Below are positions 1-64,000 of a stretch of DNA of 64,000 nt, piece by piece. The notes beneath the pieces are model-generated. The model was not told the origin of the DNA, made no database searches, and saw only the letters and a program-made list of their open reading frames with translations. Where the stretch lies: positions 1-64,000 of the forward strand of contig NZ_AJKI01000008.1 of the NCBI RefSeq assembly GCF_000259075.1, given 5' to 3'. Made by a program: the position numbers and the translations under genes. This DNA is from Marinilabilia salmonicolor JCM 21150. GTDB lineage: Bacteria > Bacteroidota > Bacteroidia > Bacteroidales > Marinilabiliaceae. Positions within the stretch are counted from its first letter, which is position 1; each line of letters opens with the position of its first letter.

Positions 1-195
1 GTAAGCATTCATTGAGGTAGATTGCATCAGAGTAAAATGGGACTGGTGTCACCACGTGAATCCGGAATCGAAGCCATTTAATAGCAAGGCAGTCTGACAA
101 ATAAAGCAAAACTTTGTTCTATACGGATATAAAAAATAAAACTTTTAGTTGTCCTGTTTCGTAGATGAAAAAGCCTGAAACTAAATTATACTTTT

Positions 196-1980
196 TTGCT
201 TCGATTTTTTGTTATATCTGTCTCTTTGTGGTTATTCACTCCTGTTTGGCCGGGGTGTAAAGCACAGGCAATTGATTTGAGTAAGGACGAAAATCCGGAT
301 TCCAGCACATTGTCATATCCTGAGTGGCAGGATTCGGTAATTCATGTCATTGGTGACCACAATTATGCTCCATATGAGTTTTTGAATGAAAATGGGGAGC
401 CGGACGGATTTACAGTGAACATCATCAAAGCGGTGGCTGAGGTTATGAAACTCAATGTGGAGATTGAGTTGATACCCTGGAGTGAGGTGAGAACCTCTGT
501 TGATAAGGCAGATTTTGATGTGGTTTCAGGCATGTACCAGACTCAGAAAAGGGATGCCAAAGCCGATTTTTCCATACCTCATTTTATAAGCTCTTATTCC
601 TTCTTTGTTCGTCACGGAACAAGGTTGAATAATGATGAGGATTTTAACGATAAAGTAGTCCTTGTTCAGGAAGGAGATTTGGGACATGATTACATGGTCG
701 AAAAGTATCCTCAAGCCCGACTGATTACATTTACCGATTTTGGAGATTTGTTTATAGCGCTTTCCGAGGGGATTGGTGATTGTGCTTTTCATTCAAGGCT
801 TCAGGGATTGAGGTTTCTAAAAGACAATGGTATTGATAATGTGGTGGATGTTGGAAAGGCGGCCATTCAGCAAAAATACTGTATGGCTGTGGCTGAAGGA
901 AACACTCAGTTACTGGCTGTTTTAAACGAAGGACTTAGCATTATCAAAACCAATGGAACTTATGATGCCATCTATCAGGAATGGTTCGGAGTGTATGAAA
1001 ACACCTCCTTTTCCTGGAGGAGAGTAATGGTGATTGTGCTTTGGATTATTGTCCCCCTGGTTTTACTTGTTTTGATTTTTATCTTTTGGTCATGGTCTTT
1101 GAAAAAACAAGTTCGAAGGAGTACATCTGACCTGCAGGAAGAACTACAACGCAGGCAGACGGTACAGCATGAGTTGGAACTGTCACAAAGCAAGCTTGAG
1201 AATCAAAATATTCAACTTCAGCAGCACAATCTCAGGATTGCCACGATGAATGATGAATTAAAGGTCGCAAAACTTCATGCCGAAAAAAATGACAATCTTA
1301 AAACCGCTTTCCTGGCAAATATGAGTCATGAAATACGGACGCCAATGAATTCAATTATAGGTTTTTGTGAATTGCTTGAAATTGAGGCTGAAGAGCCAAA
1401 TGTTCAAAAATATACCAGCATTATCTCTAATAGTGCTCAGCGATTGATGCGTTTGCTGGATGATATTATTGATATTTCAAAGATTGAAAGTGGGGTTATT
1501 GGTTTTTCTTTTTCCAATGTTCGTTTGAAGTTTTTAATTTCGGAACTGACCGATCAGTATCGGTATATAGCAGAAAATAAAGGTGTTAAGTTTGTCCTGG
1601 CAACCGATGAGGCTTGTAAGAATCTTGTTGTAAATACCGATGCCAGTCGTTTGGTTCAGGTTCTAAACAATTTTCTGAGTAATGCCATAAAACACACTGA
1701 AACAGGCTCAATAACACTGGGATGCCGCATGGAAAAGAACCATCTCAGGTTTTGGGTTGCCGATACCGGAAGGGGGATTCCCCGGGAGGATTTACCGCAT
1801 GTTTTTGAGCGCTTTTATCAGGCTGGTAACCATCATGCAGGCGGAACCGGTCTGGGACTGGCGATTGCCCGCAGTATTGTTGAATATCTGGGAGGTGAGA
1901 TAGAAGTGGAAAGTCAGGAAGGCAAAGGCAGCCGGTTTGGTTTTACTCATCCGCTTGATTTGAATCCCAAAATTCTTTAG
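196..1980 (+). CDS. Sensor histidine kinase with periplasmic SBP_bac_3 domain
   Basis: Membrane sensor kinase with a solute-binding-type sensory domain. Residues 1-25 form a hydrophobic export signal. About 48-268 resemble an extracellular SBP family 3 domain (APYEF and NGEPDGF near the start). A single membrane span lies at about 277-298, followed by a coiled coil to about 365. The HisKA motif NMSHEIRTPMN has the phospho-acceptor at H378. The ATPase domain has an N box (NNFLSNAIKH), G1 (DTGRGIP), F (FERFYQ) and G2 (GGTGLGLAI), so it looks catalytically complete. There is no receiver or output domain and no adjacent response regulator, so the partner is unknown. The start used here is TTG. 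An ATG at 165 in another frame encodes a positively charged, signal-like N-terminus that would join this frame with a one-base shift in a T run, so the true 5' end is uncertain. Confidence 0.85.
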   Translation: MLRFFVISVSLWLFTPVWPGCKAQAIDLSKDENPDSSTLSYPEWQDSVIHVIGDHNYAPYEFLNENGEPDGFTVNIIKAVAEVMKLNVEIELIPWSEVRTSVDKADFDVVSGMYQTQKRDAKADFSIPHFISSYSFFVRHGTRLNNDEDFNDKVVLVQEGDLGHDYMVEKYPQARLITFTDFGDLFIALSEGIGDCAFHSRLQGLRFLKDNGIDNVVDVGKAAIQQKYCMAVAEGNTQLLAVLNEGLSIIKTNGTYDAIYQEWFGVYENTSFSWRRVMVIVLWIIVPLVLLVLIFIFWSWSLKKQVRRSTSDLQEELQRRQTVQHELELSQSKLENQNIQLQQHNLRIATMNDELKVAKLHAEKNDNLKTAFLANMSHEIRTPMNSIIGFCELLEIEAEEPNVQKYTSIISNSAQRLMRLLDDIIDISKIESGVIGFSFSNVRLKFLISELTDQYRYIAENKGVKFVLATDEACKNLVVNTDASRLVQVLNNFLSNAIKHTETGSITLGCRMEKNHLRFWVADTGRGIPREDLPHVFERFYQAGNHHAGGTGLGLAIARSIVEYLGGEIEVESQEGKGSRFGFTHPLDLNPKIL

Positions 1981-2063
1981 CCTGTTCTTATTTTCGGTTT
2001 TCTCGGAGATCTTAATTAATAATTGCTGATCAATACAGGTTACGGATAAATATTTCTGCTTGA

Positions 2064-2315
2064 TTACTTTCTTTTGCGACCAAAAAAGTACTCTTTAATT
2101 CTGTTTTTTAGCTCCATCAACATAGGTTGGGCCCATTCTGTCACCAAGGATGGAACCAGTCGAACGGGGTGCAAATAGTACCCAATTTCAAGTAATCTTA
2201 TTTCCAGCTGCTTCTCTGTGTATTTGGCTTTATAGGCCAGATGCGTTTTTTGAGCTACGAGGTCACGGTAACTTTTTATGTGTCTGTAGTCGTTATTTTC
2301 TTTCTGTTTTTTCAT
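2064..2315 (-). CDS. Small hypothetical protein (83 aa), charged
   Basis: I do not recognise this family. The likely start is the internal ATG at 2315 (protein begins MKKQKENNDYRHIKSYRDL), because the 20 residues upstream of it look untranslated. It is rich in Lys/Glu/Tyr, has no signal peptide or membrane span, and ends in a basic tail (FFGRKRK). It lies downstream of the holin-like gene on the same strand with a 175-base gap. It resembles small accessory proteins that sit with YtxH/holin-X genes in Bacteroidota, but no function can be given. Confidence 0.55.
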   Translation of the reverse strand: MKKQKENNDYRHIKSYRDLVAQKTHLAYKAKYTEKQLEIRLLEIGYYLHPVRLVPSLVTEWAQPMLMELKNRIKEYFFGRKRK

Positions 2316-2490
2316 AATTGAGAAGATTCGTGTCTTTGGTTTTATGTGTAACAGACAATTTTTTATGAATCCCAACCGAGCCTTTTGTGGGAAGATATCC
2401 TTTTATTGCTTGATCGGGTGATTCCTTTTTACAACATTTTTTTACGTTAAAAAAAAAGAGATAGTGGACCTCAAACAATTCATGTTGGTA

Positions 2491-2862
2491 TTAATATTTG
2501 GAGTCGTCATCCTCGAACTTAGGAAACATCAATTCAATAAATCGATGAACAACGTGACGCTCGATAAGCTGTTTTCTCAGCAGCCAGAAAATAAGGGCCG
2601 CTAATAAGAATACTCCTCCCATTATGGCAAATCCCAGAGCATAAGAATCTAACCAGGTTCCAAGCAATAAGGCCGCTGCCAGAGAAAAAAACATGAAAAC
2701 AAAGAAAAACAGGTAGAGCAAAACTGTTTTCGTCATGAAACTTGAAAAAAAACGGGATAATTCCCCTGCAATATGCAGTTTTACCAGATCCACACGAATT
2801 TGTAAATATTCCTCAAGCTCCTTTTTTAGTTCATCAATTTCGCTCGTTATACTTTCCTTCAT
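2491..2862 (-). CDS. Phage holin-X family (DUF1469-like) membrane protein
   Basis: Small inner-membrane protein of 123 residues. Residues 1-40 are amphipathic and charged (DELKKELEEYLQIRVDLVKL). Two hydrophobic spans follow at about 46-70 and 76-96, and the tail is acidic (FEDDDSKY). This is the layout of the Actinobacterial holin-X / YqjE-like family. Despite the name these are usually chromosomal envelope or stress proteins, not lysis proteins, and nothing phage-like surrounds it. The neighbours are a YtxH-like gene upstream, separated by a bidirectional terminator, and a small unknown gene downstream. Confidence 0.75.
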   Translation of the reverse strand: MKESITSEIDELKKELEEYLQIRVDLVKLHIAGELSRFFSSFMTKTVLLYLFFFVFMFFSLAAALLLGTWLDSYALGFAIMGGVFLLAALIFWLLRKQLIERHVVHRFIELMFPKFEDDDSKY

Positions 2863-3047
2863 CAGTATGAATTTTATCTAAGTTATTGGTCGGATGAAGC
2901 GCACATAAAAGCACTTACCGGTGTTCTTGTTGTGGCAAACTTCACCATGCCGCCTCATCAGTATTTAGTTTGTTTATTTGGAGTAAAGGAAACAATTTTC
3001 TCCTTAATGATGATTGCCAGATGCAATGTGCGAATTTTTCCTAAAAT

Positions 3048-3079
3048 AAAAAAGTTGCTCCGTTAAGAACAACTTTTTT
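3048..3079. terminator. Bidirectional intrinsic terminator
   Basis: AAAAAAGTTG pairs with CAACTTTTTT across a 12-base loop, giving a T tract on either strand. It lies 19 bases after the stop of the minus-strand YtxH gene and so separates that gene from the holin-like gene. Confidence 0.75.
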
Positions 3080-3097
3080 GAAGTCTTTTCTTTTTAA

Positions 3098-3376
3098 TTA
3101 TTTGGCTTTTTCAGGAGCTTTCCTGTATTCTTCCATTAGTTTTTCAATTCGGTTTTCCAGATCCTGAACTCTCTTACGGGCATCCTCTTTCATTTCAGTA
3201 CCTTTTTCTTTAAGTTTATCCCGCATTTTATCCAGTTCTTCTTCCAATTCGTCAATTTTTATTTTTATCTGACGTCTTGTGTCCTCACCTGTTTGTGGTG
3301 CATATAAAAGTGCAAGGGCAGCTCCGGCTGCGGCTCCCAGTATAAGTCCTCCTAAAAATAATCCGGTATTCTTCAT
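3098..3376 (-). CDS. YtxH domain-containing protein
   Basis: Small membrane-anchored protein of 92 residues. Residues 4-27 are a Gly/Ala-rich hydrophobic segment ending in LLYAPQTGEDTR, the hallmark of YtxH proteins. The rest is a long charged coiled coil (about 35-88) rich in Lys/Glu. Family members are general-stress or envelope proteins of unknown mechanism. It is transcribed alone and ends at the hairpin at 3048-3079. It faces away from relA; the 340-base region between them holds promoters for both genes but nothing else that I can identify. Confidence 0.85.
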   Translation of the reverse strand: MKNTGLFLGGLILGAAAGAALALLYAPQTGEDTRRQIKIKIDELEEELDKMRDKLKEKGTEMKEDARKRVQDLENRIEKLMEEYRKAPEKAK

Positions 3377-3720
3377 AATTTATTGGTTTTTACAATTTAA
3401 CATTCAATTAATTTAAATATAGAGTTTTTTTTTGAGAATGTCAAATATGAAAGTGCAATCAGTTAATAGGATAACCCATAAAAAAGAGGATTGTTTTTTA
3501 AAAGTCCGCATTTTTAATTATTAGGTTATAATTCCGCTTTGATGCATTCCGTTTTCCTTCATAAAAAGCGGATGGTATTTGAAGAATAGACCAGGGATTT
3601 GCCCTTTGATGATGGTTTATATTTTGCTGTCGTTTTGGAGCCGTACGACCAGGTTTAACATTATTTTTGTCCCGGTCATCCATCGATTGTTTTATCTTTA
3701 CCATTCAAAAGTATTTTGAT

Positions 3721-5943
3721 ATGCCCAATCTGAATAAACCGATATCACCGCAGGAGAGGAAGGATATATTACAGAGTTATAAATCCTTATTGGAAGCATC
3801 TGAAGCTATTATTCAACCTGGAGATGTAAAAATGATTCGGGAAGCTATTGCTGTTTCACTAAGAAAAGCCACCCATATCCGGCGCATTTCAGGAACTCCT
3901 GCATTGTTGCACTCTCTGGAAATCGCCCGTATTGTAGTGGAAGAGGTTGGTCTGGGCAGAACTTCCCTTATTTGCTCCCTGCTTTATGACGTTCTTCGCA
4001 ATGGTGAAATTACCATTGAGGAGATTCGGGAGCAGTTTGATGATCATGTGGTTTTGATTATGGAAGGGTTGCATAAAGTCGCTGATTTGTACAATCGGAA
4101 TACATCCATCAAAAGTGAAAATTTTCGAAAGCTGCTGCTCACCTTTGCACAGGATGTGAGGGTTATTCTGGTAATCATTGCCGACCGGTTGCGCACGATG
4201 CGTACGCTGGAACGTTACGACCGGCAGAGTCAGGAGGTTATTTCATCGGAGGTTGCCTATCTCTATGCGCCAATGGCCCACCGGCTTGGTCTTTATACCA
4301 TCAAGTCAGAAATGGAAGATCTGGTGATGAAGTTTACCAATCGTGAAATGTATAAATTCATTGCCAAAAAACTCAATGAAACCAAACGGGCCAGAGATAA
4401 ATACATAAGTGAGTTTATTGCTCCGCTAAAAAAGGAATTGAGTGATCAGGGACTGGATTTTGATATCAAGGGGAGGACCAAGACCATCAATTCCATTTTC
4501 CATAAAATGCGGAAGCAGAATGTAGAGTTTGAGCAGGTTTATGACCTTTTTGCCATCCGTATTATCATAGATACTGACATTAAAAAAGAGAAAGCAGAAT
4601 GCTGGAAGGTTTATTCTATTGTTACAGACAAGTATCAACCCAACCCCAGTCGTTTACGCGACTGGCTTTCTGTTCCCAAGAGCAATGGTTATGAGTCGTT
4701 GCATACGACGGTGCTGGGGCCGAATCACAAGTGGATTGAAGTACAGATACGTACCAAAAGAATGGACGAGATTGCCGAGAAAGGACTGGCTGCCCACTGG
4801 CGCTATAAGGGCATCAAAAGTGAAAGAGGATTGGATCAGTGGCTTACCAATGTGCGTGAGATACTTGAAAATCCGGAAGTTAATGCAGTTGATTTCATTG
4901 ATGACTTCAGGTTGAATCTTTACGAGGAGGAGGTTTTTGTTTTTACTCCGAAAGGCGATTTGCGGCGGTTACCTAAAGGTGCTACGGTGCTTGATTTTGC
5001 TTTCGATATCCACTCCGAGGTTGGGAAAAAGTGTGTGGGAGCCCGGGTCAATCAGAAAAATGTTTCCATTAAATATGAACTGAGAAATGGCGATCAGGTG
5101 GAGATCCAGACCTCCTCGAATCAGGAACCCAAACGTGACTGGTTGAGTGTGGTTAGCACTTCCAGAGCACGCACCAAGCTAAAACAGGCTCTGCGGGATA
5201 TTGAATATAAGGAGGCTGAAATAGGCCGTGAGATGCTTGCCCGTCGTCTGAAAAACTGGAAAATGGAGCTGACCGACCAATTGATTGGTCAGTTGGTGAA
5301 ACATTTTAGGTATAAGTCGGTGCACGATTTTTTCCGGGACATCGCCGAAGACAATCTGGATGCTGTTGCTGTGAAGGATTATATCCTGAAAGAGAGAGAG
5401 AAGGAGAAGGAACAGGCTGAGAACCAATTGGCCGGGCGAAGTGCTGAGAACTTTGTGACGCCGACAGATCATGAGGAGGAAGTCGGTCATGATGTCCTTT
5501 TGATTGATAAAAATCTGAGCAATGTAAACTTTCAACTTGCCAAGTGTTGCAACCCAATTTTTGGAGATGACATCTTCGGATTCGTTTCAGTCAATGGTGG
5601 TATTCGTATTCATCGTAAAAACTGCCCCAATGCACCTGATATGCGTCAAAAATACGGTTACCGCATTGTCCCAGCACGCTGGACCGGCGAAGCCGGAGGT
5701 TCTTATCTGGCTGCCCTTAGGGTTACCGGAGAGGATGATATAGGTATTGTAACCAATATTTCTCAGGTGGTTTCAAAAGATATGGGGCTTAAAATGCGCT
5801 CTATTAATGTCAATTCACACGATGGGGTGTTTGAGGGAACACTTTCGGTATTTGTGAATAACAAGCAGTTGCTTAATACTTTGATGAAGAAAATAAAGAA
5901 CATCAGAGGCGTTTTTGATGTTTCCCGGTTTGATGCTGTTTAA
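3721..5943 (+). CDS. relA: RelA/SpoT-family (p)ppGpp synthetase with degenerate hydrolase domain
   Basis: Stringent-response enzyme of 740 residues; the start is the ATG at 3721 (an upstream in-frame TTG is unlikely). The order is HD-like region (about 30-190), synthetase (about 235-360), TGS (about 395-455), a Cys-rich zinc-finger-like region (AKCCNPIFGDD) and a C-terminal ACT domain. In the HD region the expected His-Asp and Glu-Asp motifs read YD (residues 89-90) and RN, so ppGpp hydrolysis is probably lost. The synthetase motifs look intact (YDLFAIRI, RLRDWLSVPKSNGYESLHT, EVQIRT). This fits the synthetase-only RelA of Bacteroidota, with a separate bifunctional enzyme expected elsewhere. 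A TATCTTTA box at 3693-3700 is a weak -7 candidate. Confidence 0.9.
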   Translation: MPNLNKPISPQERKDILQSYKSLLEASEAIIQPGDVKMIREAIAVSLRKATHIRRISGTPALLHSLEIARIVVEEVGLGRTSLICSLLYDVLRNGEITIEEIREQFDDHVVLIMEGLHKVADLYNRNTSIKSENFRKLLLTFAQDVRVILVIIADRLRTMRTLERYDRQSQEVISSEVAYLYAPMAHRLGLYTIKSEMEDLVMKFTNREMYKFIAKKLNETKRARDKYISEFIAPLKKELSDQGLDFDIKGRTKTINSIFHKMRKQNVEFEQVYDLFAIRIIIDTDIKKEKAECWKVYSIVTDKYQPNPSRLRDWLSVPKSNGYESLHTTVLGPNHKWIEVQIRTKRMDEIAEKGLAAHWRYKGIKSERGLDQWLTNVREILENPEVNAVDFIDDFRLNLYEEEVFVFTPKGDLRRLPKGATVLDFAFDIHSEVGKKCVGARVNQKNVSIKYELRNGDQVEIQTSSNQEPKRDWLSVVSTSRARTKLKQALRDIEYKEAEIGREMLARRLKNWKMELTDQLIGQLVKHFRYKSVHDFFRDIAEDNLDAVAVKDYILKEREKEKEQAENQLAGRSAENFVTPTDHEEEVGHDVLLIDKNLSNVNFQLAKCCNPIFGDDIFGFVSVNGGIRIHRKNCPNAPDMRQKYGYRIVPARWTGEAGGSYLAALRVTGEDDIGIVTNISQVVSKDMGLKMRSINVNSHDGVFEGTLSVFVNNKQLLNTLMKKIKNIRGVFDVSRFDAV

Positions 5944-5983
5944 TTTCCTCAATAGTATTGTTTATCTCCATTGCCCGGTAAAA

Positions 5984-6100
5984 CTATTTTTTTTTAACGA
6001 GATTGCTTCGCTTTGTTCGCAACATCCTGCAAAGTCCCGTCATTGCGATCGTAGTGAAGCAATCTCATTTTTTTCCCCGGACATCAATGATAGTTTATTT
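5984..6100. repeat. Dispersed palindromic element, copy 1 (ATTGCGA...GAAGCAATCTC type)
   Basis: Non-coding. Contains GAGATTGCTTCGC at 5999-6011 and the opposing GTGAAGCAATCTC ending at 6067, with CGTCATTGCGATCG between them. This is a hairpin of the type widely dispersed in bacterial genomes. A diverged relative sharing the left edge (AAACTATTTTTTT), AGATTGCTT, a CTTGTTGCC-like segment and the right edge (CCGGACACCAATGAT-like) lies at 31098-31212. The remaining sequence between relA and the Usp gene shows no gene. Confidence 0.65.
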
Positions 6101-6166
6101 CTTTTCCTGTTGATTTTATCCTCGTTTTTTTCTAACTTAATTGAAGATAATTCAAAAATCTAAGCT

Positions 6167-7291
6167 ATGAAGGACGATAAAATTATAACACTGGCTACCC
6201 GCACATTCGGACATGCAGAGATTATTCGATCTTTACTTGAAAGTGAGGATATTGAATGCTTTCTGGAAAATGTGAACCTGATTCAGGGGGCTGTCTCTGA
6301 GGGAGTGAAAATCAGAATCCGGGAAACGGATCTTGAAAAGGCCGTACAACTCATGGAAGAGGTTGAGAAACCTGAATTGATGAAGGCTGAGGAGCGGAAA
6401 AGAGGGCGTCCCGGTCGGTCTCGTATTTTGTTACCCATTGACTTTAGTGATTATTCTTCCAAAGCTGCGGAGATGGCACTCGATTGGGCTGCACGTTTAG
6501 ACGCAGAAATTTTGGTGTTGCATGTATATTACAACCCCGTAATAAACACTCTGCCTTTTACGGAAGCTTATGTGTACGATACGAGTATGGATGAAATGCT
6601 GATTGATCTGGAGGAAAAAGCTAAAGAGGATATGAAGGGTTTTATGAGCCACATGAAGAAACGTAAAGCTGAAAAATCTTTCGACAATTTGACGGTTAAA
6701 TCAAAGCTTTTAAGCGGGGTGGCGGAGGATGAAATTATTCATTTCAGCGAGGAATATCATCCTACCGTTATTATTATGGGCACCCGGGGGAAAGATCGTA
6801 AGGCTTCTGACCTGATTGGGAGTGTGACTGCGGAAGTGATGGAAGGGGCTAAGGTACCTGTCCTTGCGGTTCCTGAAGACTTCAACTATAAAGGGATCGA
6901 CCAGATAAAGAAAGTATTGTATGCTACCAATTTTGAAGAGTCGGATTTTGTGGCATTGGACAAATTGGAGAAACTGGTTAAACCGTTGGATGTGTCCATT
7001 ACTTTTGCTCATGTTTGTGAGAAATCATCAGCCAAATGGGACAACCTGAAAATGGAAGGCTTAAAAAAATATGTTTCTGAAAAGTTTCCCAAAACTCAAA
7101 TTGATTTCGATCTGGTGAAGAATGAAGACTTTTGGGTCGGAATGGAGAGTTATGTCAGAAGAAAAGATGTGGATATTATTAGCCTGACCACGCATCGAAG
7201 GAATATTTTCTCACGAATTTTTAATCCCAGTGTTGGCAAGAGAATGTTGTTTCACTCTACTACACCATTGCTGGTTTTTCATGCCAGATAG
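6167..7291 (+). CDS. DUF2007-like domain fused to two UspA domains
   Basis: Cytoplasmic stress protein of 374 residues. Residues 5-68 resemble the DUF2007 signal-transducing domain (AEIIRSLLESEDIECFLENV). The first UspA domain (about 84-240) begins RILLPIDFSDYS and has a complete ATP-binding motif G-2x-G-9x-G-S (GTRGKDRKASDLIGS). The second UspA domain (about 247-374) begins KKVLYATNFEES but lacks the glycine motif, so it probably does not bind ATP in the usual way. Tandem Usp proteins are common; the DUF2007 fusion is less so. It is transcribed alone and ends at the hairpin at 7388-7431. Confidence 0.85.
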   Translation: MKDDKIITLATRTFGHAEIIRSLLESEDIECFLENVNLIQGAVSEGVKIRIRETDLEKAVQLMEEVEKPELMKAEERKRGRPGRSRILLPIDFSDYSSKAAEMALDWAARLDAEILVLHVYYNPVINTLPFTEAYVYDTSMDEMLIDLEEKAKEDMKGFMSHMKKRKAEKSFDNLTVKSKLLSGVAEDEIIHFSEEYHPTVIIMGTRGKDRKASDLIGSVTAEVMEGAKVPVLAVPEDFNYKGIDQIKKVLYATNFEESDFVALDKLEKLVKPLDVSITFAHVCEKSSAKWDNLKMEGLKKYVSEKFPKTQIDFDLVKNEDFWVGMESYVRRKDVDIISLTTHRRNIFSRIFNPSVGKRMLFHSTTPLLVFHAR

Positions 7292-7387
7292 TCCGAAATA
7301 GGCCTGCTTAATTTATGAATTGTTGTTTTTCTCAGATAGTTGGGCATCGGAATAAATAGTTTGTGAATAAAGTTGGTTAGAAATGAT

Positions 7388-7431
7388 AAAGCCTGTTTTG
7401 TATGTTTTTTGCCTGCAATACAGGCTTTTTT
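7388..7431 (+). terminator. Intrinsic terminator after the Usp gene
   Basis: AAAGCCTGT (7388-7396) pairs with ACAGGCTTT (7420-7428) and is followed by more T residues. The following 200 bases up to the threonine aldolase start hold only a weak promoter-like TACATTCG box. Confidence 0.8.
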
Positions 7432-7630
7432 GTGTCAAATATCTTCCGGGTGTGAAACAAGTATGACAAGGTTTGTTACAAAAGAACCTCTATAAAACCT
7501 GATCATGGGAGTTTCATCCGATCTTAATGAATGAATTTTATATGGATGAAAGTGGTCATTTTCGAAAAAGTAAAAAAGCATTACATTCGCATGACCTCCC
7601 GCCCGGTAAAAACTTATAAACAATACACAA

Positions 7631-8662
7631 ATGAAGGGATTTGCAAGTGATAATAATTCAGGGGTTCATCCTGATGTAATGAATGCAATTATTGAAGTAA
7701 ATATTGAGCATGCGGTCGGATACGGAGGTGATGAGGTTACATCCCGTGCGGAGGTACTTTTTCAGAAGGTTTTTGGTGAGCAGGCTAGGGTGTTCTTTGT
7801 TTACAATGGTACAGGAGCCAATGTCATTGCGCTTCAGACGATGACACGGCCATTTAACGCAGTGATTGCTGCGGATACAGCTCACATAAATGTGGACGAG
7901 TGCGGAGCTCCTGAAAAGCATACCGGGTGCAAAATGCTGACCATTAAAACACCGGATGGTAAGCTCACGCCGGAATTGATCACGCAACATTTACATGGTT
8001 TTGGTTTTGAGCATCACTCTCAGCCTGGAGTGGTATCCGTTACTCAATCCACCGAAATGGGGACTTTATATACCATTGAGGAGTTGCAACGATTGTCTGA
8101 TTTTGTGCATTCCAAAGGACTGTTTCTTTACATGGATGGAGCTCGGATTTCAAATGCTGCTGCCGCGCTTGGGTGCGAATTCAGGGACATGACTACAAAT
8201 GTGGGGGTAGATGTACTTTCTTTCGGGGGTACCAAAAACGGACTGATGTTTGGTGAGGCAGTGGTTTTTCTAAATCCTGTTTTTGTGGAACACGCAAAAT
8301 ACATTCGTAAACAAACGACTCAACTTCATTCCAAAATGCGGTTTATTGCTGCCCAGTTTGAGGCTTTTATGACTGAGGAGTTGTGGCGAAAAAATGCAGA
8401 GCATGCCAATTCTATGGCTGCGCTTTTGGCTCGTGAACTGGAGTCGGTAAAGGAGATTCAATTAACCCAAAAACCTCAGGCCAACGGAGTATTTGCCATC
8501 GTTCCGCCACATATTATTGAACCTTTGCAGCAAAAGTATTTTTTCTATATGTGGGATGAATCCAGAAATGAAGTGCGCTGGATGACCTCTTTTGATACCA
8601 CAGAGGAGGAGATTAAAGGATTTGTGACTGAAATAAAGCTGTTGGTAGAGAATAGGGAATAG
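7631..8662 (+). CDS. ltaE: Low-specificity L-threonine aldolase (PLP-dependent)
   Basis: Fold-type I PLP enzyme of 343 residues, predicted to cleave L-threonine/allo-threonine to glycine and acetaldehyde. It starts near SDNNSGVHPDVM, typical of the family. The PLP ring-nitrogen aspartate is D169 in YMDGARI, and the Schiff-base lysine is K202 in SFGGTKNG. The length is normal for the family. The rhomboid gene follows after 72 bases that contain a small repeat, so co-transcription is possible but not clear. A related beta-eliminating lyase is the main alternative. Confidence 0.88.
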   Translation: MKGFASDNNSGVHPDVMNAIIEVNIEHAVGYGGDEVTSRAEVLFQKVFGEQARVFFVYNGTGANVIALQTMTRPFNAVIAADTAHINVDECGAPEKHTGCKMLTIKTPDGKLTPELITQHLHGFGFEHHSQPGVVSVTQSTEMGTLYTIEELQRLSDFVHSKGLFLYMDGARISNAAAALGCEFRDMTTNVGVDVLSFGGTKNGLMFGEAVVFLNPVFVEHAKYIRKQTTQLHSKMRFIAAQFEAFMTEELWRKNAEHANSMAALLARELESVKEIQLTQKPQANGVFAIVPPHIIEPLQQKYFFYMWDESRNEVRWMTSFDTTEEEIKGFVTEIKLLVENRE

Positions 8663-8680
8663 TCAGTAGGACTAAACTAA

Positions 8681-8723
8681 GAGCTGACAGCCACGAGCTA
8701 TCAGCTAAGAGCTAACAGCCAAC
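8681..8723. repeat. Short GAGCTAACAGCC-type repeat
   Basis: Imperfect direct copies of an AGAGCTgACAGCCa / AGAGCTaACAGCCa unit with AGCTATCAGCTA between them, filling most of the gap between the threonine aldolase and rhomboid genes. The unit is non-coding. A similar TAGCTAACAGCC stretch occurs near 37500. Confidence 0.5.
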
Positions 8724-8734
8724 AACCAAATGTA

Positions 8735-9388
8735 ATGACCAGCTTATCTGAACAACATATTAAAGCAGAACGGAAAAAGATACTATACAGTGGTGTTTTT
8801 CCTTTGTTTATGTTGTTATTGATGTTTCTGGTACATTCGGTTCAGGTGCTGGAGGATACACACTGGTTTTTTCTGGGGGTTAAACCTTTGTCAGTGGAGG
8901 GGCTTCCCGGGATATTTTTGTCGCCATTTATCCATGCCGACTGGGGCCATCTGGGTGCCAATGCAGGGCCATTTCTGGTGTTGACTTCCGTGCTTTTTTA
9001 TGTGTATCGGGATATTGCGCTTAAGGTATTTCTTTGGATTTATCTGCTGGCAGGTATCTGGTTGTGGTTTGGTGCCCGTGATGCATGGCATGTGGGAGCG
9101 AGCGGACTGGTTTATGGAATAGCTTCATTTCTTTTCGTCAGCGGTATCATCCGTAATTATGTTCCGCTGATTGCACTTTCCATGATGGTGGTATTTTTGT
9201 ATGGCAGTTTGTTTTGGGGAATTTTTCCGGTGGAATGGTTGGTGGATTATTCATGGGAGGCCCATATGTGGGGTGCTTTGGCCGGGGGCGTAACTGCTGT
9301 GGTATTTCGCAAAGAAGGTCCGCAAAAACCACCCCCTCCCGTGGAGGATGAATGGGAGGAAGAATCTTGGGAAAAGATTTCTGATTAG
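8735..9388 (+). CDS. Rhomboid-family intramembrane serine protease
   Basis: Polytopic inner-membrane protease of 217 residues with about six spans. The catalytic serine is in GASG (S123) and the histidine in WEAHMWG (H177). The HADWGHLGAN segment at 67-76 matches the conserved His/Asn region of rhomboids. The C-terminus is an acidic, Pro-rich cytoplasmic tail. The substrate is unknown. It converges on the oadA-like gene, with a hairpin between them. Confidence 0.88.
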   Translation: MTSLSEQHIKAERKKILYSGVFPLFMLLLMFLVHSVQVLEDTHWFFLGVKPLSVEGLPGIFLSPFIHADWGHLGANAGPFLVLTSVLFYVYRDIALKVFLWIYLLAGIWLWFGARDAWHVGASGLVYGIASFLFVSGIIRNYVPLIALSMMVVFLYGSLFWGIFPVEWLVDYSWEAHMWGALAGGVTAVVFRKEGPQKPPPPVEDEWEEESWEKISD

Positions 9389-9416
9389 GTTTTTTTTAGC
9401 ACCAACAATAAACAAA

Positions 9417-9440
9417 AACGCCCGGCTTTTACCGGGCGTT
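9417..9440. terminator. Intrinsic terminator between converging genes
   Basis: AACGCCCGG (9417-9425) pairs with CCGGGCGTT (9432-9440) around a 6-base loop. The better T tract is on the minus-strand side, so it mainly ends the carboxylase operon but probably serves both. Confidence 0.85.
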
Positions 9441-9472
9441 GCTGCTTTTAAACCAATAAGGAGAATTAGCTT

Positions 9473-11020
9473 TTAGCGGTTCAGGCGACCTGACAGTACC
9501 CACGGGCTAACAACCTGTCTGAAACCCCGAACGGCATACTGGGTGCCCGGTTCTGCTTGCGCAGCAACAGCTGCAGAAATCACAGCTGCCAATTCTTCCT
9601 CATTCTCTTCTTCACCATTGTTTTCTGCTGCAGGAGCTGCTTTTGCTGCAGGTTTTGGCTCTTCCGGCGCAGTCAGCGTGCCGTTCTTCCGCATTTCGAA
9701 GAACTTTTTAGCGACCTGCGGCAAAAGTGCATAGGTGAGTACATCTTCATCCTGAGTGATGAGATCTTTTATTTCTTCTCTGGTTTTATCAAGTTCCGGG
9801 GCAATAAGATCGGCCGGTCTGCATGTAATCGCCTCTTCGTCTCCCAGAATTTTTTTCTTGATTTCATCAGAAATGGGTGCAGGAGGGGTTCCGTATTCTC
9901 CTTTTACCACACCTTTTGACTCCTTTGGAACCATCTTGTAACGTTCCCCCATCAGTACGTTGAATACTGCTTGTGTACCAACAATCTGACTGGAAGGAGT
10001 TACCAGCGGCGGATAACCAAAGTCTTCGCGTACACGGGGCACCTCTTCAAGCACAGCTTCGTATTTGTCCATGGCATTGGATTGCTGAAGTTGCGATACA
10101 AGGTTGGACAACATTCCGCCTGGTACCTGATAAATCAGTGCATTGGCATCCACTCCCAGCATTTTGGGGTTGAGAAGGCCAGATTCCAGCCATTTGTCTT
10201 TCAGTGGACGCATATAAGCCGCAAGTTCACTCAGCTTAACAAGATCCAGGCCGGTATCCCGCTCAGTTCCCTGAAGAGAGGCAACCAAAGGCTCTGTTGC
10301 TGGCTGGGAAGTTCCGCCGGCCATAGGAGAGAGGGCTGTGTCTACAACATCTACTCCTGCTTCAATGGCTTTCAGGTAAGTCATGGAAGCCACTCCACTG
10401 GTATAATGTGTATGGAGTTGAACAGGCACTTTAACGGTTTCTTTAATCGCTTTGATGAGATTATATGCATCATAGGGCTTCAGAAGTCCTGCCATATCTT
10501 TGATACAGATAGAGTGTGCGCCCATGTCCTCCAGCCGCTTGGCATCCTTGGCGAACATTTCCAGATTGTGCACAGGGCTGGTGGTGTAACTGATACATCC
10601 CTGAGCGTGTCCACCTTCTTTGATACACGCTTTAATGGCGGTCTCCATATTCCGGGGATCGTTCAATGCATCAAAAATACGGATGATGTCCATTCCGTTG
10701 GCCACCGCTTTCTGGACGAAATACTCAACTACATCGTCGGCATAATGCTTGTACCCAAGGAGATTTTGTCCGCGCAGCAACATCTGCAGCGGAGTTTTTT
10801 TGGCCTTAGCTTTGATTTTCCGCAGACGTTCCCATGGATCTTCATTCAGGAAGCGAATGCAGGCGTCGAATGTTGCACCACCCCAGGCCTCTAGTGAGTG
10901 GTAACCTATATCATCGAGTTGCTCAATCATTGGGAGCATCTCTTCGGTTTTCATACGCGTGGCAATCAGTGACTGGTGCGCATCGCGAAGAATCGTTTCT
11001 GTAATACCAACTTTACCCAT
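9473..11020 (-). CDS. oadA: Oxaloacetate decarboxylase / carboxyltransferase alpha subunit with OadG-like tail
   Basis: Carboxyltransferase of the pyruvate carboxylase / oxaloacetate decarboxylase alpha family, 515 residues from the ATG at 11020 (an in-frame TTG lies two codons upstream). The TIM barrel starts with ETILRDAHQS, has the metal-binding HTHYTSG and the lysine segment CIKDMAGLL. The PYC_OADA-type conserved region follows to about residue 430. After a Pro/Ala/Glu linker the last 45 residues (ELAAVISAAVAAQ..., ending WVLSGR) resemble the C-terminus of OadG/MmdD gamma/delta subunits, so a gamma-type piece seems fused on. The biotin domain is a separate upstream gene, 23 bases away. 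No OadB-type membrane subunit is adjacent. The substrate (oxaloacetate, methylmalonyl-CoA or pyruvate) cannot be fixed from sequence. Confidence 0.85.
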   Translation of the reverse strand: MGKVGITETILRDAHQSLIATRMKTEEMLPMIEQLDDIGYHSLEAWGGATFDACIRFLNEDPWERLRKIKAKAKKTPLQMLLRGQNLLGYKHYADDVVEYFVQKAVANGMDIIRIFDALNDPRNMETAIKACIKEGGHAQGCISYTTSPVHNLEMFAKDAKRLEDMGAHSICIKDMAGLLKPYDAYNLIKAIKETVKVPVQLHTHYTSGVASMTYLKAIEAGVDVVDTALSPMAGGTSQPATEPLVASLQGTERDTGLDLVKLSELAAYMRPLKDKWLESGLLNPKMLGVDANALIYQVPGGMLSNLVSQLQQSNAMDKYEAVLEEVPRVREDFGYPPLVTPSSQIVGTQAVFNVLMGERYKMVPKESKGVVKGEYGTPPAPISDEIKKKILGDEEAITCRPADLIAPELDKTREEIKDLITQDEDVLTYALLPQVAKKFFEMRKNGTLTAPEEPKPAAKAAPAAENNGEEENEEELAAVISAAVAAQAEPGTQYAVRGFRQVVSPWVLSGRLNR

Positions 11021-11043
11021 ATACAATCAACAGTTTTCCGGGG

Positions 11044-11424
11044 TTATCCAATAATTATCAATTCCTGACCTGCTGCAATGGCATCGCCTTCGGCTACATT
11101 TATGGCAGCAACTTTTCCGTCAACGGGAGAAGTGAGGTCGTTTTCCATCTTCATGGCTTCAAATACCAGCAGTGTCTGGCCTTTTTTTACTTCATCACCT
11201 TCGGCAACCAACATTTTAAACACGCTACCCGGCATTGGAGCAGTTACCTTTTCTCCCCCTTTGGATGAAGTTTTTGGTTTTGAAGATTTAATCTGACTGG
11301 GACTTACTCCACTTTTCATCTTTGGTGCAGACTTCAGGGTCTGGAAAGCACCTCCGGAGGTTCTTACCTCTTCTACATCTACCTCGTACTGTTTTTCGTT
11401 TACGGTAATCAAATACTTTTTCAT
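11044..11424 (-). CDS. Biotin carboxyl carrier protein for the adjacent carboxyltransferase
   Basis: Acyl/biotin carrier of 126 residues. The C-terminal half (about 58-126) is a biotinyl/lipoyl domain with the EAMKMEN motif; K92 is the biotinylation site. The N-terminal 20 residues (YLITVNEKQYEVDVEE) form the short beta segment typical of MmdC/OadC-type carriers, followed by a Lys/Ser/Pro-rich linker. It is the first gene of a two-gene minus-strand operon with the decarboxylase alpha subunit and shuttles the carboxyl group. Its promoter must lie in the 345 bases upstream; TAATTTTA (the complement of 11462-11471) is a weak -7 candidate. Confidence 0.9.
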   Translation of the reverse strand: MKKYLITVNEKQYEVDVEEVRTSGGAFQTLKSAPKMKSGVSPSQIKSSKPKTSSKGGEKVTAPMPGSVFKMLVAEGDEVKKGQTLLVFEAMKMENDLTSPVDGKVAAINVAEGDAIAAGQELIIIG

Positions 11425-11770
11425 GACAGGTTGTTTTTAATTGTTTTCATTTTTATTTTGGCGTAAAATTAGATGTGTAGAATTAAAGAAAAAAATCTTT
11501 AATAATCATTAACTACCACAATAATCTAAATATGTATATAAAAGGAAGTGACAGTAATATAGGAATATGTAAGCGTTTTGTCATACTAATTAAAGAAACA
11601 TTGCAGTAATTCATGTTTTAAAACATGAAAATTGACCATTAAAGTGCAATATTCTAACCCCCAAACAGGAGGTTATTTTTGCATTTATTAACTAAAATAC
11701 AGAAATATTTCTTTAATTGATTTCTGAACCTGTCGTAGTATTCCTCGTTGGCCTTGGCTATAGCTATAAG

Positions 11771-11906
11771 TAGTACCCGTCTATAAAGTTGGCTTTGAGA
11801 CTGAGTAGTTATGTGTCTGGTCAAAAAGTTTCAGTTGCAAGGCCTGCGAAACCCTTAAAAGCGCAGTTTACTAATCGCAGCAAATGGGATTTTATGGAAG
11901 ACACTA
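11771..11906. mobile_element. MITE-like element, unit A
   Basis: Starts TAGTACCCGTCTATAAAG and ends TTTTATGGAAGACACTA, i.e. degenerate terminal inverted repeats of the consensus TAGTGTCTGTCCATAAA. The interior (GTCTGGTCAaAAAGT, TTGCAAGGCCTGCGAA, TTTACTAATCG) matches unit C and part of unit D. No ORF. It is flanked by AG dinucleotides shared with the neighbouring units. The region from 11425 to 11770 shows no gene and no other clear feature. Confidence 0.7.
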
Positions 11907-11908
11907 AG

Positions 11909-12063
11909 TAGTGCCTGTCCATAAACTAAGCGTTTTTCACGTGTTTGAAATAGAAAGTTCAAATTCAAGGCGTGTGAAACATCTATGCCGCAGAATACTA
12001 ATGTATTTGAAGATTTAGATTTTGAGCAACAACGCAGAAGTTGGACTTTATAGACAAACACTA
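11909..12063. mobile_element. MITE-like element, unit B
   Basis: 155 bp, with ends TAGTGCCTGTCCATAAAC and ...TTTATAGACAAACACTA. The interior differs from units A, C and D but is nearly identical (about 95% by eye) to the inverted copy at 29741-29895, including length. It is non-coding and separated from units A and C by AG on each side. Confidence 0.8.
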
Positions 12064-12065
12064 AG

Positions 12066-12232
12066 TAGAGTCTGTCCATAAACTAAGCAAAATTTGTTTT
12101 TAGTCATGTTTCTGGTCAGAAAGTGCCAGTAGCTAGGCTTGCGAAGCCGCCAAAAACGGAGTTTACTAATCGTAAATGAGTATTTTGGCGGCAAGCGTAA
12201 CGACGCAAGTGGTACTTTATGGACAGAAACTA
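12066..12232. mobile_element. MITE-like element, unit C
   Basis: 167 bp, with ends TAGAGTCTGTCCATAAAC and TTTATGGACAGAAACTA. The interior is of the A/D type (GTTTCTGGTCAGAAAGTGCC, GTTTACTAATCG, GGCAAGCGTAACGACGCAAG) and can fold on itself. It is followed by AGTAGTGG, which looks like the beginning of another unit. Confidence 0.75.
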
Positions 12233-12330
12233 AGTAGTGGTTACCCCAATTAATTTCACGGGCGTAATGCAGTCTAAACAAAAGCTATTCCGGATGTCAG
12301 GTGCGGTGAAATTATTATTCGGTAAAAGAT

Positions 12331-12338
12331 TAACTTTG
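12331..12338 (+). promoter_or_regulatory. Putative -7 box for cinA
   Basis: TAACTTTG fits the Bacteroidota -7 consensus TAnnTTTG. The -33 box at the expected distance is poor (TGAA). It would give a leader of about 90 bases before cinA. Confidence 0.45.
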
Positions 12339-12436
12339 TATTTTGTACGGAGAGATTAGTTTAGATCTTATTTTCGCGGATTTCTAAACTCTTTTAACAG
12401 GACATTTTTAATCATTCATTCAAACTACTTTACCTG

Positions 12437-13684
12437 ATGGTGGAAATTATTACAATAGGCGATGAATTGTTGATTGGGCAGGTGACAGATACCAACTCCG
12501 CCTGGATGGGGCGTGCACTGAATAACGCAGGTTTTGATGTTCAGCGCATAACTTCTGTCAGCGATAAAAAAGAAGAGATTCAGGAGGTTCTGGAAAAGGC
12601 TTCTCAGAGGGCTAAAATTGTGCTTATGACTGGTGGACTTGGCCCAACGCGCGACGATATTACCAAAAAAACACTGTGTGAATTTTTTGAAACCCATCTT
12701 GTTTTTAATGAAGAGGTATTTAATGATATTCAGACATTTCTGAAAGGACGGGTTAAAAATATCAATGAACTGAACCGGGAACAGGCTCTGGTGCCTGAAA
12801 AATGCCAGGTCATACGCAACAGTATGGGAACCGCACCGATTATGTGGTTTGATTACAATGACAGTGTTGTAGTGTCGATGCCGGGAGTTCCTTCTGAAAT
12901 GAAACAGGTCATGACCAACAGCATTATTCCCAGGTTGAAACAAAAGTATCTCCCCGGTATTATTATCCACAAAACCATTCTGGTGCATAACATTCCGGAG
13001 GCAGTTTTGGCAGAGATGCTCACAGAGTGGGAGGATGGCTTGCCATCAGAGATAAAACTTGCATATCTGCCTGCTCCCGGAAGAATCCGTTTGCGCTTGT
13101 CGGCACGAGGTGCTGATGCTGAACTTTTAAAGGCTAAGATTTTCAAGGCTGTGGACGGGTTAATTCCTATCATTGGAGACAATATTTATGGTGAGGAGGA
13201 TTTGCCTGCTGCCGAAATTTTCGCAGGTTTTTTTCGGAATACCGGAAAGTCTTTGGCACTTGCTGAGAGTTGTTCCGGTGGTTATCTGGCCCATTTGATA
13301 ACTTCAGTTGCGGGTTCTTCCGAATACTTTAAGGGGGGCGTGGTTACTTATTCCAACGAAATGAAGAATCGTTTACTGGGAGTGAATGAGGAAGACTTGA
13401 GCAACTATGGAGCAGTAAGTAAACAGGTGGTTGAGCAAATGGCACTGGGAGCTCTTGATGTTACCGAAGCTGATTATGCCATTGCTACTTCCGGGATTGC
13501 AGGACCGGGTGGAGGAACAGATGACAAGCCCGTGGGGACGGTGTGGATTGCCTGGGCTGCTGCAGGGAAGAGGGTTGTGAGTAAACAATTCAGTTTTGGA
13601 AAATATCGGGAACGCAACATTTTGCGAACTTCAGAAACGGCATTAATTGAATTGATGCAGTTGATGAAGAAAGGTGACCTTTAA
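12437..13684 (+). CDS. cinA: CinA-family nicotinamide-nucleotide amidohydrolase
   Basis: 415 residues in two domains. The N-terminal molybdopterin-binding-like COG1058 domain (about 1-170) has IGDELLIGQVTDTNS and GGLGPTRDD, and is associated with ADP-ribose pyrophosphatase activity. The C-terminal CinA domain (about 255-412) has ESCSGGYLAHLIT, VVTYSNEMK and TSGIAGPGGGT, typical of NMN deamidases that recycle pyridine nucleotides. Both parts look intact and the length is normal. It precedes the rpmB-rpmG cluster, which has its own promoter. Confidence 0.92.
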   Translation: MVEIITIGDELLIGQVTDTNSAWMGRALNNAGFDVQRITSVSDKKEEIQEVLEKASQRAKIVLMTGGLGPTRDDITKKTLCEFFETHLVFNEEVFNDIQTFLKGRVKNINELNREQALVPEKCQVIRNSMGTAPIMWFDYNDSVVVSMPGVPSEMKQVMTNSIIPRLKQKYLPGIIIHKTILVHNIPEAVLAEMLTEWEDGLPSEIKLAYLPAPGRIRLRLSARGADAELLKAKIFKAVDGLIPIIGDNIYGEEDLPAAEIFAGFFRNTGKSLALAESCSGGYLAHLITSVAGSSEYFKGGVVTYSNEMKNRLLGVNEEDLSNYGAVSKQVVEQMALGALDVTEADYAIATSGIAGPGGGTDDKPVGTVWIAWAAAGKRVVSKQFSFGKYRERNILRTSETALIELMQLMKKGDL

Positions 13685-13750
13685 ATCAGGAGAAAAATCG
13701 CCTGTTTATTGCTTTGTTGGGGCCTTGAAGAAAAATATAAAAGAAAAAGT

Positions 13751-13782
13751 TTGTTTGTTTTAAGAAAAATGCCGTATTTTGC
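13751..13782 (+). promoter_or_regulatory. Promoter of the rpmB-rpmG operon
   Basis: TTTG at 13751-13754 and TATTTTG at 13776-13782, with 21 bases between, match the -33/-7 promoter type of Bacteroidota. The spacing to the rpmB ATG is short, as expected for a ribosomal protein gene. Confidence 0.65.
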
Positions 13783-13819
13783 GCTCTGTTTGAAAAACGT
13801 ATCGAAAAACGGTTGAGCA

Positions 13820-14062
13820 ATGTCAAAAGTTTGTGAAATAACAGGAAAAAGCTTTCAGGTAGGAAACAACGTTTCCCACTCAAAGAGAAGAACCAAAAGG
13901 AGGTTCAATCCAAACCTTTTCAATAAAAAGTTTTATTTACCCGAAGAGGACCGTTGGGTTAGCCTGAAGGTGTCTGCCTCAGGGCTTAGGTTGATCAATA
14001 AGGTGGGTGTAAAAGCTGCACTGGAATCAGCCAAAAAGAATGGTTTTATTTCAAAATACTAA
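13820..14062 (+). CDS. rpmB: 50S ribosomal protein L28
   Basis: Large-subunit ribosomal protein of 80 residues, normal in size. It begins [20 protein letters not shown], typical of L28, followed by the basic segment [12 protein letters not shown]. There is a single Cys near the N-terminus, so it is the non-zinc form. First gene of the tight rpmB-rpmG-DUF4295 operon. Confidence 0.96.
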
Positions 14063-14079
14063 AAAACGGAGGGTAAATT

Positions 14080-14268
14080 ATGGCTAAGAAAGGTAAAGGA
14101 AACCGCGTTCAGGTGATTTTGGAATGCACCGAACATAAAGAGAGCGGAATGCCCGGGACTTCACGGTATATCAGTGTGAAAAATCGTAAGAACACCCCGG
14201 ATCGTCTTGAATTGAAAAAGTATAACCCTGTTTTGAAGCGTTATACTGTTCATCGTGAAATCAAATAA
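14080..14268 (+). CDS. rpmG: 50S ribosomal protein L33
   Basis: 62-residue large-subunit protein with the L33 signatures [37 protein letters not shown] and a basic C-terminus. Only one Cys is present, so it lacks the two CxxC pairs of zinc-binding L33. It follows rpmB by 17 bases and precedes the DUF4295 gene by 11. Confidence 0.96.
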
Positions 14269-14279
14269 AACAGTAGATC

Positions 14280-14432
14280 ATGGCTAAGAAAGCAGTAGCA
14301 TCAGTACAAAAAGGTGCAGGTAAAGGACATACCAAAGTTATCAAAATGGTGAAGTCATCTAAAACCGGATCTTACTCTTTTCAGGAAGATGTAGTGCCAA
14401 ACGATATGGTTAAAGACTACTTTAAAAAGTAA
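14280..14432 (+). CDS. DUF4295 small basic protein
   Basis: 50-residue lysine-rich protein, MAKKAVASVQKG...DMVKDYFKK. DUF4295 genes sit directly after rpmB-rpmG in Bacteroidota, so it is a probable ribosome-associated protein. The start is ATG 11 bases after rpmG; the stop is followed about 40 bases later by the operon terminator. The role is unknown beyond context. Confidence 0.9.
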   Translation: MAKKAVASVQKGAGKGHTKVIKMVKSSKTGSYSFQEDVVPNDMVKDYFKK

Positions 14433-14470
14433 TTTCCTGTGCTCACGTTGTGAGACGTACGATACATAAG

Positions 14471-14501
14471 CCCTCTTCGGTTCTCCGGAGAGGGTTTTTT
14501 T
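14471..14501 (+). terminator. Intrinsic terminator of the rpmB operon
   Basis: CCCTCTTCGG pairs with CCGGAGAGGG (one mismatched step) around TTCT, followed by seven T residues. Confidence 0.88.
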
Positions 14502-14595
14502 ATAGATAAATTGTCAGAAATTATTTTTTCTCATGCAGGTACATTCAATCTAAAAATGTTCTAATATTACATCCGTATTTTTTATCGATGTACGC

Positions 14596-15300
14596 ATGGA
14601 AAACAGGCACTTTGTCAGCATACTTTCTCAGCCGGACGACTCTACCTGCGGGCCTACAAGCCTGCATGCGGTTTACCGGTATCTGGGAGAAAACCTTTCC
14701 CTGGATGAGGTGGTGAAGAGTGTGAATTATCTTCCTGATGGGGGAACACTGGCTGTAATGCTGGGAATGGACGCACTCAGGAGAGGCCTTAAAACCCGTA
14801 TTTATTCCTATAATCTTAAGATGTTTGATCCCTCCTGGGAGCATTTGCCTTCTGACGAACTGATAGAACGATTGGAACTTCAATTGCGCTATAAACAGGG
14901 GAAAAAGTTTTACCAGGCAACGCGTGCCTATCAGCAATATCTTCACATGGACGGTGAAATAGTGTTTGAGGATCTGAACAGATCCATCTTTGAACGTTAT
15001 TTGCATCGTGGAATACCTGTTTTAACAGGCCTGAGTGCCACTTACCTTTACAATTCCAAACGAGAATATACTGACTATAAAGACCGATCTGTTTATCATG
15101 ATCTGAAGGGAGAACCGATGGGGCATTTTGTTGTTCTTAGTGGGATGATGGGAGAGGACGTCTTTATAGCCGATCCCTATAAGGAAAACCCGATCTCGGG
15201 TGATAATTATTACCAGGTGAATATTCATCGCCTGATCAACTCTATTTTGTTAGGCATTGTCACCTATGATGCCAATATGTTGATTGTTATGAAAGAGTAG
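14596..15300 (+). CDS. C39-like cysteine peptidase, RimK-operon associated
   Basis: 234-residue papain-fold protein with no signal peptide. The candidate catalytic Cys is C18 in DDSTCGPTSLHAV, the His is H177 in MGHFVVLSG, and the Asp is D193 in VFIADPY, matching peptidase C39-like geometry. It is the first gene of a three-gene operon with an RLAN/RimK-type ATP-grasp ligase (31 bases downstream) and a GCS2-type ligase. By context it may trim, release or transfer a peptide or amino-acid conjugate made by the two ligases. The substrate is unknown; the family assignment is by motif. Confidence 0.75.
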   Translation: MENRHFVSILSQPDDSTCGPTSLHAVYRYLGENLSLDEVVKSVNYLPDGGTLAVMLGMDALRRGLKTRIYSYNLKMFDPSWEHLPSDELIERLELQLRYKQGKKFYQATRAYQQYLHMDGEIVFEDLNRSIFERYLHRGIPVLTGLSATYLYNSKREYTDYKDRSVYHDLKGEPMGHFVVLSGMMGEDVFIADPYKENPISGDNYYQVNIHRLINSILLGIVTYDANMLIVMKE

Positions 15301-15331
15301 TTCTCCTGTCTTTTAAATCTTTCTTTTTTCC

Positions 15332-16843
15332 GTGAAAAAAATTATTGTTATCAATAAACCCTCGCATTGGGTTTTGGATGTTCCAGGTGTAGAGGTGATT
15401 TCTCCCAGAACTTACTTGAGTGATTCCGGCTTTTCTAAACTCAGGAATGTCAGAGTTTTTAACCTCTCTAATGATTATGCTTACCAAACCCGAGGGTATT
15501 ATGTCTCTTTGTTGGCTGAAGCGCGGGGACACAAAGTGGTTCCTTCTGTCAAGAACATGCTCGATCTTAGGGAAAGGGCGCTGGTCAAAAGTGTTTCGGA
15601 TGATTTGGACGCTTTAGTTCAAAAGAGTCTGAAGCGAATTCGGTCGGGAGAGTTTGTACTAAGCATCTACTTCGGACAGAATATTTCCAATCAGTATGCA
15701 CGATTGGCCAAAGAATTGCACAAATTGTTTCAGGCTCCTTTTCTGCGGGCCCGTTTTGTCCATAACGGACGGAAATGGGAGGTATATTCTATTCGTACCA
15801 TTCCCTTGAAAGAGGTGCCTGAACACCATCTGCCGTATCTGGAGAAATTTGCCATCGATTATTTTGAACGGAAACGATATGACCTTGCCAGACCCGGCAA
15901 GTATATTTACGACTTGGCCATCTTGATCAATCCTGAAGAGCCATCGCCTCCGTCCAATAAGAAAGCACTTGCAGCCTTTGAAGAAGTTGCTATCAAACTT
16001 GGTTGTTATGTGGAGTTTATTACCAAAGAGGATTATGATCGTATCGGTGAGTTTGATGCATTGCTTATCAGGGAAACCACTGCCGTGAACCATCATACTT
16101 ACCGTATGGCCCGAAGAGCCCAGAGTGAAGGATTGGCCGTTCTGGATTCTCCCGATTCAATTTTGAAATGTGCCAATAAGGTTTATCTGACAGAATTACT
16201 ACGCAATGCAAAAATACCTACCCCAAAAACATTGGTTTTGCTGTCTGATAATCCACGGGATGCTGACTCACTGGGGTTTCCATGTGTTTTGAAACTTCCG
16301 GATTCTTCCTTTTCACAGGGAGTTGTTAAAGTCAGCAGCAAGGAAGAATTTAAAGAAAAGGTAAAGGAGATGCTGAAAACTTCTGACCTGCTTATTGCTC
16401 AGGAATTTATGCCTACGGAATACGACTGGAGAGTAGGGATTCTCAATAATGAAGTGTTGTTTGCATGCCGTTACTATATGGCCTCCGGACATTGGCAAAT
16501 CTATAACTGGAATAGTAAAAAGAAGTCTGAAGTGGAGGGGAATTTTGATATTATGGATCCTTCTGATGCTCCTCATCAGGTTCTTGAAACTGCCTTAAAA
16601 GCGACCAGACTAATCGGAAACGGGCTTTATGGAGTGGATATAAAGGAGTTGGATGGGAAACCCTTTGTTATTGAAGTGAACGACAACCCCAATATAGATG
16701 CCGGCGTGGAGGATGGATTGCTGAAGGACGAGATATACAGGAAGATTATTATGTTCTTACTGGAACAGATAAATGGTTCTTCATTCAGACAATTGTCGGA
16801 TGATAAGAACCGGAACAAGCAGGAAAAGAATTCCTTAATTTAG
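15332..16843 (+). CDS. RimK-like ATP-grasp ligase with RLAN N-terminal domain
   Basis: 503 residues. The N-terminal about 150 residues (INKPSHWVLDVPGVEVISPR, YYVSLLAEARGHKVVPS) match the RimK-like ATP-grasp N-terminal (RLAN) domain. The C-terminal ATP-grasp fold includes DSPDSILKCANKVYLTELL, PCVLKLPDSSFSQGVVKV (ATP-lysine loop), AQEFMPTEYDWRVGIL and the metal-binding end VIEVNDNPNIDAG. ATP-grasp ligases of this type form amide bonds between a carboxylate and an amine. The start is a GTG at 15332. The downstream GCS2 gene begins 11 bases after the stop, so the two are surely co-translated. The product is not known. Confidence 0.85.
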   Translation: MKKIIVINKPSHWVLDVPGVEVISPRTYLSDSGFSKLRNVRVFNLSNDYAYQTRGYYVSLLAEARGHKVVPSVKNMLDLRERALVKSVSDDLDALVQKSLKRIRSGEFVLSIYFGQNISNQYARLAKELHKLFQAPFLRARFVHNGRKWEVYSIRTIPLKEVPEHHLPYLEKFAIDYFERKRYDLARPGKYIYDLAILINPEEPSPPSNKKALAAFEEVAIKLGCYVEFITKEDYDRIGEFDALLIRETTAVNHHTYRMARRAQSEGLAVLDSPDSILKCANKVYLTELLRNAKIPTPKTLVLLSDNPRDADSLGFPCVLKLPDSSFSQGVVKVSSKEEFKEKVKEMLKTSDLLIAQEFMPTEYDWRVGILNNEVLFACRYYMASGHWQIYNWNSKKKSEVEGNFDIMDPSDAPHQVLETALKATRLIGNGLYGVDIKELDGKPFVIEVNDNPNIDAGVEDGLLKDEIYRKIIMFLLEQINGSSFRQLSDDKNRNKQEKNSLI

Positions 16844-16854
16844 ATATTCTGAAA

Positions 16855-18090
16855 ATGACTCAAAGACATCCTTTTCATCTTTTTGATGTTACCGGTATTG
16901 AGCTTGAATATATGATTGTGAATCGGGATACGCTGGACGTCATGCCGGCCTGTGATCGATTATTGCAGCAGGTTACAGGTGAGATTACTTCTGATTTTGA
17001 AAACGGAGAGATCGCCTGGAGTAATGAACTGGTCAACCATGTGGTGGAACTTAAAACAAACGGTCCGGTAGCATCCACAAATGGGTTGCACAAGCTTTTT
17101 CATGCCAATGTGTTGCAAATAAATCATCTTTTACTCGGGTTTAATGCACAACTGTTGCCCGGTGGTGCACATCCGTGGATGAATCCTCACACGGAGACAC
17201 ACCTGTGGCAGCATGAATACAATGAAATATATACCCTTTACAACAGAATTTTTGATTGCCGGGGGCATGGCTGGAGCAACCTGCAAAGTACTCATATCAA
17301 TTTACCCTTTTCAGGAGATGAAGAGTTTGGTCGCCTTCATGCTGCCATTCGAATGGTATTACCTTTAATTCCTGCCATTGCCGCCTCCACTCCCTTTTTG
17401 GATGGTCGGTTTACAGGCTTTCATGACAGCAGAATGGAAGCGTATCGTCACAATCAACAGAAAATTCCATCCATTGCCGGGGTGATTATTCCTGAGGCGG
17501 TTTTCAGTAAGGACGCGTATTTCCGGACCATTTTTGCTCCCATAATAAAAGATATTGCGCCTTTTGATAAAGGGAACGTCCTGGACAAGCATTTTTTAAA
17601 CTCCCGGGGAGCTATTTCCCGTTTTGATCGCGGTGCTGTTGAGATTCGAGTGGTTGATAATCAGGAATGCCCATTGGCAGATCTGGCCATAGTGGATGCC
17701 ATTACGGGATTGATAAAGTTGACTGTAGAGAGGGAATTTGCTTCTTATGAGAATCAGATGGGATGGCACGAAAACAGATTGGCCGCAATCTTTGGGGAAA
17801 CAATACGAAAATCGGGAGCTACCTTAATTGATGACGTTGATTATCTGAAATTTTGGGGGTGTAACGATAAAATGATCACTGCAGGGGGGGTGTGGCATTT
17901 TCTTAAAACTTCTCTTCAGTCTGTAATGAATCCGGAATATTACCGGGTCTTCTCGGAAATTGTGGATTCCGGATCTTTGGCCCAACGGCTGCTGAAAGCG
18001 ATGGAAGGAGATTTCTCAATGGCTAACTTTCAAAGTGTTTATCGTGAATTGGCTGGATGCCTGGGAGAAAACAGATTGTTTGGTGTTTGA
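16855..18090 (+). CDS. Glutamate-cysteine ligase family (GCS2) carboxylate-amine ligase
   Basis: 411-residue cytosolic enzyme of the GCS2 branch of the glutamine-synthetase superfamily. It starts with GIELEYMIVNRDTLDV (ATP/Mg-binding Glu residues), then NELVNHVVELKT, LPGGAHPWMNPHTE, STHINLPF and GAVEIRVVDNQECP. Members join an amino acid to a carboxylate using ATP, and glutathione synthesis is only one option. As the third gene of the C39-like/RLAN operon it probably makes the first bond of a small peptide that the ATP-grasp enzyme extends or attaches. No terminator is obvious in the 200 bases downstream. Confidence 0.82.
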   Translation: MTQRHPFHLFDVTGIELEYMIVNRDTLDVMPACDRLLQQVTGEITSDFENGEIAWSNELVNHVVELKTNGPVASTNGLHKLFHANVLQINHLLLGFNAQLLPGGAHPWMNPHTETHLWQHEYNEIYTLYNRIFDCRGHGWSNLQSTHINLPFSGDEEFGRLHAAIRMVLPLIPAIAASTPFLDGRFTGFHDSRMEAYRHNQQKIPSIAGVIIPEAVFSKDAYFRTIFAPIIKDIAPFDKGNVLDKHFLNSRGAISRFDRGAVEIRVVDNQECPLADLAIVDAITGLIKLTVEREFASYENQMGWHENRLAAIFGETIRKSGATLIDDVDYLKFWGCNDKMITAGGVWHFLKTSLQSVMNPEYYRVFSEIVDSGSLAQRLLKAMEGDFSMANFQSVYRELAGCLGENRLFGV

Positions 18091-18261
18091 GGAGATGAAT
18101 TGACTGGTTGATTGTGAAACGATTATGACCCTTTGAAAGGTTGGATGTCACCAGAGAACATATATAAGTTCTTGTATGCAAGTTCCATTCGACCAAAGTT
18201 TTAGTGGCGTTTTTAAAGATTTTTTGAGTATTTTGAGATAGTTCAGGGGCTTCTTTATGGT

Positions 18262-18269
18262 TATCTTTG
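18262..18269 (+). promoter_or_regulatory. Putative -7 box upstream of the TonB receptor
   Basis: TATCTTTG is an exact match to TAnnTTTG 28 bases before the receptor ATG. The nearest TTTG upstream (18232) is 26 bases away, longer than usual. No cobalamin-riboswitch or Fur-box-like sequence was recognised in 18091-18297. Confidence 0.45.
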
Positions 18270-18297
18270 CACCTTTATTAATCTCAAAATATTTTTT

Positions 18298-20340
18298 ATG
18301 ATGATCAAAAAATTTATTTCAATTTCCAAAACGCTGGTGTTTACGCGATGGGAACATCGTAGTTATGCCGCATTCAATACCCTGAATCGAGAGGTGAAAA
18401 TTGGTATGTTGGCAGCTTCATACTTTATTTGTCTTGGCTATATGAACACCTTTGCCCAAACTGAAACTGATTCCATTACCAGTAAAATCCGGCTTGCTGA
18501 GGTTCAGGTGACAGCTCACCGGGCGCCCTCACTCTATTCGGAGGTGGGACGCATGATTACGGTAATCCCCCGTAGTGAAATTGAAGCCCTGCCTGTTCAA
18601 AGTGTCCAGGGGGTTCTCAGGTATATGATGAATGTGGATGTACGTGAACGCGGGCCACTGGGTGTTCAGGCAGACCTTAGCCTGAGAGGGGGTTCGTTTG
18701 ATCAGGTAATGATTTTGCTTAACGGAGTAAACATTACGGATCCGCAAACCGGTCATCATAATTTGAATCTGCCGGTTGATTTAAACAGCATTGAACGAAT
18801 AGAGGTTATTGAGGGGCCTGCGGCAAGGGTGCACGGGCCCAATGCTTTTAGTGGAGCAATCAATATAATTACGGCTACCTCTAAACAAAATAAGATTTCT
18901 GCAGGTGTTCTGGGAGGTGAGTATGGTCTCTACGATGCCGGAGTAAGCCTGAATCATAACATTGGCAATAGCACCAGTTTTCTTTCTGCAAGTAAAGGTG
19001 GCAGCAGCGGATATGTCAACAACACCGATTTTGATCTGATGAATCTGTTTTATCAGTTCCGTTATCAACAGGATCATGAATCAATTAACTTTCAGACCGG
19101 ATATACCACCAAATCTTTCGGCGCCAATTCTTTTTACAGTGCTACCTTCCCGAATCAATATGAGGAAACAAGGACTTTTTTCTCTTCCCTGGGGTTTGAA
19201 ACCGGAAATGTCATTAAGGTAAAACCATCTCTTTATTGGCGTCGTCACCACGATCGATTTGAATTGTTCCGGGATGGAGATGATGCTTCCGACTGGTACA
19301 CCAACCACAATTATCACCTTACCGATGTTTACGGGGGAAATATCAATGCGACTTTCCCCTGGATGTTGGGGAAGACTTCGGTTGGAGGTGAACTTCGGTC
19401 AGAAAATATCTGGAGCAATAATATAGGCAACGAACTGGAACAACCGCTTGATGTTCCCGGTGAAGATGGCGTTTACTTCAATAAAAGCTACAGCCGTACC
19501 AATACTTCTTTGTTTTTGGAACACAACGTCAAAATCGGGAATTTTTCTGTTTCAGGGGGTGTAATGGCTAATTTCAACTCAGGGCTTGATTACCGACTTA
19601 ACTGGTTTCCAGGGGTGGACGTTAGTTACTGGCTTTCTCCTCGTGTTAAGTGGTTGGCCAGTTACAACCAGTCGCTACGGATGCCCACTTTTACTGATTT
19701 ATCCTACAACAGTCCAATTCATGTGGGGAATTCTGACCTGGAGCCGGAAGAAGCTGCGACCATTGAAACAGGCGTGAAGTACGTGAGCCCTGCGATAGCC
19801 GGACATCTGAATGGTTTTTTCCGGCGGGGCAAAAACCTGATTGACTGGGGGCGGCCTGAAGGACAGGAAGAATACACCACCACCAATGTGAATGAAATTG
19901 ATGCCTTTGGAGTAGAAGTGATGGCCACCTTGTTTCCCTCTGAATTGGGTCTTTCGTTTGTGAATAAGATAGACGTGGGGTATGCCTGGCTGGATCAGGA
20001 CAAAAATCCTGAACCGGGCTATGAGTCCCGCTATGTGCTTAATCATGTGAAGCATAAGCTGAATGTGAGCATACAGCATTTGATAATCGAAAATGTGACT
20101 GCCAGATGGAACTTTCTGTATCAGGACAGAGTGGGAGCATATCAAAACTCAACCTCCAATAATCTGGTGGATTATACACCTTTTTGGGTTTCAGATCTGC
20201 GGGTGACCTGGAACAGGAAGAACTGGCGCCTTTTCGCAGAGGCTGCCAATTTGTTTGATAAGGAATACTATGATATGGGTGAGTTAGCACGCCCCGGCCG
20301 GTGGATTAAGGCAGGTATTCAATTGAAACTTGATTATTAA
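18298..20340 (+). CDS. TonB-dependent receptor (BtuB/siderophore type)
   Basis: Outer-membrane gated channel of 680 residues. The N-terminus is long (about 53 residues before FAQ) with RWEHRSYAAFNTLNREVKIG ahead of the hydrophobic stretch, an extended signal seen on Bacteroidota cobalamin-type receptors. The plug domain (about 70-180) has SVQGVLRYMMNVDVRERG, LSLRGGSFDQVMILLNGV and IERIEVIEGPAARVHGP. The rest is a 22-strand barrel ending in a terminal aromatic-rich strand (IQLKLDY). There is no carboxypeptidase-like N-terminal domain or SusD partner. The substrate is unknown; vitamin B12 is suggested only by the N-terminal style. It stands alone and ends at a strong terminator. Confidence 0.88.
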   Translation: MMIKKFISISKTLVFTRWEHRSYAAFNTLNREVKIGMLAASYFICLGYMNTFAQTETDSITSKIRLAEVQVTAHRAPSLYSEVGRMITVIPRSEIEALPVQSVQGVLRYMMNVDVRERGPLGVQADLSLRGGSFDQVMILLNGVNITDPQTGHHNLNLPVDLNSIERIEVIEGPAARVHGPNAFSGAINIITATSKQNKISAGVLGGEYGLYDAGVSLNHNIGNSTSFLSASKGGSSGYVNNTDFDLMNLFYQFRYQQDHESINFQTGYTTKSFGANSFYSATFPNQYEETRTFFSSLGFETGNVIKVKPSLYWRRHHDRFELFRDGDDASDWYTNHNYHLTDVYGGNINATFPWMLGKTSVGGELRSENIWSNNIGNELEQPLDVPGEDGVYFNKSYSRTNTSLFLEHNVKIGNFSVSGGVMANFNSGLDYRLNWFPGVDVSYWLSPRVKWLASYNQSLRMPTFTDLSYNSPIHVGNSDLEPEEAATIETGVKYVSPAIAGHLNGFFRRGKNLIDWGRPEGQEEYTTTNVNEIDAFGVEVMATLFPSELGLSFVNKIDVGYAWLDQDKNPEPGYESRYVLNHVKHKLNVSIQHLIIENVTARWNFLYQDRVGAYQNSTSNNLVDYTPFWVSDLRVTWNRKNWRLFAEAANLFDKEYYDMGELARPGRWIKAGIQLKLDY

Positions 20341-20342
20341 AA

Positions 20343-20381
20343 AATTGGGGAGCGATTCGCTTTGTAAATCGTTCCCCAATT
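20343..20381 (+). terminator. Intrinsic terminator after the TonB receptor
   Basis: AATTGGGGAGCGATT (20343-20357) pairs almost perfectly with AATCGTTCCCCAATT (20367-20381). The T tract is short but the stem is long. Confidence 0.75.
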
Positions 20382-20521
20382 GCTTTCTGGCAGTGCCTTT
20401 GTAATATATTTAACCATCCTCCAAAACATTGCCATCTCTCTACCTGACGAACGTTGTGGGTCAATCTTCAACTTTTTCCCTGACATCAATAAAAAATAAA
20501 ATACTTTTTTCTGTTGCGAAT

Positions 20522-20552
20522 TTTGGGTAATTATGAAACAATGTTAATTTTG
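20522..20552 (+). promoter_or_regulatory. Consensus promoter upstream of the zapB-like gene
   Basis: TTTG (20522-20525), 19 bases, then TAATTTTG (20545-20552): an exact Bacteroidota -33/-7 arrangement. Transcription would begin near 20558, about 220 bases before the first ATG. Confidence 0.75.
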
Positions 20553-20557
20553 TACTG

Positions 20558-20776
20558 GAATGTGCATAAAACCGATTTTTGTTTTACCTAAACAAATGGT
20601 TTAAATGAATATTTACAGAATGCTTTATTTTAAGGAATAAGCAGAAAAAGAAGTGTTTCTTATTGCTGTAGAGACCTTCAGTTTAAATTTGATTCATTAC
20701 AGGTGGTAAACATCATGAGGTTGTTGATTGTTTGTGTCTGTAACAGGTCGAAGATAATATTACGAATAATTGAACA
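20558..20776 (+). other. Long untranslated leader of the zapB-like/zapA operon
   Basis: About 220 bases with no ORF of note lie between the strong promoter and the zapB-like ATG. I see AT-rich sequence, AGAATGCTTTATTTTAAGG and a GTCTGTAACAGGTC segment, but no motif I can name. zapA is a neighbour of 6S RNA in proteobacteria, so a non-coding RNA here is worth testing; nothing in the primary sequence proves it. Confidence 0.3.
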
Positions 20777-21070
20777 ATGGTTGATCCAAATACAGATTTG
20801 GTTGTTGAATTGGGAACCCGGGTTGACCGGCTGGTGCAGCTGTATCGTGATGCAAGGCGTGAAAATGAAAGGTTGAAGAATGAAGTATCACAGCTTACCG
20901 GTCAGTTAAAGGAAGTTGTTAACAGCAAAACAGACCTGGAAGAGCAACTTGGGAATACCAAAATGGCAAAGGTACTGGAAAGTGCACCCGAGGATGTTCA
21001 GCAAACAAAGAGCAGGATTAACCAGATTGTGCGGGAAATTGATAAGTGCATTGCACTGTTAAATCGTTAA
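20777..21070 (+). CDS. Small coiled-coil protein, ZapB-like
   Basis: 97 residues, almost entirely coiled coil (LVVELGTRVDRLVQLYRDARRENERLKNEV and on), with a short C-terminal helix. It precedes zapA by 9 bases. This pair in front of rny is a recurring Bacteroidota arrangement. By analogy with ZapB it may act with ZapA at the FtsZ ring, but the similarity is structural rather than sequence-specific. Confidence 0.7.
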   Translation: MVDPNTDLVVELGTRVDRLVQLYRDARRENERLKNEVSQLTGQLKEVVNSKTDLEEQLGNTKMAKVLESAPEDVQQTKSRINQIVREIDKCIALLNR

Positions 21071-21079
21071 GTACGTTAA

Positions 21080-21370
21080 ATGGATGACAAGCTTTCCATA
21101 CGAGTAAATGTGGCAGACCGTTATTATCCCCTGAGAATAGACAGGGATGATGAGGAGAAGATCAGGAAAGCTGCCCGTCTTATTAATGAGAAAGTTTTAC
21201 AGTATAAACAACGGTATCACGACAAGGATGTCCAGGATTTTCTGGCCATGGCCTCACTTCAGTATGTTATTAAGATGTTAGAACTTGAAAACAAACATGA
21301 TCATTCACCGATTGTTGATGCCGTAAAAGACTTAAACGATAAAATTGATGCAATATTGACTGAAGAGTAG
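21080..21370 (+). CDS. zapA: Cell division protein ZapA
   Basis: 96-residue FtsZ-ring stabiliser. It has the ZapA pattern SIRVNVADRYYPLRIDRDDEE, then KAARLINEKVLQYKQRY and a C-terminal coiled coil starting near DFLAMASLQYV. The length is typical. It is second in the operon and is followed by a hairpin terminator before rny. Confidence 0.88.
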   Translation: MDDKLSIRVNVADRYYPLRIDRDDEEKIRKAARLINEKVLQYKQRYHDKDVQDFLAMASLQYVIKMLELENKHDHSPIVDAVKDLNDKIDAILTEE

Positions 21371-21393
21371 ATATTTTTATTTAGATAAGTTGC

Positions 21394-21470
21394 CCGCACT
21401 TTTCCTGAATGTATTGATGCTTTGTGCATTGATGCTTTATTGATTTTCAGGATAAAGGTGCGGTTTTTTT
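21394..21470 (+). terminator. Long-stem terminator between zapA and rny
   Basis: CCGCAC...TCCTGAA (21394-21409) pairs with TTCAGGA...GTGCGG (21446-21463), followed by seven T residues. The loop of about 35 bases contains two copies of CATTGATGCTTT-like sequence (near 21413 and 21427). rny needs its own promoter if this is efficient. Confidence 0.75.
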
Positions 21471-21495
21471 GTATCATTAGTTTAAAAACGAAACA

Positions 21496-23025
21496 ATGGA
21501 AATAGTAATAGCAATAGTTGCCTTTCTGGCCGGTGGCGGTTTGACATGGGTGCTGCTCAATACAGCACTTAAGTCCAAATCCCGCAAGGTTGTCAGGGAG
21601 GCAGAAGCAGAAGCCGAAGTAATCAGAAAAGATAAGATACTTCAGGCGAAGGAGAAATTTCTGCAACTGAAAGCAGAACACGAAAAGGAAATAAATGCCC
21701 GCAACTCTAAGATCGTTGCAGCTGAAAACAAGCTGAAGCAGAAAGAATCCACCTTCTCCCAGAAGATGGAGGAGTTGCAGCGTAAAAGGAAAGAGACCGA
21801 CGCAATTCGCGAAAACCTGGATCAACAACTGGAGCTGGTTGAGAAGAAAAGTGAAGACCTGGACAGAACTCACAAAAGACAGGTGGAGCAATTGGAAGCC
21901 ATTTCCGGAATGTCGGCCGATGAAGCCAAAGAGATGCTGGTGGAATCGCTTAAAGCTGAGGCAAAGACCGAAGCAATGTCGTACATCAATGACATCATGG
22001 ATGAGGCTCGTATTAATGCAAATAAGGAGTCTAAACGTATAGTCCTTCAGACAATTCAGCGTACTGCTACCGAAACAGCCATTGAAAACTCCGTGACCAT
22101 CTTTCATATCGATTCTGACGAAATTAAAGGTCGTATTATCGGCCGTGAAGGACGGAACATCAGGGCTCTGGAAGCTGCTACCGGTGTCGAAATTATTGTT
22201 GATGACACACCCGAAGCGATTGTGCTGTCAGGGTTTGATCCCATGCGTCGTGAAGTTGCACGGCTGGCATTGCACCAGTTGGTGACTGATGGCCGTATTC
22301 ACCCCGCCCGTATTGAAGAGGTGGTAAATAAGGTGCGTAAGCAGGTGGAAGAGGAGATGATTGAGAATGGTAAGCGCACAGCCATCGATTTGGGGGTTCA
22401 TGGATTGCATCCCGAGCTGATTAAGTTGATTGGAAAGATGAAATACCGTTCTTCTTACGGACAAAATCTCCTCCAGCATAGTAGAGAAACAGCAAATTTA
22501 TGTGCCATCATGGCTTCCGAGCTTGGCTTGAATGCCAAACGTGCTAAACGCGCCGGCTTGTTGCACGATATCGGTAAGGTAAGTGACGAGGATCCAGATT
22601 TGCCACACGCAATTCTTGGTATGAAACTGGCCGAGAAATATAAAGAGAAGCCGGATATCGCCAATGCAATTGGTGCTCACCACGATGAGGTGGAGATGAC
22701 CAGCATGATTTCGCCCATTGTACAGGTTTGTGATGCCATTTCAGGAGCTCGCCCCGGCGCCCGCCGAGAAGTGGTGGAGGCTTACATAAAACGCCTGAAA
22801 GATTTGGAGACACTGGCACTTTCTTACCCCGGTGTTTTGAAGACTTATGCCATTCAGGCAGGACGTGAGTTGAGGGTAATCGTAGGTAGCGAAAAGGTCA
22901 GTGATCATGAGGCGGATCAGCTTTCAGCAGATATTGCCCGTAAAATTCAAACCGAAATGACCTATCCTGGTCAGGTTAAAATCACCGTGATCAGAGAAAC
23001 CCGGGCTATCAATTATGCAAAATAG
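21496..23025 (+). CDS. rny: Ribonuclease Y
   Basis: Membrane-anchored endoribonuclease of 509 residues that starts mRNA decay. A single N-terminal span (about 3-22) precedes a long coiled coil (about 30-190). A KH domain follows ([19 protein letters not shown]). The HD domain has the metal-binding LLHDIGKV and GAHHDEVE and ends in [17 protein letters not shown], the conserved RNase Y tail. All parts look intact. The gene ends at a poly-T hairpin at 23041-23070. Confidence 0.95.
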
Positions 23026-23040
23026 ATTGAAGAAAGAATG

Positions 23041-23070
23041 AAAAAAAGCGGCACATGCCGCTTTTTTTTT
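23041..23070 (+). terminator. Intrinsic terminator after rny
   Basis: GCGGCA pairs with TGCCGC around CA, flanked by seven A and nine T residues, so the stem extends to about 13 pairs. An ATG at 23038 overlaps this hairpin and is therefore not a credible start for the next gene. Confidence 0.93.
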
Positions 23071-23106
23071 GGAAATTTGTCTGGGTTTAATGGAAAATTT
23101 TTACAA

Positions 23107-24099
23107 ATGAGAGAAATAAGACAAAAAAAAATGTTGGTAACCGGTGGGGCCGGATTTATAGGATCCAATATTATTGAGAAATTGCTTAAACAGGACAATG
23201 AAGTTTTCTGCCTGGATAACTTTTCCACCGGCAAATATGAAAATATTGCGCCATTTAAAGAGAATCCTGCATTTACACTACTTGAGGGAGATATCAGAAA
23301 TCTTGAGGATTGCCGAAAAGCTGTGAACGGGGTCGAAATTGTTCTGCATGAGGCTGCTTTGGGAAGTGTACCTCGCTCAATTAATGACCCCATTACTTCC
23401 AATGATGTAAATGTGGGTGGTTTTTTGAATATGCTGGTGGCAGCAAGGGATGCCGGAGTGAAACGATTTGTTTATGCGGCAAGTTCTTCAACCTATGGCG
23501 ATAGCGAGGTGATGCCTAAAGTGGAAGATAAAATAGGTAAGCCTCTTTCACCTTATGCCATTACCAAATATGTGGATGAATTGTATGCCGATGTTTTTGG
23601 CAGACTCTACGGAATGGAATTGATTGGACTTCGGTATTTCAATGTTTTTGGTCCCCGGCAGGATCCCAACGGAGCTTATGCTGCGGTGATTCCCAGGTTT
23701 GTGAGTTCGCTGATTGATGGTAAATCGCCTGTTGTTAATGGAGATGGTACCTTCTCTCGGGATTTTACCTATGTGGCTAATGTAGTACAGGCCAATGAAC
23801 TTGCGGCTTTAGTAGAGCTACCGGAAGCGGTTAACACGGTTTACAATGTGGCTTGCGGCGAGCGAACTTCCCTGAATGAATTGATTGATCACCTGAAGAA
23901 TCTTCTTTCGGAATATGATGTTAAAATAGCGGATGTGAGCATTCAGTATGGTCCTGAACGGGCAGGAGATGTCCCTCACTCGCTGGCTTCAGTGGAGAAA
24001 GCGAAAACCCTTTTGGGGTATGAACCCTTGTTCAAGGTTGGTGACGGACTTAAACAGGCCATTCATTGGTATTGGGAGAATTTGTCCGGAAAAGGATAG
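23107..24099 (+). CDS. NAD-dependent UDP-sugar 4-epimerase (WbpP-like SDR)
   Basis: Extended short-chain dehydrogenase of 330 residues starting at the ATG at 23107 (MREIRQKKMLVTGGAGFIGS). The Rossmann motif is GGAGFIGSN, the catalytic triad is Ser in AASSSTYG and Tyr/Lys in SPYAITKYVDE. ALGSVPRSI and RYFNVFGPRQDP place it with UDP-GlcNAc/UDP-hexuronate 4-epimerases of the WbpP/TviC type. It supplies sugar nucleotides for surface polysaccharide; gmd and fcl follow on the same strand. The exact substrate is inferred. Confidence 0.85.
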   Translation: MREIRQKKMLVTGGAGFIGSNIIEKLLKQDNEVFCLDNFSTGKYENIAPFKENPAFTLLEGDIRNLEDCRKAVNGVEIVLHEAALGSVPRSINDPITSNDVNVGGFLNMLVAARDAGVKRFVYAASSSTYGDSEVMPKVEDKIGKPLSPYAITKYVDELYADVFGRLYGMELIGLRYFNVFGPRQDPNGAYAAVIPRFVSSLIDGKSPVVNGDGTFSRDFTYVANVVQANELAALVELPEAVNTVYNVACGERTSLNELIDHLKNLLSEYDVKIADVSIQYGPERAGDVPHSLASVEKAKTLLGYEPLFKVGDGLKQAIHWYWENLSGKG

Positions 24100-24166
24100 G
24101 GAGTATCAGTTTTTTTGAATATTAAATTCTATAACGTTATTCTATGGAAGAGTAACGCAATTGTTG

Positions 24167-24174
24167 TAAATTTG
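24167..24174 (+). promoter_or_regulatory. Putative -7 box upstream of gmd
   Basis: TAAATTTG matches TAnnTTTG 40 bases before the gmd ATG. No clean TTTG lies at the usual -33 distance. Confidence 0.45.
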
Positions 24175-24213
24175 TAGCTTTTTAAACGAAAACTGACCTA
24201 ATCATAATAAGCG

Positions 24214-25329
24214 ATGGCAAAAGTAGCACTCATTACCGGTATTACCGGACAGGATGGCGCCTATCTTTCGGAGTTTCTTCTGAAAAAAGGGTATATTGTT
24301 CACGGAATCAAGAGACGCAGCTCTCTTTTTAATACCGATCGGATTGATCATTTGTATCAGGATCCGCATGTGGAGCATCGCAACTTTTTTCTTCATTATG
24401 GTGACCTTACCGATTCTACGAACCTCATACGTATCATCCAGGAGGTTCAACCGGATGAGATCTACAATCTGGCAGCCATGTCGCATGTTCAGGTGAGTTT
24501 TGATACCCCTGAATATACTGCCAATGCTGATGGAATTGGTACTTTAAGAATTCTGGAGGCCATTCGCCTGTTGGGACTGACAAAAAAGACGAGATTTTAT
24601 CAGGCTTCTACCAGTGAGTTGTACGGAATGGTTCAGGAAGTTCCGCAAACAGAAAAAACTCCCTTCTATCCTCGTTCACCTTATGCTGTGGCCAAACTTT
24701 ATGGTTACTGGATTACAGTGAATTATCGTGAGGCTTATGATATGTATGCCTGCAACGGTATTTTGTTTAACCATGAGTCACCAATACGGGGAGAGACTTT
24801 TGTTACCCGGAAAATTACCCGTGCCACGGCTCGTATTGCATTGGGATTGCAGGATAAGGTCTTTCTTGGTAACCTGTCAGCTAAGCGGGACTGGGGACAT
24901 GCCAAAGATTACGTAAAAGCGATGTATCTGATGCTTCAGCAGGATAAGCCTGAGGATTTTGTGGTGGCTACCGGTGTTACTACCGAGGTGCGTGAGTTTG
25001 TGAAGCTTGCTTTTGCAGAAGCCGGAATTGGGGTGGAGTTCAGAGGAGAAGGCGTTGAAGAGAAGGGTTATGTAGTTATCTGTAATAATCCTGAATATCA
25101 ATTGGAAAAAGGAAAATGTGTTGTTGAGGTTGATCCTCGTTATTTTCGGCCTACCGAAGTGGAGTTGCTGATTGGAGATCCAACCAAAGCAAAAGAGATA
25201 ATGGGCTGGGAGCCTGAATATGATTTGAAGGGTCTGGTGGAAGATATGATGGAAAGTGACCTCATGCTGATGAAGCGGGATAAATTTTTGAATGATGGTG
25301 GTTACCGAACGCTCAACTATTACGAATAA
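24214..25329 (+). CDS. gmd: GDP-mannose 4,6-dehydratase
   Basis: First step of GDP-L-fucose synthesis: GDP-mannose to GDP-4-keto-6-deoxymannose. 371 residues, with the NADP-binding [16 protein letters not shown] at the N-terminus, the family-specific [22 protein letters not shown] and [14 protein letters not shown] (Tyr/Lys pair), [17 protein letters not shown] and a normal C-terminus. It overlaps fcl by one base (TAATG). Confidence 0.96.
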
Positions 25330-26417
25330 TGGATAAAAACAGTAAGATATTTATTGCAGGACACAACGGACTTGTGGGGTCTGCCATCAGGCGTGAGTTG
25401 GAAGCCTCGGGGTACCACAATCTGCTTCTTCGTTCCAGAACTGAACTTGATCTCCTGGATCAAAAAGCTGTGGAACATTTTTTTGAAACAGAAAAACCGG
25501 AGTATGTATTTTTGGCAGCTGCCAGAGTAGGTGGAATTTTGGCCAACGACACCTATCGTGCCGAATTTATCTACCAGAACACACAGATTCAGAATAATAT
25601 CATTCATTATTCATGGAAATCAGGCGTAAGGAAACTTTTGTTTTTGGGGAGCTCATGTATTTATCCCAAGGCTTGTCCGCAGCCCATGAAGGAGGAACAC
25701 CTGCTGACTGATGTGCTGGAATATACCAATGAGCCTTATGCAATTGCAAAGATTTCCGGTATGAAGATGTGTGAATCCTATAATCTTCAGTATGGTACTG
25801 ATTTTATTTCAGTAATGCCCACCAATCTGTATGGCCCCAATGACAATTACAATCTGTTGGGATCCCATGTATTACCGGCTCTGATTCGAAAAATGCATCT
25901 GGCAGGAATGCTGATGAACAATGATTTTGAGGGCATTCGTAACGATTTTACAGTGAATCCCGTAGAAGGAGTGGAGGTGAGCGGAAGTGATGATGAACTT
26001 GCGGACACATTGGGAAATTTTGGTATATTTAAAGCTGATAATACAGTGGAACTGAAGCTCTGGGGTTCAGGGACACCACGCAGAGAGTTTTTGCATTCCA
26101 CTGATTTGGCACGCGCCTGTATCTTTTTGATGGAGCAGGTAAGTTTTAAAGACATCGTTAAAGAGCGGGGTCTTAAAGAGGTTAGAAACACGCATATAAA
26201 TATTGGAGTGGGAGAGGATCAGTCCATCGCGGACCTGGCTTCCCTGGTTCAGAAAATTACCGGTTTCGAAGGTCGGATAGCGTGGGATGACACTAAGCCT
26301 GACGGTACCTTTAGAAAGTTACTGGATGTTTCCAGATTGAATAATCTGGGCTTTAAAGCATCTATTTCGCTTGAGGAAGGTATTGAGGCTGTTTATCAGG
26401 AATATAAATCCAAATAA
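25329..26417 (+). CDS. fcl: GDP-L-fucose synthase
   Basis: Epimerase/reductase that finishes GDP-L-fucose. 362 residues. The Rossmann motif is GHNGLVGSAI, the active-site segments are GSSCIYPK and NEPYAIAKISGMKMCE. About 45 residues (near 195-240, around NNDFEGIRNDFTVNPVEG) are extra compared with short enterobacterial Fcl; this insertion is common in Bacteroidota homologues. It is translationally coupled to gmd, whose stop overlaps its ATG. Confidence 0.95.
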   Translation: MDKNSKIFIAGHNGLVGSAIRRELEASGYHNLLLRSRTELDLLDQKAVEHFFETEKPEYVFLAAARVGGILANDTYRAEFIYQNTQIQNNIIHYSWKSGVRKLLFLGSSCIYPKACPQPMKEEHLLTDVLEYTNEPYAIAKISGMKMCESYNLQYGTDFISVMPTNLYGPNDNYNLLGSHVLPALIRKMHLAGMLMNNDFEGIRNDFTVNPVEGVEVSGSDDELADTLGNFGIFKADNTVELKLWGSGTPRREFLHSTDLARACIFLMEQVSFKDIVKERGLKEVRNTHINIGVGEDQSIADLASLVQKITGFEGRIAWDDTKPDGTFRKLLDVSRLNNLGFKASISLEEGIEAVYQEYKSK

Positions 26418-26441
26418 TTTGAAATTAATAATCTTTGTTTT

Positions 26442-26891
26442 ATGAAAATGAACCGTTTAAATCCCCTGTTGTTTTTAATTGCTTTTATGGTATCGTTTGG
26501 ATTTGTTGCCTGTGGTGGTGATGATGATGACAATAAGGAAGAACCTGTAGATACTGAAAAACCGGTTATTTCCCTTACCTCTCCTGAAAATGATGGATCC
26601 TATAGCAAAAATGTTGGTGATTTTTTTATTTCAGGTGAATTTACAGATAACGTTGCTTTGGATTCATGCACTTTTTCTTTGAGCATTTTAAAAAGTATTG
26701 ATGATGAACCATGGAGTTCTGATCCTGTAGGGATTTCTATTACAACAGGTGATAGCTATTCTTTTAACGAAGAGTATTTTGGCAAAATTGAAGGTGATAG
26801 TAAAGAAGGAATTTACACATTGACTGTTGAACTAATTGATGCCGCTGGTAACACTACTTCGGAAAGTATTTCATTTAATATTACCGAATAG
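26442..26891 (+). CDS. DUF4625-like surface lipoprotein
   Basis: 149 residues. The signal peptide ends in a lipobox with Cys24 (GFVACGGDDDD); the run of Asp after the Cys is the type of signal that sends Bacteroidota lipoproteins to the cell surface. The mature part begins EKPVISLTSPENDGSY and looks like a single Ig/fibronectin-like sandwich (GIYTLTVELIDAAGNTT), as in DUF4625. It follows fcl by 24 bases but has no obvious link to fucose metabolism. Confidence 0.75.
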   Translation: MKMNRLNPLLFLIAFMVSFGFVACGGDDDDNKEEPVDTEKPVISLTSPENDGSYSKNVGDFFISGEFTDNVALDSCTFSLSILKSIDDEPWSSDPVGISITTGDSYSFNEEYFGKIEGDSKEGIYTLTVELIDAAGNTTSESISFNITE

Positions 26892-26936
26892 TAAGTTTTT
26901 AGGCCTACCTTATACATAAGACAGGTAAGGTCTAAA

Positions 26937-27044
26937 TATTGCCCGTCCATAAAGTCGGGAAAGTTTGTAAAAAGTTATTTGTCTGGTCAGAACATGCCAG
27001 TTGCAAGCGTAACGCAGCAAGTGGTATTTTATGGGCAGACACTA
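26937..27044. mobile_element. MITE-like element, unit D (short)
   Basis: 108 bp. Starts TATTGCCCGTCCATAAAG and ends TTTTATGGGCAGACACTA. The interior has TTTGTCTGGTCAGAACATGCC and TTGCAAGCGTAACGCAGCAA, as in unit C, but lacks its central part, so it is an internally deleted member. Non-coding, between the lipoprotein and lyase genes. Confidence 0.75.
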
Positions 27045-27167
27045 AAACAGGTTGAAAGCCAGAGGACAATAGCCTGGGCATTGCCCAGAGTTTAGCAGTA
27101 TCCACTTCCTTCCGTATTTTATTGGCGCATAGCGACCGGTAAAGAGGGTTAAATCCTTAATGATATC

Positions 27168-27206
27168 AAAAGACATCTACACCTTTGGGTGTGGGTGTCT
27201 TTTTTG
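27168..27206 (+). terminator. Intrinsic terminator-like hairpin
   Basis: AAAAGACA...ACACC pairs with GGTGT...TGTCTTTT, followed by T residues. It is 277 bases from the lipoprotein gene it might end. The bases between unit D and the hairpin contain no ORF. Confidence 0.65.
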
Positions 27207-27251
27207 TTATATTAACGGCACAGATTTTTTTGCTTATAAAAAAACAAGAAA

Positions 27252-28427
27252 ATGAATTTTGACAAAATAGTTGACCGCAGTGGTACAAATGCTCTGAAAT
27301 TGGAATTCAGAGAACGTTTATTTGGAACAGAGGAGGTTATTCCATTGTGGGTCGCAGATATGGATTTTAAAGCTCCGCAGGAGGTGGTAGAGACCATCCG
27401 GAAAAGGGCTGCTCATCCTTTGTACGGATATACCAACAGGGATGAGGATTTTTTTCAAAGTATAGTAAAGTGGCAGAAAAAGAGGCATTTGTGGCATGTT
27501 TCACGCGACTGGGTGGAGTTTATGCCGGGTGTGGTTCCCACTTTGATAATGGCCATTCAGGCATTTACCAATGAAGGAGATAAGGTGGTAATTCAACCGC
27601 CGGTGTATCCACCGTTTTTTGATGTGGTAAAGGATCATGGTAGAGTGATTGAAGAAAACCCGCTCCTGGATACTAAAAAGGGATATCGGATGGATTTTGA
27701 ACATCTGGAAAGAATTACTGCTTCTGATGATGTCAAGATGCTGATTTTGTGTCATCCGCACAATCCCGTAGGCAGGGTATGGAACCGTGAAGAATTGACC
27801 AGACTTGGAACTATTTGTCAGAAAAACAAGGTGCTGATTGTTTCGGATGAGATACATGCAGATTTGGTGCATGGCGATCAGCCTCACCTGCCGCTTGCCT
27901 CCATCAGTCCTGAATTGGCTGAGAATACCATTACCTGTATGGCTCCCAGTAAGACTTTTAATATTGCCGGATTAAATACCTCTTATGTCATTGTACCCAA
28001 TGAGCGACTTAGAAAGAGATTGCAACAAAAGTTACAGGCATACCACCTTTTTACCGGCAATATGTTTGGTGCCGAAGCGCTGAAATCGGCTTACAAAGAC
28101 GGAGAAGTCTGGCTGGAAGCACTTTTAGAATACATCAGGGGAAACATCGAATATGTGATGGATTTTGTGGAGCAGAATATGCCGGAAGTCCGGATTCATA
28201 AACCTGAAGCCACTTATCTGATGTGGCTCGATTTCTCCGCCTGGGGAATGTCGGACGCTAAGTTGAGAAAATTTATAATCGAAGAAGCTGGTCTTGGACT
28301 TAATTATGGGCCCACTTTCGGAACGCAGGGCAAAAATTTTCAGCGATTGAATGTGGCATCTTCCCGAAAAGTTATTGAAAAAGCAATGGCTCAATTGTTG
28401 GAGGCCCGCAATCAGGTTGCGCGATAA
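27252..28427 (+). CDS. MalY/PatB-type PLP C-S lyase (cystathionine beta-lyase)
   Basis: Aminotransferase-fold enzyme of 391 residues. It starts MNFDKIVDRSGTNALK and has PLWVADMDF, both typical of MalY/PatB. Other motifs are HPLYGYTNR, PPVYPPFF and LCHPHNPVGRVW. The Schiff-base lysine is K234 in APSKTFNIAGL. It cleaves cystathionine or cysteine to a thiol, pyruvate and ammonia; MalY homologues may also be regulatory. Single gene. Its stop codon touches a hairpin repeat array. Confidence 0.88.
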   Translation: MNFDKIVDRSGTNALKLEFRERLFGTEEVIPLWVADMDFKAPQEVVETIRKRAAHPLYGYTNRDEDFFQSIVKWQKKRHLWHVSRDWVEFMPGVVPTLIMAIQAFTNEGDKVVIQPPVYPPFFDVVKDHGRVIEENPLLDTKKGYRMDFEHLERITASDDVKMLILCHPHNPVGRVWNREELTRLGTICQKNKVLIVSDEIHADLVHGDQPHLPLASISPELAENTITCMAPSKTFNIAGLNTSYVIVPNERLRKRLQQKLQAYHLFTGNMFGAEALKSAYKDGEVWLEALLEYIRGNIEYVMDFVEQNMPEVRIHKPEATYLMWLDFSAWGMSDAKLRKFIIEEAGLGLNYGPTFGTQGKNFQRLNVASSRKVIEKAMAQLLEARNQVAR

Positions 28428-28821
28428 ACGCTCCTATGGAGCGTTGAGGGTGTTATAGTGCCGTAGGCACGATGCTTATTGTTTTCTGGGATTTTAATCC
28501 CGGGGCTTTTTTGGGTCTTTGTTTGTTATCCCCTGGAATAAATTCCAGGATTATAAGATGGGGCGCTCCTATGGAGCTTTGAGGGTGTTAAAGTGTTTTT
28601 TGCTGTTGCAGGGGGAGATTTGTTTTGTTTTTCAGTGTGTTCATCCTGATTTCTCAACCCTCAACTTTTATTTTCTTCTGCCTTCTGCCTGACAAACTTC
28701 TGCCTGTTCTGTTATAAGATGGGTCGCTCCTATGGAGCTTTGATGGTATTATAGTGCCATAGGCACGACACATATTGTTTTCTGGGATTTTAATCCCAGG
28801 GCTTTGTTGTTGTTTGTGATT
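28427..28821. repeat. Array of dispersed hairpin repeats (GCTCC-TAT-GGAGC type)
   Basis: Three partial copies of a composite element. The full form has AACGCTCCTATGGAGCGTT, then GTGCCGTAGGCAC, then CTGGGATTTTAATCCCGGGG, each able to form a hairpin. Copies begin at 28427, about 28551 (TTATAAGATGGGG then CGCTCC) and about 28711 (TTATAAGATGGGT then CGCTCC). No ORF. It fills the space between the converging lyase and EamA genes. Confidence 0.8.
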
Positions 28822-29727
28822 TTAGTTCCGGGGCTTTTTTTGGGCCTTTCTGTCTTTAATGAATTTTCGGTTTAATACTGGAAATAGAAAAACGGCGGCC
28901 AGTATGGTCAGTGTTCCCAAATAAAAACCTCCCGACATTAATTCTGATTCTCCAAAAAATACAAATGCAAGTAAAATTCCGTATATGGGTTCCAGATTAA
29001 TGGTCAGCACTACAGTATAAGCCGACAAAACATCCATTACTTTTACACTTTCAGCAAAAGCATAGGCCGTACACACTACGCCAAGCAGCAGGAGAAAGAG
29101 CCAGTCGCTCCATACTGGGAGTTGTAATCCTGCTTCGAAGGTTCCGCTAAAGAGCATATATAAAGTGATGCCGGCAAATCCTCCCCCCATTTCATAAAAA
29201 CTAATGACCAGGGGCCGGTGTCGGGTAATCATTACCTTGTTGAGAACAGTAAATAACCCGGCCAGAAATGCTGATATAAGGGCGGTTATAATGCCTGTAA
29301 TGTGGTCGGGTTCGAATTGGAAAATCATATATAAGCCCACGATGATGAGGAAACCTGTAGCGACTTCCAGCCATACAAGTGGTCTGCGCACCAGGGCGGG
29401 CTCCAATAAACTTGTAAAGAGGGTCGTTGAGGCCAGACAGCCCAGAGCAACCGATATGGTGCTTATTTTGATGGCGTGAAAAAAGGTAATCCAGTGAAAG
29501 GCAACCACAAAACCAATTCCAATGAGTTGCACCAGGGTATTATGGTCCACAGATAATTTTCGTCCCCTGATTTGAAGTAATATCCCCAATGCCAGAAATG
29601 CTATCAGCATACGATACCATACCAGCTGAATGGCGTCCAGGGTGATGAGTTTCCCTAAAATGGCAGTGAATCCGTATATGAATACCACCAGGTGAAGTTT
29701 TAACAGGTTCTTTGTTACTGTTTGCAT
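28822..29727 (-). CDS. EamA/DMT-family transporter
   Basis: Inner-membrane exporter of 301 residues with about ten predicted spans in two EamA halves (about 8-140 and 150-290); the second half carries ALISAFLAGLFTVLNK and TINLEPIYGILLAFVFFGE, a typical EamA pattern. The tail is basic (KDRKAQKKPRN). Substrate unknown, likely a small metabolite. A MITE begins 13 bases upstream of the ATG, so the native promoter must be interrupted, displaced, or lie within or beyond the element. Confidence 0.88.
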   Translation of the reverse strand: MQTVTKNLLKLHLVVFIYGFTAILGKLITLDAIQLVWYRMLIAFLALGILLQIRGRKLSVDHNTLVQLIGIGFVVAFHWITFFHAIKISTISVALGCLASTTLFTSLLEPALVRRPLVWLEVATGFLIIVGLYMIFQFEPDHITGIITALISAFLAGLFTVLNKVMITRHRPLVISFYEMGGGFAGITLYMLFSGTFEAGLQLPVWSDWLFLLLLGVVCTAYAFAESVKVMDVLSAYTVVLTINLEPIYGILLAFVFFGESELMSGGFYLGTLTILAAVFLFPVLNRKFIKDRKAQKKPRN

Positions 29728-29740
29728 GCTGTGGAATAAT

Positions 29741-29895
29741 TAGTGTTTGTCTATAAAGTCCAACTTCTGCGTTGTTGCTCAAAATATAAATCCTCAAATA
29801 CATTAGTATTCTGCGGTTTAGATTTTTCACACGCCTTGAATTTGAACTTTCTATCTCAAACACGTGAAAAGCGCTTAGTTTATGGACAGACTCTA
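29741..29895. mobile_element. MITE-like element, unit E (inverted copy of unit B)
   Basis: 155 bp, ends TAGTGTTTGTCTATAAAG and TTTATGGACAGACTCTA. Read on the minus strand it matches unit B (11909-12063) along its whole length with few differences. Non-coding. It lies directly upstream of the EamA start. Confidence 0.85.
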
Positions 29896-29970
29896 ACTAG
29901 GTTGCAAATTTGTTGTTTTTATTTTGTTCAGGCAATGACCTTTACCCTTGTTTTGGTATAATTATTGATG

Positions 29971-30002
29971 ATTTTATCAAAACCTAATTTTATCAAAACC
30001 TA
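29971..30002. repeat. Perfect 16-bp tandem duplication
   Basis: ATTTTATCAAAACCTA occurs twice head to tail, ending five bases before the ATG of the TonB-C-like gene. It may be a slippage product or a paired regulator site. Confidence 0.85.
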
Positions 30003-30007
30003 CAGTC

Positions 30008-30631
30008 ATGAAAAAAATCAAATTACTTACCGGCATCTTATTGTTTTGCTTTCTGAGTGTTGCAAATTTTTCTGCTGCTCAATCCGGAGAGGTTGCTCAG
30101 GAGGTCGATAAAGATGCAAAGTTTAAAGGAAGTCCCCGAATAATTGCCTCGTTTCACGAGAAATATATGAATTATCCGGATGACGCCCGTTTGGAAATGC
30201 TTGAAGGAACAGTGGAAATTGAAGCGATTGTGACCACTGATGGGAAGTTGATGGAGCCTGAAATTGCGGTTGGTGTTGATCCCCTTCTGGACAGCGAAGC
30301 ATTGCGCCTGGTGAGGTTAATGCAGGAATGGAAACCCGCGAAAAAAGATGGTCAGGAGGTAAATTCCCGTGTCCGCATTCCCGTAAAGTTCAGTTTGTCT
30401 GACGAAGAACGAGCATTCATGCAGACACTTAGGAACAACGGTCTTACAGATAAAATGCCTCTTTTTGTGATTGATGATAAGGTTGCCAAAGCCTACATCG
30501 AAGTCCCGCACTATAATGTGAAGTCAGTCAGGGTGTTAAAAGGCGAAAAGGCCTTAGAACAGTATGGGCCCGATGCAAAAAACGGTGTTGTAATTATCAC
30601 TACCAAACGGGGGACACCTCCGGTGAGATAA
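30008..30631 (+). CDS. Secreted TonB C-terminal-domain protein with plug-like tail
   Basis: 207 residues with a cleavable signal peptide (about 1-25, ending FSAAQS) instead of the usual membrane anchor of TonB. Residues about 35-130 match TonB_C (NYPDDARLEMLEGTVEIEAIVTTDG, DSEALRLVRLMQEWKPAK). The last 50 residues (VKSVRVLKGEKALEQYG, NGVVIITTKRG) resemble the plug-domain stretch of TonB receptors, as in some Bacteroidota M56/TonB proteins. It is periplasmic and of unknown role. It may interact with a receptor or TonB complex, but without an anchor it cannot transduce energy by itself. Confidence 0.75.
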   Translation: MKKIKLLTGILLFCFLSVANFSAAQSGEVAQEVDKDAKFKGSPRIIASFHEKYMNYPDDARLEMLEGTVEIEAIVTTDGKLMEPEIAVGVDPLLDSEALRLVRLMQEWKPAKKDGQEVNSRVRIPVKFSLSDEERAFMQTLRNNGLTDKMPLFVIDDKVAKAYIEVPHYNVKSVRVLKGEKALEQYGPDAKNGVVIITTKRGTPPVR

Positions 30632-30634
30632 GAA

Positions 30635-31060
30635 TCAACTAAACTGATCCATTTCACTAAAAAAGAACCACGCTTCCCGCATAGCATTTTCGTCACTGTC
30701 TGAACCATGTATGGCATTATGCGTTTTCGATTTTGCAAACATTCTTCGAATGGTGCCTTCTTCTGCTTCAGCAGGATCGGTGGAACCAATCAGTTTTCTG
30801 AAATCGGGCACGGCATTTTCTTTTTCCAGGATGGCAGCAACAACCGGACCTGATTTCATAAAAGTCACCAGTTGCTTAAAAAAGGGTTTTTCTTTGTGTT
30901 CTTCATAAAAAATTTCCGCTTTTTCTTTCGGCATCTGGGTCATTTTTAATGCAATGATCCGAAAACCCGCATGTTCAATATGTGCCAGGATATCGCCCAC
31001 GTGATGCTCTTTAACTGCTACGGGTTTAATCATTGTAAGTGTAAAGCTTCCTTTTTTCAT
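30635..31060 (-). CDS. ndk: Nucleoside diphosphate kinase
   Basis: Transfers the gamma phosphate between NTPs and NDPs. 141 residues, with [12 protein letters not shown] at the start and the active-site histidine H118 in [12 protein letters not shown]. The length is normal. It converges on the TonB-C-like gene with only three bases between the stop codons. Confidence 0.95.
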
Positions 31061-31097
31061 TATCTTGTTTTTTGTTAGAAGTCAATTGCGTTCGGAG

Positions 31098-31212
31098 AAA
31101 CTATTTTTTTAAGATTGCTTAGCCTTGTTGCCAATAGCGATTTTTTTAAGCTTTTCAACCAATAGTGTTCTAAACATTTTTATTTTTTTTCCGGACACCA
31201 ATGATTAAAAAT
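31098..31212. repeat. Dispersed palindromic element, copy 2 (degenerate)
   Basis: Shares order and edges with 5984-6100: AAACTATTTTTTT, AGATTGCTT, CCTTGTTGCC, then TTTTTTTTCCGGACACCAATGAT. The inner ATTGCGAT/AATCTC hairpin is decayed. Non-coding, upstream of ndk and of the DHH gene. Confidence 0.55.
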
Positions 31213-31242
31213 AGTAATTTTTCGGTAAGGACGGTAATTTAT

Positions 31243-31250
31243 TACCTTTG
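31243..31250 (+). promoter_or_regulatory. -7 box for the DHH phosphoesterase operon
   Basis: TACCTTTG, an exact TAnnTTTG match, 18 bases before the ATG. TTTTTCGG at the -33 distance is a poor TTTG. Transcription would start within about 10 bases of the gene. Confidence 0.55.
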
Positions 31251-31267
31251 CATTTTATATGTAATTA

Positions 31268-32305
31268 ATGCCGATGGATTTTAATAATGAACATTTATCC
31301 CGTTTCAGGGAATTGATAGATAAATCTTCCTCCATTGTTTTGATTCCACACAAAAACTCCGATGGTGATGCGATCGGGAGTATTCTGGGATGGTGGAACT
31401 TGTTTCAGAACATGGGAAAAAATGTCACGGTGGTCGTTCCTGATGAAGTTCCCGAAAATCTTCGCTGGATGCACGGAGCCTCAGATATTTTGGTACATGA
31501 GCACAGTGGTGAAAAAGTTGTTGCAGCCCTTAAAAAGGCTGATCTGTTAATGTTTCTGGATTTTAACAATGTGAAGCGAACAGGGGATTTGGCTGATGAC
31601 CTGGCCGCAGTGTCCATTCCTCGCGTGATGATTGATCACCATCCCGACCCTGAAGATGGAATTGCCGAGGTGCTCTTTAGTGAAGTTTCGGTTTCATCGA
31701 CCTGTGAATTGTCATACCATCTGATAAATGCTTTGGAGTGGAATCATCATATTTCGCTGGAAGCAGCAGGATGCTTTTATGCAGGCATAATAACCGATAC
31801 CGGGGTGTTGAGTTACAATTCTTCCAATCCCCGGACCTATCTGGCGGTTGCGGATCTGGTAAGTAAAGGGATTGATAAAAGTGTGATTCACAGGGAACTT
31901 TTTCAGAGCAATTCTTTAGGGCGGATGCGTCTTCTTGGGCACGTTCTTTGTAATAGAATGGAGTTGATGGAAGAAAATGGGGCTGCCTTTATCTCATTGT
32001 CGCTGGATGATCTGGAGAAGCATGGTTATCAGCCCGGAGATACCGAAGGCTTTGTGAATTATCCGTTGGGAATCAAAGGAATTGGTATTTCTGCGATGTT
32101 TAGCGAAAAAGAAAAGGATAAATTTGTGAAGGTCTCCTTTCGTTCGAGAAATGAAATTCCGGTAAACAGTTATTCGGAGCAGTTTTTTTCCGGTGGCGGG
32201 CATGTGAATGCAGCTGGCGGCGAATGGCACGGTACACTTGAGGGCGCAATTCAACGTTTCAGGGATACTATGCCGGACTTTGCACGAAAAAATAGAAACA
32301 AATGA
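31268..32305 (+). CDS. nrnA: DHH-family phosphoesterase (NrnA-like nanoRNase/pAp phosphatase)
   Basis: 345 residues. The DHH domain has HKNSDGDAIGS (motif I), LDFNNVKR (motif II), MIDHHPDP (motif III) and the DHHA1 end FSGGGHVNAAGG. This matches NrnA-type enzymes that degrade 2-5-mer RNAs and dephosphorylate pAp. ATGs at 31268 and 31274 are both possible starts. It overlaps the FKBP lipoprotein gene by four bases, so the two are translationally coupled. Confidence 0.88.
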   Translation: MPMDFNNEHLSRFRELIDKSSSIVLIPHKNSDGDAIGSILGWWNLFQNMGKNVTVVVPDEVPENLRWMHGASDILVHEHSGEKVVAALKKADLLMFLDFNNVKRTGDLADDLAAVSIPRVMIDHHPDPEDGIAEVLFSEVSVSSTCELSYHLINALEWNHHISLEAAGCFYAGIITDTGVLSYNSSNPRTYLAVADLVSKGIDKSVIHRELFQSNSLGRMRLLGHVLCNRMELMEENGAAFISLSLDDLEKHGYQPGDTEGFVNYPLGIKGIGISAMFSEKEKDKFVKVSFRSRNEIPVNSYSEQFFSGGGHVNAAGGEWHGTLEGAIQRFRDTMPDFARKNRNK

Positions 32306-32838
32306 GATTATTTCCATTTATACCTAAAATGCTGATTTTGTTTTCCATGATGCTTATCAGCAGTTGTTCCGGATCTCAAAACAGAAGCGAAAAAGGGAAA
32401 AAATCAGAAATACCGCTCGAGACTTACATTAACATTAATCGCTCATTGGTCTCGCGCGAACAGGATAAAATAAAGGCTTATCTCGATTCTGTGAACCTGG
32501 ATATGAAAACCACCGGCAGCGGATTGTGGTATATCATTGATGAACCGGGAGAGGGCCTGCTCATTGAATCCGGGCAAACGGTTCGAATGGATTACCGCAT
32601 AAGATTACTGGATGGAACGGTTTGTTACGATTCAGATAATAGTGGCCCTCGTGAATTTATGGTTGGTCGCGGAGGCGTTGAATCCGGTTTGGAAGAGGGG
32701 GTGCTATTACTCAGAGAAGGCAGCCGTGCAAGGTTTATCATGCCACCTCATCTGGCACACGGATTAATTGGCGATGATGCCGAGATTCCGGCACGGGCCA
32801 TCATTCTATATGATGTGTATGTAACCGACGTCAGATAA
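32302..32838 (+). CDS. FKBP-type peptidyl-prolyl isomerase lipoprotein (GldI-like)
   Basis: 178 residues with a lipoprotein signal (SMMLISSCSG, Cys22). The C-terminal FKBP domain (about 85-178) has GQTVRMDYRIRLLDGTV, a gliding-type spacing, GLEEGVLLLREGSRARFIMPPHLAHG and ends in ILYDVYVTDV. It resembles GldI, the gliding-associated isomerase of Bacteroidota, but similar proteins are widespread in non-gliders. Probably helps fold periplasmic or outer-membrane proteins. Confidence 0.8.
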   Translation: MRLFPFIPKMLILFSMMLISSCSGSQNRSEKGKKSEIPLETYININRSLVSREQDKIKAYLDSVNLDMKTTGSGLWYIIDEPGEGLLIESGQTVRMDYRIRLLDGTVCYDSDNSGPREFMVGRGGVESGLEEGVLLLREGSRARFIMPPHLAHGLIGDDAEIPARAIILYDVYVTDVR

Positions 32839-32934
32839 AACAATGGATTTTGACAAGAACCCGGCAATTATGATGTTTTGAGTGTTCTTTAAAAATAACT
32901 TAATTTGTAAATCAAAATAATAAGCAATAACCAC

Positions 32935-33474
32935 ATGAAGCGAAATGTTCTGAACCTGCTGATTCTGATCAGCCTGATTGCCGGAAGTGTTTTAATGAAT
33001 GCTTGTGACGAAGGATACCGTATCAATACCAAAGAAATGATCCGGGAGGAGCAGGAATTGATGGATGAGTATCTGGAGATTTTTGTGAATGACACTGTTG
33101 TTGAGACCGGAAGAACTTTTAACTATCTTGATTCTTTGGGATATGTGTTTTTTGAAACAAGGGAAGGAACCGATGATACCGTAAAAATCGGTAAGAAAGT
33201 CGGCATTCGATATGTTTATTATGTGATTGCAAGAGACTCAACGGATACTCCCGGGTTATACATAGATCAATCTAATTATGAACGACCGGAACCATTGGTT
33301 TTTACTGCTGGCGAGACAGACGTTTATAGCGGGGTTTTTCCAGGTCTGAATTACGCCGTCACAAATATGACTTATGACTCCAAAGCATGGGTGTTTATTT
33401 CTTCCAGCCTTTGGTCACGACAGGATTATACCCCGCGTGTACTTGAGCTGGAGGTGACTTATCTGGAAAAATAA
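32935..33474 (+). CDS. DUF4827/FKBP-like lipoprotein
   Basis: 179 residues. The signal peptide ends MNACDEGYRI, with Cys24 as lipidation site. The mature part has an N-terminal charged helix (MIREEQELMDEYLEIF) and a C-terminal beta-rich domain (KIGKKVGIRYVYYVIARDST...YTPRVLELEVTYLEK) that resembles a degenerate FKBP fold. It lies 96 bases after the GldI-like gene, consistent with duplication and divergence. Function unknown. Confidence 0.7.
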   Translation: MKRNVLNLLILISLIAGSVLMNACDEGYRINTKEMIREEQELMDEYLEIFVNDTVVETGRTFNYLDSLGYVFFETREGTDDTVKIGKKVGIRYVYYVIARDSTDTPGLYIDQSNYERPEPLVFTAGETDVYSGVFPGLNYAVTNMTYDSKAWVFISSSLWSRQDYTPRVLELEVTYLEK

Positions 33475-33621
33475 GTTCTCTGAACGCAACCATCTGTTTT
33501 CTTTTTCATCTTTCTTTCGAAAATGCAGGTGATTATAGGTGTTTACAAATGATAACACCAACATCATCTCATTACAGAGTTTTTGAATTACATTTTGTTT
33601 AATTTTTCAGAGGAGAGAATT

Positions 33622-34314
33622 ATGAGAAAGTTTCTTTTTGGATTATCCGTTGCATTGTTTTTGGGAGTTGGTTTTACTTCCTGCCTTGATGATGATCAGG
33701 AATCCACCCCTATGCGTTACCTGGAAATGGGGATTGTAAAAATGGGGGATACGGATGAAATTCGGGTGTTTACAGATTCAGAACTGTTGCTGGAGTTGGA
33801 TTCATACCCCACAGGATTTGATTATGAAGAAGATCAGCGGGTGATGATTCAATATTCGGTTAGCAAACTTAATCAGGAGAGTGAAGATTACGACTATCTG
33901 GTTGACGTATCCAGTGTGCAGGAGGTGAGACTTAAGGATGTGATTGAGTTGAATGAGGAGAACAGAGACACCATTGGCGATGATCAGATTTACATCAATG
34001 AGGTATGGGTCAGCGGTGATTTTCTGAATGTGGACTTTTATTTTTATGGTGATGGTGAGGTTCATTACATCAATGTGGTAAAAGATCCTGAAGAACAAAC
34101 CGATGATCCCTCAAAAGTGTATCTTCAGGTAAGACACGATGCCCGTGATGATGATATGCTTGAGCGTTACCGGGGAATTATGAGCTTTAAGTTAGCCCCC
34201 CTGCAAGTGGCTGATCTGGATGAGATAGAGTTGATCTTTAAAAATCAGGGATTTTACGCCATGCCTTACTCGCAGATTGAGGTAGATTATGAGTATGGTG
34301 AAGAGGAAGAATAA
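33622..34314 (+). CDS. NigD-like lipoprotein
   Basis: 230 residues from the ATG at 33622, which follows a good AGGAGAG ribosome site; upstream in-frame codons are AT-rich leader. The lipobox gives Cys20 (GFTSCLDDDQES), with acidic residues after it, suggesting surface export. The mature protein is beta-rich and acidic and resembles NigD-like proteins found with NigC in Bacteroidota bacteriocin-like loci and elsewhere. No NigC is next to it. Ends at the hairpin at 34335-34374. Confidence 0.75.
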   Translation: MRKFLFGLSVALFLGVGFTSCLDDDQESTPMRYLEMGIVKMGDTDEIRVFTDSELLLELDSYPTGFDYEEDQRVMIQYSVSKLNQESEDYDYLVDVSSVQEVRLKDVIELNEENRDTIGDDQIYINEVWVSGDFLNVDFYFYGDGEVHYINVVKDPEEQTDDPSKVYLQVRHDARDDDMLERYRGIMSFKLAPLQVADLDEIELIFKNQGFYAMPYSQIEVDYEYGEEEE

Positions 34315-34334
34315 GTCAGATTAGAAAACATTTG

Positions 34335-34374
34335 AAAAGGTGTGCATTCCCAAAATGGAAGCACACCTTTTTTT
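34335..34374 (+). terminator. Intrinsic terminator after the NigD-like gene
   Basis: AAAAGGTGTGC pairs with GCACACCTTTT, followed by further T residues. Confidence 0.9.
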
Positions 34375-34456
34375 GATTGATATAGTCAGGGGCAATGTGT
34401 TTTGGCATTTTTTTACCCTTGTTAGTAGGTGTATGGAGAATTTAGTGCTGTTAAGT

Positions 34457-34488
34457 TTTGTAAAAAAAGCAAATTTGCGGTATTATTG
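34457..34488 (+). promoter_or_regulatory. Promoter of the sugar permease gene
   Basis: TTTG (34457-34460), 20 bases, TATTATTG (34481-34488; one mismatch from TAnnTTTG). It lies 37 bases before the ATG. Confidence 0.65.
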
Positions 34489-34525
34489 CAATTGAGAAAT
34501 TCACACACAAAATTTAATAAAACTT

Positions 34526-35962
34526 ATGGAACAGAAAAACAGTAATTACGGACTGGGCATGGGTGTATTCGGTGCCGTCTTCTTTATTTTTGGTTTTGCA
34601 ACCACCTTTATTGTTACGATGACAGCCCCTGTGAAAGCCATTTTGGGATTACCCGAGTGGGCAGCGCAGTTATTGTCATCCGCCTTTTTTATTACCTATC
34701 CGATTCTTTCAATTCCTTCCGGGAAACTGGTTGCTAAAATAGGCTATAAATGGACGGTAATTCTTGGTCTTCTTTTGATGGGATTGGGAAGTTTGGTTTT
34801 CTGGCCTGCTGCTCAAATGGCTTCAGGATTAAATGAAGCCGGAGATGTTTGGTCCAGCGCAAAGATTGTTTCTTTCGGAATGTTTTTGGTAGCGACTTTC
34901 ATTTTGGCTGCAGGAGTTGTTTTTCTTCAGGTGGCTGCCAACCCTTACGTTACCGCTTTAGGGCCTGAAAGTTCTGCTTCCAGTCGTTTGAATTTAACAC
35001 AGGCATTGAACTCTATTGCAACCATGATTGCTCCCTGGATTATTTCCGTTGCTATCTTCCGTGGGCTGAGTGAAAGCTTGATGAGTGCGAAAGAATATGG
35101 TATAGCAGCTGCTGAGAGGGTTCCAATGCCATTTATTACCATGGCTGTGATTGTTATAGCAGTGGCTATAATCTTGTTTACAATAAAACTTCCGGTTCTC
35201 ACTTCAGAGAAAAAAGAAGGTGCTAAAAAGAGTGTATGGCAATACCCGCATGTATTGCTGGGAGCTTTTGCAATCTTTGCTTATGTGGGAGCTGAAGTTG
35301 GTAACGCAGGTTTGATTGTAAACTACCTTAAAAATTCCGGTGGCATTGATCCGGAGGTTGCTTCAACTTATGCAGCTATTTATTGGGGAGGCGCAATGAT
35401 TGGCCGATTCTTTGGTGCCATCATGTTCTCAGACATGAAGAGTAAGGTGAAAAAGTATGGAATGGTGGTTCTTGTACTTGGATTAGCGTTGCTTTCCGGT
35501 GCATTTGTTACTGCCGACGGATATTCTTTCGATTCATGGAATTTCAATGCCGGTCTTATTTTTATGGGGGTTGCTTTTGTGAACTTTATCATTATGCAGA
35601 TAGGCTCCGGAAAAGCTGCCCGTACATTGGCAGTTTTTGCTATAGTTGCCGCATCACTGGCACTCATCACAACTTTGACTACCGGTCAGGTGGCATTGTG
35701 GACCATTATTTCAATTGGGTTGTTCAACTCAATTATGTTCCCCAATATCTTCTCTCTCGCTGTTAGAGATCTTGATGGAGAAGAAATGGCCTCTGCATCA
35801 GGAATTATTAATTCATTGGTTGTTGGTGGTGCCGTAATTCCTCCTATTATGGGTGGAATTGCCGATACTGTCGGTTATACATGGGCATTTGTAGTACCTG
35901 CTATTTGTTACCTTTACATTTTCTTCTATGCAGTGAAGGGACACGCCATTCGTACAGAATAG
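34526..35962 (+). CDS. MFS sugar permease (glucose/galactose, FucP-type)
   Basis: 478 residues with about 12 membrane spans. FATTFIVTMTAPVKAILGLPE, GKLVAKIGYKW and FLQVAANPYVTALGPE are typical of the FucP/GluP branch of the major facilitator superfamily, which imports hexoses with protons. The next gene is a ROK sugar kinase, so a hexose such as glucose is the likely substrate. A hairpin lies between the two genes and may lower kinase expression relative to the permease. Confidence 0.87.
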   Translation: MEQKNSNYGLGMGVFGAVFFIFGFATTFIVTMTAPVKAILGLPEWAAQLLSSAFFITYPILSIPSGKLVAKIGYKWTVILGLLLMGLGSLVFWPAAQMASGLNEAGDVWSSAKIVSFGMFLVATFILAAGVVFLQVAANPYVTALGPESSASSRLNLTQALNSIATMIAPWIISVAIFRGLSESLMSAKEYGIAAAERVPMPFITMAVIVIAVAIILFTIKLPVLTSEKKEGAKKSVWQYPHVLLGAFAIFAYVGAEVGNAGLIVNYLKNSGGIDPEVASTYAAIYWGGAMIGRFFGAIMFSDMKSKVKKYGMVVLVLGLALLSGAFVTADGYSFDSWNFNAGLIFMGVAFVNFIIMQIGSGKAARTLAVFAIVAASLALITTLTTGQVALWTIISIGLFNSIMFPNIFSLAVRDLDGEEMASASGIINSLVVGGAVIPPIMGGIADTVGYTWAFVVPAICYLYIFFYAVKGHAIRTE

Positions 35963-35984
35963 TACATTTTAAAAAACAGATATT

Positions 35985-36014
35985 AGCCGGAAGGGTAACA
36001 ACTTCCGGCTTTTT
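35985..36014 (+). terminator. Intercistronic hairpin between permease and ROK kinase
   Basis: AGCCGGAAG (35985-35993) pairs perfectly with CTTCCGGCT (36002-36010), followed by TTTT. It lies 24 bases before the kinase ATG, so it is either a partial terminator or an mRNA-stability element. Confidence 0.75.
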
Positions 36015-36037
36015 AACTTTTTCAAAAAAATATATCA

Positions 36038-37015
36038 ATGAAGAAAATTGCAATAGGAATTGACATTGGCGGTACTAACACAGTTATTGGTGCTGTTGAT
36101 CAGGAAGGGAATGTGATGGTGAATCGTACCATTGATACCCCCAAGCACGGAGATTTTGATAAGTATATGGCAGATCTTTCATCTGAGATTAAAGAATTGA
36201 TAAATTCTTTGAAGCTGATGAATGAAGAAACCGAGATTTTGGGAATTGGTTTGGGTGCCCCCAATGGTAATTATTACAATGGTACCATTGAATATGCTCC
36301 CAACTTGTCCTTCAAAGGGGTGGTTCATCTGGTGGATGGGCTTAAAAAACATTTTCCCGATTCTTATGCTATTGCACTGACCAACGATGCCAATGCGGCA
36401 GCCATTGGCGAGATGGTATATGGGGGGGCCAAAGAGATGAAAAATTTTGTAATGTACACCCTGGGTACCGGAGTTGGAAGTGGCATAATTGTAAACGGTG
36501 ATCTGGTTTACGGTCACGACGGTTTTGCCGGTGAATGTGGACATACCACTCTTATTCCCGGAGGTCGTGTTTGTGGATGTGGCTCTCTTGGACACCTGGA
36601 GGCCTATTGCTCAGCTCCGGGAATGAAACGGACTGCATTCGAGTTGCTTGCTCATTACAACGCAGAAGATAGTTTGCTGGCGGATAAATCATTTAAAGAG
36701 CTTACTTCCAAAATGATTTATGATGCTGCCGAGAAAGGCGACAAGATTGCACTTGAAGTGTTCCAAAAAACAGGAGAGTATCTTGGTCAGGGACTGGCTG
36801 ATACAGTCCATCATCTCGCTCCGGAAGCCATTTTCCTTTTTGGAGGACCTACTGCTGCAGGTGATTATATTTTCAAATCTACTTATGAAAGTATGAACCG
36901 GCATTTATTGCCAATTTTCAAAGATAAGATTAAGATTCTTCCTTCTAAACTTAAGTTGGGCGACGCTGCCATTGTTGGTGCCAGCGCCCTGGTATGGAAA
37001 GAATTGGAGAAATAA
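36038..37015 (+). CDS. ROK-family sugar kinase (glucokinase-like)
   Basis: 325 residues. ATP-binding IGIDIGGTNTVIGAV at the N-terminus, GLGAPNGNYYNG and the sugar-binding ALTNDANAAAIGE with the catalytic Asp. GTGVGSGIIVNG follows. The ROK zinc motif CGCGSLGHLEAYCS is complete. It phosphorylates a hexose, probably glucose delivered by the adjacent permease. The regulator-type N-terminal HTH of some ROK proteins is absent, so this is an enzyme. Confidence 0.9.
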   Translation: MKKIAIGIDIGGTNTVIGAVDQEGNVMVNRTIDTPKHGDFDKYMADLSSEIKELINSLKLMNEETEILGIGLGAPNGNYYNGTIEYAPNLSFKGVVHLVDGLKKHFPDSYAIALTNDANAAAIGEMVYGGAKEMKNFVMYTLGTGVGSGIIVNGDLVYGHDGFAGECGHTTLIPGGRVCGCGSLGHLEAYCSAPGMKRTAFELLAHYNAEDSLLADKSFKELTSKMIYDAAEKGDKIALEVFQKTGEYLGQGLADTVHHLAPEAIFLFGGPTAAGDYIFKSTYESMNRHLLPIFKDKIKILPSKLKLGDAAIVGASALVWKELEK

Positions 37016-37620
37016 GGATGAGCCCGGTCTGAAAAGGATCTTTATTGCCAAACTCTTCGTTCTTTAAAATTTTTGAATCCTCATTAACATTGGGTTAACT
37101 CCGGTACAAAAATTTTAAACGCCTTGATTTTGACAAAAATCTACCTTTTTCTACCACACTCAAGAATATATTTTACTTATTCAGATGGAAAAATCGTTTC
37201 GTGAATTCACGGGACGATTTTTTTATGTGGAAGACACTCCATCCCGCATGCTCCATGCTGACCCGTCTTAAAATTTTGTTTGCGGATTAATGATTAATAA
37301 TTTGATAATTCATTAATTATTGCAACGCTATAAAGCATCCCCATCACTTTGCCGGGTTTCTTGCAGCCTCTTCATTGCTTAATAATATAACTGGACACCA
37401 CCGTATCTTTTCATAATTAGGTTTTCCATAATCTTTTTATTTAAGGTGCCACCCCTGACGGGGCTTTTCCGCTCATTGCAACACTATTGCTACCAACCTT
37501 TAGCTAACAGCCTCCAACATCCACCCTCTTCTTTTTTGTTAACAAATTACTAATTTTATCTCTCAATGGGATTTCTAACTTTCAAATTCTATATTTTTAC
37601 CCCAAACATAATTCAAGCCG
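37016..37620. other. 600-base intergenic region with one orphan hairpin
   Basis: No ORF. It holds a terminator-like hairpin at 37189-37224, AT-rich sequence, and near 37445-37510 a stretch (GGTGCCACCCCTGACGGGGC, then GCTACCAACC and AGCTAACAGCC) that looks like decayed dispersed repeats. No tRNA or riboswitch was recognised. Confidence 0.5.
37189..37224. terminator. Orphan intrinsic terminator
   Basis: AAAAATCGT pairs with ACGATTTTT, with an inner CGTG/CACG pairing around AATT. It is 170 bases beyond the kinase stop, so it could end that mRNA's long tail or a small RNA. Confidence 0.7.
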
Positions 37621-38187
37621 ATGACCAGGATCTGTACTAAAGAGAACATATACAAACAAGCCACAAAGCTTTTTGTAAAACGGGGTTTTTCTGCTCCGGT
37701 AAATGAAGTTGTTAAGAAAGCCGGGGTTGCAAAAGGTACCTTTTATCACTATTTTAAGAGCAAAGATGAACTAATTGTTGAGTTGTATAAGGTTCTGATG
37801 TTTGAAATAGAAAATAACTGTGTGACGGAATACAGAGGAGAATCGGCCAGGGAATATTCGTTCAATGTGTTTGGAGCCATAGTGAAATGGTTCATCACGC
37901 ATCCGCACAAGTTTAATTACATCGTAATATTTGAAACCAGCCCATACATCAAAGAGGTTGTGGGAACAGTTGATGAAACCCTGAAGGGGCCATTGGCAAA
38001 CACCATGAAAAAAGTGGATATGGGAATGCTGAAAGCCTATCCTCCTGAGATGATTACCTTTTTTGATTTCTCTTTTACACGGGCTGCTGCCAATTACTTT
38101 TTGAGCTTTACTAACCCTAAACAATGCTTTGAAGAGCGTTTTCGAATGGTCTTTGATATGTATTGGGACGGGGTTTCTCAGGATTGA
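37621..38187 (+). CDS. TetR/AcrR-family transcriptional regulator
   Basis: 188 residues. The N-terminal helix-turn-helix (about 8-55) has YKQATKLFVKRGFSAPVNEVV and GVAKGTFYHYFKSKDELIVELY, typical of TetR. The C-terminal ligand domain is not assignable. It lies upstream of and in the same direction as a TonB receptor and a lipoprotein, with an 18-bp palindrome of TetR-operator form between them. It probably represses that pair and releases on binding an unknown ligand. Confidence 0.9.
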   Translation: MTRICTKENIYKQATKLFVKRGFSAPVNEVVKKAGVAKGTFYHYFKSKDELIVELYKVLMFEIENNCVTEYRGESAREYSFNVFGAIVKWFITHPHKFNYIVIFETSPYIKEVVGTVDETLKGPLANTMKKVDMGMLKAYPPEMITFFDFSFTRAAANYFLSFTNPKQCFEERFRMVFDMYWDGVSQD

Positions 38188-38251
38188 AACGAACCTTATC
38201 AATAATCCCGACCCTTTGATAAGGATTTAACACAATATTAATAAAAAATTT

Positions 38252-38269
38252 ACCGACCATTTGGTCGGT
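38252..38269. promoter_or_regulatory. TetR-type operator
   Basis: ACCGACCATTTGGTCGGT has 8-base perfect arms around TT. It lies 65 bases after the tetR stop and 160 bases before the receptor ATG, with a CACTTTTG box resembling a -7 element a few bases downstream. This is the only such palindrome I noticed in the window. Confidence 0.8.
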
Positions 38270-38428
38270 TTTTCGCACTTTTGTATACGAAAATGAGGTT
38301 TATCATTGTATTGGAATGTGAAAAATCCTTAATTGATTGTTGTTTGAACCTGCCCAAATATCTGACAAAGATTGATTTGAATGCCAAAATAAAACGTAAA
38401 AAGCAACCTTTAACATGTTTTGTTACTT

Positions 38429-40984
38429 ATGAGAAAATCAAGTTTTTTATTCCTGATGGCTTTTCTGCTGTTTGTATCGGCAGGGCTAAATGGCCAGGTT
38501 ACCGTTACCGGTAAGGTCATTGACAAAGAAACCCGCGAAGCTCTTATCGGAGCGGCAATCGTGGTTCAAGGTACCAGTCAGGGTACGGTTACCAACCTGA
38601 ACGGATCATTTAAGCTTTCCGTGAAACCGGAACAGCAGACCTTGCTGTTTGCTTATCTGGGTTATGTGGATTTAACCAAATCTATTAATCCCGGAAATGA
38701 AGAAACCGTTGACCTGGGCGTAATTGAGATGGAATCGAGTACAGTAGGACTTAATGAAGTTCTTGTGTTAACTTCTTTTGCGCGTGATAAAGAGACACCG
38801 GTGGCGCTCTCCACTATCGAACCTGCTACTATTGATGAGAAGTTGGGTTCCCTGGAATTTCCACAAATATTGAAGTCCACACCTTCGGTTTACGCTACAC
38901 GGGGTAGTGGTGGTTTTGGTGATTCCCGGATTTATCTTCGAGGATTTGATACCAATAACATTGGAGTACTGATCAACGGAGTGCCTGTAAACGATATGGA
39001 AAATGGTCGTGTATACTGGTCCAACTGGTCCGGACTTTCTGATGTAACTAAAACCATGCAGGTGCAGCGTGGTCTGGGAGCTTCCAAACTGGCATTGAGT
39101 TCTGTTGGGGGTACCATCAATATCCTTACTAACAGTACTGATGTGGCTAAAGGTGGTTCTGTTTATACCGGAGTGGGAAATGATGGCTACCGCAAGCAAA
39201 CATTTTCAGCTTCCACCGGTCTGATGGAGAATGATTGGGCTGTTTCTCTGATGGGTGCACACACCTATGGAGATGGTTACATCAATGGAACCAATTTTGA
39301 TTCCTGGACTTATTTTATGAATGTATCAAAAATTATAAATGATCAGCATCGTATCTCATTTACTGCTTTCGGTGCTCCACAGTGGCACAATCAGCGCGGA
39401 ACAGCTTCGTTGATTCAAGCTTATCGTGACGATGCCGACGGTATCCGTAGAAATCTGAGTTACGGAATCCGTGACGGAGAAATTTATGGTGGTGGATATG
39501 GTTACAATGAGTATCACAAACCTCAGCTTTCTTTAAATCATTACTGGAATATTAATTCAAGCACCATTCTTTCTACTGCTCTTTATGCTTCCATCTCTCA
39601 AGGTGGAGGGCGTCGTGTGGATGGAGAAAACGGAGATTGGCTGAATATTGATTACGATACCGGAAGTCCTACTTCCATGACACTACAAACACCCGACGGA
39701 TTACTTGATTTTGAGGAAGCAGCCCGCAGAAATGCTGAGTCTGAAACCGGTTCTAAAGCAGTGGTGGGTATGAGTGTAAACCAGCATCAATGGTATGGCT
39801 TGCTCTCCACCTTGAATAAAGAACTGGGGAATATTAATCTTACCGGTGGTTTTGATGGTCGTTACTATATTGGGGAACATTACAAAGAGATTACCGACCT
39901 GCTCGGGGGTAAATATTTCCTGGATAATTTGAATCAAAATCGTCCTGAAGGTACGCCATTGAAAGAAGGCGATAAGTATTCCTATCACAACGATGGGGTA
40001 GTTGCCTGGGGAGGATTGTTTGGTCAGGCTGAATATATCGGCACCAACTATTCTGCGTTTTTGACGGCTGCAATTTCTCAAAAAAGTTATCAACGCATTG
40101 ATTACTTCCAGTATGCTCCGGGGAATCAAAAATCTGATTGGGTACATTTTAATCCCTGGAGTGTAAAAGTGGGAGCCAACTATAATGTCACTGAAGAGCA
40201 TAACTTCTTTGTAAACGGTGGTTACTTTACACGTGCTCCTTATTTTTCTACCATTTATCTGAATTATACCAATGAAGTTAACGATGGTGCGAAATATGAG
40301 CAGGTGCTTTCGTTTGATGCAGGTTACGGATTTTCTCTTCCCAACTTCAGGGCTCGTATCAATGGTTACTGGACCAACTGGAAAGATAAAGGGCTGGTGA
40401 GATCTTTTGCTGGCGAAACTGCGAATATTCCCGGTATCAATGCTATGCATACAGGTATTGAATCTGAAATTTTCTGGAAGCCTGTGCCTGAACTCTACAT
40501 TAAGGGGATGTTCTCCTGGGGTGACTGGATCTGGGAAGATGACGTGAACTTCTCATTGTTTGATGATAATAACCAATTGCTGGGCGAGTATTACGCATAT
40601 ATTGGCGACGTCCACGTGGGTAACTCAGCACAGATGACATCATCGTTGAGAGTGGATTATGAAGCATTTCCCGGACTGAAAGTGGGAACTGATGTCAATT
40701 ATTACGGAAAGAACTTTGCAGAGTTTGATCCTACCAACAGAACTACCGAAGGGGTGAAGGAAGACTCATGGCAGTTGCCCGATTTTGTAACGATGGATAT
40801 GAATATGAAGTATGATTTCCACATCGGTTCTTTGGAGGCAACCGTTTATGGTAATGTAAACAATCTGCTCAACACAGAATATATTGCTGATGCCAGGGAC
40901 GGATATGATCATAATGCAGGTACTGCATTGGTTTATTACGGCTTTGGTACTACATGGTCAACCGGACTGAGAATTAAATTCTAA
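38429..40984 (+). CDS. TonB-dependent receptor with carboxypeptidase-regulatory-like N-terminus
   Basis: Outer-membrane receptor of 851 residues from the ATG at 38429. Signal peptide to about 22 (GLNGQ). A CarboxypepD_reg-like domain (about 23-110: GKVIDKETREALIGAAIVVQ, GTVTNLNGSFKLSV) precedes the plug (about 120-225: LPQ-like EFPQILKSTPSVYATRGSG, IYLRGFDTNNIGVLINGVPV). The barrel ends GTTWSTGLRIKF. No SusD-type partner is present; instead a repeated lipoprotein gene follows after 25 bases. The 160 bases between operator and ATG form its leader. Confidence 0.88.
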   Translation: MRKSSFLFLMAFLLFVSAGLNGQVTVTGKVIDKETREALIGAAIVVQGTSQGTVTNLNGSFKLSVKPEQQTLLFAYLGYVDLTKSINPGNEETVDLGVIEMESSTVGLNEVLVLTSFARDKETPVALSTIEPATIDEKLGSLEFPQILKSTPSVYATRGSGGFGDSRIYLRGFDTNNIGVLINGVPVNDMENGRVYWSNWSGLSDVTKTMQVQRGLGASKLALSSVGGTINILTNSTDVAKGGSVYTGVGNDGYRKQTFSASTGLMENDWAVSLMGAHTYGDGYINGTNFDSWTYFMNVSKIINDQHRISFTAFGAPQWHNQRGTASLIQAYRDDADGIRRNLSYGIRDGEIYGGGYGYNEYHKPQLSLNHYWNINSSTILSTALYASISQGGGRRVDGENGDWLNIDYDTGSPTSMTLQTPDGLLDFEEAARRNAESETGSKAVVGMSVNQHQWYGLLSTLNKELGNINLTGGFDGRYYIGEHYKEITDLLGGKYFLDNLNQNRPEGTPLKEGDKYSYHNDGVVAWGGLFGQAEYIGTNYSAFLTAAISQKSYQRIDYFQYAPGNQKSDWVHFNPWSVKVGANYNVTEEHNFFVNGGYFTRAPYFSTIYLNYTNEVNDGAKYEQVLSFDAGYGFSLPNFRARINGYWTNWKDKGLVRSFAGETANIPGINAMHTGIESEIFWKPVPELYIKGMFSWGDWIWEDDVNFSLFDDNNQLLGEYYAYIGDVHVGNSAQMTSSLRVDYEAFPGLKVGTDVNYYGKNFAEFDPTNRTTEGVKEDSWQLPDFVTMDMNMKYDFHIGSLEATVYGNVNNLLNTEYIADARDGYDHNAGTALVYYGFGTTWSTGLRIKF

Positions 40985-41009
40985 AACTTCATTAAAGAAA
41001 AAGATTATT

Positions 41010-42821
41010 ATGAAAAAACTATTATATATTCTGGCGTCTTCGATGTTTCTTCTGTGGAGCTGTGAGCCACTGGAGGATACCTACGAAGAACTTGACAAAG
41101 AGCAGGGTGCCTATAGTGAGAATGTATCAGTGACGCTTGCTGATGACGACTATAACACGGTATCCACCATTGCAGAGAAACTGGGTAATTCTGATGCTTC
41201 CGATTTTATCGATGACAATCTGGCGTTTAGTGAGCAATACCCGGCTGCAGATTTCATCCCTTCATTTCTAGGGGAGACTTACCTGGCTTTGAACAAAGAT
41301 TCCAGAGCTAATGTGACATTTAATTACATGCAGGGAAATCCGGAATATGTTTCAGCTTATGTTCCCGGAGACAATTCTGAACTGAGTGTATATTCAGTAA
41401 GTTCTGAGGATTATGCCGCCATTGGTGGGGATGTTGCCGCTTATGAAATGTTTTTTGCATCCAATCCTCCCGAAAATAACCTTCCTACAATTCTTGACAG
41501 TCAGTTTCCAGATGCAGAAGAAGGGAAAAAGGTGTTAGCGCAATTCAAGTATGCCGAGGAGGTTTCTTCCAGCCCAACTGTTGCTTTCACAGTAACAAGT
41601 GAGGACTATCAATTAATCGTTGACTCTGTTGCAGCAGACCCTGAAAAGAGTCATTTGATCAGCAGTTATGGGAATGATGAGTATTATTATGGCGCAAATG
41701 CTCACTATGAAAACTTTGATGCTAATTTATACAGACGAGTTGAAGGTGGGCGTTATGAGCAGGAAGAATATTTTGATCTGACAGAAGAAGAAGGTGAGGC
41801 TTTAATTTCTCAACGTATTCAGGAGGGCATACAGATTTTGTTGCGAACCAAATATCCTGATGCCAAAGCTACTATTAATGGTAATCAAGTCTATTACATT
41901 GTTACTTATGATGTTTATGGTGGAAATTCCGGAACGTATAATGTTTCGTATGTAGTTGCAGAAGAGGGAAGTCCTGCAACTTTTGAATTGCTGGATGAAC
42001 CTACCACTGAACCTTTGGCCTATTCTTCATCTCCTACTGTTTACGATGGTGTTTATTATGCATTTGATGGTAATACCTGGAAGCCAGAAGAGGATGTTTA
42101 CTACCTTTCTTCAGAAGATTATAACCAGATGGGAGCACCTGGAGATGACGATGAATTTTCCTCTTCAGCTGCACCTGATACCTACTTGCCAATCTATATC
42201 CAAATGTTAAAACCTTTTGCTCAGGAGGGAGATAATGTTGTAATTGGTTACAAATATAATAGCGATTCTACGCCAACTCGGGCATCCGAATATGTGTTTA
42301 ACGGTGCCGAGTGGCAAAATAGTTCTAGAATTATGGAACGCAGTGAACAATTCGTGCACAATGGCTCAGAATGGGTGTTTGATCCTACTGTTGTCTTTAC
42401 AATGGCCACAGAAGATTATCAATACATTGTGGATTATGTGAAGACTGAGATTGATGGAGGTTCCGATTACCTGAACAGCTACGGAACTGGTGAATACTAT
42501 TTTGGTGCCGATGCTTATTATGAAAACTTTGATCTCCGACTGGCCAACAGGACTGAGTATAACATTCCTGGATTCGAAGGCCTTTCTATCGAAGATGCTA
42601 TAGCTCTTACATATGAGCGTTTGGGTGAAGCAGTTGAAGTAATGCTGATGGAGAAATATCCGGATGCAACAGCCCAGGTTAACGGTGTGGATGTGCATTA
42701 CATTGTAACGGTCGATACTTATGAGAACGATCTTAGCCGTGGAAAATATACCTTTGATTTCCAGTGTGTGAAGAGCGGACCAAATCCTGAGTTTGAGTTA
42801 GTGGAGACACCTGAATTTTAA
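41010..42821 (+). CDS. Lipoprotein with internal SEDY repeats, receptor-associated
   Basis: 603-residue lipoprotein (Cys18 in FLLWSCEPLED, with acidic residues after it). I do not recognise the family. Five short motifs of the form (S/T/D)-(E/D)-D-Y occur at residues 45-48, 132-135, 197-200, 368-371 and 467-470. Two long copies of about 130 residues stand out: 189-320 (PTVAFTVTSEDYQLIVD, SSYGNDEYYYGA, YENFD, KYPDA, VYYIVTYDVY) and 459-590 (PTVVFTMATEDYQYIVD, NSYGTGEYYFGA, YENFD, KYPDA, VHYIVTVDTY). Two shorter modules carry PTVYDGVYYAF and ASEYVFNGAEW. It directly follows the receptor and is probably its surface substrate-binding or lid partner. Confidence 0.75.
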   Translation: MKKLLYILASSMFLLWSCEPLEDTYEELDKEQGAYSENVSVTLADDDYNTVSTIAEKLGNSDASDFIDDNLAFSEQYPAADFIPSFLGETYLALNKDSRANVTFNYMQGNPEYVSAYVPGDNSELSVYSVSSEDYAAIGGDVAAYEMFFASNPPENNLPTILDSQFPDAEEGKKVLAQFKYAEEVSSSPTVAFTVTSEDYQLIVDSVAADPEKSHLISSYGNDEYYYGANAHYENFDANLYRRVEGGRYEQEEYFDLTEEEGEALISQRIQEGIQILLRTKYPDAKATINGNQVYYIVTYDVYGGNSGTYNVSYVVAEEGSPATFELLDEPTTEPLAYSSSPTVYDGVYYAFDGNTWKPEEDVYYLSSEDYNQMGAPGDDDEFSSSAAPDTYLPIYIQMLKPFAQEGDNVVIGYKYNSDSTPTRASEYVFNGAEWQNSSRIMERSEQFVHNGSEWVFDPTVVFTMATEDYQYIVDYVKTEIDGGSDYLNSYGTGEYYFGADAYYENFDLRLANRTEYNIPGFEGLSIEDAIALTYERLGEAVEVMLMEKYPDATAQVNGVDVHYIVTVDTYENDLSRGKYTFDFQCVKSGPNPEFELVETPEF

Positions 42822-42837
42822 ATAATCAGAACATAGT

Positions 42838-42868
42838 TTTGAGATTTTAAAACAAATTAATATCTTGC
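42838..42868 (+). promoter_or_regulatory. Promoter of the trpB leader
   Basis: TTTG (42838-42841), 19 bases, TATCTTGC (42861-42868). Transcription would start near 42874, about 20 bases before the leader-peptide ATG. Confidence 0.65.
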
Positions 42869-42894
42869 ACACTCATTTGATAACAAATAGTAAT

Positions 42895-42942
42895 ATGAAT
42901 AACAATCATTCACATATTTGGTGGCGGGAACTGGACTCATAA
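42895..42942 (+). CDS. trpL: trp leader peptide
   Basis: 15 codons encoding MNNNHSHIWWRELDS. The tandem TGG-TGG pair at 42919-42924 is the hallmark of a ribosome-stalling tryptophan sensor. The stop at 42940-42942 is immediately followed by the antiterminator arm. A stalled ribosome on the Trp codons leaves that arm free; one that finishes at the stop covers it. Confidence 0.85.
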   Translation: MNNNHSHIWWRELDS

Positions 42943-42943
42943 C

Positions 42944-43018
42944 AGGTGGGACAGCCGTCAATTTGTGTGCAACAATATCAACAAAGAAACCGCAGGCTTT
43001 ACCACCTGCGGTTTTTTT
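42944..43018 (+). promoter_or_regulatory. trp attenuator: antiterminator and terminator
   Basis: The terminator is ACCGCAGG (42989-42996) with CCTGCGGT (43004-43011), then seven T residues. The alternative is CAGGTGG (42944-42950), just after the leader stop, which pairs perfectly with CCACCTG (43002-43008) and so removes the terminator's 3' arm. The trpB ATG follows 30 bases later. Pairing is read by eye, not computed. Confidence 0.8.
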
Positions 43019-43048
43019 GTTTTTAAGAATTAATTTAATATTACCGTT

Positions 43049-44260
43049 ATGCCAGAAAATTACTTTAAAAAATTTCCCGACAAAGAGGGATTCTACAAAG
43101 AGTATGGAGGAGCCTTTTTGCCTCCGGCTCTGGAAGAAGAGATGAAGAAGATTACCGATGCATACTATGCCATCAGTAAATCGCACAATTTTATTTCGGA
43201 ACTCCGAAGCATCAGGAAACATTATCAGGGACGACCCACACCAGTTTATTACTGTAACCGGTTATCTGAAAAATATGGAGGTCGCATCTACCTGAAACGA
43301 GAGGATCTGAACCACAGTGGTGCTCACAAGTTGAATCACTGTATGGGGGAAGCCTTGTTGGCCAAGTACATGGGCAAGAAAAAGCTGATTGCCGAAACCG
43401 GCGCCGGTCAACATGGAGTGGCATTGGCCACAGCAGCTGCTTACTTTGGCCTTGAGTGCGAGATTCATATGGGAGAGGTGGATATTGCTAAGGAGCATCC
43501 CAATGTGGTGCGGATGGATATTCTGGGAGCCAAAGTGGTACCTGTGTCTAGAGGTTTAAAAACACTGAAAGAAGCCGTGGATTCAGCTTTTGAAGCTTAT
43601 GTGAAGGATCCTGTCAATTCTATTTATTGTATTGGCTCAGTTGTGGGTCCGCATCCTTTCCCAATGATGGTTCGTGACTTCCAACATGTGGTGGGTATCG
43701 AAGCCCGTGAGCAGTTTCAGGAAATGACTGGCGAATTGCCCGATAGTGTGGTGGCTTGTGTCGGTGGCGGAAGTAATGCCATGGGAATGTTTTCGGGTTT
43801 CATGAACGACGATGAAGTGGATTTATTTGGGGTAGAGCCAGGTGGTCGCTCCATGAAAACGGGCGATCACGCTGCAACAATGGTTCAGGGAAAACCGGGA
43901 ACCATCCATGGATTTAAATGCTATCTACTTCAGGATGAGGAAGGAAATCCCAGTCCGGTGTATTCTGTGGCCAGCGGATTGGACTACCCCGGAGTGGGAC
44001 CGGAGCATAGTATGCTCAGAGATATAAAACGTGTCAATTATGATGTGGTGAATGATCAGGAGGCCATTGATGCTTTTTTTGAGCTCAGCAGACTGGAAGG
44101 AATCATCCCGGCGCTTGAGAGTGCCCATGCTGTGGCCTATGCATTAAAGCTTGCTCAAAAAGACCCCCGCAAATCTGTTTTGGTTAATTTGAGCGGTCGT
44201 GGCGATAAGGATATTGATTTTGTGGTAGAGAACTATGGCAAAGATTATGGAATAGGATAG
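43049..44260 (+). CDS. trpB: Tryptophan synthase beta chain, stand-alone
   Basis: PLP enzyme of 403 residues that condenses indole and serine to tryptophan. [15 protein letters not shown] at the start, [24 protein letters not shown] with PLP-lysine K94, AETGAGQHG with catalytic E116, and the phosphate-binding [10 protein letters not shown]. All are intact and of the TrpB1 class. No trpA or other trp gene is adjacent, so it may be a second trpB or use free indole. The upstream attenuator shows it is controlled by tryptophan supply. Confidence 0.93.
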
Positions 44261-44283
44261 AGTATTATTTTGTTTTACATAGA

Positions 44284-44321
44284 AAAGGCTGTTGAGAAAA
44301 TGATCGCAACAGCCTTTTTTC
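44284..44321 (+). terminator. Intrinsic terminator after trpB
   Basis: AAAGGCTGTTG (44284-44294) pairs perfectly with CAACAGCCTTT (44307-44317), followed by T residues. Confidence 0.92.
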
Positions 44322-44388
44322 TCATTTTTTTTATCGGTATGGGGTAACAAAACCTCTATTCACTATTCTCTAAGCTCTATTCTCCAAT

Positions 44389-45279
44389 TTACCGCTGATT
44401 CTCCAGCAACATATCCATTTTGGAGGCCTCTTCTTTCATGTCCAGGCGTAAGTATATATTTTTTAGATATCTGATGTATTGCTGGTTGTCCGGATCTTCG
44501 GCATGCAACTTCTCAAAAAGCTCTCTGCTTTGGCGGAACATGGAAGAAATCTTTTTCAACTCTCTTTTCAGGTAAACGTAGGCCGTGTAATTTTGGTCTT
44601 TGTTGTATTTGGACATTTCTGCCTTATACCAATTTTCGGCTCTTTCGGTGATGTCCATGGCCTTCCATTCCATTGCCGGTTTAAAATCCGGGTTCCCTTC
44701 CAGTATCTTGTTGTTGATTTCGCGTGCTTCCTCCTCTTTCCCTGTAGCTTCGAGTGCTTCCACGCGCATAAACATGAATCGGGGATCGGTCAGCGAAGGC
44801 ATTCTTTTTGCCCTTTCCAGTGCTTTCTCATACTCTTTACGTTTCATCTCAAAGGCAAAGAGTATTTGTGAAACTTCAGCTTTCTTTTCTTCAGATTCCA
44901 GCTGGTCGTAATGATCTGACCACAAATGGTATTCTTTGTCTGTTTTTCCAGTTTTGTTGTAAACTTCAGCCAACATCTCCACTGCTTCAATATCTCCTGT
45001 TTTCTCTATGTTTCTGCGGAGGATTTCTTCTGCTTTGGTGTAATTCTCCATCTCCATAGCGGCATTCCCGGCCATCTTCAGGTATTCCGGTTTTATATTG
45101 CTTTCTTTGGTTTGATGGTATTTCTCAAGTTGGTTGTATGCAGTTAACACTCCCGGATAATCCTTCGTCTCGTAGGCCTGACTCATGCTGGTTTGATATC
45201 CCTGTACCTGTTTCAGAGGGTTACAGGCAGCTATAAACATCATCAGCAAAACGGGTAAAATGAGATTTTTTGAGTTCAT
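44389..45279 (-). CDS. TPR-repeat lipoprotein
   Basis: 296 residues. The signal ends FIAACNPLKQVQ with Cys19 as lipidation site. The mature part is all-helical with about five tetratricopeptide-like repeats (NAAMEMENYTKAEEILRRNI, LAEVYNKTGKTDKEYHLW, ALEATGKEEEAREINNKIL and others). It is probably periplasmic and inner- or outer-membrane anchored, acting as a scaffold. Single gene converging on trpB; specific role unknown. Confidence 0.78.
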   Translation of the reverse strand: MNSKNLILPVLLMMFIAACNPLKQVQGYQTSMSQAYETKDYPGVLTAYNQLEKYHQTKESNIKPEYLKMAGNAAMEMENYTKAEEILRRNIEKTGDIEAVEMLAEVYNKTGKTDKEYHLWSDHYDQLESEEKKAEVSQILFAFEMKRKEYEKALERAKRMPSLTDPRFMFMRVEALEATGKEEEAREINNKILEGNPDFKPAMEWKAMDITERAENWYKAEMSKYNKDQNYTAYVYLKRELKKISSMFRQSRELFEKLHAEDPDNQQYIRYLKNIYLRLDMKEEASKMDMLLENQR

Positions 45280-45556
45280 CGGTATCTAATTTTGAGTTTA
45301 TCGTTCTTAAATAACTTATGCATTTCCTATGCCAAAAAGTTTGTGTTCCGGCAAAGGCAGCTAAATTAACATGGTATATTCAGCAAAACAAATGCCTGAA
45401 TGTAAAAAAAGCAAGAAAAAGTTATACTAAATCCGTTCTGCGTGTATTGAAAGAACGTTTGAATGGATGACAGAGTTCAATTTTTATTGTTTAAGACGAT
45501 AAAAAAACTTGATTGTCAAAAGCTTGAAATTATATTGAAAAATATCCATAGAAACG

Positions 45557-45588
45557 TTGGGTTGTATGGTACAAAAAAACTATTTTTG
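45557..45588 (+). promoter_or_regulatory. Promoter of the tRNA pair
   Basis: TTG at 45557-45559, 21 bases, then TATTTTTG (45581-45588), an exact -7 match, ending 22 bases before the tRNA-Trp. The region from 45280 to 45556 shows nothing else. Confidence 0.65.
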
Positions 45589-45610
45589 CACCGCACAAAC
45601 GCTAAAATAC

Positions 45611-45683
45611 ACGGGTGTAGCTCAGTTGGTAGAGCACTGGTCTCCAAAACCAGGTGTCGGGAGTTCGAGCCTCTCCTCCCGTG
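45611..45683 (+). tRNA. tRNA-Trp(CCA)
   Basis: 73 bases with a clear cloverleaf. The anticodon loop is TCTCCAAA between CTGGT and ACCAG, giving anticodon CCA. The T arm is GGGAG-TTCGAGC-CTCTC. The acceptor pairs ACGGGTG with CTCCCGT with one T-T mismatch. CCA is not encoded. It is 10 bases from the next tRNA, so the two are co-transcribed. Confidence 0.93.
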
Positions 45684-45693
45684 CAGTATTTTA

Positions 45694-45781
45694 GGAGAGT
45701 TGGCCGAGTGGTCGAAGGCGCACGCCTGGAAAGTGTGTAAACCTCAAAAGGGTTTCGAGGGTTCGAATCCCTCACTCTCCG
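45694..45781 (+). tRNA. tRNA-Ser(GGA)
   Basis: 88-base class II tRNA with a long variable arm. The anticodon GGA sits in the CCTGGAAAGT region, the T arm is GAGGG-TTCGAAT-CCCTC, and the acceptor GGAGAGT pairs with ACTCTCC. The integrase gene lies 250 bases downstream, so this tRNA is a plausible attachment site. Confidence 0.95.
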
Positions 45782-45805
45782 CTGGGAACATAAGCAAAAA
45801 GAAGT

Positions 45806-45841
45806 AAAGCCCTGTAAGTCAACACTTACAGGGCTTTTTTA
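45806..45841 (+). terminator. Terminator of the tRNA operon
   Basis: AAAGCCCTGTAAGT (45806-45819) pairs perfectly with ACTTACAGGGCTTT (45824-45837) around CAAC, followed by T residues. Confidence 0.95.
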
Positions 45842-45884
45842 TGTGCACAACGGTGCAAAAAAGGGCTAAAAAACGCATATTTTT

Positions 45885-45928
45885 GGTGGACTTCCGGTGG
45901 ACTTTATAAAACCCGATTTTAGTCCACC
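45885..45928. repeat. Probable integrase arm-type sites
   Basis: GGTGGACTT at 45885-45893 and again at 45896-45904 (11-base period), with the inverse AGTCCACC at 45921-45928. They lie between the tRNA-Ser and the integrase gene, where arm-binding and core sites of tyrosine-recombinase elements are expected. Confidence 0.5.
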
Positions 45929-46030
45929 AGAAACGGTTTTAAATTGCGCTCAATCGCCCTGTATTACTGCCTTTCAGAAACTTTAAAAATGAACTCATAG
46001 CAATAGTTTTAACCTCAAAAATTAACTGTT

Positions 46031-47245
46031 ATGAGTGGACTTGAGAACGTCAGAATCCTGTTCTTTATTAAAAGAACAAAACTGCTTAAGAATGGGGAAG
46101 CATCCATTTTTGTCAGAATCACCATCAATCAGGAGCGCACAGAGTTTGCCGCCAAAAGAAGTGTAAAGCCCAAACACTGGAGCGACATCCAGCAGAAGGT
46201 TAAAAAGAATGCGCCGGAAGGGGAAGCGATCAACGCAGCTTTAGATCATTTCAAAAAGCGCATAGCCTCAATTGTGGAGTACTTATCCTACGAAGAGGTA
46301 GAAGTTACTCCCCGGTTGTTGCAAGAGAAACTGCTGGGCAAGAAAGAACAAAAGCGCACCATCCTCAGTGTTTTTAGAGAGCACAATGAAAACGCAAGAA
46401 AATTAATGGGCATTGATTTTGCCAAAGGTACCGTGGAGCGATATGAAACCAGCTACAAGCATACCAAAGATTTTATTCGCTGGCGCTACAAGCGGGAAGA
46501 CCTGGCTCTGGATGAGCTCAACCAGCAATTTGTAAAGGATTATGAGCTTTACTTTAAAACAGTGCGCAACTGCGCTCACAATTCCACCACCAAATATCTG
46601 AAAAACTTTAAAAAGATAGTCAGGATTGCCTTGGCAAATGGATGGTTGAAGAAAGACCCGTTTGCTACCATTAAATTCAAATTGAATCAGGTGGATGCTG
46701 TTTACTTAACCGACACTGAACTAGAGGCTATTCGCCAAAAGGAATTGCGCATTGAGCGCATTGACCAGGTACGTGATATATTTCTCTTTTGCTGCTACAC
46801 CGGACTGGCATTTTCCGACGTAAAAACCCTCAAACCGGAACATCTGACAACAGACAAGGATGGTTTTCTCTGGATATATAAGAAACGTCAAAAAACTCAT
46901 CAAATGAGCACCATTTTTGTCATCGATGCTGCCCGGCGGTTGCTGGAGAAATACCAGGACAAACCGGAATTGCTGGATAAAGGCATATTGTTGCCGGTTT
47001 TGAGCAACCAAAAGATGAACAGCTACCTGAAAGAAATTGCGGACCTCTGTGGCATTGTAAAACCTATTTCAACGCATACTGCCCGTCACACTTTTGCAAC
47101 AACGGTGGCATTGGAAAATGACATGCCCCTGGAGGTGGTTTCCAAAACACTTGGTCACTCCAATATTAAAATGACGCAGCGCTATGCCCGTACAACGGAA
47201 AATCTGATTAAAAAGAATATGTTGAAACTTGCCGGGAGGTATTGA
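46031..47245 (+). CDS. Tyrosine recombinase (site-specific integrase)
   Basis: 404-residue integrase of the Bacteroidota type. N-terminal arm-binding region (ILFFIKRTKLLKNGEASIFVRIT), a SAM-like core-binding domain (about 110-205) and a C-terminal catalytic domain with CCYTGLAFSDV (first Arg region slightly diverged), THTARHTFATT (His-x-x-Arg), TLGHSNIKMTQRYA with the nucleophilic Tyr. It looks complete. It marks the left end of the accessory region and is followed by its own terminator. Excision or integration would use the tRNA-Ser region. Confidence 0.9.
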   Translation: MSGLENVRILFFIKRTKLLKNGEASIFVRITINQERTEFAAKRSVKPKHWSDIQQKVKKNAPEGEAINAALDHFKKRIASIVEYLSYEEVEVTPRLLQEKLLGKKEQKRTILSVFREHNENARKLMGIDFAKGTVERYETSYKHTKDFIRWRYKREDLALDELNQQFVKDYELYFKTVRNCAHNSTTKYLKNFKKIVRIALANGWLKKDPFATIKFKLNQVDAVYLTDTELEAIRQKELRIERIDQVRDIFLFCCYTGLAFSDVKTLKPEHLTTDKDGFLWIYKKRQKTHQMSTIFVIDAARRLLEKYQDKPELLDKGILLPVLSNQKMNSYLKEIADLCGIVKPISTHTARHTFATTVALENDMPLEVVSKTLGHSNIKMTQRYARTTENLIKKNMLKLAGRY

Positions 47246-47266
47246 TTCATGACTTTTGAATAAAAC

Positions 47267-47311
47267 AAAAAGCGCAAATTTTCAGTTTTAAACAGAGAGA
47301 TGCGCTTTTTT
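47267..47311 (+). terminator. Intrinsic terminator after the integrase
   Basis: AAAAAGCGCA (47267-47276) pairs with TGCGCTTTTT (47301-47310), followed by T residues. From here to 47549 there is no gene. Confidence 0.8.
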
Positions 47312-47549
47312 TTATTTCTATTGTTTGTTGATGGTTAATTGAGGGGAAGGGGGACATTCACTACTACCCACTTGTAATAATTGTTTTGGGTCTTTTGTTA
47401 TTCTGCAAAGTCCATTTTGTTGCTATTCATTAAATAAAGGAATGAGGTCGCAATAGCCTCATTTTAATTATTTTATTTACATTTTATTTGACTTGGATTA
47501 AAGAATAGACTAACTTTTGACTAAGATAAGAAAAACATAAACTAATAAA

Positions 47550-48470
47550 ATGAATCCCGGCAACTTACACCGCTATTTTATATTGCTGATCTTTTTCTTT
47601 TTTTCAGTCTGTAACTGGGTGTATGCTCAGAATGCAATGCTAAACACAAAAGAGATTAACCAAATAGCCGACAAATTTTATTTATTAAGCCAATATGGAT
47701 GTAATATTGTAGTTATGGCAGGTCCTGAAGGACTGCTGTTAGTTGACTCAGGGACTAAAGAATATGCATTCAAAACCGACTCTGTAGTGTCAACTATTTC
47801 AGATAGCTCAATAAAATATGTATTAAATACTCATTTTCATTTTGATCATGTGGGAGGAAATATGAAGCTTTCCGAGACCGGAGCTACCATTATTGCAAAT
47901 GAAGAAACAAGGAAACGTATGTTATCTGAGTGGAATATCCCTGAAATCCAGGGAATGAAATATCCGAAAGTTTTACCATATTCTGATAAATATTTACCAG
48001 TAATTTGTTTTGAAGATTCACTTAAACTATTTTTTAACAATGAAATAGTTCAGGCTATCAGCTATCCAAATGCTCACTCAGATTGTGATGTGATTTATTA
48101 CTTCCAGGCTTCAAATATCATTCATGCAGGAGATTTATTTTTTTCCAACGGGTTTCCTGTTATTGACATTTATTATGGAGGAACAATCGCAGGTTACATA
48201 AGAGCAATTGATAGTATTTTGGAACTTTGTAATGAAAAGACAATTATTATTCCCGGACATGGTGTTATTTCTAATCGTCAAAAATTAAACGATTATCGTA
48301 ATATGTTAGTTGAATCAAAAATCAGAATTTTTAAACTTATTAAGGAAGGTAAAACTCTAGATGAAGTAATTGCTGCAAATCCTACAAAAGATCTTTTAAA
48401 AGAAGGGGAATCATGGATACCCATTAATATTTTTGTTAATACTGTGTACCAGGATTTATCAAAAAAATAA
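47550..48470 (+). CDS. Periplasmic MBL-fold metallo-hydrolase
   Basis: 306 residues with an N-terminal signal (to about 26, NWVYAQ). Metal ligands are visible in THFHFDHVGG (H95, H97, D99, H100), NAHSDCD (H176), HAGDLFF (D195) and IIPGHGV. This is a general metallo-beta-lactamase-fold hydrolase. It resembles quinoprotein-relay/cyclase-type MBL proteins more than true class B carbapenemases, so a resistance role is not claimed. AT-rich relative to the core genes, fitting an island cargo gene. Confidence 0.83.
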   Translation: MNPGNLHRYFILLIFFFFSVCNWVYAQNAMLNTKEINQIADKFYLLSQYGCNIVVMAGPEGLLLVDSGTKEYAFKTDSVVSTISDSSIKYVLNTHFHFDHVGGNMKLSETGATIIANEETRKRMLSEWNIPEIQGMKYPKVLPYSDKYLPVICFEDSLKLFFNNEIVQAISYPNAHSDCDVIYYFQASNIIHAGDLFFSNGFPVIDIYYGGTIAGYIRAIDSILELCNEKTIIIPGHGVISNRQKLNDYRNMLVESKIRIFKLIKEGKTLDEVIAANPTKDLLKEGESWIPINIFVNTVYQDLSKK

Positions 48471-48858
48471 AATCGAATTAAAACTTTGCTTCGAATAACC
48501 GGTTATGTCAGTCTCAAACAATTCTTATTAATTTCAAAACAATTCTCTGGGCCGTCTTTACTGCCACTTTCCCGTTAATTAAAGTTTTTATAATTCAGAG
48601 TATTAGCCTGATCATTAAATCCTTTCCGAAGGCTTATTGTTGCCTGATTGTCACTATTCCAGTAGGTCTATGTGCAATCATATCATGCTTAATTTTGTTC
48701 AGAAAATATTTTTCTTTCCGTTTAAATATCTTCTTGTTATTCTAAAAAACTGGTTTTTAAAAGAATATGGTTAATCATCGGTTTGAATATTATTAGTCTT
48801 TCAGGGTGGATTTCACTTCCGCCTAATAAAATAGGTGTTGATTTCAGTAAAAGGGATA
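48471..48858. other. Intergenic region without recognisable features
   Basis: 388 AT-rich bases with no ORF, hairpin or repeat that I could support. Confidence 0.6.
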
Positions 48859-49377
48859 TCAGGAGGTTTTCTTTTTAAGGGTAACGATCAACCCTTTATT
48901 GTTCTCTTCAAATGAAACTTTGGAATTCATATAATCAGCGATTTGCTCATGCATAATTCTCAAATAGGTGATGTATTCCTCGTAAGTTACATCGAATACC
49001 GACCCGTTTTCCTTAAGCCATGAAAATAAATTTGTTGTTTCAAAGACGACATGTACATCAGATTGTTCCAGGATTTTCACTTCACCAATAGGGCTGTAGC
49101 AATAAAAATTATAAAGGCAGCCCTGTACAAAACCTTTAAATTCTTTCTCTGCTGGCCAGGTTGTTTTAAACAAATTGCCAACATGGGTGGCTACCTCTTC
49201 CACTGTTTGTCCCATTTGTTTTGCGTAGTTTATTTCAGATAATAAGATAAAATTTGCCTGACCAACCATCCTTTGATACCGGGCACTGTCGGGAAGAGTG
49301 GGAACAGAAAATTCTGTCTGTGAAAAAACCGGATCGAACAGAAGGGTTAACATTAAAATAAATGCTGTCTTTTTCAT
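48859..49377 (-). CDS. Secreted hypothetical protein (172 aa)
   Basis: Not recognised. A signal peptide to about residue 19 (LLFDPVFSQ) is clear. The mature part has alpha/beta composition with SEINYAKQMGQTVEEVATHVG and ends in a basic tail (VTLKKKTS). No metal or catalytic motif is visible. It is transcribed alone, converging with the MBL gene across an empty region, so the pairing may be coincidental. Confidence 0.6.
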   Translation of the reverse strand: MKKTAFILMLTLLFDPVFSQTEFSVPTLPDSARYQRMVGQANFILLSEINYAKQMGQTVEEVATHVGNLFKTTWPAEKEFKGFVQGCLYNFYCYSPIGEVKILEQSDVHVVFETTNLFSWLKENGSVFDVTYEEYITYLRIMHEQIADYMNSKVSFEENNKGLIVTLKKKTS

Positions 49378-49747
49378 GTTTTTTGTTTTTAGTTACGAAC
49401 GAATCAAAGAAATAGTGAAATCAACACCGGAATTGGAATATTTTTGTTTTGGTAAAATAAATTGACTTTGCTGAACTTTGTTTAATGAGTTTTACGGATT
49501 AGGAGAGTGTAAGTTAATGTTGTACATTGCTTTTTGTCAATGAATTAAAGGTTAAGAATACGAAAAAATGCATTGGAACGTGTAATGCTCATTGCCACCT
49601 GATTGTGGTGAAAGATGAATAAATTAAGAGAGGATTCGGGTAGCGCCTTTGGTCAAAGTAGAAGCATATTTTTAGAAAGTAGAATCCGTGATAGCAGGCA
49701 TAATTAAGCGCTTTTAATTTAATATCCAGGTAATTATTAAATTATCC

Positions 49748-49775
49748 AATATCGCATATCGCGATATACGATATT
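49748..49775. promoter_or_regulatory. 28-bp near-perfect palindrome upstream of the primase-helicase
   Basis: Centred on TATCGCGATA, with outer arms AATATCG and CGATATT and only one mismatched base pair. It lies about 120 bases before the helicase start and looks like an operator. The remaining bases from 49378 to 49898 show no gene. Confidence 0.6.
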
Positions 49776-49898
49776 AATCATTACTCTCTATTAAAATTTC
49801 CTTCAAATGGAGGAGATTTAAGCTTAACTTTATTTTTATTAGAATAAATAACCACAGATTATTATTTTCTTTGCTATCAAGAAAGCTTTACAACAATT

Positions 49899-52877
49899 TT
49901 GAGCGACCTAAAGCACCATATTGAACTAATACAGCAATTCTTCAGATGTCGTGAAGATGTATTCGCCATTCGCTGGGAAAAAGGCAGCAAAAAAGGTTAC
50001 ATGCCGGCTTATAGTTATGACCCTTATGCGTACAAGCAGCATAAATTTAGTGGGGGTACTTTAGCAACATTTAAAGACAAAACAAGAAGACCCCTCACCC
50101 AACATGAAATAAAACTTCACCTTGAAGGAAAGCAGTTCATTGGAATTTATCCGCTTCTGGAAGATAACACCTCGTGGTTTCTTGCTGCAGATTTTGACAA
50201 AGAAAACTGGAAGAAAGAATGCATTCTGTTTCACAATAAATGCAATGAAAACGGAATCCCGTCATACATTGAACGTTCCCGGTCTGGTAAGGGAGCTCAT
50301 GTTTGGATTTTTTTTGAAAAACCACTTCCGGCAATCGAATCAAGAAAATTATTTATCGGATTGCTCAAAGAATGTGGCATCATTTCCGAATTCGATAAAT
50401 ATTCCAGTTTTGACAGACTATTCCCAAACCAGAATTACCTATCAGGAAAAGGATTTGGAAACCTGATCGCTCTTCCATTCAATAAATTAACATTAGAACA
50501 GGGAAATAACTGTTTCATAGATGCAAATACCTTTGAGGCATTTGAAAATCAATGGCAATACTTAGAAAGCATAAAACGTCTGCCCGAAGAAAGGTTTTAC
50601 CAACAATTTTCTAAATATATATCCGCCCCATTGGCCTCTAAACCATCAGTACAAAAAGAGAGCGGTAAATTAAAAATCAAGCTGAGCAATAAAATCATTC
50701 TGAATCGCTCCGGTTTAACCTCTGACCTAATAAACTATTTGAAAGAGAAACTGAATTTTGCCAACACTGAATATTTCATAAAAAAGAAGCTTGGCAAAAG
50801 CACATACAAGATTGACCGATACTTTAACTTCATTGAAGAAGAGGACGATGAAATTAAAATACCGCGGGGAATGGCCGGAAAGCTGATTACCTTCTGTAAC
50901 AAGAAAAAAGTTGATTTTGAATTTATCGATAACCGGAATAAACTGAAAGAAGTCCATTTCTCTTGTGATATTCAACTTAGAGAGCATCAAAAGCAAGCAA
51001 TTTCAGCAACAGCTAAAAAAGACTTTGGGATAATTGTGTCTCCACCGGGTAGTGGAAAAACTATAATTGGTTTAAAGCTTATTGCTGAGAAGAAACAACC
51101 TTCTTTGATCGTGGTACACCGAAAACAAATTGCAGAACAATGGATAGACAGAATACAAAGCTTCCTGGGAATACCTAAAACTAAAATTGGTACTATCGGG
51201 CAAGGCAAAAGTAGAATTGGGGATAATGTAACCGTTGCCATGATTCAATCCCTTTCAAAGAAGTTGAGCACAAAAGGTAACGAAGATTTGATGAATTCAT
51301 TCGGAACAATAATCATCGATGAATGTCAACATATACCTGCAAAATCTTTTTCGGAAGCTATTAACAAACTTAACACCTTTTACTTATACGGCTTAACAGC
51401 AACCCCGTTTCGGAAACATACTGACGACAAACTAATCTCCATACAGTTAGGAAGTATCATATTTGAGGTTGAATCAAATAAAGTTCAAAACGCTCAGCAA
51501 GCCAGGATAATTGTAAAGAGTACCGAGCTTGATGTTCCATTCAATTCAAAAACCGACCCATTTGAAACCCTATCTCAAATACTCATTCACGATTCAACCA
51601 GAAATACCCAAATTATTAATGATATCAGAAGTGAGATAAGTAATGGGAATAAGTGTGTAGTCATTACCGAAAGAAAAGAACACATCAATACGCTTTACCA
51701 GTTTCTTAAACAACACCACGAAACAGTTACCCTTAGTGGAGCGGATTCTAAAGCATCCAGAGAACAAAAATGGAAAGTTTTAAATGAAGGCCATTACGAA
51801 GTTTTAATAACCACCGGTCAGTTCTTTGGTGAAGGAAGCGATATTCAAAATGTATCCAGGTTATTTCTTGCTTATCCTTTCTCTTTTAAAGGAAAGCTGA
51901 TACAGTATATTGGCCGGGTTCAACGCTCCGAAATAACTCCAACCATTTATGATTACCGTGATTATAAGATTGACTATCTCAATAAGATGTTTCTTAAACG
52001 GAATGCGCATTACAGAAAACTGGAAAAGCAGCGCTCCCTCTTTGATAATGCTGAAGATCAGCAAGACACCAAGCCTTTTTATACTGAAATCAGAGAACGG
52101 ATAAAACTCAAATTTGATCAATTGGAGTTTCACTATGGAAATGTTCTTTTCAACTACATCGACAAAGAGACCGGTGAAGTCATTGAGTTTTCGATCGACA
52201 ATGACACCATCAGACCTGAATTTTCCATCTTAAAACCTTATTTTTCCAGGCAATTGGGAGTCATAAATATTGAAGCGGATATTTATGCTGAATATAAGGA
52301 TGGGAGCTTAATTGCTCAAAATGCTACATCATCAGATATTGACCGTATAAATTCTGAAATAATTGACAGTGTTAGGTTTCAATTCTTGAACCGGGAGATA
52401 ATTGGGGGTAAAAAGCGTAATAATCCTAATATTGTAGATTTAAATAGTCTTCAAAATGACAACCAACTATTTAATTCTGAAGAAGAACTTATTAACGAGA
52501 TACTGAAAGATGAATCGGTTAAGCATTACAGACAGATTAAATTTTTGCTAAAGCACCATCTATCTCACATCCTTAAAATCAGATTTGTACTGTCTCCCTT
52601 TTCATTTGTATTTTTACTGCAAGGGGAAGAAAAATATCACATAGTTGTTGAAACGCTTGTCACAGAAGAGGCAACCTATATCTGGAGCTTTGAAAAAAGC
52701 CGTTTGAAAGAGAATCTTAACATCATTAACAAAGATCTAACCACCATCCGTAATAAAGGGCGTCAATTCTTTATAGAAAATCAGCCTGAAAATTTCAATA
52801 GAATATTTCATGACTACTCAGATGTAAAAAAAGGGTTCATTGTCTGGAAAGGGCAATTGGAAGAGGGGTTGGTTTGA
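49899..52877 (+). CDS. Archaeo-eukaryotic primase fused to SF2 helicase (TOTE-like)
   Basis: 992 residues. The N-terminal about 240 residues look like an AEP primase: FLAADFD gives the DxD motif (D98, D100), SRSGKGAHVWIFF supplies the sxH motif (H134), and LSGKGFGNLIALPFN follows. The helicase (about 355-720) has the Walker A SPPGSGKT at 381-388, DECQH at 474-478, GLTATPFRKH, TGQFFGEGSDI and QYIGRVQRSE. The last 250 residues are unassigned. AEP-helicase fusions of this kind are known from so-called TOTE conflict systems. The start is a TTG; no in-frame ATG exists before residue 35, which would remove part of the primase fold. Confidence 0.8.
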   Translation: MSDLKHHIELIQQFFRCREDVFAIRWEKGSKKGYMPAYSYDPYAYKQHKFSGGTLATFKDKTRRPLTQHEIKLHLEGKQFIGIYPLLEDNTSWFLAADFDKENWKKECILFHNKCNENGIPSYIERSRSGKGAHVWIFFEKPLPAIESRKLFIGLLKECGIISEFDKYSSFDRLFPNQNYLSGKGFGNLIALPFNKLTLEQGNNCFIDANTFEAFENQWQYLESIKRLPEERFYQQFSKYISAPLASKPSVQKESGKLKIKLSNKIILNRSGLTSDLINYLKEKLNFANTEYFIKKKLGKSTYKIDRYFNFIEEEDDEIKIPRGMAGKLITFCNKKKVDFEFIDNRNKLKEVHFSCDIQLREHQKQAISATAKKDFGIIVSPPGSGKTIIGLKLIAEKKQPSLIVVHRKQIAEQWIDRIQSFLGIPKTKIGTIGQGKSRIGDNVTVAMIQSLSKKLSTKGNEDLMNSFGTIIIDECQHIPAKSFSEAINKLNTFYLYGLTATPFRKHTDDKLISIQLGSIIFEVESNKVQNAQQARIIVKSTELDVPFNSKTDPFETLSQILIHDSTRNTQIINDIRSEISNGNKCVVITERKEHINTLYQFLKQHHETVTLSGADSKASREQKWKVLNEGHYEVLITTGQFFGEGSDIQNVSRLFLAYPFSFKGKLIQYIGRVQRSEITPTIYDYRDYKIDYLNKMFLKRNAHYRKLEKQRSLFDNAEDQQDTKPFYTEIRERIKLKFDQLEFHYGNVLFNYIDKETGEVIEFSIDNDTIRPEFSILKPYFSRQLGVINIEADIYAEYKDGSLIAQNATSSDIDRINSEIIDSVRFQFLNREIIGGKKRNNPNIVDLNSLQNDNQLFNSEEELINEILKDESVKHYRQIKFLLKHHLSHILKIRFVLSPFSFVFLLQGEEKYHIVVETLVTEEATYIWSFEKSRLKENLNIINKDLTTIRNKGRQFFIENQPENFNRIFHDYSDVKKGFIVWKGQLEEGLV

Positions 52878-52907
52878 ATATATGGTTATGCAATGCAGTT
52901 TCATGTT

Positions 52908-53429
52908 TTAATTTAATATGCGTGGATTGCCTGTAAGAATATCCAAACCGCTATTTTTGAAATCCTTATCATTTGTGAGCAACACCATCCCCTGTTCAGA
53001 ACAGACTGAGGCGATAGCCTTATCAATAAAATCTAATTCATCAACAATAAGAAAACTTTCAATTAATTGCTTATCAAAGGACCTTTCAACCACATTAAAA
53101 CGGCTCAGAATATCATTTTTGATAATAATATAAATGTCCTCCAACACATCTTTTCCGTCTTGGCTGTTTCTAAAATCTTTAAATTTTAAAGCCGGATTTA
53201 TTTTTTGATGTTCAATCCTCACAACACGGTTTATCACTTCCGATAATATTAAGAAATCAATAAACAGCTTATTTCCTTGTCTCAATAAATTGTTAAAAAC
53301 ACGAGCATAATTTTTTTCAAACGAAACCTGACCTGTTGGCCAAAACAGATAAATCAATACATTAGCATCAACAAAAACATCTCTGTCCCTAAGCTGATTG
53401 AAATCCTGCAATTTGTAATTCGCGCCCAT
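52908..53429 (-). CDS. PIN-domain ribonuclease-like protein
   Basis: 173 residues from the ATG at 53429, which lies four bases after the upstream stop (a TTG five codons earlier would overlap it). The PIN acidic residues are present: D21 in FVDANVLIYLF, E64 in LILSEVINR, D136 in DFIDKAIAS and D154 in LTNDKDF. PIN proteins are usually single-strand RNases, often toxins. Here no antitoxin of a usual family is adjacent; instead the two upstream genes encode STAS- and GHKL-ATPase proteins. It converges on the primase-helicase gene with 30 bases between. Confidence 0.82.
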   Translation of the reverse strand: MGANYKLQDFNQLRDRDVFVDANVLIYLFWPTGQVSFEKNYARVFNNLLRQGNKLFIDFLILSEVINRVVRIEHQKINPALKFKDFRNSQDGKDVLEDIYIIIKNDILSRFNVVERSFDKQLIESFLIVDELDFIDKAIASVCSEQGMVLLTNDKDFKNSGLDILTGNPRILN

Positions 53430-53433
53430 AGTA

Positions 53434-53781
53434 TCAATCTTCAATTATTTCATCAATACTTCTTCTAAGTGCTTCGGGGTCTCTATAGTAAAGCTTTGCT
53501 GTATCAACTACCCTTTTTAGCGAAACTTTCCCCGATTCAGAAATTTCAGAAACCTTGAGATTTTCTTTAATGTAATCTTCTGGAAAATCTTTGTATAATT
53601 GACCAACGGCAGTGTTAAGAAATGCAGTAGTGAGCATTTCTATATTTTGAAAAGAAAGGGTTACTTTCTTTTTATCTGAAAACGCTTTGGCAATAAGCTC
53701 AAACACTTTTTGTCCATCTTCGGCTTCTACTCCGTAAACATCCCCAATAGTGTTTGCTATATTGATTGTTATATTTTTCAT
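53434..53781 (-). CDS. STAS-like (DUF4325-type) protein
   Basis: 115 residues. Pattern VFELIAKAFSDKKKVTLSFQNIEMLTTAFLNTAVGQLYKDF resembles the DUF4325 STAS-like family: a STAS-type beta-alpha fold in which a conserved segment before the second helix would carry the regulatory residue in true anti-anti-sigma factors. Here that stretch reads MLTTAFLN. It lies between the STAS-ATPase gene (4-base gap) and the PIN gene (4-base gap), so all three are one operon. Likely binds the ATPase partner. Confidence 0.75.
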   Translation of the reverse strand: MKNITINIANTIGDVYGVEAEDGQKVFELIAKAFSDKKKVTLSFQNIEMLTTAFLNTAVGQLYKDFPEDYIKENLKVSEISESGKVSLKRVVDTAKLYYRDPEALRRSIDEIIED

Positions 53782-53785
53782 ATCT

Positions 53786-54649
53786 TTAAAATATATCGTT
53801 TATGTCAATTTCACTTTTCAGTGAATAATTGTTTCTATCATCTGTTCTGAATTGCAAATTTACAATTGTTCCCGGAAATTCGCCATTGAATATCCGTAAG
53901 TCTTCACCATTATCATCAAATTGATAAAAACCATCATTACTTACAATCTGCATTTTACCCTTATTTATTCCTATAAACTCTTTAAGAACTGCTAAACCAA
54001 TACCACCTGAAACACCTTGCTTGGTGGTTTTTTTATCTTGCACGGCCCACTTCAAAGCCTGTGTAGCAGAAAGACTTCTTCCAAATCGTCTATTAATTTT
54101 TTCTCTAAAACCAATGCCTATGTCAACGATTGTAAATTCTATCTTGTTCTTATTAGGAAAGAATTGACCACATGTATAGATAAAATTAGTTTCACTATGA
54201 ATCTGGGCGTTGACAAATATTTCATAAATGGCTTCTATGATTTTTTCTTTCACCCCGTCCGACATCCTCGGTAAGTCGGTGTTGTGCCCTTCAATAAGCT
54301 CCTCAATCACATAATTTTTGAAATACTTTCCGTCAGTGGGTTTTAGTTTTTGGAACTTGATGGTCGTATTGTTTACATCAAGTGCTCTTTGTTTTCCGTA
54401 ATACGTCAGAAAATCATTTTTTAACAGGATGGTTTCAATTTGTGGACTGAGATAATCAAAATGAATATCGTTTAGATTGGCTGTAAACTTATCCAAAACA
54501 GCCCCAAGAGCTGTACTCATATTGGCAGCAAAAAAATTATGGATTTCAAGATGGATATTACCAAACAATTTATCCTTATGTTGTTCAAAAAGAGAGATTA
54601 AGCTTTGATAGCTTTCGAATGTATTATTTATGGAGACTAATCTACTCAT
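53786..54649 (-). CDS. STAS-like domain fused to GHKL ATPase
   Basis: 287 residues. The N-terminal about 90 residues (LEIHNFFAANMSTALGAVLD, QIETILLKNDFLTYYG) look STAS-like. The GHKL ATPase follows: N box EAIYEIFVNAQIHS (E143, N147), G1 VDIGIGF (176-181) and G2 GVSGGIGLAVL (212-222). All ATP-binding motifs are complete, but there is no dimerisation/phospho-acceptor helix, so it resembles anti-sigma kinases rather than a sensor kinase. First gene of the STAS-ATPase / STAS-like / PIN operon; the promoter must lie in 54650-54880. Confidence 0.78.
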   Translation of the reverse strand: MSRLVSINNTFESYQSLISLFEQHKDKLFGNIHLEIHNFFAANMSTALGAVLDKFTANLNDIHFDYLSPQIETILLKNDFLTYYGKQRALDVNNTTIKFQKLKPTDGKYFKNYVIEELIEGHNTDLPRMSDGVKEKIIEAIYEIFVNAQIHSETNFIYTCGQFFPNKNKIEFTIVDIGIGFREKINRRFGRSLSATQALKWAVQDKKTTKQGVSGGIGLAVLKEFIGINKGKMQIVSNDGFYQFDDNGEDLRIFNGEFPGTIVNLQFRTDDRNNYSLKSEIDINDIF

Positions 54650-54880
54650 ACAGTTTTTTGCAATATTTATTCCACTCTCTCCGCGCTTCGCCTAAAGACT
54701 TTTAATGAATAAAAAACGCCAACATCGTATATATACATTACATGTTTAGTAATTTTAAAAAGCGGAATCCGAATTTAATAAAAAAATCAGAATATTAAGA
54801 GGTGAAGTTTTATGAAAAGAATGGTTCTGAACAATTAAATAAAGATAAACTGAAATTATTATCTTAAAGAGCAATCCGGG

Positions 54881-55060
54881 TTAGCGGCCATTCCTGCCTT
54901 TATCATCCTCTCTTTTCAAAAAGTTGTTCGTTTTTTCAGCAATTCTTTCCAGATAGTTCATCAGGTTTTCTTTTGATTCGGTAGGCGTGGTTTCCAGGCC
55001 TAACCGAAAGGAGTCAAGAGCCCGATAGAATCGGTCAAATTGATTTTTAAGAACTTGCAT
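54881..55060 (-). CDS. Small hypothetical protein (59 aa)
   Basis: ATG at 55060, stop at 54881. It reads MQVLKNQFDRFYRALDS and so on, helical and charged, ending KREDDKGRNGR. Codon use is normal and the frame is open throughout. It lies 25 bases downstream of the DUF6266 gene on the same strand, so the two probably form an operon. No known family recognised. The region from here to 54650 is AT-rich, with a GTATATATAC palindrome but no other feature. Confidence 0.6.
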   Translation of the reverse strand: MQVLKNQFDRFYRALDSFRLGLETTPTESKENLMNYLERIAEKTNNFLKREDDKGRNGR

Positions 55061-55085
55061 ATCGCTGGTTTCTTAATAATACCCC

Positions 55086-55718
55086 TTAACCAATCGTACC
55101 CACCCATCTTGTGTTACTTAGATTCATCTCGTCTGCACTGCGAAACATGATCCAAAGTTCCACCGGTCTTTGAGAGTCAGGAACATGCAGCAAAGTCTTC
55201 CCCTGATGTCTTTTAATGGTTGTAACCTGATAATCTGCATAGACAAAGGACTCTATGTCCTTCATACACCAGATTAAATTATCGGAGGGGTGATTGAAGC
55301 CCTCGCTTTGATTTTCGATTGACCACTCCAGTAATATCCCCTCGTCGGTTTTTTTCAAACTTACCGAATTGGGAAGTGTCAGGTCTCCTTTGCTGAGAAC
55401 AACTTTTTCAGGATTAATGTATTGATCGGGGTAATTGCCTTCAATGGCTTCTTTCAGATTCAATGAAACAGCTGAGTGGTAGGTTGATCGTCCGGTTGAA
55501 ATGTCTTTCATGGTAATGCGAACCAGGTCATTAAGATATCGTACCAGGTTTTGCGCCAGTTTTAGTCGTTGTCTTTGTGCCAATTGTTTTTCAGATTTTT
55601 TGTCTTTGTAGATAACCGGGCGGGAGCGGAGGTAAGTCTTACCATACATTTCGTACATAATTACATTGCCAATCCGGCCCTGCCCGGGCCCGTTGATACC
55701 TTGTTTTAATCGTGCCAT
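55086..55718 (-). CDS. DUF6266 family protein
   Basis: 210 residues with the strongly conserved start MARLKQGINGPGQGRIGNV and MYGKTYLRSRP, typical of the Bacteroidota DUF6266 family, which occur in many copies with unknown role. The rest is mixed alpha/beta and includes YHSAVSLNLKEAI and PNSVSLKKTDEGILLEWS. No signal peptide. A 59-residue gene follows it. Confidence 0.75.
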   Translation of the reverse strand: MARLKQGINGPGQGRIGNVIMYEMYGKTYLRSRPVIYKDKKSEKQLAQRQRLKLAQNLVRYLNDLVRITMKDISTGRSTYHSAVSLNLKEAIEGNYPDQYINPEKVVLSKGDLTLPNSVSLKKTDEGILLEWSIENQSEGFNHPSDNLIWCMKDIESFVYADYQVTTIKRHQGKTLLHVPDSQRPVELWIMFRSADEMNLSNTRWVGTIG

Positions 55719-56008
55719 TGTTTTGTTTGTTAGTGTCTTACTCCTAATATTCGTGTTTTTTTGGCAAAATAGTTACCAGTAATTTAACGCAAAATGGCTG
55801 CGCCATTAGCTTATCCTTTTAATAGTTTGGTTCTGGCTTGTCCAGGTTAGGTTATTTAATGTTTTTCTTTCTCAAAATGCTTTGTCACCTGCCAGTTTCT
55901 GATCAGGTTCCTAACAACTTCTTGGCAAGTTTACTACAAATTAATTTATAAGTTATTAATAAGTCATTATAAAGTCAAATCAAACTCAGTTATAATTGAA
56001 TTTAATTA

Positions 56009-56052
56009 GACTTTAATACGACTTTAAAACGACTTTACTATGACTTTAAAAT
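56009..56052 (+). repeat. Four tandem 11-bp repeats upstream of hsdM
   Basis: GACTTTAATAC, GACTTTAAAAC, GACTTTACTAT and GACTTTAAAAT follow each other exactly. An 11-base period places all four on about the same face of the helix, as for a cooperative regulator. Inverted TAAAGTC units lie just upstream (near 55971). The region 55719-56008 is AT-rich and otherwise empty. Confidence 0.7.
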
Positions 56053-56215
56053 GGAGCTGTTACAACGCAGTTTCGATGCTGTCCCGATACAGATGCGGAG
56101 GGGAACTGACGGAAATACATATGATTCTCTGTATATCTTTCCTGAATTTCCGCCATTTTTCCCGAATGAAATGTTAATTTTACCCGAATAATCGAAAAAA
56201 CTATACAATAAATAG

Positions 56216-57754
56216 ATGGCTAAGAAAAACGGAAACGGCGCAAACGAAACGCTCGAACAAAAATTATGGAGAACCGCAGACAGGCTGCGCAATAATATAG
56301 ATGCTGCTGAATACAAGCATGTGGTGCTTGGTCTTATTTTTCTCAAATACATTTCTGATGCTTTTGATGTGCTTTACGAAAAGCTGAAAGTCGGAGAAGG
56401 GGAGTATGCAGGAGCTGATCCGGAGGATAAGGATGAGTACGGCGCAGAGAATGTCTTTTTTGTTCCTGAAAAAGCGCGCTGGTCATATATTCAGTCACAG
56501 GGAAAAATGCCAAACATCGGCAAACTGATTGATGATGCCATGGATTTAATTGAAGCGGATAATCCCACCCTGAAAGGCATACTTCCAAAAGTTTATGCAC
56601 GTCAGAACTTAGACCCGCAATCGTTGGGTAGTTTGATTGATACTATTGGTACCATTGCGCTTGGTGACGAAAAAGCCAGAAGCCAGGATGTTTTGGGACA
56701 AGTCTATGAATATTTTCTTGGCCAGTTTGCGTTGGCTGAAGGTCAAAAGGGTGGACAGTTCTACACTCCGCAGAGTATTGTGAAATTACTGGTTGAGATG
56801 CTGGAGCCATACTCGGGGAGAGTTTATGACCCCTGTTGCGGAAGTGGTGGAATGTTTGTTCAGAGTGAGAAGTTTATTGAACGTCACCAGGGACGGTTAG
56901 ACGATATTTCGGTATATGGACAGGAGAGTAACCAGACCACTTACCGGTTGTGTAGAATGAACCTCGCCATTCGCGGTATTGATGGTTCAAACATCCGGTG
57001 GAACACAGAAGGTTCTTTTCTCAACAATGCGCACAAGGATTTAAAAGCCGATTATATCATTGCCAATCCACCCTTTAATGTGAGTGACTGGAGCGGCGAT
57101 TTGTTGCGAGACGATCCCCGTTGGCAATTTGGTACACCTCCGGTGGGTAATGCCAACTTTGCCTGGGTTCAGCATTTCCTTTATCATTTGAATCCCAATG
57201 CCGGACAAGCTGGTTTTGTATTGTCCAACGGCTCTTTAAGTTCTAACTCTGGAGGCGAAGGACAAATAAGGCAGAACCTGGTGGAAAATGACCTGGTAGA
57301 GTGTATTGTAATGCTGCCAAAAGCACTGTTTTTTAATACCGGAATTCCGGCTTGCTTATGGTTCCTGCGTCGCGGCAAAAAGAAACGTCACGGAGAGGTG
57401 CTTTTCATTGATGCCTCGGAACTGGGGTATATGATTAACCGCAAAAACCGGGTACTTGCAGATGAGGATGTGATGAAGGTGGCAGACACCTATCATAATT
57501 GGTTGGAGAGTAAAGACAAATACGAAGATGTAAAAGGCTTCTGCAAATCTGCCACGCTTGAAGATATTCAAAAGCACAAGTTTGTATTAACGCCCGGCCG
57601 TTATGTGGGCATTCCCGATGAAGAGGACGATGGCATTCCCTTTCAGGAAAAGGTGGATACACTAACCACTCAACTACGTGAGCAAATGAAGGAAGCCCAA
57701 GAGCTGGATCAGGAAATTAAAACACAATTGGCTAAAATCGGGATTGAGTTATGA
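56216..57754 (+). CDS. hsdM: Type I restriction-modification DNA methyltransferase, M subunit
   Basis: N6-adenine methyltransferase of 512 residues. N-terminal HsdM_N helical region ([30 protein letters not shown], shown in part), then the N6_Mtase domain with AdoMet motif [10 protein letters not shown] (205-214), NPPF (284-287) and [12 protein letters not shown]. The C-terminal coiled coil binds the specificity subunit. It overlaps hsdS by four bases (ATGA). Both enzymatic motifs are intact. Confidence 0.94.
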
Positions 57755-59388
57755 GTATAAATGTAATTTCATTAGCCGATACAACAAGCTTTATCGTAGA
57801 TAACCGAGGAAAAACAGTTCCTACGGCAGATACAGGAATACCTCTAATAAAAACGAACTGTGTCACTAATAACCAATTATTCCCAAGAATAGATGGAGCC
57901 TTCTTTGTCTCGCAAGAAATATTTGATTCTTGGTTTCGTGCTCACCCAATACCTGGAGATTTAATTTTAACCTTAAAAGGGAGTCAGAATGGTGCAGTAT
58001 GTTTAGTCCCAGACCCTGTGGGGTTTGTTATTGCACAGGATATGGTTGCTCTTAGAATTAACAAGGAAGTAATTAATCCATACTACCTATTGGCCTCATT
58101 GCGGACAAGAGAATTACAACATCAAATCAAAACTTTAGATGTTAGTGGAGTTATCCCTCATTTAAAAAAGACAGATTTTGATAAGCTTATTTTACCATAC
58201 CCAAAAAGAGAAATCCAAGACTATATCGGTAATCTCTATTATAACCTAAGTATTAAAATTGACCTCCTTCGCCAGCAAAATCGAACCCTGGAAGAACTGG
58301 CCCAAACCCTTTTCAAGCGTTGGTTTGTAGAGTTTGAGTTTCCCTGCCTTCCTTCGGGCTATCGCCCTCAGGGGCAGGTAAACCTGGAAGAAATTGCTAA
58401 AGTTTGTACTTATAGTCGCGTTGGTGGGGCACCAGCACCTGATGGGCAAAGCTGGTTTGTGTATGTCTTGCTTTGTGAAGATGGCTCTTTTTATAAAGGA
58501 ATGACCAATGACTTGTATCGGAGGTTTTATGAACATTACACAGGTGAAGGGGCTAAACATACCAAAATACATAAACCTGTTAAAATCATTCACTGGGAAC
58601 AATTTAACACACAGGATGAAACCAGGGCAAGAGAGGAGGAGTTAAAGACGGGTTTCGGTCGTACATGGTTGCAACGAGAATATGATAAGCTTCAAAAGTT
58701 TGGTCACACAACAAGCGATGGTTTACCTGCGCACCAAACGAAGTTGGTGCCTGCAGGAAAAATGGTGGAGAGTGAGTTGGGGGAGATTCCGGAGGGGTGG
58801 CACATTAGCCGTTTGCAAGATATAACAGCATTAGTCTCTAGAGGAATATCTCCTAAGTATATGAATGAAGGTGGCATTTGTGTTTTAAATCAAAGGTGCA
58901 TCAGAAATAAGTCAATTGATTTTTCATTAGGTAGAAGACACAACAATGAACTAAAAAATGCAAAATCTAAATTTATTAAACCGTTTGATGTTTTAGTGAA
59001 TTCTACCGGTGTTGGAACTCTTGGAAGAACAGCAGTAGTGAAAAGAATAGAAGAAGAACCAACAACCGTTGACTCCCATGTTTCTATAATTAGAGCCAAT
59101 GAAGAAAGGATTAATAAATTTTTTCTATCATACCTCATAACAGGAAAAGAGCGAGAGATTGAACATATGGCAGAAGGTTCTACAGGACAGACAGAATTAA
59201 GCCGTGCTAAATTAAACGAAATGGAGGTATTAATACCATCAAAATTACTTCAAAATAAGTTTGGTGAGATATCCTTTTTCTCTAGTCAGAAAATAAATTC
59301 AAATGAACAAGAAATCCAAATCCTTACCCAATTGCGCGACACGTTATTGCCGAAGTTGATGAGTGGGGAGGTGAGGGTGAAAGTCTGA
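57751..59388 (+). CDS. hsdS: Type I restriction specificity subunit with GIY-YIG insertion
   Basis: 545 residues, longer than the usual about 400-430. The first TRD covers about 1-165 ([31 protein letters not shown]), then a conserved spacer helix ([27 protein letters not shown], shown in part). The second TRD starts at [14 protein letters not shown] (337). Between them, residues 199-336, a foreign domain carries [33 protein letters not shown] and [16 protein letters not shown]: a GIY-YIG nuclease-like domain with its Tyr, Arg and Glu. The insertion is in frame. It determines DNA specificity; the insertion's effect is unknown. Confidence 0.87.
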
Positions 59389-59400
59389 AATGTGAAAAAT

Positions 59401-59492
59401 GTCTGAACCATGATTTTTAGGATTTTCCTGATTACATGATTTTTTTCTTAAATCAGGGTAATCAAATTAATCCTTTAAATCATGGTTCAGAC
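59401..59492. repeat. Long inverted repeat (ATCATGGTTCAGAC type)
   Basis: GTCTGAACCATGATTT (59401-59416) is perfectly inverted as AAATCATGGTTCAGAC (59477-59492). Inner AGGATT/TGATTA and TAATCA/AATCCT segments extend the hairpin imperfectly. It lies just after hsdS and before the GxxExxY gene, and a related AAATCAGGTAATCATGATAA sequence follows that gene. Confidence 0.75.
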
Positions 59493-59528
59493 AATGATTT
59501 AAAAACCTTAACAAATAATTTTGTAATT

Positions 59529-59924
59529 ATGCAATACAAAGACCTAACCTACAAAATCATTGGTTGCGCAATGGAAGTCCATAAGCACCTTGGAAATGGT
59601 TTTCAAGAAGTGATTTATCAGCGAGCTTTGGCTATTGAAATGGAGTTGCAAGGCATCAATTTTCAGCGCGAATTTGGAATGCCGCTGCATTACAAAGGTC
59701 AGAATATTGGCACCCGTCGCGTTGATTTTTTTGTAGAAGATTGCATTATGGTCGAAATAAAAGCGCTTGTGAATCTTGAAGACGTGCATCTGGCCCAGGC
59801 AATGAATTACGTGGAAGCCTACAATCTGGAAATTGGTTTGCTCATTAACTTTGGAGCCAAAAGCCTTCAGCATAAGCGTGTACACAATAATAAAATCTTA
59901 AAATCAGGTAATCATGATAATTAA
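59529..59924 (+). CDS. GxxExxY protein
   Basis: 131 residues from the ATG at 59529; the longer in-frame extension is encoded by the hairpin repeat and unlikely. The defining motif is GNGFQEVIYQRAL. RVDFFVEDCIMVEIKAL resembles a PD-(D/E)xK nuclease core (D, then E-x-K). Function unknown; it is a common accessory gene often bordered by repeats. It sits between hsdS and DUF3800. Confidence 0.78.
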   Translation: MQYKDLTYKIIGCAMEVHKHLGNGFQEVIYQRALAIEMELQGINFQREFGMPLHYKGQNIGTRRVDFFVEDCIMVEIKALVNLEDVHLAQAMNYVEAYNLEIGLLINFGAKSLQHKRVHNNKILKSGNHDN

Positions 59925-59950
59925 GAATTTAATGAATTAAGGCAAGCTTT

Positions 59951-60676
59951 ATGACTGAGTACAACATATACTGCGACGAAAGCTGTCATCTGGAATATGA
60001 CCCTCATAAATCAATGGTGTTGGGGGCTGTTTGGTGTGCCAAAGAAGATAAGAAACAGCTATTTGACAGGATAAAGGAGATTAAACAAAAGCATGGTTTA
60101 AAACCTGAATTCGAAATAAAATGGAATAAGGTTTCAAAATCTAAAGCTGACTTTTACAGAGAATTGATTAATTTCTTTTTTGATACTGATAAGCTAAACT
60201 TCAGGGGATTAGTTGTGGCGGATAAAGGAGAGTTGGAGCATGGAAGATATGATCAGACACATGATCAGTTTTATTACAAGATGTATTTTGACATGCTGAA
60301 AATCATCATTTCACCCCATGCATCCTATTATATCTATTTGGACATTAAAGATACCCAGGGCTTTGAAAAGGTTCAAAAACTACATGATGTAATTTGTAAT
60401 AATCATTACGATTTTTCTCAAAGCGTTATTAAGCGAATTCAGGAAGTTCGCTCAGATGAAGTAAGTCTGCTTCAAATAACTGATTTACTAATTGGTGCAT
60501 TGTCCTATTTTTACCGAGGATTGACTGAAAATAAAGCCAAAGTAGAGCTTATTGACCTTATTAAAAGGCGGAGTGGTTACAGCTTGATGAAAAGCACGTT
60601 GCCGTCAGAAAGAAAGTTTAACCTTTTTGTATGGCATTCGGGCTACAGGAGGGGCTGGAATTATGGAGGTTTTTGA
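59951..60676 (+). CDS. DUF3800 family protein
   Basis: 241 residues with the DUF3800 pattern: IYCDESCHLEYD at the start, SYYIYLDIKDTQG in the middle and VSLLQITDLLIGALSYFY near the end. The acidic residues in these three segments resemble an RNase H-fold active site, so a nuclease is possible. It overlaps the next gene by 14 bases, which indicates coupled translation. DUF3800 genes often appear in defence or mobile regions. Confidence 0.8.
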   Translation: MTEYNIYCDESCHLEYDPHKSMVLGAVWCAKEDKKQLFDRIKEIKQKHGLKPEFEIKWNKVSKSKADFYRELINFFFDTDKLNFRGLVVADKGELEHGRYDQTHDQFYYKMYFDMLKIIISPHASYYIYLDIKDTQGFEKVQKLHDVICNNHYDFSQSVIKRIQEVRSDEVSLLQITDLLIGALSYFYRGLTENKAKVELIDLIKRRSGYSLMKSTLPSERKFNLFVWHSGYRRGWNYGGF

Positions 60677-61172
60677 ACTGCCTGAGTTAATTGAATTAAA
60701 TGCATTTGGTGGAAGTTTTGAAAAATATATTGAAGCTGTTTATCAAATTTTTAAAAATGATTTTATTGATACCAAGCCTACTTTTCAAGGTATCAGACTG
60801 GGATTGAAAAAATATCCGCTGGTTGATAATAAGGAATACACATTCTATCATATGACTCATGAAGGAAATATAGAAAGTGAACGAACTCCCGATGTTAGAC
60901 GAATGGAGCGTATTGGATGGCCCAGACCAATGATTGATGACTCTGAACACAGTTATTTGAAAGTTTGGCGAAATACCCGAAGAGGTAAGGGAGGTACAAA
61001 GAGCCGTATTTTGATTTTACATGAAGCCGAACAATATTTAGTCGTGTTGGATGATAGGGGAAATTACATTTTGCCGTGGACTGCTTATCTGATCAGAGGA
61101 AGAAGACAGCTTCAGAAGCATCTCAGGGAATATGAGACTTATAAAAAAGCAGAAGCCGCCAAGCGAACTTAA
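60663..61172 (+). CDS. Uncharacterised protein coupled to DUF3800
   Basis: 169 residues from the ATG at 60663, inside the end of the DUF3800 gene. Not a family I can name. Conserved-looking features are KEYTFYHMTHEGNIESERTP, RRMERIGWPRPMIDD and SRILILHEAEQYLVVLDDRG, with paired His/Arg residues that could suit a RelE/barnase-like nuclease; that is speculative. The C-terminal 25 residues form a charged helix. It probably works with DUF3800. Confidence 0.6.
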   Translation: MEVFELPELIELNAFGGSFEKYIEAVYQIFKNDFIDTKPTFQGIRLGLKKYPLVDNKEYTFYHMTHEGNIESERTPDVRRMERIGWPRPMIDDSEHSYLKVWRNTRRGKGGTKSRILILHEAEQYLVVLDDRGNYILPWTAYLIRGRRQLQKHLREYETYKKAEAAKRT

Positions 61173-61251
61173 CGGCTTCGTTTCTCTTTCAACGCTTACA
61201 CTTTACAGATGGTTGGTGAGATATTTTAAATGTATTTAAACACTCTTTTAT

Positions 61252-61299
61252 TTTACAAAGATATTGTAAATCTTTACACATTGTCAAATTTTCTTTACA
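61252..61299. promoter_or_regulatory. Phased TTTACA boxes upstream of hsdR
   Basis: TTTACA occurs at 61252, 61273 and 61294, exactly 21 bases apart, and the inverse TGTAAA at 61265-61270 makes TTTACAAAGATATTGTAAA a palindrome. A further copy is at 61202. The last box ends three bases before the hsdR ATG, so a bound factor would block initiation. Confidence 0.6.
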
Positions 61300-61302
61300 A
61301 AA

Positions 61303-64000
61303 ATGACCAAACTAACCGAAAACGACATAGAACTATGGGCCATTGAAGAACTGCAAAGCCTGGGGTGGGAATACTTGCACGGCGCAATAATTGCACCGGA
61401 TGGGGATCATCCCGAGCGCAGTAGTTTTGGCGATGTGGTTCTGAGAGGGCGGTTGCAATCAGCCATTGACCGGAACAATCCGGAAATTCCTTTAGAGGCC
61501 AGGCAGGAGGCACTGAAAAACATTGAGCGCATTGCTTTTCCCGATTTAATGGTCAATAATCAGGCGTTTCATGAGATATTGACAGAAGGTTTTCCGGTGA
61601 CGTACCGTAAAGATGGTGTGGAACGTGGCAACAGGGTTCAGTTGGTCAATTTCGAAAATCCGGAACAGAACGATTTTCTGGTGGTGAACCAGTTTACGAT
61701 CATAGAAAACAATACCAATAAACGTCCCGATTTAATTCTTTTTGTCAATGGCTTACCCCTTGTATTATTTGAATTAAAAAATGCCATTGATGAGCATGCA
61801 ACACTGGAATCTGCCTATCATCAAATACAGACCTATAAAGGAGCCATTCCTTCTCTTTTTAGCTACAACGCCTTTTGTATATTGTCTGATGGAGCCGATG
61901 CCAGGGCAGGTTCTTTATCCGCTGGGTTTACGCGTTACATGGCATGGAAAACCAGTGACGGACTTGAGGAAGCATCCACATTGACCAGTCAGTTGGAAGT
62001 ACTGATAAAGGGATTACTCAATCCCGGTACTTTGCTTGATTTTATCAGACATTTTATTGTATTTGAAAAGTCCGGCACACAAGATCCGATAACCAAACAA
62101 CTCGCTTATTCTACACAGAAAAAAATTGCAGCTTATCATCAATATTATGCCGTCAACAAAGCCATTGAATCAGTAAAAGAAGCCTCATCTAACAGCGGAG
62201 ACCGCAAAGGAGGCGTGGTCTGGCATACTCAGGGCAGTGGAAAGTCTCTCTCCATGGTCTTTTTTAGTGGTAAGTTGGTGCTGCAGCTCAACAATCCCAC
62301 CATTGTGGTCATTACCGACCGCAACGATCTGGACGATCAGCTGTTTGATACATTTGCCGCCTCCAAACAATTGCTTCGCCAGGTACCTGTGCAGGCAGAA
62401 AGCCGTGAACACCTCAAAGAACTCCTGAAAGTGGCATCCGGAGGAATAGTTTTCGCGACTATCCAGAAATTTCAACCGGAGGACGGCACCAATGTTTACG
62501 AACAGTTGTCAGATCGTACCAATATAGTGGTAGTCGCCGATGAAGCCCACCGTACACAATACGGTTTTAAGCCCAAAGCGGTGGATGTAAAAGACGATGG
62601 TGGCAATGTGGTTGGTCAGCGCCTGGTGTATGGTTTTGCCAAATATATGCGTGATGCGCTGCCCAATGCAACCTACCTGGGTTTTACCGGCACCCCGATA
62701 GAATCTACTGATGTGAACACCCCGGCCGTTTTTGGTCATTATGTGGACATCTATGACATTGCCCGTGCGGTGGACGATGGGGCTACGGTACCCATCTATT
62801 ATGAAAGCCGTCTGGTGAAAATCAACCTGTCAGAAGAGGGCCAGCAATTAATAGAAGAATTAGACGCGGAATTAGGCGACGGAGAGACAATTCAGGAATC
62901 GTCTAAAATGAAATGGACAAAAGTCGAAGCCATTATCGGCAGTCAGGCACGACTGCAAAAAGTGGCAGAGGACATCGTATTCCATTATGAAGAGCGCACC
63001 AATAGCGGTATTGAAGGTAAAGCCATGGTTGTGGCAATGAGTCGCCGCATTGCAGTGGATTTGTACAACGAAATCATTAAAATACGACCACACTGGCACA
63101 GTGACAAACTGGACAAAGGAGCCATCAAAGTGGTTATGACTGCTGCTTCATCCGACGGGCCGGAGCTGATGAAACACCATACCACCAAAGAGCAGCGACG
63201 GTCACTGGCCGACCGGATGAAAGACACTGCAGATCCTTTGCGGATGGTTATTGTCCGGGATATGTGGCTGACCGGCTTTGATGCACCCAGTTTGCATACA
63301 TTGTACATCGACAAACCCATGAAAGGACACAATCTGATGCAGGCCATTGCCCGCGTCAACCGTGTTTACAAGGACAAACCGGGTGGCTTGGTGGTCGATT
63401 ACTTTGGCATTGCTTCGGATCTCAAAAAAGCATTGTCATTTTATTCAGAAAGTGGGGGTAAAGGTGATCCGGCGGAGGCACAGGAGAAAGCTGTTGGTCT
63501 GATGTTGGAAAAACTGGAAGTCGTCTCACAGATGTTTTCAGAGAAACCGGCAGAGAACACGCAATATGCTATGGCAGCCGATGATCGGGAGTTATACGGC
63601 AAATCCTTTGCCTATGAGAATTATTTTGATGCGTCAGTCAGGCAAAAACTGGAAATTATCCTGGCAGCTGTTGAGCATATTCTTAGTCTGGAAGACGGCA
63701 AAGACCGTTTTGTGCGTGAAGTAACCGCTCTCTCCAAAGCCTTTGCCATTGCACTTCCTCATGAAGAAGCCATGGATGCTAAAGATGAAATCGCTTTCTT
63801 TCAGGCCGTCAAAGCCCGTTTGATGAAGTTTGAGCCAACAACCGGTGGCAAATCAAACTATGAAATAGAAACGGCTATCAAGCAGGTCATCGACCAGGCC
63901 ATTGTCTCCGAGCAGGTGGTGGACATCTTCGATGCTGCCGGCATCAAAAAACCAGAACTTTCAGTTCTGGATGATGAGTTTCTGGAAGAGATGCGCGACA
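61303..64000 (+). CDS. hsdR: Type I restriction endonuclease R subunit, partial
   Basis: Runs off the window; 899 codons are visible without a stop. The N-terminal nuclease has RPDLILFVNGLPLVLFELKN (D143, E157, K159; PD-(D/E)xK). The SF2 motor has the Walker A TQGSGKS (309-315), VVADEAHRTQ (DEAH at 413-416), FTGTPIE and ARVNRVYKDKPGG. The start is the ATG at 61303. It belongs with hsdM-hsdS, from which three small genes separate it. The C-terminal helical domain is beyond the end. Confidence 0.92.
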   Translation, partial: MTKLTENDIELWAIEELQSLGWEYLHGAIIAPDGDHPERSSFGDVVLRGRLQSAIDRNNPEIPLEARQEALKNIERIAFPDLMVNNQAFHEILTEGFPVTYRKDGVERGNRVQLVNFENPEQNDFLVVNQFTIIENNTNKRPDLILFVNGLPLVLFELKNAIDEHATLESAYHQIQTYKGAIPSLFSYNAFCILSDGADARAGSLSAGFTRYMAWKTSDGLEEASTLTSQLEVLIKGLLNPGTLLDFIRHFIVFEKSGTQDPITKQLAYSTQKKIAAYHQYYAVNKAIESVKEASSNSGDRKGGVVWHTQGSGKSLSMVFFSGKLVLQLNNPTIVVITDRNDLDDQLFDTFAASKQLLRQVPVQAESREHLKELLKVASGGIVFATIQKFQPEDGTNVYEQLSDRTNIVVVADEAHRTQYGFKPKAVDVKDDGGNVVGQRLVYGFAKYMRDALPNATYLGFTGTPIESTDVNTPAVFGHYVDIYDIARAVDDGATVPIYYESRLVKINLSEEGQQLIEELDAELGDGETIQESSKMKWTKVEAIIGSQARLQKVAEDIVFHYEERTNSGIEGKAMVVAMSRRIAVDLYNEIIKIRPHWHSDKLDKGAIKVVMTAASSDGPELMKHHTTKEQRRSLADRMKDTADPLRMVIVRDMWLTGFDAPSLHTLYIDKPMKGHNLMQAIARVNRVYKDKPGGLVVDYFGIASDLKKALSFYSESGGKGDPAEAQEKAVGLMLEKLEVVSQMFSEKPAENTQYAMAADDRELYGKSFAYENYFDASVRQKLEIILAAVEHILSLEDGKDRFVREVTALSKAFAIALPHEEAMDAKDEIAFFQAVKARLMKFEPTTGGKSNYEIETAIKQVIDQAIVSEQVVDIFDAAGIKKPELSVLDDEFLEEMRD

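Follow-up and report, generated by a model that had tools for sequence, protein, structure and literature searches.

The window (the whole stretch of 64,000 nucleotides that was analyzed) contains a type I restriction-modification (R-M) locus whose hsdS gene carries an in-frame insert encoding a GIY-YIG domain. The features of this locus are as follows:

56216..57754, + strand: hsdM, 512 aa, the upstream partner of hsdS (TIGR00497 match with E 6.1e-61, under the model's curated cut-off)
57751..59388, + strand: hsdS with the in-frame GIY-YIG insert, 545 aa (ORF list, Pfam)
58207..58329, + strand: first spacer (CR1) helix, aa 153-193 (AlphaFold2 model)
58338..58383, + strand: left-end hairpin, GTTT C CCTGCC ... 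GGCAGG T AAAC, translated (fold, covariation, synonymous constraint)
58345..58755, + strand: insert, 137 codons, between FEFP and GKM (comparison of inserted and uninserted homologues)
58453..58656, + strand: GIY-YIG (UPF0213-type) domain, aa 235-302 (Pfam PF01541)
58726..58757, + strand: right-end hairpin, CCTGC ... GCAGG, translated (fold, covariation)
58801..59388, + strand: second target-recognition domain and second spacer helix of HsdS (Pfam, AlphaFold2 model)
61303..64000, + strand: hsdR, continuing beyond the window; its frame is open for 1068 aa in the genome, full length in locus L091 (TIGR00348 match)

The hsdS reading frame is uninterrupted from 57751 to 59388, and the 3′ end of hsdM overlaps its start. 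Pfam analysis of the product revealed two Methylase_S stretches (E 2.1e-14); with these two halves and their spacer helices, and with hsdM and hsdR nearby, it was classified as HsdS. The best fold matches of its predicted structure are HsdS proteins, with 1yf2 ranking first. Directly after hsdS lies a long imperfect palindrome (approximately 59405-59500, recognized by eye), which overlaps the start of a PDDEXK_3 gene (59436-59924, E 2.7e-39) that we take to be GxxExxY-like. Repeat peptides of the NHKN type, resembling those at 59405-59924, were also observed inside the EcoR124-type HsdR of locus L089. Two further ORFs (241 and 181 aa; 59951-61172) are located between hsdS and hsdR.

The preliminary description of this DNA placed an insertion of about 138 residues at 58345-58758, between the first spacer helix and the second half of HsdS. 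Alignment with homologues confirmed an in-frame insert at this site, between the first spacer helix and the second target-recognition domain (HsdS residues 199-335), and the borders obtained (58345-58755, 137 residues) agree with the earlier ones to one codon. The in-frame insertion is real, but the linker of the host protein was replaced, not merely added to: in the window HsdS the 11-residue linker (NENGEPYKSSG type) is gone and 137 aa stand in its place between FEFP and GKM. The old linker is absent from all seven readable inserted HsdS proteins.

A pattern scan of all loci collected identified 30 distinct HsdS linkers, 17 of which have 11 residues and are NENGEPYKSSG-like, while six have 16-33 residues and keep YKSSG or a near form on the right. 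The remaining seven have 130-153 residues with GIY-YIG, a share that is no frequency, since the insert served as the search query and the set is enriched for insert-bearers; even in this enriched set the inserted state, earlier called unusual for the family, is the minority state. The empty site is conserved, as NENGEPYKSSG-like linkers occur in loci from several phyla. Two operons encode HsdM proteins 87-88% identical to that of the window; one (L117) has a plain linker and no insert, and the other (L120) a 33-residue linker without GIY-YIG. Short repeat-like peptide inserts, with YKSSGGKM intact on the right, were observed in the HsdS hinge linkers of L113 (1181-2578), L114 (8258-9697) and L121 (5398-6831). 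The preliminary description had proposed a search for copies of the inserted DNA in other genes of the genome; a search there with the insert and its short flanks found no further copy (best other match E 0.3).

The GIY-YIG domain was recognized by Pfam with E 3.5e-13 and 50.1 bits (cut-off 22.6). Among solved structures, the domain is closest in sequence to the UPF0213 proteins 1ywl and 1zg2, and on account of these matches the family name UPF0213 is correct, as is the GIY-YIG (UPF0213-like) naming given before. Residues Y5, Y15, G17, R25, H29 and E62 are invariant in all 11 related inserts, and catalytic roles are presumed for some of them. In all 21 pairwise comparisons of seven cores, dS was at least 1.0 or saturated and dN was 0.12-0.36, with omega not exceeding 0.22 wherever it was computable; the frame is open in all seven gap-free inserted copies. 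Judging from these sequence comparisons, the GIY-YIG core is old and under purifying selection as a protein domain. The structure prediction suggested earlier modelled the core as a confident domain between low-confidence tethers: the core block has pLDDT 82-89 and the tethers (188-196 and most of 318-346) less than 50, in an AlphaFold2 HsdS model of modest overall quality (pLDDT 67.5, pTM 0.47, nine sequences) in which the second recognition domain is poorly modelled. Structure 1zg2 is also among the fold matches of this model (rank 15). The insert starts with an invariant Cys.

Analysis of the insert ends revealed a hairpin on each side. The GGGCTATCGCCC hairpin noted earlier at the left edge is present (58356-58367) and forms the inner part of the larger hairpin 58338-58383; the preliminary description did not list the second one, at the right end. 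The left hairpin has a DNA folding energy of -12.6 kcal/mol (z -4.0) and the right one a z of -3.2, with none of 200 shuffles as stable in either case. The equivalents in L088 are moderate on the left (z -2.6) and weak on the right (z -0.9). In the seven loci compared, 89% of cells in the left stem are paired and six of the 17 pairs have changed on both sides (shuffle mean 1.3; 0/500 shuffles as high; best slid control 3). In the right stem 92% of cells are paired and three of the 12 pairs show double changes (22/500 shuffles as high); its covariation score was reached by none of 500 shuffles, and its pair types showed no excess over shuffles (338/500 as high). Third-base identity at four-fold sites of codons for the same amino acid is 0.67 in the left and 0.57 in the right hairpin (L109 omitted from both counts because of its long loop), compared to 0.25 in the core and 0.44 and 0.41 in the flanks. 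From covariation and third-base constraint, the insert end sequences appear to be conserved for their DNA or RNA structure in addition to the peptide that they encode, most clearly on the left. Palindromic ends and in-frame insertion are features that the insert shares with palindromic elements.

Of 13 inserts (seven in HsdS, four in HsdR, and one each in HsdM and at a junction), 10 have the hexamer CCTGCC or its complement GGCAGG in the left end and 8 in the right end; in L189 and L232 neither end contains it. The totals (32 occurrences within 3238 nt of end sequence, compared to 12 within the remaining 22633 nt) are descriptive only, because the hexamer was picked after viewing the ends. An exact 9-nt left/right inverted repeat is present in one of five EcoEI-type HsdR inserts (L105) and in none of the other four; the other two inserts examined contain one 9-nt pair (L095) or none (L089). 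Longer imperfect end repeats were recognized by eye in L095, L089 and L190.

The same-site insert was identified in at least eight loci: the window, L088 (genome G046) and six further carriers, which are a lower bound among the matches listed: L107 (Saprospirales), L108 (Bacteroidales; matches G332), L109 (Crocinitomicaceae), L110 (Flavobacteriaceae F08102), L111 (Bacteroidetes CG18) and L112 (Lentisphaerae). L111 has an assembly gap with Ns in the gene, and was excluded from alignments and rate counts and included in the core trees. The family search (71 genomes) detected the full HsdS insert only in the window's genome and G046, and the order sample (393 genomes) one further carrier, G332. 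No additional HsdS carrier was found among the best eight candidates scored per genome in the phylum sample (395 genomes), weaker matches possibly being missed. In the plasmid and phage collections, 27 and 22 records match, none covering 80% of the query; these matches are restricted to the GIY-YIG part or the spacer part alone. HsdS with the insert was not found among 13 and 2 loci on viral contigs. The 71 family genomes contain no uninserted HsdS with the window's first recognition domain (one other match, 30% identity), which is why no recent empty/filled pair was found. As with homing elements, related genes either have the insert or lack it at one conserved site.

The HsdM proteins of seven of these loci form three groups (the window with G046; L110 alone; L107, L108, L109 and L112), with 69-87% identity within and 25-48% between groups. 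The 30 residues left of the insert are 89% identical within groups and 52% between them, and the identity of this left linker is correlated with that of HsdM (rho 0.89, exact permutation 0.0012, seven loci). The insert core, in contrast, has a mean identity of 70% across groups (14 pairs) and 72% within (7 pairs), and does not follow HsdM (rho 0.06, permutation 0.37, seven loci). For example, the window and L107 share 30% identity in HsdM and 82% in the core, whereas L107 and L108, with identical linkers and 83% identity in HsdM, share 67% in the core. The insert tree, too short to resolve, places L107, L108, L109 and L112 together (support 53/82); it appears compatible with the HsdM group, and the apparent independence of the core rests on distances in seven loci. 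In our reading of these sequence data, the insert entered R-M families at this one site on at least two separate occasions, and movement of a cassette between type I families appears well supported. Recognition domain 1 itself crosses families (47% identity between the window and L108, at 30% in HsdM); therefore, HsdS shuffling remains a rival route for the insert.

Related domains were found in other R-M genes. In the window's phylum, all 14 GIY-YIG domains flanked on both sides by host sequence lie in type I subunits (HsdS, HsdR, HsdM); these were obtained from open frames of at least 240 aa in the family, order and phylum searches, plain hsdS spacer matches being left out. Their hosts are:

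HsdS: window, G046, G332
HindI-type HsdR: G138, G718
EcoR124-type HsdR: G023
HsdM: G588
EcoEI-type HsdR, at one common site: G051, G238, G266, G351, G387, G260, G566

Besides the window, the hosts of G718, G588, G138, G023, G238 and G566 were verified by Pfam; the other seven were assigned by eye, and three of them also match EcoEI-type HsdR by BLAST (L037, L071, L073). In a further draw from the same phylum the best match was the HsdM of G588. The EcoEI-type inserts, located at one site in seven genomes (L096, L097, L098, L104, L105, L090, L191), are mostly bordered by STSSPT-like and VGELxEP-like repeat peptides. The HsdR of G718 (L189:3875-7891) contains, besides GIY-YIG, another in-frame insert, a nuclease-like DUF559 domain (E 5.3e-34, aa 441-545). 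GIY-YIG domains are also joined to the HsdS N-terminus via a repeat-like low-complexity peptide in G046 (L092:4356-5408) and G158 (L101:2368-4125), and N-terminal joins to other or doubtful frames were detected in G402, G116, G433, G366, G486, G604, G799 and G656.

Three phylum samples were searched with profile A7: 288 genomes for the phylum of L112, 398 for that of L138 and 189 for that of L132. Three matches scored better than 1e-28, and each lies in a type I R-M locus: an HsdS that was already a profile member (G847), a HindI-type HsdR with the insert at the loop common to G718 and G138 (G1130), and a 131-aa ORF located between hsdM and hsdS, where two CCTGCCTGCCGGCAGGCAGG palindromes precede the domain (G1168). 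The weaker matches listed are open frames of 83-166 aa. A free GIY-YIG ORF was likewise observed between hsdM and hsdS in L233 (4638-5030). Its start resembles the HsdS N-terminus (MSRIDDLIAELCP vs MSGIDQLLRQLCP), which suggests an insertion at the hsdS start with duplication. In a raw count, 12 of 99 free-standing GIY-YIG loci have a type I R-M homologue, in some cases a weak one, in another frame within approximately 1.5 kb.

A quick tree of 108 cores placed the eight HsdS inserts in a single clade (SH-aLRT 96), which together with the inserts of two HindI-type and one EcoR124-type HsdR makes up a clade of 11 (94). No free-standing gene falls inside the latter, and the HsdM insert branches adjacent to it. 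The EcoEI-type HsdR inserts are placed elsewhere, among free-standing genes, and this separation from the HsdS clade suggests that GIY-YIG domains of probably two or more lineages have entered type I R-M genes. In a larger tree the corresponding clade (support 84/92) includes one solo gene on a long branch (L223), near which there is no R-M homologue, and the HsdM and junction members lie outside; a single clade for all 14 was not rejected (AU p 0.23).

The explanation toward which we lean, with modest conviction, is that the insert is an unspliced, in-frame, site-specific mobile cassette that enters the hsdS linker by homing-like copying and is tolerated as a tethered domain. A hairpin-ended cassette encoding a predicted nuclease of the UPF0213 lineage would replace the linker between spacer helix 1 and recognition domain 2, stay unspliced and form an additional translated domain, flexibly tethered at the hinge, an arrangement that would let recognition and methylation continue. 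Such a cassette would pass horizontally from the hsdS of one type I family to that of an unrelated one, landing at one site. By the most likely, homing-like route, the nuclease would cut an hsdS without insert within the conserved sequence that encodes the linker, and repair would then copy the cassette into the cut gene, deleting the old linker. Cutting and repair copying with linker removal would explain why the old linker is missing alongside family-specific flanks; short flanking homology between families makes repair-based copying harder. We infer homing as the route of spread, and likewise that the domain cuts DNA, that it targets the empty linker site and that the host enzyme still works. 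According to the accessible text of PMC3874165, an EcoAI S subunit permuted in its central region kept specificity and methylation and lost restriction; by analogy, the HsdS insert might cost restriction. The preliminary description had offered a mobile coding insertion or a nuclease added to HsdS. Both readings gained support, the second as a predicted nuclease, and they are not mutually exclusive.

We judge it rather unlikely that the insert is instead a domesticated accessory nuclease, recruited for extra cutting or nicking and spread by ordinary HsdS domain shuffling. Purifying selection and invariant active-site residues fit such recruitment, as do the GIY-YIG fusions to the HsdS N-terminus (L092, L101), the 12 of 99 free-standing loci near a type I R-M homologue (some weak) and the crossing of HsdS parts between families (47% in recognition domain 1 of the window and L108, 30% in HsdM). 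However, the linker beside the insert follows HsdM and the insert core does not, domain fusion needs no hairpin ends under nucleotide-level constraint, sister operons lack the insert, and the inserts of HsdS, HsdR and HsdM stand at unrelated places. It is improbable that a tolerant loop passively gathers translated palindromic elements, with the GIY-YIG gene an occasional neutral passenger: dS of at least 1.0 or saturated with dN of 0.12-0.36, open frames in all seven gap-free copies, and exact boundaries common across families speak against it, although six of the 30 distinct linkers have 16-33 residues, some of repeat-like peptides (L113, L114, L121), and the accessible part of PMC10969869 describes Rickettsia palindromic elements as in-frame repeats. 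Selection on the core already weakens this passive reading, and a recent decaying repeat was rejected on the same ground.

A self-removing intein or intron, which the invariant Cys at the insert start and the GIY-YIG domain (as in some introns) might bring to mind, is very improbable. No Pfam intein-domain match and no Rfam match over the insert were obtained at E up to 1 (the one sub-threshold Rfam match lies on the other strand, downstream of hsdS), only about 65 residues are present besides the nuclease domain, and the frame is open throughout. As a rule, inteins end in His-Asn, and the insert is without that ending. With neither a splicing domain in Pfam nor a catalytic RNA in Rfam, an intein and a group I or II intron were rejected. 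The preliminary description had also reckoned with two genes fused by an assembly error and with a domain that is a normal part of close homologues, and the probability of either is negligible. The architecture recurs in independent assemblies, in at least seven other genomes, and is therefore no assembly fusion; most homologues found have a plain linker, with 11 residues in 17 of the 30 distinct linkers, and sister operons are uninserted.

The reading as a mobile cassette can be extended, tentatively and with less assurance, to a GIY-YIG lineage living unspliced inside type I S, R and M genes and at the hsdM/hsdS junction. This lineage would home into conserved coding motifs as a selfish element with a niche in an immune system, frequently with CCTGCC/GGCAGG hairpins or inverted repeats at its ends, and would become a permanent host domain. 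Should this hold, a nuclease kept in the protein would repeatedly land in type I restriction genes, homing would occur without an intron or intein, and hsdS, the gene setting restriction specificity, would have a new recombination route. In addition, the single odd HsdR of 2006 (see below) would become a testable pattern across all three subunits.

No report of a GIY-YIG insert in HsdS was recognized among the matches listed in the open-licence literature. In the accessible text of Dunin-Horkawicz et al. 2006 (PMC1564403), one HsdR insert is described, in MCA0838 of Methylococcus capsulatus, which is absent from an 80% identical homologue, is termed unique and perhaps functionally irrelevant, and is treated together with the Slx1 cluster; the main text uses neither HsdS nor specificity subunit as a term. 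Against this published description, both cases are in-frame GIY-YIG inserts in a type I R-M subunit, but MCA0838 is a single HsdR case, whereas the window type lies in HsdS and recurs at one site across families and phyla. Hairpin ends and selection are features of the HsdS insert analyzed here. A free GIY-YIG gene adjoining a plasmid hsdS is reported in the accessible part of PMC4420470, where a homing-like remnant is suggested.

The UPF0213 proteins 1ywl and 1zg2 contain the same domain by sequence, as chains of 96 and 107 residues, whereas here the domain is embedded in HsdS. The palindromic elements of Rickettsia are similarly palindromic sequences in frame in protein genes and translated; as described in the accessible part of PMC10969869, they are approximately 150 bp long, encode a short peptide and occur in many copies in unrelated genes. 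The HsdS insert, in contrast, has a nuclease domain between its hairpins and lies in R-M genes as a single copy, with no second copy of the insert in its own genome. With GIY-YIG homing endonucleases of the I-TevI type it shares the nuclease fold, a conserved site in a coding gene and, judging from core distances, an apparent spread apart from the host gene; it differs from them in having neither intron nor intein, in that the domain remains in the protein, and in that target and cutting are here putative.
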